A stretch of DNA of 20,070 nt, taken from the IMG/VR virus record IMGVR_UViG_3300007276_000419, positions 1 through 20,070 of that record, one strand, 5' to 3'. The position numbers were made by a program, and so were the translations under genes. This document shows, in pieces, positions 1 through 20,070 of the stretch; the stretch's first letter is position 1, and each line of letters opens with the position of its first letter. The notes beneath the pieces were generated by a model, which was not told the origin of the DNA, searched no databases, and saw nothing but the letters and a program-made list of their open reading frames with translations. The DNA is from a virus.

Positions 1-2
1 AC

Positions 3-620
3 GCTGCTCCAACTTACTCTTTTGCCAATGATACAGACTTAGGTATGTATTCTAGTGGAGCGGGGTCACTTAGATTTACTAGTGGTGGTTACCACGCAGC
101 ATCTATAGGTGCTTCTGATGCTAACAATGGTACTATTTATGCTGAATATGCCTATAGTTTTATAGGTGACACAAATACATTTATCTACAATGGGGCAGCC
201 GACCAAATAGGTTTTGCTACAGGAGGAAGCGTAAGAGGTAGATTTTATGATGGTGGACTTATATTAGACCAGTTAGGGAGTACTTCAGGTACTGGCTTAG
301 TTGTTGATGGTTCAAATGTAGTACATAAAGCTACATCATCTAAAAAATATAAAAGAAATATAGTTGATATAGCTTTAGACTCAAATAAAGTATATGATTT
401 ACGACCTGTAGACTTTGAATGGAACGAAAAATCAGCTACAGATGGTAAGAAAGATATTGGTTTAATAGCAGAGGAGGTAGTAGAAATATTTCCTCAAATA
501 GTAAATTATAATAAAGATAACAAACCTGAAAGTGTTTCTTATGACAAGCTATCAGTAATATTACTAATGGAAATGAAAAAACTAAAAGAAGAAATAGAAA
601 AACTAAAGGAGAATAACTAA
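3..620 (+). CDS. Tail fibre/spike C-terminus with S74 intramolecular chaperone domain (5' truncated)
   Basis: The frame is open to the left edge, so the first ATG at 45 is probably internal. The upstream codons read TYSFANDTDLGMY, a short repeat common in phage fibres just before the chaperone domain. Counting from the ATG at 45, residues 1-90 are Gly/Ser/Thr-rich beta-structure-like fibre. Residues 98-106 (SSKKYKRNI) fit the peptidase S74 consensus, in which Ser98 and Lys103 would be the self-cleavage dyad. Next come GLIAEEVVEIFP (139-150) and a Lys/Glu-rich helix (174-190). In known members (endosialidases, T5 L-shaped fibre) this domain trimerises the fibre and then cuts itself off. It marks the end of the tail module. 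Receptor specificity cannot be judged because the N-terminal part lies outside the window. Confidence 0.88.
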   Translation, partial: AAPTYSFANDTDLGMYSSGAGSLRFTSGGYHAASIGASDANNGTIYAEYAYSFIGDTNTFIYNGAADQIGFATGGSVRGRFYDGGLILDQLGSTSGTGLVVDGSNVVHKATSSKKYKRNIVDIALDSNKVYDLRPVDFEWNEKSATDGKKDIGLIAEEVVEIFPQIVNYNKDNKPESVSYDKLSVILLMEMKKLKEEIEKLKENN

Positions 621-814
621 TGGCTGATACTACAATAACAGTAACTTTTACTGAAGCACAGTGGACTAGAATAGTTGCGGCATCTGCCCACATAAAAGGG
701 GTTGGAGAAACAGGGGATATTGATGCTAACTATTTGTCTACTAGATGGAAAAAACAAATAAGTGACTATGTACAAGACTACGAAAAAAGCCAAGCGTCAG
801 TTGACAATTTCTAA
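620..814 (+). CDS. Small unknown protein following the tail fibre gene
   Basis: Encodes 64 residues. The ATG shares one base with the fibre stop codon (TAATG), with an AAAGGAG ribosome-binding site at 605-611 inside the fibre gene, so the two are very likely translationally coupled. The protein starts MADTTITVTFTEAQWTRI and is soluble, mixed alpha/beta in look, with no membrane segment or catalytic motif that I recognise. Tight coupling to the fibre suggests a small virion or fibre-assembly accessory protein, but this is context only. Its 3' end overlaps the next gene by about 50 nt. Confidence 0.7.
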   Translation: MADTTITVTFTEAQWTRIVAASAHIKGVGETGDIDANYLSTRWKKQISDYVQDYEKSQASVDNF

Positions 815-1157
815 GATCGTCCAACATCGCCAAGACAATCCATTTGATACCCTACAAGAAATAGGAGAAGCCTTTGGGTTTACTCGACAATATATCTATA
901 AGGTTCTAAAAAAGAACAACATGCCAACTTTACGTGTAAAAAAACGAAAAGTAAATTATTGTTTAGCTTGTAATGAGCCAATACTAGTTGGTACTAGTAA
1001 AATCCATAGGGGTAAATGTAGACATTCTTACTATAATATTAAAATAAAGTGTGCTTTTTGCAAAATTCCTTTCTACAAAAAACGTTACCGAAAAGATCAG
1101 TATTGTAGCGTGTCTTGTGCTGGTAAAGGTAGTTCAGAAAAAGCCTTCTTTAAGTAA
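762..1157 (+). CDS. Helix-turn-helix plus double zinc-finger protein
   Basis: Encodes up to 131 residues. The frame begins with GTG at 762; an ATG at 768 (residue 3) is an equally good start. Either choice overlaps the preceding gene by about 50 nt in another frame. Residues 27-56 (DTLQEIGEAFGFTRQYIYKV and following) read as a helix-turn-helix. Two Cys clusters follow: C67-x2-C70-x15-C86-x-H88 and C97-x2-C100-x14-C115-x3-C119. The second resembles the YCSxxC zinc fingers seen in phage HNH and DNA-binding proteins, but no HNH catalytic core is visible. The protein is very basic. It lies just upstream of a sigma-like factor, so DNA binding with a regulatory role is the likeliest reading. An accessory homing-endonuclease-like protein is the alternative. 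Confidence 0.72.
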   Translation: MTMYKTTKKAKRQLTISKIVQHRQDNPFDTLQEIGEAFGFTRQYIYKVLKKNNMPTLRVKKRKVNYCLACNEPILVGTSKIHRGKCRHSYYNIKIKCAFCKIPFYKKRYRKDQYCSVSCAGKGSSEKAFFK

Positions 1158-1191
1158 TTGTTTTTATTGAAAAAATTGATAGTATTTAAGT
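1158..1191 (+). promoter_or_regulatory. Possible promoter for the sigma-like gene (leaderless transcript)
   Basis: In this 34-nt gap TTGTTT (1158-1163) lies 16 nt from TAGTAT (1180-1185), a passable sigma-70-type pair. Initiation 6-7 nt after the -10 box would fall on the A of the ATG at 1192. No Shine-Dalgarno sequence precedes that ATG. Together these fit a leaderless mRNA, but in AT-rich DNA such matches arise often by chance. Confidence 0.3.
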
Positions 1192-1701
1192 ATGGAAATA
1201 AACAACGATTTAGTTATTCAATGGGAACCAAAAATTCAAAAAATGGTTTCTAATTCATTCGTTGTTGGGTTAGATAAAGAGGATTTAGCACAAGAGTTAA
1301 GAATTGCCCTAATAAAAGCAGCTCGTGCTTATGACGAATCTAAAGGAGCTATATTTCACACCTATCTACATACATCATTAGTTAATACTATTAGGACTTT
1401 GATTACTAAAGCACAAAGAAGACCGATGGCTAGGAGTATAGATCTTACATTCGATGACTCTAGTGTTATGCCTAAAGAAATAGCAAACGCTATGATTGAA
1501 CCAAAAAACTATACTGAGGAAATAGAAGCAAGATTATGGGTGCATGCTCAAGGATTAAGTGCTAAAGAACAGGTATTTCTTGAGTTAAAATTAGAAGGTC
1601 TAACTATGGAAGAAATTACCGAAGATTTAGGGGAATCAGCTTATAAAGTTAGACAATCTTTAAGGGAAAAGTTAAAAGAATTATCAGATAAAGATGCCTA
1701 G
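1192..1701 (+). CDS. Phage sigma-70 family factor (sigma-like, regions 2 and 4)
   Basis: Encodes 169 residues, much shorter than a primary sigma factor. Residues 29-75 match region 2, with DLAQELRIALIKAARAYDES followed by KGAIFHTYLHTSLVNTI, the sigma-70 pattern that binds core RNA polymerase and the -10 element. Residues 121-163 match region 4: LSAKEQVFLELKLEGLTMEE is followed by a helix-turn-helix ending VRQSLREKLKEL, which would contact the -35 element. Regions 1 and 3 are absent, as in ECF and phage sigma factors. The likely role is to redirect host polymerase to phage promoters, perhaps late ones. No Shine-Dalgarno sequence is visible before this ATG, unlike most neighbours. The downstream gene overlaps by 8 nt. 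Promoter targets are unknown. Confidence 0.82.
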   Translation: MEINNDLVIQWEPKIQKMVSNSFVVGLDKEDLAQELRIALIKAARAYDESKGAIFHTYLHTSLVNTIRTLITKAQRRPMARSIDLTFDDSSVMPKEIANAMIEPKNYTEEIEARLWVHAQGLSAKEQVFLELKLEGLTMEEITEDLGESAYKVRQSLREKLKELSDKDA

Positions 1702-1927
1702 AAGAACAAGACGTATGGGAAACCTCATACGAAAGAAAAAGAAAATAACAACCGTTACAGAAACTTTCAGAGTATTAGCTGAAAAAAACACTGATCTATG
1801 GTTAGAAGCTGAGTTTAATACTTTTGATGAAGCAAAGGCTTTTATTGACAGTCTTATGCCTAATGATATACACTACTATATATATAACGATAACAATAGA
1901 GTACTGTATAGTAGAGAAGGTGATTAA
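1694..1927 (+). CDS. Small basic unknown protein
   Basis: Encodes 77 residues from the ATG at 1694, which overlaps the sigma-like gene by 8 nt. A second in-frame ATG at 1715 (residue 8) is preceded by AGAAGAAC and could be the true start. The N-terminus is strongly basic (RRTRRMGNLIRKKKK). The rest is a compact mixed alpha/beta stretch: VTETFRVLAEKNTDLWLEAE, then FDEAKAFIDSL, then a Tyr-rich strand. No known family is recognised. The position between a sigma-like factor and the replicative helicase suggests an early accessory protein, nothing more specific. Confidence 0.62.
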   Translation: MPRRTRRMGNLIRKKKKITTVTETFRVLAEKNTDLWLEAEFNTFDEAKAFIDSLMPNDIHYYIYNDNNRVLYSREGD

Positions 1928-3187
1928 ATGTCTAACCCAAGTTATGAATTTATAGAGTCAGCCATTATTTTTGGTTTAACCGACTATGATAAATTAAAAT
2001 CTTTTACATATCATTCTAATGATTTTGCTAAACATGGAGATGCCTTTAAGTTTATTGGGAATTATTTAGATAAGTACGAACAATTCCCCAGTGAAGAGGT
2101 TTTAGTAGAGAATTTTCCTACTTTAAACCCATCAGCTAAAACTCAATCATTTGAATATTCAGTTGATATATTTAAAAATCAAGTTTTACAGAGAGCCGTA
2201 GTTTCGACAGTTCAACAACAACGTGAGTTAGTAAAAGAAGACCCAAAACAAGCTTTGTCTAATATAATGAGTGGGCTTTCTGACGTGAACTTAGTATATG
2301 ACGAAGACATTCAAACCTATGATGATGGTGAAACAGACCGATTAGCAGAATGGAGAGAAAGAACTCGTCGAAGAAAAATGGGCGAGGGCTTAATGGGAGT
2401 ACCTACAAGTTTTAAATTTATTAACCAAGCAGGTATAGGATGGATGCCGGGAGAATTGATTGCGGCTTTTGCAAGACCCACTATAGGTAAGACTTGGTTA
2501 TGTGTTCACTCAGCAGCTACAGCAGTTCATAATGGATACAAAACACTGTTAATATCTACTGAAATGCCTAATACCCAAATTGCAATGAGGCTAGATGTAA
2601 CCCTTGCAAAACTAAAAGGGTACGATTTTTCCCATAGAGCTTTACGGCATGGGGAAGAGATTGATGTTGATTCATATATTAAGTTTTTAAAAGAGGCTAA
2701 CAAACAATCTTTGTTGATTTGTGATGGTGTCGCAGGTCAGACCGGAGTATCCTTAGAATCTATAGCGGGACTAATTCGGAAACATAACCCAAAATTTGTG
2801 GTTATTGACGGAGTTTATTTACTTACTACAAAAGACACCAATAAAGCAGCGTGGGAGCAATCTCACGGTATATTCTATGGACTAAAAAATTTAGCCATAT
2901 CAACCAATACACCCATCATGGTATCAACACAAGCAAACAGAGACGCTGAAAATGTTTATGTGCCACCATCGGCTGCTCAAGTAGCCTTTGGGGACGCTTT
3001 GATAAGATCAGCAGACGTTGCAGTAGCTTTAGCTAAGGTCGAACACCACGAAGATAAGAGACTTGTACAGTTTCAGAAGTATCGGGACGGAGAGTTAGCA
3101 ATAGATAGCATAGTGATGCAGTGGGGTGTTAATAATGGTACAATAGAAGAAATCTCAGACTTTGAATGGGATAACGATAATTTTTAA
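1928..3187 (+). CDS. dnaB: Replicative DNA helicase, DnaB/T7 gp4-type RecA fold
   Basis: Encodes 419 residues, shorter than bacterial DnaB (about 470). The ATG directly abuts the previous stop, with AGAAGG at 1915-1920. Residues 1-115 form a helical DnaB-N-like domain. The helicase domain has Walker A A182-RPTI-GKT189, the STE motif with E212 as likely catalytic base, Walker B FVVID (D294), the H3 strand MVSTQANRDA (331-340) and KYRDGE at 384-389, where K384/R386 fit the motif H4 lysine/arginine-finger positions. It should act as a hexamer unwinding DNA at the phage fork, with the primase encoded just downstream as a separate protein. The protein ends FEWDNDNF, an acidic tail with terminal Phe like that of T7 gp4, which binds the polymerase there. 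Confidence 0.93.
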   Translation: MSNPSYEFIESAIIFGLTDYDKLKSFTYHSNDFAKHGDAFKFIGNYLDKYEQFPSEEVLVENFPTLNPSAKTQSFEYSVDIFKNQVLQRAVVSTVQQQRELVKEDPKQALSNIMSGLSDVNLVYDEDIQTYDDGETDRLAEWRERTRRRKMGEGLMGVPTSFKFINQAGIGWMPGELIAAFARPTIGKTWLCVHSAATAVHNGYKTLLISTEMPNTQIAMRLDVTLAKLKGYDFSHRALRHGEEIDVDSYIKFLKEANKQSLLICDGVAGQTGVSLESIAGLIRKHNPKFVVIDGVYLLTTKDTNKAAWEQSHGIFYGLKNLAISTNTPIMVSTQANRDAENVYVPPSAAQVAFGDALIRSADVAVALAKVEHHEDKRLVQFQKYRDGELAIDSIVMQWGVNNGTIEEISDFEWDNDNF

Positions 3188-3199
3188 AGGAGGTTAAAA

Positions 3200-3394
3200 A
3201 TGGGAATTTTTTCATGGATAGCCGGTAATAATGACGATCAAATAGTTGTTACTACAGGCAGAAGTAAAGGAAAAGGAAAGCCTATAACAAATATAACTGT
3301 TGGCGACATAAAAAGACGAAGAGTTATAGATGAGAATGGTTTTGAAAATAAACTAGTTATTTTTCTTACTAAAACAAAGAAAAGAACAGAATGA
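3200..3394 (+). CDS. Small basic unknown protein between helicase and primase
   Basis: Encodes 64 residues behind one of the best ribosome-binding sites in the window (AAAGGAGG, 3187-3194). It starts MGIFSWIAGNNDDQIVVTT, has a Gly/Lys-rich GRSKGKGKP stretch that could contact nucleic acid, and ends TKTKKRTE. No family is recognised. The last four bases form an ATGA overlap with the primase gene, so the two are translationally coupled. A replisome accessory role is plausible by position only. Confidence 0.68.
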   Translation: MGIFSWIAGNNDDQIVVTTGRSKGKGKPITNITVGDIKRRRVIDENGFENKLVIFLTKTKKRTE

Positions 3395-4251
3395 TAGATT
3401 GGTACTCAGCTTTATTGAGACATGGGATAGACGTAGAACATCAAGATGAGATACTACTAAACTGTCCTTTTCACGAAGATAGAAGGAAGTCGTGTGCTCT
3501 TAATTTAGAAAAAGGTGTGTGGATATGCTTTGCTGGATGTGGGCAAGGGGGACTAAAGTCTTTTATCCAAAAATATTCAGGCAGATCTTGGACTGATATA
3601 AATGCTGAGTTTGAAGTAGAAGAGTTAGACCTTGATTTATCTTTTTTAGATGAGTATCAACCTGAAGAGAAAGAATCAGTTTTAGTAGAGCCTGATGATC
3701 AATCAGGTGTCCCAGACAGTCATTGGATATATGATAGAGGCTTTTCTAAAAATTTGATTAACAAGTGGGACTGTAAAGTCAATAAATTTGGGGACTTTAT
3801 GATACCCGCAAAAAATAAAGAAAATAATAATTTAGGTTGGATCTATAGAAGACTCCAAGCAATTCCTAAGTATATGTTTTCTAAAGGGTTTTCTAAGTCT
3901 CAAACACTGTTCGGTATAAATCAAATTATAGATACAGATAGATTATTTATTGTTGAGGGGGCTTTAGATTGCATGTGGTTACATCAACATGGATACTCAA
4001 GCGTAGCAATCCTAGGTGCTTCTGTTTCAAAAAAACAGTTAGACCTTATAAGTTCTTTAAATCCGGGTGAGGTTGTGTTGTCGCTAGACAATGATACCGC
4101 TGGACGAAAGGGAATTGATAAAGCTACATTTGACATGAAAGATCGATTTCTGCTATCATATTTAAAGTTACCTAAAAAATATAAAGACGTTCAAGAGATA
4201 AGAGATAAAGAAACGTTAAGTAGGGTAATACAAAACGTAACAATATTTTAA
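3391..4251 (+). CDS. DNA primase, CHC2 zinc finger plus Toprim
   Basis: Encodes 286 residues, a compact DnaG-type primase without a helicase domain. The N-terminal zinc finger is C25-PF-H28-x17-C46-x3-C50, followed by GQGGLKSFI. The last Cys pair is spaced C-x3-C rather than the usual C-x2-C. Toprim motifs are LFIVEGALDC (185-194, with E189) and VVLSLDNDTAG (228-238, with D233 and D235), the metal-binding acidic residues that join ribonucleotides. Residues 110-180 would be the RNA-polymerase subdomain. It would make RNA primers for lagging-strand synthesis with the helicase encoded upstream. The start overlaps the previous gene by 4 nt (ATGA). C-terminal residues 250-286 form a short Lys-rich helix that could dock on the helicase. 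Confidence 0.9.
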   Translation: MIDWYSALLRHGIDVEHQDEILLNCPFHEDRRKSCALNLEKGVWICFAGCGQGGLKSFIQKYSGRSWTDINAEFEVEELDLDLSFLDEYQPEEKESVLVEPDDQSGVPDSHWIYDRGFSKNLINKWDCKVNKFGDFMIPAKNKENNNLGWIYRRLQAIPKYMFSKGFSKSQTLFGINQIIDTDRLFIVEGALDCMWLHQHGYSSVAILGASVSKKQLDLISSLNPGEVVLSLDNDTAGRKGIDKATFDMKDRFLLSYLKLPKKYKDVQEIRDKETLSRVIQNVTIF

Positions 4252-4263
4252 TAGGAGAATATA

Positions 4264-4944
4264 ATGAGTGGAATAGCTAGGATTCAAAAAAGAATAGACA
4301 ATTCTAGAAAACCTGCCGCTTCTAACAATGCTCCCGGTAAGGAATTGTGGTTTAGGGATGGTGATCAAGTTTTCCTTTCTTCCATAGCTACTGGGTCTGA
4401 AGAAGACAAGTTTTTAGATGAGATTTATTTATACACATTAAGAATAGGTAATGGTTTTACAAACGTCTTAAAAGATGACAGAGTAGATACAAGTGCCATT
4501 CCAGATGAGAATAGACCATCACATAAGTTTGCTATATGGGCATACATTCATAATGTAATACATACAGAGAAACGAAATGATGATTGGGTAGAAATTGAAG
4601 GACCCGCTGGTAAGAAAATGTACAGAGAAGATATTAACGATTTTAGGATTATATCTTTAAGCTTCGGAAGAAGTGATTACATTTGGAACCAGTTGGTAGA
4701 TGTGTATAGTGATTGGGGAGCTTTGAATAAAGGCGTTATTAGAATAAAAAGGACCGGTCAAGGAATGTATGACACGTCCTATTCAATTACAGGAACTCCT
4801 AAGACGGATGAAATTCCAGAGGACAAAAAGTCTGAAGTTGACGAACTTCCATTAATCAAGGATTATTTCTTTGATAGATACGGTGTTTTTAATGTACCTG
4901 AAGGTGGGCTTGATACTGAAGATAAAGACGACGAACTATTTTAA
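4264..4944 (+). CDS. Probable single-stranded DNA-binding protein
   Basis: Encodes 226 residues; AGGAGA (4253-4258) sits 5 nt before the ATG. No enzyme motif is present. The basic, Ser/Pro/Asn-rich N-terminus (GIARIQKRIDNSRKP) is followed by beta-rich sequence with many aromatics (FRDGDQVFLSSIATG, KFAIWAYIHNVIH, RIISLSFGRSDYIWNQL). This fits a nucleic-acid-binding domain with stacking aromatics. The C-terminus is acidic and ends EDKDDELF. An acidic tail with a terminal Phe is characteristic of T7 gp2.5 and bacterial SSB, where it recruits partner proteins. The position between primase and polymerase supports the call. Sequence identity to a named SSB family is not obvious to me, so the call rests on tail and context. 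Confidence 0.72.
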   Translation: MSGIARIQKRIDNSRKPAASNNAPGKELWFRDGDQVFLSSIATGSEEDKFLDEIYLYTLRIGNGFTNVLKDDRVDTSAIPDENRPSHKFAIWAYIHNVIHTEKRNDDWVEIEGPAGKKMYREDINDFRIISLSFGRSDYIWNQLVDVYSDWGALNKGVIRIKRTGQGMYDTSYSITGTPKTDEIPEDKKSEVDELPLIKDYFFDRYGVFNVPEGGLDTEDKDDELF

Positions 4945-4956
4945 GAAAGTTCTGTT

Positions 4957-6927
4957 TTGTCTGTAATTACTAATGACACATTTCAAAGTGGTATTGACGT
5001 ACTAAAGTCGGTTTTAGAGGTAGACCCGACTTTAGTCGTTGACGTAGAAACTAACGGCTTAGAACCCTACAAAAATAATCAAATTTGTGGCATAGGTATA
5101 GGTCAAACGGATTATTTAGGACTATCTCAATACTATCCATTTCGACATCATCAAGGAGAAAACCTCACCCCAGACAAATTACAGAGTCTTATTGCTTTAC
5201 TAAACAAGAATGTTAAGTCTTATGTAGGTTACAACTTGAAATTTGATCTACATTTTCTAGAAAAAGAGGGACTGGAAGTTTTAAGTAAAAAACTTTTAGA
5301 CGTTATTGTTATGGTTCGTCTTATTGAGCATTCAGACACTAAAGATCTTGCACTAACCCCTACTGGTAAAAGAAATTATGGGGAATCAGCAATTCAATAT
5401 GATATTGATACTAAAAAGGTTTTGAGATCAAACAAATGGAACAAAGATTTTTCAATGGCACCCCCTGATATACTGGGGGAATACTGTAAAAAAGACGTAA
5501 TTCTTACTGCCCGATTATATACTGACTATTTGAAACAAATTAAACGTTCAAAACAAACTAGGATATTTGAATTAGAGTGTGACTTAACAAAGGTTTTATA
5601 TAAAATGGAACAAAAGGGTATTACCATTGATACTCAATATGCTAAAACATCAAAAAACTTAATTACTAATAGGCTAAATGAGGTTCAATCTGAGATATAC
5701 CAGTTAGCTGATAAAGAATTTAATGTGTCTAGTCCTGCCCAAATAGGGGAAGTGTTCTCCGGGATGGGTATTTCCTCTCCCGTTAAGACCCCAAAAGGAC
5801 AAGATTCTTGGAGTGAAGCAGCTTTAGTTAACATAAACCATAGACTAGCAGGTCTCATCAGACAGCATAGGACCCTAGGGAAGCTCGTATCTACTTATAT
5901 AGACCCTTACATCGATACAGACGTAATGCACACCTCTTTCTGTAATTGGGGCACCTCTACAGGGAGATTATCTAGTAGGGGACCGAACCTACAAAACATA
6001 CCTAGGAATCATTTTAAGTTAATGGAAAGAGATTTATCAGAAGAAGAGAAACTAGAAATAAAGAACAAGATTTCTGCTACTGTTGGGGCTAAAGGAATGT
6101 CTATGAATCAAGACTTGTCTGACGAGGTATTAAAAACTTGGTCTTTTGTAGGGGATGAGTCCTATGAAAGCTCTGACACCAACCAGATAGCCATAAGAAG
6201 ATTGTTTGTCCCCAGAAGAGGGTACTCGTTAGTAGCTTTTGACTACAGTCAAATGGAAGTACGGGTATTTATGTCTTACTTTAGGAACAAAACTATAAAT
6301 GAAATTTTAAATAAGAATGATGTAGACTTCCATTCAGAGGCTGCGAAGTTGGCATTTAATGTTGATGAGTCATCTGAAAAATTTAAAGAGTATAGACAAG
6401 CAGCTAAAGCAATAACCTTTGGTACAATTTATGGTATTGGTAATAATAAACTGTCTCAACAATTGAATACTACTCCTAAAGAGGCTGGAAAATATAAGAA
6501 GCAATATTTTGCTGGTATGGAGGGATCTAAAGACTTTTTTGATGAGGTTGTCAAGACTGTCACAGTAAGAGGATGGATTAAAAATAGATATGGTAGAAAA
6601 TACAGGATAAACCCTGCCTTTGCATACAAAGGGGTTAATTATTTAGTACAAGGAACTAGTGCTGATTTGCTTAGTGAAAGAATGTTAGAAGTAGATAAGT
6701 ATCTTAAAGATAAAAAAAGTAACATTATATTACAAGTTCATGATGAGATTATCTGCGAAATACATGACACCGAATTACAAACTATTCCATATACTATAAG
6801 AGATATTTTACAAACAAATAGTTTGGATATTCCTTTACAAGTTGATATGGAAATTTGCAAGGGTTCATGGGCGGTGAAGAAAGACTTAAAGCCTATGACC
6901 TTTGATGATGTTATAGATTGGGATTAG
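4957..6927 (+). CDS. polA: DNA polymerase I family (Pol A) with 3'-5' exonuclease
   Basis: Encodes 656 residues from a TTG start at 4957. The next Met (residue 119) lies beyond two exonuclease motifs, so TTG is well supported. Exonuclease: D29-V-E31 (Exo I), N93-LKF-D97 (Exo II), Y176-CKK-D180 (Exo III), all intact, implying proofreading. Polymerase: TGRLSSRGPNLQNIPR (335-350), motif A DYSQME (429-434) with catalytic D429, motif B R480-x3-K484-x3-F488-x3-YG (492-493), motif C QVHDE (593-597) with D596/E597. There is no 5'-3' nuclease domain. F488 aligns with E. coli Phe762. About 50 residues (roughly 353-410) are inserted between LQNIPR and RRLFVPRRGYSL compared with E. coli Pol I. It is the phage replicative polymerase. 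Confidence 0.95.
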   Translation: MSVITNDTFQSGIDVLKSVLEVDPTLVVDVETNGLEPYKNNQICGIGIGQTDYLGLSQYYPFRHHQGENLTPDKLQSLIALLNKNVKSYVGYNLKFDLHFLEKEGLEVLSKKLLDVIVMVRLIEHSDTKDLALTPTGKRNYGESAIQYDIDTKKVLRSNKWNKDFSMAPPDILGEYCKKDVILTARLYTDYLKQIKRSKQTRIFELECDLTKVLYKMEQKGITIDTQYAKTSKNLITNRLNEVQSEIYQLADKEFNVSSPAQIGEVFSGMGISSPVKTPKGQDSWSEAALVNINHRLAGLIRQHRTLGKLVSTYIDPYIDTDVMHTSFCNWGTSTGRLSSRGPNLQNIPRNHFKLMERDLSEEEKLEIKNKISATVGAKGMSMNQDLSDEVLKTWSFVGDESYESSDTNQIAIRRLFVPRRGYSLVAFDYSQMEVRVFMSYFRNKTINEILNKNDVDFHSEAAKLAFNVDESSEKFKEYRQAAKAITFGTIYGIGNNKLSQQLNTTPKEAGKYKKQYFAGMEGSKDFFDEVVKTVTVRGWIKNRYGRKYRINPAFAYKGVNYLVQGTSADLLSERMLEVDKYLKDKKSNIILQVHDEIICEIHDTELQTIPYTIRDILQTNSLDIPLQVDMEICKGSWAVKKDLKPMTFDDVIDWD

Positions 6928-6928
6928 A

Positions 6929-7192
6929 ATGAAATTTAACGAAGAAGAAATAATAAAAGAAATTACTGAGTATGTAAGAAATACCTATGGAGAACATTAT
7001 AGTGAAGGGGATGTACAGACATTAGACTTTATAGAAGCGTGTGGCGATGCCGAAGCGTTCTGTAGAAGTAATATTTTGAAGTATGCCTCTCGTTATGATA
7101 AAAAAGGAACTCCTCGTAAAGATATTCTAAAGATTATTCATTATGCTATGTTGCTACTACACTTCAGTGATAAGAATAGTAAATTAGAATAA
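6929..7192 (+). CDS. DUF3310/SaV-like small protein
   Basis: Encodes 87 residues, one base after the polymerase stop. Residues 31-80 match the phage DUF3310 (SaV-like) pattern: TLDFIEACGDAEAFCRSNIL followed by KYASRYDKKG and KDILKIIHYAMLLL. The conserved N48, K51, Y52, R55, D65 and Y72 are in place. The family is widespread in phage early regions, and a related domain is reported in the T7 nucleotide kinase gp1.7. A role in nucleotide metabolism is possible but not shown by this sequence. It lies between the polymerase and a PD-(D/E)XK nuclease, consistent with the replication module. Confidence 0.7.
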   Translation: MKFNEEEIIKEITEYVRNTYGEHYSEGDVQTLDFIEACGDAEAFCRSNILKYASRYDKKGTPRKDILKIIHYAMLLLHFSDKNSKLE

Positions 7193-7209
7193 TACCTCAC
7201 ACACAAGAA

Positions 7210-7704
7210 ATGATTGATAGAGCTAAGGTTCGAGCTAACCAAATGGGTGAAATACGCAATTCGATCACTCGTGGGGCAGGTAACCTAGCAGGATTCTTAG
7301 GAGAAGAAGCTATAAAAGAATATCTTGGAGCAGAGATAGTAGAATCTGACGAGAAGTTTGATTATGACATATTCCTTAATGGAGAATGCATAGAAGTAAA
7401 AACTAAAAGAAGAACTGTAGCCCCTAGAGATTATTATGATGTATCTGTTGCATCTACAAGTACACACCAACGCCCCGATACCTATATCTTTATAAGCTTA
7501 GAATTTAACGAATTAATAAAAAAGGATGGGGCAAAGGCTTACAGAGGGTTAAAGAACATTTGGTTGTTAGGCAAGAAAGATGCTAAACAGTATTTTGAAG
7601 AAGCTACTCTTTGGAAAAAAGGTGACATAGATACTTCTAATAAATTTACTACCTTAGTAGACATGTGGAACCTACCTATATCAAAGCTGATTTGCAAAAT
7701 TTAA
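7210..7704 (+). CDS. PD-(D/E)XK nuclease-like protein
   Basis: Encodes 164 residues. GFLGEEAIKEYLGAE (28-42) gives an N-terminal helix with acidic E32/E33. FDYDIFLNGECIEVKTK (50-66) is a core beta-hairpin with D51/D53, E62 and K64, the classic D...ExK metal site of restriction-endonuclease-like enzymes. ASTSTHQRPDTYIFISLEFN (81-100) forms a later strand. The family is not identified beyond the fold. It could be a DNA-degrading, restriction-type or junction-cutting enzyme. The start has only a weak AAGAA upstream, and the gap to the previous gene is 17 nt. A consensus promoter begins inside its last codons (7692), so it is the last gene of its block. Confidence 0.72.
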   Translation: MIDRAKVRANQMGEIRNSITRGAGNLAGFLGEEAIKEYLGAEIVESDEKFDYDIFLNGECIEVKTKRRTVAPRDYYDVSVASTSTHQRPDTYIFISLEFNELIKKDGAKAYRGLKNIWLLGKKDAKQYFEEATLWKKGDIDTSNKFTTLVDMWNLPISKLICKI

Positions 7705-7720
7705 TTTCTTAGTATATAAT
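7692..7720 (+). promoter_or_regulatory. Strong sigma-70-type promoter upstream of the AIPR gene
   Basis: TTGCAA (7692-7697) and a perfect TATAAT (7715-7720) are separated by exactly 17 nt. The -35 matches 4 of 6 consensus positions and the -10 all six. The -35 box lies inside the 3' end of the preceding gene. Transcription would start near 7726-7728. This is the best promoter-like sequence seen in the window, and it would give the AIPR gene expression by host polymerase independent of the upstream operon. Confidence 0.78.
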
Positions 7721-7731
7721 AAAAACATAGC

Positions 7732-7791
7732 AATGCTAGACCAGTGGTGATAACCATCACATGGACAAATAAATTCTAGCGTTTAAGGAGG
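7732..7791 (+). ncRNA. Structured 5' leader RNA of the AIPR mRNA
   Basis: The leader folds by hand into two nested helices. The outer helix is AATGCTAGA (7732-7740) with TCTAGCGTT (7775-7783), 9 pairs including one G-T. The inner hairpin is CCA (7741-7743) with TGG (7762-7764), a bulged A7761, then GTGGTG (7744-7749) with CATCAC (7755-7760) closed by ATAAC. ACAAATAAAT (7765-7774) is unpaired between them. AAGGAGG (7785-7791) follows directly, 6 nt before the ATG at 7798. It matches no riboswitch class I recognise. It may stabilise the mRNA, bind a protein (possibly AIPR itself), or act as a small RNA. Confidence 0.5.
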
Positions 7792-7797
7792 AAACTC

Positions 7798-8964
7798 ATG
7801 GCTATTAAAAAATACCCACTCCGGGTTAAGGAGATCAAAAGAATAAAACCGTCTAATAGCGAGCCGGAAGTTGTTCACATCGCATATGTACCCTTTTCTG
7901 GGTTACCACAAGGATTGCCTAATAAATTAAATGTACGAACAATTGATGATTTGGGGTTTGGCACAACTAAATCAGCCGTCTATAGAACAGTAGAGAAAAC
8001 TATTCAGGGAAAAACGGGAAGAGACGGCAAGTTTCATTTAAAAAATAATGGGATTAGTTTAGCAGCATCATCAGTAGTTAAGATAACAAACGATTTATAT
8101 GATCTTTTTATTGATGAAGATAATGAAGGAATTGTAAATGGTGGGCATACTTACGAACTAATTACCCAAAATGTTGATGCAGGCACTGCTATTGATGCAC
8201 TAGTTGAAGTTAAGATTACTGAAGGTATGGATGAAGAAACTAAAGAAGAAGTAGCTATTGGTCTAAATTCACAAGTAAATGTAGATCAAACTTCTATACT
8301 CAATACTAAAAAAGTCTTTAATTCGTTAAAGGACTTTTTAGCAGAACAAAAGCACCCGTACGAGGATAAGGTAGCGTATCAAATGAATGCTTTAGAACCC
8401 ATTAAAATAGGAGAAGTTATATCTAAACTAGTGTGTTTAGATGAAGGCAATTATCCATTAAATAGAGAGCTTTGGGTTAAATCAAAACATCCACTAAATG
8501 CATATTCAGGGAAGTCTGCGACGCTTACAAGATATTCTCAGAAGCTAGAACACTACGAGAAGATGTTTAAGCTATTACCAAATATACTAGAGTTAGCTGA
8601 AATCATTCAAATGAATGTACCGAAGGAGCATGCGAAACAGTTTAAGAATGCTTCTAATAAAGTAGAATATATTGACACAAATAATGTCAAAACAATGTAC
8701 ATTTTAGGTGAAGAATCAAAATCTAATCTTACAGATGGATTAGTTAAACCTCTACTATCAGGATTTCGATCTTTAATAGACCCTAACACATTATCTTGGG
8801 ACAGGTCTTTTACAGAGGTGAAAAAAGTATTGAAGAAGGCTCTTCCAGAGTTAGTAATGTATTTAAAAAGTACAGCTAACGCTCTCGACAATAAACCTAA
8901 CCCAATGGCGAGGGATGAAAGATTGTGGACTGATGCTGCTATGACTATAGATAAGTATAAATAA
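7798..8964 (+). CDS. AIPR family protein (abortive-infection phage-resistance type)
   Basis: Encodes 388 residues from an ATG 6 nt after AAGGAGG. Residues 79-93 (FHLKNNGISLAASSV) and 112-121 (IVNGGHTYEL) match the two signature stretches of the AIPR family, F..NNGI...A..V and .NGgqT. They are followed by LVEVKITEG (135-143) and GLNSQVNVDQTSI (155-167), equivalent to the family's N.Q..V block. Many AIPR proteins are longer (over 500 residues); this one has a shorter C-terminal part of unknown function (200-388). Family members were named for phage-resistance roles in bacteria; the biochemistry is poorly defined. A phage copy could exclude competing phages, counter a host AIPR system or serve replication. 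It has its own promoter and leader and is followed by a hairpin, so it looks like an independently expressed cassette. Confidence 0.75.
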   Translation: MAIKKYPLRVKEIKRIKPSNSEPEVVHIAYVPFSGLPQGLPNKLNVRTIDDLGFGTTKSAVYRTVEKTIQGKTGRDGKFHLKNNGISLAASSVVKITNDLYDLFIDEDNEGIVNGGHTYELITQNVDAGTAIDALVEVKITEGMDEETKEEVAIGLNSQVNVDQTSILNTKKVFNSLKDFLAEQKHPYEDKVAYQMNALEPIKIGEVISKLVCLDEGNYPLNRELWVKSKHPLNAYSGKSATLTRYSQKLEHYEKMFKLLPNILELAEIIQMNVPKEHAKQFKNASNKVEYIDTNNVKTMYILGEESKSNLTDGLVKPLLSGFRSLIDPNTLSWDRSFTEVKKVLKKALPELVMYLKSTANALDNKPNPMARDERLWTDAAMTIDKYK

Positions 8965-8968
8965 TAAC

Positions 8969-8996
8969 TAGACTTTCTATAAATATAGGTTATACT
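8969..8996 (+). promoter_or_regulatory. Probable promoter upstream of the small gene at 9057
   Basis: TAGACT (8969-8974, 4 of 6 to TTGACA) and TATACT (8991-8996, 5 of 6 to TATAAT) are 16 nt apart, immediately after the AIPR stop codon. The sequence around the -10 (TATACTATAAAAACAT, 8991-9006) matches 14 of 16 bases of the AIPR promoter (TATATAATAAAAACAT, 7713-7728), suggesting both are read by the same polymerase form. Transcription would start near 9003 and drive the 9057 to recombinase block. Confidence 0.5.
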
Positions 8997-9011
8997 ATAA
9001 AAACATTAATA

Positions 9012-9042
9012 AAAATATGCCCGTCTTTTGGACGGGCTATTT
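9012..9042 (+). terminator. GC-rich hairpin: weak intrinsic terminator or leader stem
   Basis: GCCCGTC (9019-9025) pairs perfectly with GACGGGC (9031-9037) around a TTTTG loop. With T9018 bulged, AAATA below can pair with TATTT to lengthen the stem. The following TATTTATC is a poor U-tract, so termination would be partial. It lies downstream of the probable promoter at 8969-8996 and 3 nt before the ribosome-binding site of the next gene. It could therefore end AIPR transcripts, attenuate the next operon, or cap its mRNA 5' end. Confidence 0.6.
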
Positions 9043-9056
9043 ATCAGGAGATAAAC

Positions 9057-9275
9057 ATGGCAAAAGTTAGTGCACATTTAGGGTTTACATTTAGAGTAGG
9101 TCCTTTAGACCAGAATCAGTATGGAAGAGTAGATTTAACAATAGATCAAATAGATACAACATTACCTCTAGATGCACAGCTTGAGGAATCAAAAGTAGTT
9201 GCTGATGTTGTTTGGGGTGTATTAAAAGATAAAGTAGATGCTCAAATTGAGGATATGTTAGATGATGGAAAATAA
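9057..9275 (+). CDS. Small acidic unknown protein
   Basis: Encodes 72 residues with AGGAG (9046-9050) 6 nt before the ATG. It begins MAKVSAHLGFTFRVG, has a strand-like RVDLTIDQIDTTLPLD segment, and ends in a helix KVVADVVWGVLKDKVDAQIE. There is no membrane segment or enzyme motif, and the family is not recognised. It is the first gene after the second promoter and overlaps the MazG-like gene by 14 nt, so it probably belongs to the recombination operon. Confidence 0.65.
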   Translation: MAKVSAHLGFTFRVGPLDQNQYGRVDLTIDQIDTTLPLDAQLEESKVVADVVWGVLKDKVDAQIEDMLDDGK

Positions 9276-9522
9276 CGAACCTATAAGAGCCTCAGTTTTA
9301 GAAGCTATCTTAGCTGAAAGAGAACGTCAAGACACGTTGTGGGGTCAACAAAATCACGATGATTCATGGTGGAACATCTTAACCACAGAAAAGAATGGGG
9401 ACATAGCAGAAGAAATATTTTCCCAAACTGATACTAAATTATTTATAGAACTTATTCAGACTTGTGCTACATATTTTGCATGGGCTGAGTGTGTTAGAAG
9501 GAGAATACGGGATGGACAATAA
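9262..9522 (+). CDS. MazG-like (all-alpha NTP pyrophosphatase fold) small protein
   Basis: Encodes 86 residues; ATG at 9262 or the adjacent ATG at 9265, with GAGGA at 9249-9253. Residues 15-47 (AILAERERQDTLWGQQNHDD, then WWNILTTEKNGD) and 63-80 (ELIQTCATYFAWAECVRR) match a phage family with the pattern ERxRQxxxWGxQNH...LxEExGE...EL.qvAA...AW.E. It is related to MazG-type NTP pyrophosphatases, whose acidic residues bind Mg2+. Here the usual EExGE reads TEKNGD, so some metal ligands are altered and activity is uncertain. Possible roles are nucleotide clean-up or lowering alarmone signals. It overlaps the recombinase start by 11 nt. Confidence 0.65.
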   Translation: MMENNEPIRASVLEAILAERERQDTLWGQQNHDDSWWNILTTEKNGDIAEEIFSQTDTKLFIELIQTCATYFAWAECVRRRIRDGQ

Positions 9523-10453
9523 TGCTGAGGAAGCTATACAAAAGCTGCTAAAAAACAAAAAGCTAAACTTCCAATTAGGTGATAGCAATGATTTTACAAC
9601 AAACAGGATTCCATTTGACATACCAGCTTTAGATAAGTTGACTGGTGGTGGGATACCGTTTAAAAAAATGACTCTTATATATGGACCTACTAATGTTGGG
9701 AAGTCTTATTTAGCATCACAAATAGTTGCTAATGCCCAGAAAATGGGAGGCAAAGCTGTATGGGTAGACACTGAATTGTCTTATGATAAAGATTGGATGA
9801 CAAGATGTGGAGTGGACAGTAAAAAGATTTTAGTATCACAGCCTACTACAGGTGAAGAAGCCATGGAGCATATTAGAGAGGCTATGATGGCTAGTTTTGA
9901 AGTAATTGTACTAGATAGTATAGCTGGATTAGTTCCTTCTAATGTATCTGTAGAAGACTTTGGTTATAATCCAATGGCTTGGCAAGCAAGATTTGTAAAT
10001 AGTTCTTTTCCAAAAATTTTCCCTCACTTACAAAATGGATCTGCTTTTGTTGCTATAAATCAAGTGCGTGCTAGTATGGGTCCCGTGGCATTAGATAATA
10101 TGCCTGCAGGACAAGGACAAGTATTTTTTGCCCATTCTATTATGCAAGTTCAACGTAAAGGTTGGATAGAGGAGAAAGAACAAAAAGTTGGGTTTAATAT
10201 GAATATTAGACTAAGAAAGACAAAGACAGGTGGGGAAAATTGGGATTCCGCTATTGTACCTTTCCGTGTTGCCGGGGGTATAGATGTCCTAGAAAGCTTT
10301 ATTAGGGATGGTATTGAAGCTAAACTAATAACACAAGCTGGGGCGTGGTATACTTATGGTGATGTGAAAGCTATGGGCATGAATGGTCTCAAAACAAAGT
10401 TTGTTGAAACCGAAGGATTATTTGAAAAACTAAAAGATGAACTTACCTCCTAG
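9512..10453 (+). CDS. RecA/UvsX-like recombinase
   Basis: Encodes 313 residues. The ATG at 9512 is chosen because AGAAGGAG (9496-9503) lies 8 nt upstream; an earlier in-frame ATG at 9464 would sit deep in the previous gene with no such site. Walker A is GPTNVGKS (58-65). VDTELSYD (85-92) holds the likely catalytic Glu88, Walker B is VIVLD (131-135), and AINQVRASMG (181-190) leads into the DNA-binding L2 loop. The C-terminal GAWYTYGDVKAMGMNGL is typical of RecA/UvsX proteins. It would coat ssDNA and drive strand exchange for repair and recombination-dependent replication. It is slightly shorter than bacterial RecA (about 350). It overlaps the next nuclease gene by 17 nt. Confidence 0.9.
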   Translation: MDNNAEEAIQKLLKNKKLNFQLGDSNDFTTNRIPFDIPALDKLTGGGIPFKKMTLIYGPTNVGKSYLASQIVANAQKMGGKAVWVDTELSYDKDWMTRCGVDSKKILVSQPTTGEEAMEHIREAMMASFEVIVLDSIAGLVPSNVSVEDFGYNPMAWQARFVNSSFPKIFPHLQNGSAFVAINQVRASMGPVALDNMPAGQGQVFFAHSIMQVQRKGWIEEKEQKVGFNMNIRLRKTKTGGENWDSAIVPFRVAGGIDVLESFIRDGIEAKLITQAGAWYTYGDVKAMGMNGLKTKFVETEGLFEKLKDELTS

Positions 10454-10751
10454 AGATTACACACAACAAGAGGAAATTATAGCTCAACATTTGTCTAAGT
10501 TTGGATTAAGCTATGAACCTCAAGCTTATTATCATCCATATATTGTAGACTTTTATATTCCTGAAATAAAAGCGGTTGTAGAAGCCGATGGAGTCTACGG
10601 TCATTTGGGTAAGAGAGATAGAAAAAGAGATTCAGACCTGTTAGATTTGGAAGACATAGATTACGTAATACATATTAAAGAAAAAACAAATGGTAAAATT
10701 AAAGAACAACTTTGGTTTGAACTAAATAATTTAGATAAGGAAACCGAATGA
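10437..10751 (+). CDS. Vsr/DUF559-type endonuclease
   Basis: Encodes 104 residues. The pattern QEEIIAQHLSKFGLSYEPQA (11-30), YIVDFYIPEIKAVVEADG (35-52), H56 and KRDRKRDSDLLDL (59-71) fits the DUF559/Vsr group of the PD-(D/E)XK superfamily: an N-terminal Glu, D38, E49-x-D51, then a His and a basic D..R helix. Such proteins nick or cut DNA; their phage partners are usually unknown. The start overlaps the recombinase by 17 nt and the end overlaps the Cas4-like gene by 4 nt (ATGA). This suggests co-expression as a recombination/repair set with the RecA-like protein. Confidence 0.75.
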   Translation: MNLPPRDYTQQEEIIAQHLSKFGLSYEPQAYYHPYIVDFYIPEIKAVVEADGVYGHLGKRDRKRDSDLLDLEDIDYVIHIKEKTNGKIKEQLWFELNNLDKETE

Positions 10752-11407
10752 TTGATAAAAGAAAAACAAATCCAGCTCATAGAGAAGATATATGGCTTAA
10801 AGATTTAATTGATGAACACTTAACAGGGACTATGACTTCTCGTAATAAACGTGTATTTTATCCATCTGTTATAAGTAACCCCTGTGATAGATATGTATGG
10901 TTGTGTTATTACGGACGAATGGTTGATAGACCTTTACCAGCTGTTCTAGAGCGTATATTTCAAAATGGTAGTTATTTAGAAGACCGAGTTGCTAAATGGT
11001 TGACCGATCTTAATATTTTAGTTGATAGAGAAGTTTCTGTTAAATATGATATTCCGGCAATTTCAGGAAGAATTGACTTTTTAATTCGACATGCAAATTA
11101 TGGTGTTATACCAATTGAGTTAAAATCTATAAATACTACAAAGTTTGATAAACTAAGAAAGCCTTTAGATGATCATTTTATTCAAATACAAATGTATTTA
11201 AATATGGGTGGTTATGAAAAAGGAACTGTCTTTTATGAGAATAAAAACAACCAAAAGATAAAAGCTTTTTTAGTGGATAGAGATCCTGAAAAATGGGCTG
11301 ATATATTAGATAGATGTTTTAAAATTAAAGAAATGTTGATGGCACCTGAAAAATGTACAGGACCTCGTTGGTGTGATTGTCGACAGGTAGAAGAAGGACT
11401 TTTATAA
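10748..11407 (+). CDS. Cas4/RecB-like PD-(D/E)XK exonuclease with putative Fe-S cysteines
   Basis: Encodes 219 residues; AAGGA (10737-10741) precedes the ATG. The nuclease core is ISGRIDFLI (105-113, D110), VIPIELKS (120-127, E124/K126) and the RecB-family motif IQIQMYLN (145-152, Q145/Q147 and Y150). The N-terminal ISNPCDRYVWLCYYG (42-56) has C46 and C53. The C-terminus has C203, C209 and C211 (KCTGPRWCDC). One N-terminal Cys plus three C-terminal Cys is the layout that holds a 4Fe-4S cluster in Cas4 and AddB. There is no CRISPR array or cas gene nearby, so a recombination or DNA-end-resection role with the RecA-like protein is more likely than spacer acquisition. The usual motif I His is replaced in YLEDRV. 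Confidence 0.82.
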   Translation: MIDKRKTNPAHREDIWLKDLIDEHLTGTMTSRNKRVFYPSVISNPCDRYVWLCYYGRMVDRPLPAVLERIFQNGSYLEDRVAKWLTDLNILVDREVSVKYDIPAISGRIDFLIRHANYGVIPIELKSINTTKFDKLRKPLDDHFIQIQMYLNMGGYEKGTVFYENKNNQKIKAFLVDRDPEKWADILDRCFKIKEMLMAPEKCTGPRWCDCRQVEEGLL

Positions 11408-11408
11408 A

Positions 11409-11909
11409 ATGGATTCACGAGATACTAAATGGACCCCTATGAAAGCTTTAGGGAATGTGGCAAGAAGAGTTGATGGGTTAGGGATACCAGTTTTTAATCC
11501 CGACTTACCCGAGTATGAAGATTTAAACTTTTCAGATTTAGCTAATTCCTCTGATAAGGATTTAGAAAGGTTTCTGACAATGTATGGTGGTTATAACGCT
11601 TTTCTTCAAACAAAAGTAGCTGACATAGAGGCAACGGTGGGTGCGTTAGAAGCTTCATTTGGTGAAGGGTACAGTAAAGCTTCGTTTAGATTATCAATGG
11701 AGCATGAAAAAACAGGTAGAAAAAAAGCTACGAAAGAGGAAATAAAGGGTGAGATCATGGAAAGATATGATGCCTTGATCCAATTAAGACGTGATATTAT
11801 TGAACAGACAGCAGAGCTGAAACGCTTAAGAGGCTTGTTAGATACTTATAAAGAAGCTTATGGTACGGTTAGTAGGGTGGTTACTATTAGAACTACGGAA
11901 AAATACTAA
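11409..11909 (+). CDS. Coiled-coil unknown protein upstream of the resolvase
   Basis: Encodes 166 residues; AGAAGGAC (about 11392-11400) precedes the ATG, one base after the previous stop. The N-terminal 50 residues contain VFNPDLPEYEDLNFSDLANS. The remainder is almost all charged helix (DIEATVGALEASF, then EEIKGEIMERYDALIQLRRD and IIEQTAELKRLRGLLDTYKE), likely coiled coil. No catalytic motif is seen. Its stop codon shares a base with the resolvase start (TAATG). A structural or partner protein of the recombination or packaging steps is possible; I do not recognise the family. Confidence 0.7.
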   Translation: MDSRDTKWTPMKALGNVARRVDGLGIPVFNPDLPEYEDLNFSDLANSSDKDLERFLTMYGGYNAFLQTKVADIEATVGALEASFGEGYSKASFRLSMEHEKTGRKKATKEEIKGEIMERYDALIQLRRDIIEQTAELKRLRGLLDTYKEAYGTVSRVVTIRTTEKY

Positions 11910-12364
11910 TGGCAAAATATTTAGGATTAGACACTTCAAGTAAAGCAATTCATGGAGCTGTTGTAAATGATGCTGAGGAGCTTGTAGGTCTTTATAAGTG
12001 GTCAAGTAATCAAAAATCAGCTGGGGAAAGATTCCCTGAAATTATAGTAGACTTTTCAGAAGAACTTAGTAAAATAGATATAACAGAAAAAGCAGCAATA
12101 GAAGCTGCTATATTTGTACAAAACCGAAAATCTTTAATTTCTTTGTCAAATATGATAGGAGCAGTGTGGGCAGTGTTAGTTTTGAATAACATTGATACAT
12201 CTTTGATCCATCATGCTGGTTGGAAAAAAGAAGTTTTGGGTAAGGGTAGTTTAAAAAAAGATGACATAATGTCTTTTGCAATAGAAAAGTGGGGTAATAA
12301 ATTCCCCGAACAAGACTACGCAGATGCAGCTTGCATAGCGTTGTGGAACAGGAGGAGGTTCTAG
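11909..12364 (+). CDS. RuvC-like Holliday junction resolvase
   Basis: Encodes 151 residues, close to RuvC length. It has the RNase H-like acidic set: D8 in KYLGLDTSSKAIHGAVV, E65 in KAAIEAAIFVQN, and D136/D139 in EQDYADAACIALW. WKKEVLGKGSLKKDDI (105-120) corresponds to the RuvC loop normally reading K..vtG.G.a.K. All four catalytic acids appear present. It would cleave branched DNA left by recombination so that concatemers can be packaged by the terminase encoded just downstream. The start overlaps the previous gene by one base (TAATG). Confidence 0.88.
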   Translation: MAKYLGLDTSSKAIHGAVVNDAEELVGLYKWSSNQKSAGERFPEIIVDFSEELSKIDITEKAAIEAAIFVQNRKSLISLSNMIGAVWAVLVLNNIDTSLIHHAGWKKEVLGKGSLKKDDIMSFAIEKWGNKFPEQDYADAACIALWNRRRF

Positions 12365-12365
12365 T

Positions 12366-12869
12366 ATGATAGGTTCAGGAGGATTACAGAAAGTAGTAAA
12401 GGGATTCCAGATGTTTTTTCCGGGAAAGCCGGAGAAGACAAAAAGAGAGTACAAAGATAAATTCCCTAAAAAATTACCTACTATAGAAGAGGTAAAAAAA
12501 GAATATGGTACAGTTGTGTGGTGTAAATTTGCGAAGTGTGCTAGTAATAAAGAGGTAAAAAACCTACAAAGAACTACAGGGACTTTGCTAAAGAGAACAA
12601 ACTATACCCCAATTATAGAACAAGAACATATTTGGGCTGGGGTTTGTACTAGGGGAGAAATAGGGATACAGTTTGATGAGATGAAATTACCCCATGGAGC
12701 AAAAGTAAAAGTACCTAGTTGCTATACAGCACATACAGATAAAACAGGATACTGGGATTTTTCACAATTCTTAAATTCAGATGGAAGTCCACTGGGGGGT
12801 AACATTGATTCTCAACATGCTTCTGATGATGGTTACGGAATGATGGACGATAACAATATATACGATTAA
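12366..12869 (+). CDS. Cysteine-containing unknown protein upstream of terminase
   Basis: Encodes 167 residues with a strong GGAGGAGG ribosome-binding site (12351-12358) inside the end of the resolvase gene. The basic N-terminus (KTKREYKDKFPKKLP) is followed by VVWCKFAKCASN (50-61; C53, C58), QEHIWAGVCTRGEIGIQF (86-103; C94) and KVKVPSCYTAH (113-123; C119). The four Cys could bind a metal, though spacing is irregular for a zinc finger. The C-terminus is Asp/Asn/Gly-rich. No known family is recognised. The position between RuvC-like resolvase and small terminase suggests a DNA-processing or packaging accessory role. Confidence 0.68.
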   Translation: MIGSGGLQKVVKGFQMFFPGKPEKTKREYKDKFPKKLPTIEEVKKEYGTVVWCKFAKCASNKEVKNLQRTTGTLLKRTNYTPIIEQEHIWAGVCTRGEIGIQFDEMKLPHGAKVKVPSCYTAHTDKTGYWDFSQFLNSDGSPLGGNIDSQHASDDGYGMMDDNNIYD

Positions 12870-12887
12870 TTAAAACAAACTACGATT

Positions 12888-13388
12888 ATGCCAAAACACA
12901 TACCTGAAGAAATAAAATTAAAAGCCATGAGAATGTATCTTAAGGGTGATCAATCAGCTAAACAAATTGCTGAGGAATTATCTGTAAACGGGGTTATAGT
13001 AAGCCCGCCAACTATATATGCTTGGGCAAAAAAAGACAGCTGGGGAGAACAAAAAGCCGTAGCTATATCTGACAAACAACAAGAAATTGCTGAAACAGAA
13101 GGTCAAAGGTTTACTAGAATGCAATCTGAACAACTTAATAGTTACTCACAGATAGCAGGACAAGCATCAGAAGACTTGAAGGGGCTACAGTTTGATAGAG
13201 CTTTAGATGCTGCTAGGGCAGCTGACATTGGAATTAAAGGACAGCGGGAGATTTTGCAGGGGATGATTAATATGGAGTTTGTCCAAGATATAATGGGGGT
13301 CTTAATTGAAGAGATCAACGATCAAGAAACCCTACAAAGAATCGGTATAAAGTTAAAAACCATTGAACAAAAACATAGGGACATATAG
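12888..13388 (+). CDS. terS: Terminase small subunit
   Basis: Encodes 166 residues. The N-terminus (IPEEIKLKAMRMYLKGDQSA, then KQIAEELSVNG, then SPPTIYAWAKKDSWGEQKA) is a helix-turn-helix of the type in many small terminase subunits, ending in the familiar W-x-x-KD-W pattern. The rest (60-166) is helical and would form the oligomeric ring. It recognises phage DNA and delivers it to the large subunit, encoded two bases downstream. No clear Shine-Dalgarno sequence precedes the ATG (TTAAAACAAACTACGATT), which would keep expression low. Confidence 0.85.
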   Translation: MPKHIPEEIKLKAMRMYLKGDQSAKQIAEELSVNGVIVSPPTIYAWAKKDSWGEQKAVAISDKQQEIAETEGQRFTRMQSEQLNSYSQIAGQASEDLKGLQFDRALDAARAADIGIKGQREILQGMINMEFVQDIMGVLIEEINDQETLQRIGIKLKTIEQKHRDI

Positions 13389-13390
13389 AA

Positions 13391-15058
13391 ATGGTTAAAG
13401 ACAATGTGAGCTTTGGGAGTGCTTTTGATTTACTCTCTAAAGGACTAATTGAGCAAAAAAAATACGATGTTGGTTCTTTTAAAGAGTTTGTTCAAAACAT
13501 TTGGTCCTTATCTTATGATAACCCAGAATATTTTAAAGCTTGGCATGTTGGTTTGTTAGCTGAGGATATACAAGAATGTGTAGAAACAGGTATGAATTAT
13601 GTAGGAGTTCTACCAAGAGGGCATTTTAAGTCGACTATTTTAGGGCATGCCTTTAGTGTCTGGAGATTATTGACTGCACCTAGAGATATGTCTGTACTTT
13701 ATCTTTCTTATAGTGATGGAATGGCTAAATATCACATTGCTGAAATAAATAAAGTAGTTGCTAGAAACCCAATTATTACAGAAATGTTGGTCAATAGGAA
13801 TCCTAAAGCAGATTACTCTGCTAGATTTTATAAAAATAATCAACCTATGGAAATAATGCATGGGGGGTTGTTTTCTTTCAAACGAGGAATGCACGTGAAT
13901 GGTGCTTTGATTGCTGATGACGTTCTAAGAGACCCTGAGAACCCACTAAACATGGGGCAAATCACTAAGGTAGAAGATCATTTTATGACAGAAAGTTTGT
14001 TTATTCCTTTAAAAGGAGTCCCTGTAATAGTTGTTGGTACACCTATGATGCCGGGAGACTTGTTATCTAAACTACAAGAAGACCCAAGGTTTAAGGCTAG
14101 AGTATTACCTGCATTAGATCCCGTGCCGGGAAGACGAGTATTGATGCCAGAACTGTATACCGAAGATTATTTATTAGCTCAACAGAGTGCTAGACCAAAA
14201 TCATTTGCTTCAGAGTTTATGTTAGTACCACATTTTGCTACGGAATCTTATTTTGATGAGGAAGATATTACTAAATGTGAAGACGAGACTTTAAGATCTG
14301 CTCCAGTAACTAAAAAATATAACGATTGGGAAACAGGAGATCAAATTTTTGGGGGGTTTGATGTGGGTAAAAAAAGACATCCATCTCACTTAGTTCTGTT
14401 TAGAAAACGAGGGGAATATATAGAACAAATACATCACTCGTTCTTAGATGGGTGGAGTTACTCAGATCAGATAGAATATTTAAATGAAGTAGCAGAAAAC
14501 TTTGACATTAATTCTGGGTATGTGGATAACACAAGGGGAGAGCTAGAAGACAGAGGATTAGATGCTAGATGGAGATCTATGCACTTTACCGTAAAAAGCA
14601 AAAATACTATGGCTCAAGTCTTTGAAAAATTTGTCCATGGTGGTAACATAAAGTTAATAAGAGACGAAAGACAGAAGCAGCAAATATTGTCTGTGAGCAA
14701 TGAATTAAAAGCACCCGACACACCGATGGGACATGGGGATGCATTTTTCTCAATTGCGATGGCTTTACAAGCTGTACATGACACCGCATATAAGTTCGTA
14801 GACTTAGGCAGTGCGACTGATTGGCTAAACGCTATGAGTCCGGGGGAAACCCCTGAGAGCAGGAAACAGCAGCAAGAAGAGAAAAGTGGCTTATTACAAC
14901 AAGGTGAAAACAAACCCAACCCGTTACAGATGGAACCGGTTAATGCTGTAGAAAAAGCAGAATTAGCTCCAAATCCTCAATGTAAAGAAAGTGTTTGTAG
15001 TGCTTCTTTTTGGGTTCCAGAAAGAGGGCTATGTTTATATTGTGGACATAGACAATAA
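13391..15058 (+). CDS. terL: Terminase large subunit (ATPase-nuclease) with C-terminal zinc-ribbon-like tail
   Basis: Encodes 555 residues. Walker A is VLPRGHFKSTILGH (73-86); F79 takes the place of the Gly usual before the P-loop Lys, a form common in large terminases. Walker B is ALIADD (172-177), and VVGTP (214-218) is the coupling motif. The nuclease domain has D324 (GGFDVGKK), D379 (GYVDNTRGELEDRG) and D450 (HGDAFFSIAMAL), the RNase H-like acidic triad that cuts concatemers. Residues 490-525 form a Gln/Glu-rich linker. The C-terminus then carries C531-x4-C536-x11-C548-x2-C551, ending CGHRQ, which looks like a zinc ribbon and is not part of the standard terminase core. It would drive packaging into the prohead with TerS and portal. 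Confidence 0.94.
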   Translation: MVKDNVSFGSAFDLLSKGLIEQKKYDVGSFKEFVQNIWSLSYDNPEYFKAWHVGLLAEDIQECVETGMNYVGVLPRGHFKSTILGHAFSVWRLLTAPRDMSVLYLSYSDGMAKYHIAEINKVVARNPIITEMLVNRNPKADYSARFYKNNQPMEIMHGGLFSFKRGMHVNGALIADDVLRDPENPLNMGQITKVEDHFMTESLFIPLKGVPVIVVGTPMMPGDLLSKLQEDPRFKARVLPALDPVPGRRVLMPELYTEDYLLAQQSARPKSFASEFMLVPHFATESYFDEEDITKCEDETLRSAPVTKKYNDWETGDQIFGGFDVGKKRHPSHLVLFRKRGEYIEQIHHSFLDGWSYSDQIEYLNEVAENFDINSGYVDNTRGELEDRGLDARWRSMHFTVKSKNTMAQVFEKFVHGGNIKLIRDERQKQQILSVSNELKAPDTPMGHGDAFFSIAMALQAVHDTAYKFVDLGSATDWLNAMSPGETPESRKQQQEEKSGLLQQGENKPNPLQMEPVNAVEKAELAPNPQCKESVCSASFWVPERGLCLYCGHRQ

Positions 15059-15084
15059 TTAAGAAAATTAGGAGACTTTAAATA

Positions 15085-17016
15085 ATGACATTAAAAGAAA
15101 ATAAATCAGAAATTACAGAACAAGCAAAGGTTATTTTAAATCACAGGTATTTATTAAAAAATAGTGATAATGAAGTAATAGAATCTCCTAAAGAAATGTT
15201 TCACAGAGTAGCTAAATCAGTTTCAGAAGTAGATAAAGACTATATGAAATTAAATGTAGAAGCAGTTTTATCCGAAAAAGACTTTTTTACTATTATGGAT
15301 ACTTTAGAATTTTTACCTAATTCCCCTACGTTAATGAATGCAGGTACAGAACAGGGTACTTTATCTGCTTGTTTTGTTCTTCCACTAGAAGATAGTATGG
15401 AAGGTATAATGAAGGCAGCAACTGATAGTGCTATGGTTCAAAAGTTCGGTGGTGGGACAGGATTTTCTTTGTCTAAATTAAGACCTAAAGGATCTTCAAT
15501 AAAATCTACACATGGTATTGCTTGTGGTCCTATTGAGGTTTTAAAAACGTTGTCAAGAGTTTCATCTATGATAACTCAAGGTGGTAAAAGAGATGGGGCA
15601 AATATGGCAGTTATGTCTATATATCACCCAGACATATTAGATTTTATAGATTGTAAAAAAGTTGAGGGGGAAATACATAACTTTAATATTTCAGTTGGGG
15701 TTGACTCTAACTTTATGAAAGCAGTTGAAGGTAATATGGACTACAATTTAATAAACCCTAAAACTAATGAAGTGACTGGTCAACTAAATGCTCGTGAAGT
15801 GTTTAACAAAATAGTAGAGGGTGCTTGGACTAATGGGGAACCGGGAATGATATTTTTAGATCAAGTAAACACAGATAATCATGTTTCAGAAGAATATGGG
15901 GAAATGATAGCAACTAATCCTTGTGGGGAACAACCCCTACTAGGTAATGAATCTTGTAATTTAGGATCAATAAACTTAGCTAGATTTTATAAAAACACTG
16001 AAAAGTCTAGTACATTTGGGTGGAAAGAAGAAATAAACTGGTCACGATTAGAAGAAGTAACAAGAACATCGGTACATTTTTTAGATAATGTAATAGATGC
16101 AAATAAATATGCTACCCCTGAAATTGAAGAGATGACTAAAGCAACTCGAAAGATTGGGTTAGGTATAATGGGCTTTGCTGATTTATTAATACAAATGGGG
16201 GTTCCATATAACTCTGAACAGGCTAGAGAGATAGGCTCAGAAATTGCAAAGGAGATTAGACAATGGGCTGATGATGAGTCTTTAGAGCTTGCGAAAGCTA
16301 GAGGACCATTCCCAGCGTGGGGTAATAGTAACTACGATAAAGAGACTGAAGCTTTTAGGAATCACTGCAGATTAACAGTTGCTCCTACAGGCACAATATC
16401 AATGATAGCTGATACATCTAGTGGGATAGAACCTACGTTTGCATTGGCTTGGAAAAAACAAAATATATTAGAAGGTAAAACTTTGAACTACGTAAACAAA
16501 TACTTTGAAGCTGATGCCATAAAACATGGATTTCACTCAGAAGATTTGATGGATTATTTAGCTGAAGGAGGATCTTTGGAAACAGTGCCACAAGTTCCTG
16601 ACTGGGTAAAAGAAGTATATGCTACTGCTCCTGAAATATCTCCTGAAGATCACGTGTTAATGCAATCAGCTTTTCAAGAAGCCGTAGATTCTGGTATATC
16701 TAAAACGATAAACTTTGCTAACAGTGCAACTAAAGAAGACGTTGAGAATGCATACATACTTGCTTGGAAAACTAAGTGTAAGGGCATAACAGTGTACAGA
16801 GCTGGGAGTAGAGAAAAAGAGGTTTTAGTAAAGGGTAACACAGACAAGGTAGAACAGCTTCCATTAGACGGGTTTGAGCATGAAGAAGCTGAATTAGCAA
16901 ATAAAATTAACTATAGAGTTCCGCAACACAATTGTTGTGAGACCCCAACAGTAGTTTTTGAATCAGGTTGTGAGACTTGTAAGTCGTGTGGGTATAGTGT
17001 TTGCCTTATTTCATAG
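15085..17016 (+). CDS. nrdJ: Adenosylcobalamin-dependent (class II) ribonucleotide reductase
   Basis: Encodes 643 residues; AGGAG (15070-15074) precedes the ATG by 10 nt. It reduces ribonucleotides to deoxyribonucleotides using a B12-derived radical. Visible motifs are FLPNSPTLMNAG (77-87 region), SACFVLPLEDS with redox C96, FGGGTGFSLSKLRPKGS (121-137), NPCGEQ (278-283; C280 and E282 catalytic), ESCNLGSINLARF with redox C291, and APTGTISMIADTSSGIEP (433-450). The C-terminus has C629, C632, C635 and C640 (GCETCKSCGYSVC), the swinging reductant tail of NrdJ. No N-terminal ATP-cone is apparent, so allosteric control may be limited. It sits between terminase and portal, an unusual place for a metabolic gene. 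It implies that the host makes or imports cobalamin. Confidence 0.95.
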   Translation: MTLKENKSEITEQAKVILNHRYLLKNSDNEVIESPKEMFHRVAKSVSEVDKDYMKLNVEAVLSEKDFFTIMDTLEFLPNSPTLMNAGTEQGTLSACFVLPLEDSMEGIMKAATDSAMVQKFGGGTGFSLSKLRPKGSSIKSTHGIACGPIEVLKTLSRVSSMITQGGKRDGANMAVMSIYHPDILDFIDCKKVEGEIHNFNISVGVDSNFMKAVEGNMDYNLINPKTNEVTGQLNAREVFNKIVEGAWTNGEPGMIFLDQVNTDNHVSEEYGEMIATNPCGEQPLLGNESCNLGSINLARFYKNTEKSSTFGWKEEINWSRLEEVTRTSVHFLDNVIDANKYATPEIEEMTKATRKIGLGIMGFADLLIQMGVPYNSEQAREIGSEIAKEIRQWADDESLELAKARGPFPAWGNSNYDKETEAFRNHCRLTVAPTGTISMIADTSSGIEPTFALAWKKQNILEGKTLNYVNKYFEADAIKHGFHSEDLMDYLAEGGSLETVPQVPDWVKEVYATAPEISPEDHVLMQSAFQEAVDSGISKTINFANSATKEDVENAYILAWKTKCKGITVYRAGSREKEVLVKGNTDKVEQLPLDGFEHEEAELANKINYRVPQHNCCETPTVVFESGCETCKSCGYSVCLIS

Positions 17017-17025
17017 GAGATAATA

Positions 17026-17247
17026 ATGGACACCAATGAACGTAAAGAGTTTGATAATTCCTTTTACAATCACCAAGAAGAAATGAAAGGCATTACTAAC
17101 ATTTTAGAAACTCAAGAGGATTTAAAGTCTAAGATGTTACTTTTAGCTGAAAAACTTGATAAGTTAACAATTTTATATACAGATTTAGCAGAAAAATATG
17201 TACATGAAAACAATCAACTTCGCCAAGAATTATCAGGTAGAAGATAA
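17026..17247 (+). CDS. Small coiled-coil unknown protein
   Basis: Encodes 73 residues. The AGGAGA ribosome-binding site (17015-17020) overlaps the nrdJ stop codon, so translation is coupled. The sequence is nearly all charged helix (ILETQEDLKSKMLLLAEKLD, then KLTILYTDLAEKYVHENNQL) with heptad-like Leu/Ile spacing, so it probably dimerises or trimerises as a coiled coil. No known family is recognised. The location between nrdJ and portal could suggest a virion or assembly factor. Confidence 0.66.
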   Translation: MDTNERKEFDNSFYNHQEEMKGITNILETQEDLKSKMLLLAEKLDKLTILYTDLAEKYVHENNQLRQELSGRR

Positions 17248-17262
17248 ATACAAAAAATATAG

Positions 17263-17268
17263 TATAAT
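17263..17268 (+). promoter_or_regulatory. Possible -10 box upstream of the 17298 gene
   Basis: A perfect TATAAT (17263-17268) lies in a 50-nt gap, within AATATAGTATAATATAAAG, with a start site expected near 17275. No TTGACA-like box lies 15-19 nt upstream, and no extended -10 TG is present. It might need an activator or the phage sigma-like factor, or it may be a chance match in AT-rich DNA. Confidence 0.33.
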
Positions 17269-17297
17269 ATAAAGAAGAAAAGTTTTAGGAGAAGTAA

Positions 17298-17744
17298 ATG
17301 GTAATAGGAAATATGCTTTCAGATTCAGGGCAGCAGTATGTGGCTCTCAAAGATGATACAAATACTTGGAGAATACTAGATACTTGGCATGCAGATTTAA
17401 AAACAATGGATGCTGAGGAAGATATTCCAGATGATAGTCCAGCAGTTGTAACTTTGTCTGAAGGACAGTTTATAGCCCTAATAAAAGAAGCTGGTAGTCG
17501 GGGTGTTTTAGAGAATGCAAATTTTGGTTCTGCCATAGACACATCGGAGCTAGAATATGAAATAGAAACGAAAGCTATAAAAATTCAGGAGTTAGAAGAG
17601 CAGATAAAAAATCTAACAAAAGAAAAAAATGTTGTTGAAAGAGCGGCTTCTCGATCAGAAGAGTTTGAATTAAAAGAGAAAGCGATGGACAACATATTAA
17701 AGTTAGTATCTATGCAAGATATGACTAAACTAAGCAGGGATTAA
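17298..17744 (+). CDS. Unknown protein with C-terminal coiled coil, upstream of portal
   Basis: Encodes 148 residues with AGGAGA (17287-17292) before the ATG. The N-terminal third has a strand-like QQYVALKDDTNTWRILDTWH followed by an acidic stretch (DAEEDIPDDSP). VVTLSEGQFIALIKEAGSRG (49-68) is helical. Residues 80-135 (SELEYEIETKAIKIQELEEQ and onward) form a long coiled coil. No family is recognised. It ends two bases before the portal gene and may be expressed with it, so a head or portal assembly accessory is a reasonable but untested idea. Confidence 0.68.
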   Translation: MVIGNMLSDSGQQYVALKDDTNTWRILDTWHADLKTMDAEEDIPDDSPAVVTLSEGQFIALIKEAGSRGVLENANFGSAIDTSELEYEIETKAIKIQELEEQIKNLTKEKNVVERAASRSEEFELKEKAMDNILKLVSMQDMTKLSRD

Positions 17745-17746
17745 TA

Positions 17747-19735
17747 ATGAAATTATCTGAATATTTACCACAAGTTCCGCAAATGCAGCAAACAATGGCA
17801 GACTTGAACAAACAAATAAGTCTGTTGGATGTAATGAAATCTACTGGTGACACCGGAGCGGCTCCTACAGTTGGATTAGATCATGTGGTTAATACATGGG
17901 TTCGTCATCAAATGGCGTACAGACAACAGCTAGTACAAGATTTACAAACTATTTGCTTGTCGGTTGAAGAGATTAGGGGACCGTTAAATCATATTACTGG
18001 TGAAGTTTTCAGAAGGGGATTAGAAATAGTTCCAAAAATTGAAAACCCTGATAAAGAACAAAAAGAAAGATTACAGAATTGGTTAAAAGATTGTAATGTA
18101 TTTGATCAAAGCATGGAAGAAGTATTTAGACAATTCCACTTTGATGTAAACTCTCTTGATGACGGATTTTTATATTTAGCAAAAGAGTATAAAGATGTAG
18201 GTGGCGGGGAAGTTAGGGCTAAACTATTAGAAATTAGACGTTTAAATCCGGCACTAGTAGAGTTTGATTTAGATCAAGCGGGATTACCTAAGAACTCTCA
18301 TTTCCTTTGTCCAATTCACAGAGAAGTGGTTCAAGAATCAGCAGGGACATGTGAAAAAGGAGACTGTGAAGTAACATTAGTTCCCGCAATGTATAAGTAC
18401 TATCACAGAAGTGCTCATATGTATTTCACAGACAGTGAAATTATTCACTTATCTAAATTTGCTCCATCTGAAACTTATGGATGGTCACCAATACTTACTA
18501 TATTTGAAAAGGCTTTGACCTTAGTAGGTATGGATAAAAACTTATATAGATATTTCTTTGAGAGAAAAATGCCTGCAGCGATGTTAATGGTAACTACCGA
18601 TGACCCAGAGTCATTACGTAGAGAACGAGAACATATAGCGGCTCAAACAAGAATGGACCCCAACTACATACCTATGGTAGCAGTATCTGCTAGGAACCAA
18701 AGAGGTAGAGTAGACATGGTAAGGCTATTCCACACACTACAAGAAATGGATTACTTACCTGTAAGGGATGAGATCAGAGAAAGAGTAGCTGCTATGTGGG
18801 GTGTTACACCAGCATGGCAAGGAGCTCCAGAAGCTTTTGGAGGTATGTCAACACAAACCCAACAACTAGTTGTTATGAGCCGTGTTGTGGAGGGGGACCA
18901 AAGATTATTTCACGAGAAAATATTCCCTCAATTATTAGATGCTTTTGGTATAACTGATTACGAAATTAATTTACCTCAACCTGAAGAGAAAGCAGAAAAT
19001 ACTAGATTAAGTTTTGCTCAACAAAAAATTGCTATTGCTGGTCAGTTTGCACAATTAGGGTTTGATATAAAGTTAAAAGAACAAGAAGTTGATTTATACG
19101 AGGCAGAATTTATTGTGAGTGGAGAACCGGTACCTACGGCTAAGATGCAAGCTGAACAACAGCTAATGGCATTAGAACAACAGAAAAAACAAATTGATAT
19201 GGAAGAACAACAACAAGAACTAGCACAACAGCAAGCCGAAGAACAAGCTCAAATGCAACAACTTGCAGAAGAGGAAAGTCAAGAAGAAGGCGGCGAAGAA
19301 AATTCAGAAGGACCTTTTGGTATTCAAGCAATGCAGAAAGCTTATAAACCTCCTTCACAAAGAAAGTTTAAGGGGCGAACAGGGGGAGTTACTCCTGATT
19401 GGTCTGATAAACACCCTGACGAAGAACGAGATATTGATGAATATGCTGAAGCTAGAGCTAATAAAAACGAACTAACTTTATCTAAAACATGGATTCAATC
19501 GCTAAGTGAGAAAGGATTTGCCGCACCCGTTATCAAACAGATATCACCGGATTTAAATCAGATGTGGTTTTCTCAAAATAATATTGACTATATTGCAAAT
19601 CTTTCATCAACAGGTGTTACTACTGTAGAAAAAGCAATGTTTGGAGATCCAACTAGATTAAGTAGGAATAAACAAGAAAAGCCTAAAGCTACTGAACCTA
19701 CACCTATTAATATGGATGAAATAGAAGATGAGTAA
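17747..19735 (+). CDS. Portal protein with zinc-knuckle-like insert and long Gln-rich C-terminal extension
   Basis: Encodes 662 residues. The portal core covers about 45-460: helical N-terminus (VVNTWVRHQMAYRQQLVQDL), ISxxVRxxxxxI-type segment LSVEEIRGPLNHITGEVFRR (71-90), FTDSEIIHLSKFAPSETYGW (227-246), PILTIFEKAL, and the helix ending VAAMWGVTPAWQG, typical of portals. Residues 188-207 hold CPIH-x10-C-x4-C, a possible zinc site inserted in the wing. Residues 465-510 are Gln/Glu-rich coiled coil, then an extra domain (550-630) of unknown role. It forms the dodecameric DNA channel at one head vertex and docks the terminase. Start has weak AGGGA upstream; TerL lies two kb before it, separated by nrdJ. 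Confidence 0.86.
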   Translation: MKLSEYLPQVPQMQQTMADLNKQISLLDVMKSTGDTGAAPTVGLDHVVNTWVRHQMAYRQQLVQDLQTICLSVEEIRGPLNHITGEVFRRGLEIVPKIENPDKEQKERLQNWLKDCNVFDQSMEEVFRQFHFDVNSLDDGFLYLAKEYKDVGGGEVRAKLLEIRRLNPALVEFDLDQAGLPKNSHFLCPIHREVVQESAGTCEKGDCEVTLVPAMYKYYHRSAHMYFTDSEIIHLSKFAPSETYGWSPILTIFEKALTLVGMDKNLYRYFFERKMPAAMLMVTTDDPESLRREREHIAAQTRMDPNYIPMVAVSARNQRGRVDMVRLFHTLQEMDYLPVRDEIRERVAAMWGVTPAWQGAPEAFGGMSTQTQQLVVMSRVVEGDQRLFHEKIFPQLLDAFGITDYEINLPQPEEKAENTRLSFAQQKIAIAGQFAQLGFDIKLKEQEVDLYEAEFIVSGEPVPTAKMQAEQQLMALEQQKKQIDMEEQQQELAQQQAEEQAQMQQLAEEESQEEGGEENSEGPFGIQAMQKAYKPPSQRKFKGRTGGVTPDWSDKHPDEERDIDEYAEARANKNELTLSKTWIQSLSEKGFAAPVIKQISPDLNQMWFSQNNIDYIANLSSTGVTTVEKAMFGDPTRLSRNKQEKPKATEPTPINMDEIEDE

Positions 19736-20070
19736 TATACAGAAACAAAAGAAAGATATTGATCATGACCTCAAACTACCTAGAGGTGAAACTAAAGTTT
19801 TACAGGCAGAAGAAGAGGATTACAATAGAGGTCTTCTAGTTAAATTATTGGAAGATGGTGGTTATGAAGTGGCTTATTGGTACGATGAATTACAAGTATA
19901 TCCTATAGAAATAATAGTGGATGGTGAATCAGTGAAAAAAGATGCAAAAAAAGTTACATTTAAATTCCACCCAGAGTTAGAAAAAGGTTGGATTACAAAC
20001 CCTAGAGGCTCATTGGACACTAAAAACAAAAGAATCCAAAAAGATAATGGTGGTGGTAATGGTGGTGGTG
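19728..20070 (+). CDS. Unknown protein after portal (3' truncated by window end)
   Basis: The ATG at 19728 overlaps the portal stop by 8 nt (ATGAGTAA), and the frame stays open for 114 codons to the right edge. It starts MSNIQKQKKDIDHDLKLPRG. YEVAYWYDELQVYPIEIIVD, VTFKFHPELEKGW and NPRGSLDTKNKRIQK follow, and the window ends in GGGNGGG. No portal-adjacent protease or scaffold motif is visible in this part. The Gly/Asn stretch may be a flexible linker to a further domain. Its position after portal suggests a head-assembly protein. Confidence 0.62.
   Translation, partial: MSNIQKQKKDIDHDLKLPRGETKVLQAEEEDYNRGLLVKLLEDGGYEVAYWYDELQVYPIEIIVDGESVKKDAKKVTFKFHPELEKGWITNPRGSLDTKNKRIQKDNGGGNGGG

Follow-up and report, generated by a model that had tools for sequence, protein, structure and literature searches.

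The AIPR gene that lies amid the DNA-replication genes of this uncultured phage, presumably marine to judge by the IMG/VR source numbers, belongs to an accessory, moron-like expression unit housed in a hypervariable slot of the replication region, as its patchy presence among relatives and its anatomy demonstrate, and the gene and its leader are exchanged as one unit between constant promoters. The window, i.e., the whole stretch of 20,070 bp from IMG/VR that was analysed, carries genes for a helicase, a primase, polymerase I, a UvsX/RecA-like recombinase, an exonuclease, a resolvase, a terminase and a portal protein, which were in part named by reading the sequence and which are tightly packed on a single strand. 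Intergenic non-coding DNA totals 382 bases in the window, and 185 of them flank the AIPR open reading frame (7798-8964; like the other parts of the locus, on the + strand), in the form of gaps of 93 bp on its 5' side and 92 bp on its 3' side. The first-pass annotation, which had described tightly packed neighbours with the AIPR gene as the exception, was accurate on this point. A separate non-coding gap of 50 bp (17248-17297) contains a TATAAT at 17263, a possible further promoter.

The open reading frame codes for a protein of 388 residues that matches the Pfam AIPR profile PF10592 with an E-value of 9.1e-19 (68.7 bits, for a cut-off of 25), residues 55-196 being aligned on positions 9-150 of a profile of 308. 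The AIPR identity initially proposed on the basis of three motifs is thus confirmed, and the motifs FHLKNNGIS (aa 79-87), IVNGGHT (112-118) and GLNSQVNVD (155-163) are all present, together with the core motifs N-N/R-G, (D/N)GGHT and N...V. All 64 compact AIPR members that were aligned match PF10592; residues F79, G85, G111, G115, G116, H117, N157 and V162 are invariant among them, and, among the histidine columns, H117 alone is conserved in half or more of the sequences. A PDB sequence search with the AIPR protein gave no match. The AIPR/AbiU proteins owe their name to phage resistance and have been linked to restriction-modification operons (PMC2292703, PMC3506569), and AIPR proteins with an N-terminal HEPN toxin domain have been described (PMC3506569). 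Like AbiU/AbiU1-AIPR of Lactococcus and the AIPR proteins associated with restriction-modification, the window protein has a core that fits the PADLOC AbiU model (E 6.9e-10). The match is limited to positions 256-385 of 537, and a full-length AbiU-like protein was rejected on this ground, since some 250 residues that precede the core in AbiU are missing. A HEPN toxin was similarly rejected, the conserved RX4-6H motif being absent and just 54 residues standing before the Pfam match. In contrast to the AbiU systems, no methylase or AbiU2 partner was seen beside the gene, and profile scans of the AIPR neighbours yielded no match to AbiU2, restriction-modification or other PADLOC models; the gene located upstream is PD-(D/E)xK-like.

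The slot is bordered on its left by a core gene of the DUF3310 family (6929-7192; PF11753, E 2.9e-14) and on its right by a conserved small gene, g9057 (9057-9275). Eighty related loci were collected by a scan with a PolA alignment and, among the 60 relatives of the PolA tree for which the locus could be scored, AIPR occurs in 9 and is missing from 51, and consequently a core replication gene is rejected, in line with the self-contained unit proposed earlier. AIPR is also absent from the entire 81-, 66- and 58-kb relatives. Because the PolA tree needs two changes, at least one of which is forced by its starred branches, gains and losses of AIPR are inseparable. In 11 contigs (L013, L017-L020, L025, L050, L054, L078-L080) the interval is reduced to an empty site of 10 bp between the DUF3310 gene and the homologue of g9057. 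In other relatives the slot is filled by various genes, so closely packed that they overlap or all but abut those beside them. Among them are DUF7004 proteins, PD-(D/E)xK-like genes, a C5 cytosine methylase (PF00145, E 1.7e-85) and a Mom-family protein (PF25680, E 5.9e-19); no DUF3310 gene was found in the methylase and Mom relatives, where PolA served as the starting point for measuring the interval. AIPR is the only occupant with a leader and a trailer of ~90-120 bp. A second variable spot of ~600 bp is located beside the AIPR slot in L012-L020, between PolA and DUF3310.

With respect to its organization, the AIPR unit resembles phage morons and variable anti-restriction loci, being an extra gene with its own promoter inserted between genes that abut in relatives, in a slot also used by Mom and methylase genes. 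It differs from a typical moron in its base composition, which is not distinct (G+C 0.32-0.36, the same as in the flanks), in its trailing hairpin, which is not a clear terminator, and in the exchange of whole alleles at fixed promoters. An exchange of AIPR alleles bounded by promoters, in a slot of Mom-family and methylase genes, would be new as far as the literature found shows.

The PD-(D/E)xK-like gene directly upstream, g7210 (7210-7704), is an optional neighbour of AIPR. Its family displays the D-x8-E-x-K pattern of PD-(D/E)xK nucleases, with D53, E62 and K64 invariant down to 18% identity; no support came from Pfam, PHROG or PDB, and the PDB sequence search with this nuclease-like family gave no match. 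The first-pass statement that no companion restriction gene is present is made doubtful by this pattern. An obligate pairing of the two genes is rejected, since AIPR occurs without g7210 in L002 and L006, and g7210 without AIPR in L016 and L034. Moreover, g7210 retains 95-97% identity between phages with an AIPR identity of 51-58%, which indicates that the two genes have different histories.

The promoter P1 (7692-7720) comprises a -35 box TTGCAA (7692-7697) and a -10 box TATAAT (7715-7720) separated by 17 bp. The window holds no more promoter-like sites than expected from shuffles (62 found, 74 expected), so the 10/12 match of P1 is not significant by itself and the case for P1 rests on its conservation. 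In this respect, P1, a folded leader and a Shine-Dalgarno sequence (AAGGAGG at 7785-7791 in the window) precede 10 out of 10 other AIPR genes of the phage group for which upstream DNA could be read, which upholds the earlier proposal of an own promoter, a folded leader and a strong ribosome-binding site. The sequence of the leader has turned over between AIPR alleles while P1, the fold and the Shine-Dalgarno sequence recur. A degenerate P1 pattern was found in just 8 of 2.9 million IMG/VR contigs, 7 of which carry AIPR, the eighth ending there. A second conserved promoter, P2 (8969-8996; TAGACT-16-TATACT in the window, TAGACT-16/17-TATACT across phages), is directed into the next operon, and the group-B P2 pattern occurs in AIPR loci only, among the 198 loci searched. 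A promoter set common to the whole phage was rejected, P1 being confined to the AIPR locus in IMG/VR and P2 to AIPR loci.

Four types of leader were distinguished, each opening with an inverted repeat by the expected transcript start (TAGCaatGCTA, TGTAACgtttGTTACA, ATAGCatttGCTAT and TGTAGCaaaaGCTACA, respectively), followed by a second hairpin and the Shine-Dalgarno sequence. In the window, this short repeat, either a hairpin or an operator, occupies 7728-7738, and its counterparts in other alleles are TGTAAC/GTTACA, ATAGC/GCTAT and TGTAGC/GCTACA. The 4-bp stem of the window repeat is not significant alone (P 0.085), and the fold of the window leader (-21.3 kcal/mol, z -3.5) is dominated by the longer hairpin at 7732-7783. 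Depending on the leader, folding energies are lower than those of shuffled sequence by z-scores of -2.1 to -5.7, and double-sided changes affect two pairs in the first stem and two in the second, a covariation that supports the hairpins and does not prove them, since the counts derive from just 5 and 2 distinct sequences. No riboswitch or RNA family was matched by the leader in Rfam, and sequestration of the Shine-Dalgarno sequence is absent from the minimum-energy folds of the window and L004.

Downstream of the gene, the hairpin GCCCGTC-ttttg-GACGGGC (9019-9037) has a weak T-run. Its place is kept and its stems have turned over in L002, L004, L005, L027 and L030. Since it lies 3' of P2, calling it the terminator of AIPR is unsafe, and it may represent the leader of the next operon. 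The self-contained cassette closed by a trailing hairpin, as first proposed, therefore stands for its promoter, leader and ribosome-binding site, and is doubtful for its terminator.

The comparison of two near-identical phages, L027 and L030, reveals how the alleles are traded. Over most of ~14 kb these phages share 97-100% identity (PolA dS 0.03), and the identity falls to 52-74% in the block that begins immediately past the -10 box (TATAATAAAAA) and runs up to P2. This AIPR block is the only strongly diverged one in their shared DNA, a mild dip at L030 12601-13500 (0.92-0.95) excepted, and the trailing hairpin also differs in sequence between L027 and L030, while the DNA on both sides of it is constant. 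Conversely, silent sites in PolA are saturated between the window and L002 (dS ~2.5), which nevertheless have an AIPR dS of 0.20 and nearly identical leaders; L002 thus shares the window-type AIPR and leader, but does so without the PD-(D/E)xK-like gene upstream. Taken together, these two comparisons show that the leader and the AIPR gene travel together. The RecA/UvsX-like protein encoded at 9511-10453 in the window, ~50% identical in L002, L004 and L005 where several flanking genes reach 66-87%, may be the product of another exchanged gene.

AIPR is under purifying selection and yet changes at several times the rate of its neighbours, with dN/dS values of 0.15-0.34, compared with 0.04-0.05 for PolA (leaving out two pairs of near-identical phages) and ~0.04 for g7210. 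That AIPR could be a selfish or neutral passenger, one that brings the phage nothing and persists through its own promoter and through recombination, is suggested by its patchy presence and by the frameshifted copies of L007 (4965-6102) and L090 (952-2140), whose close relatives are intact and which may reflect either real decay or sequencing errors. However, dN/dS stays well below 1 in all comparisons, and the conserved signals and the strict position of the unit in an otherwise compact genome make such a passenger highly improbable.

The optional presence of AIPR and the trading of whole alleles rather point to a role in conflicts with hosts or rival phages. One such role would be superinfection exclusion, AIPR attacking or silencing competitor phages and the differences between alleles deciding which phage is excluded. 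Near-identical phages that carry different AIPR alleles are what would be expected of a specificity gene for exclusion; the naming of AIPR/AbiU after phage resistance with its linkage to restriction-modification operons, and the occurrence of compact AIPR on Bacillota plasmids as a divergent HTH-AIPR unit, agree with it. Exclusion nevertheless appears unlikely, to the extent that AIPR contains neither a nuclease nor a HEPN motif, with H117 as its single conserved histidine and no N-terminal room for HEPN, that no immunity gene was seen beside it, and that the phages look lytic (no integrase was found in the window), which would leave exclusion less time to operate.

The structure of the protein was modelled with AF2, with a pLDDT of 91 when the alignment of 64 sequences was used; that alignment was needed, the model built from 5 sequences being useless (pLDDT 35). 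The predicted protein consists of an N-terminal domain (~aa 15-161) followed by a helical domain at the C-terminus. The top 15 rows of the VIA-align comparison all belong to the ParB/Srx superfamily and align to residues ~15-161 with Z-scores of 4.5-7.0, led by PadC (7.0) and ParB-CDP (6.9), with Noc, KorB, Srx-ADP, BrxU and SspE also among the top matches, whereas the first unrelated row has a Z of 4.3. The best Foldseek match in the PDB is Noc (E 0.22), and the matches in a viral structure library are AIPR, DndB-like and GmrSD-like proteins. Pfam ParB is not matched by the window protein and, with Z at most 7.0, the match to the ParB/Srx fold is good and not final; the N-terminus is probably a ParB/sulfiredoxin-like domain, predicted to bind NTP.

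GmrS and DndB possess the ParB/Srx fold (PMC4619093, PMC11662687), the N-terminal domain of DndB has been assigned to the AbiU1/AIPR family by Makarova et al. (PMC3506569), and AIPR goes unmentioned in a survey of the ParB-CTPase fold published in 2025 (PMC12704722). The predicted N-terminal fold resembles that of DndB, GmrSD (BrxU), SspE, DndI and other ParB/Srx-fold conflict proteins. Membership in the DndB or GmrSD families was rejected by profile comparison: the DndB profile PF14072 does not match the window AIPR and matches a single one of the 64 relatives, at E 0.075, and hhalign of AIPR against a DndB sequence gives a non-significant probability of 0.6%. In the only local profile alignment, IVNGGHT faces IVDGQHR, so that NGGHT stands where DndB has DGQHR. 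In contrast to the DndB/GmrSD-type proteins, the window AIPR lacks an HNH effector domain and, unlike DndB, it lies outside any phosphorothioation operon.

A ParB-like fold would also suit a regulator or replication accessory, i.e., a switch similar to DndB, ParB or KorB acting on its own promoter and on P2 to time the downstream recombination operon. DndB acts as a repressor and binds to palindromes within its own promoter (PMC4507180), inverted repeats occur by the expected P1 start in every allele, the leader and the gene are exchanged together, and P2 is present only alongside AIPR. However, most relatives have the same downstream operon without AIPR, P1 or P2, the change in spacing of the repeats (3 or 4 nt) is more readily explained by an RNA hairpin than by an operator, and allele swapping in otherwise identical genomes is unexpected of a plain regulator. 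On balance such a switch seems rather improbable.

Full-length homologues of the phage protein occur on plasmids, e.g., pEdBDGP3A of Enterococcus durans and pCYLB47-9 of Lactiplantibacillus plantarum, and in bacterial genomes, from which a scan gathered 80 relatives; a genome search with the phage-only AIPR alignment returned no matches. These compact bacterial and plasmid proteins (348-431 aa) are co-linear over their full length with the phage AIPR (20-28% identity), display the same motifs and are likewise encoded by a lone gene that possesses a control region of its own. In bacteria, compact AIPR mostly forms a two-gene unit with a small divergent HTH regulator, usually 45-235 bp away (L107-L188): 46 of the AIPR loci (bacterial, plus two viral) have, as their neighbour on the upstream side, a divergent gene that does not exceed 130 aa, 34 of the 45 upstream genes scanned match HTH_3, and a divergent HTH gene lies just upstream of AIPR in all six Bacillota plasmids examined. 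No description of this gene pair was found in the literature. The phage unit lacks the HTH gene and is equipped instead with P1, P2 and a folded leader. From this survey of homologues and neighbours, the phage AIPR falls in a compact (~390 aa) subfamily, minus the HTH partner. The genes downstream of bacterial AIPR are not conserved; DndB, GmrSD_N and a Z1-domain gene were each found once. In L168 (5986-8336), compact AIPR is placed directly 5' of a DndB gene (PF14072, E 5.9e-113).

Phage-encoded AIPR genes have already been annotated in the Bacillus phage vB_BmeM-Goe8 (putative) and in Podoviridae sp. ct8nN1, so the phage gene is not of a new kind. Both differ from the window gene in being distant in sequence, and both are uncharacterised; the Goe8 copy resides in another gene context. 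The compact HTH-linked subfamily and its predicted fold would be new, as far as the literature found shows. In an unrelated viral contig of 55 kb (L198:4782-9340), a MazG gene is followed by an AIPR gene that overlaps the start of the gene for DNA polymerase III alpha by 4 bp. This overlap keeps the replication-accessory alternative alive, and fits a replication-linked role better than a conflict role.

The location of AIPR and its rapid allele exchange favour the conflict role over the replication role, and a conflict gene in an anti-restriction-type slot would offer the most economical reading of the locus. More precisely, counter-defence is our tentative preference, held at somewhat less than even confidence: AIPR would be an NTP-dependent DNA-binding switch, delivered by the accessory moron-like unit, that blocks or mimics a host defence. 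Its expression would be driven by a host-type promoter, probably at an early stage of infection; its N-terminal ParB/sulfiredoxin-like domain would bind a nucleoside triphosphate, and its helical C-terminal domain DNA or a partner. The most likely target would be a host defence based on a related ParB/Srx-fold or AIPR protein, in which case allele swaps would follow the prevalence of the different host systems. Apart from the L198 overlap, a Z-score of 7, too low for a fold match to be sufficient in itself, and the lack of profile support for a DndB relationship also tell against counter-defence.

AIPR is a widespread defence-associated family with no established mechanism in the literature found. 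Owing to its compact size and its predicted ParB/sulfiredoxin-like domain devoid of any fused effector, the 388-aa protein represents a tractable form from which to learn the function of AIPR. A broader proposition, which we consider doubtful at present, is that compact AIPR proteins are stand-alone ParB/Srx-fold NTP switches in the conflicts between phages, plasmids and hosts, block-exchanged in the manner of immunity or exclusion types. If true, the leader and the gene would constitute a specificity-bearing transcription unit that gives near-identical phages different alleles. The phages that differ essentially by their AIPR allele, in a slot also used by Mom-family, methylase and nuclease-like genes, provide natural isogenic pairs for tests of host range and phage-phage exclusion.
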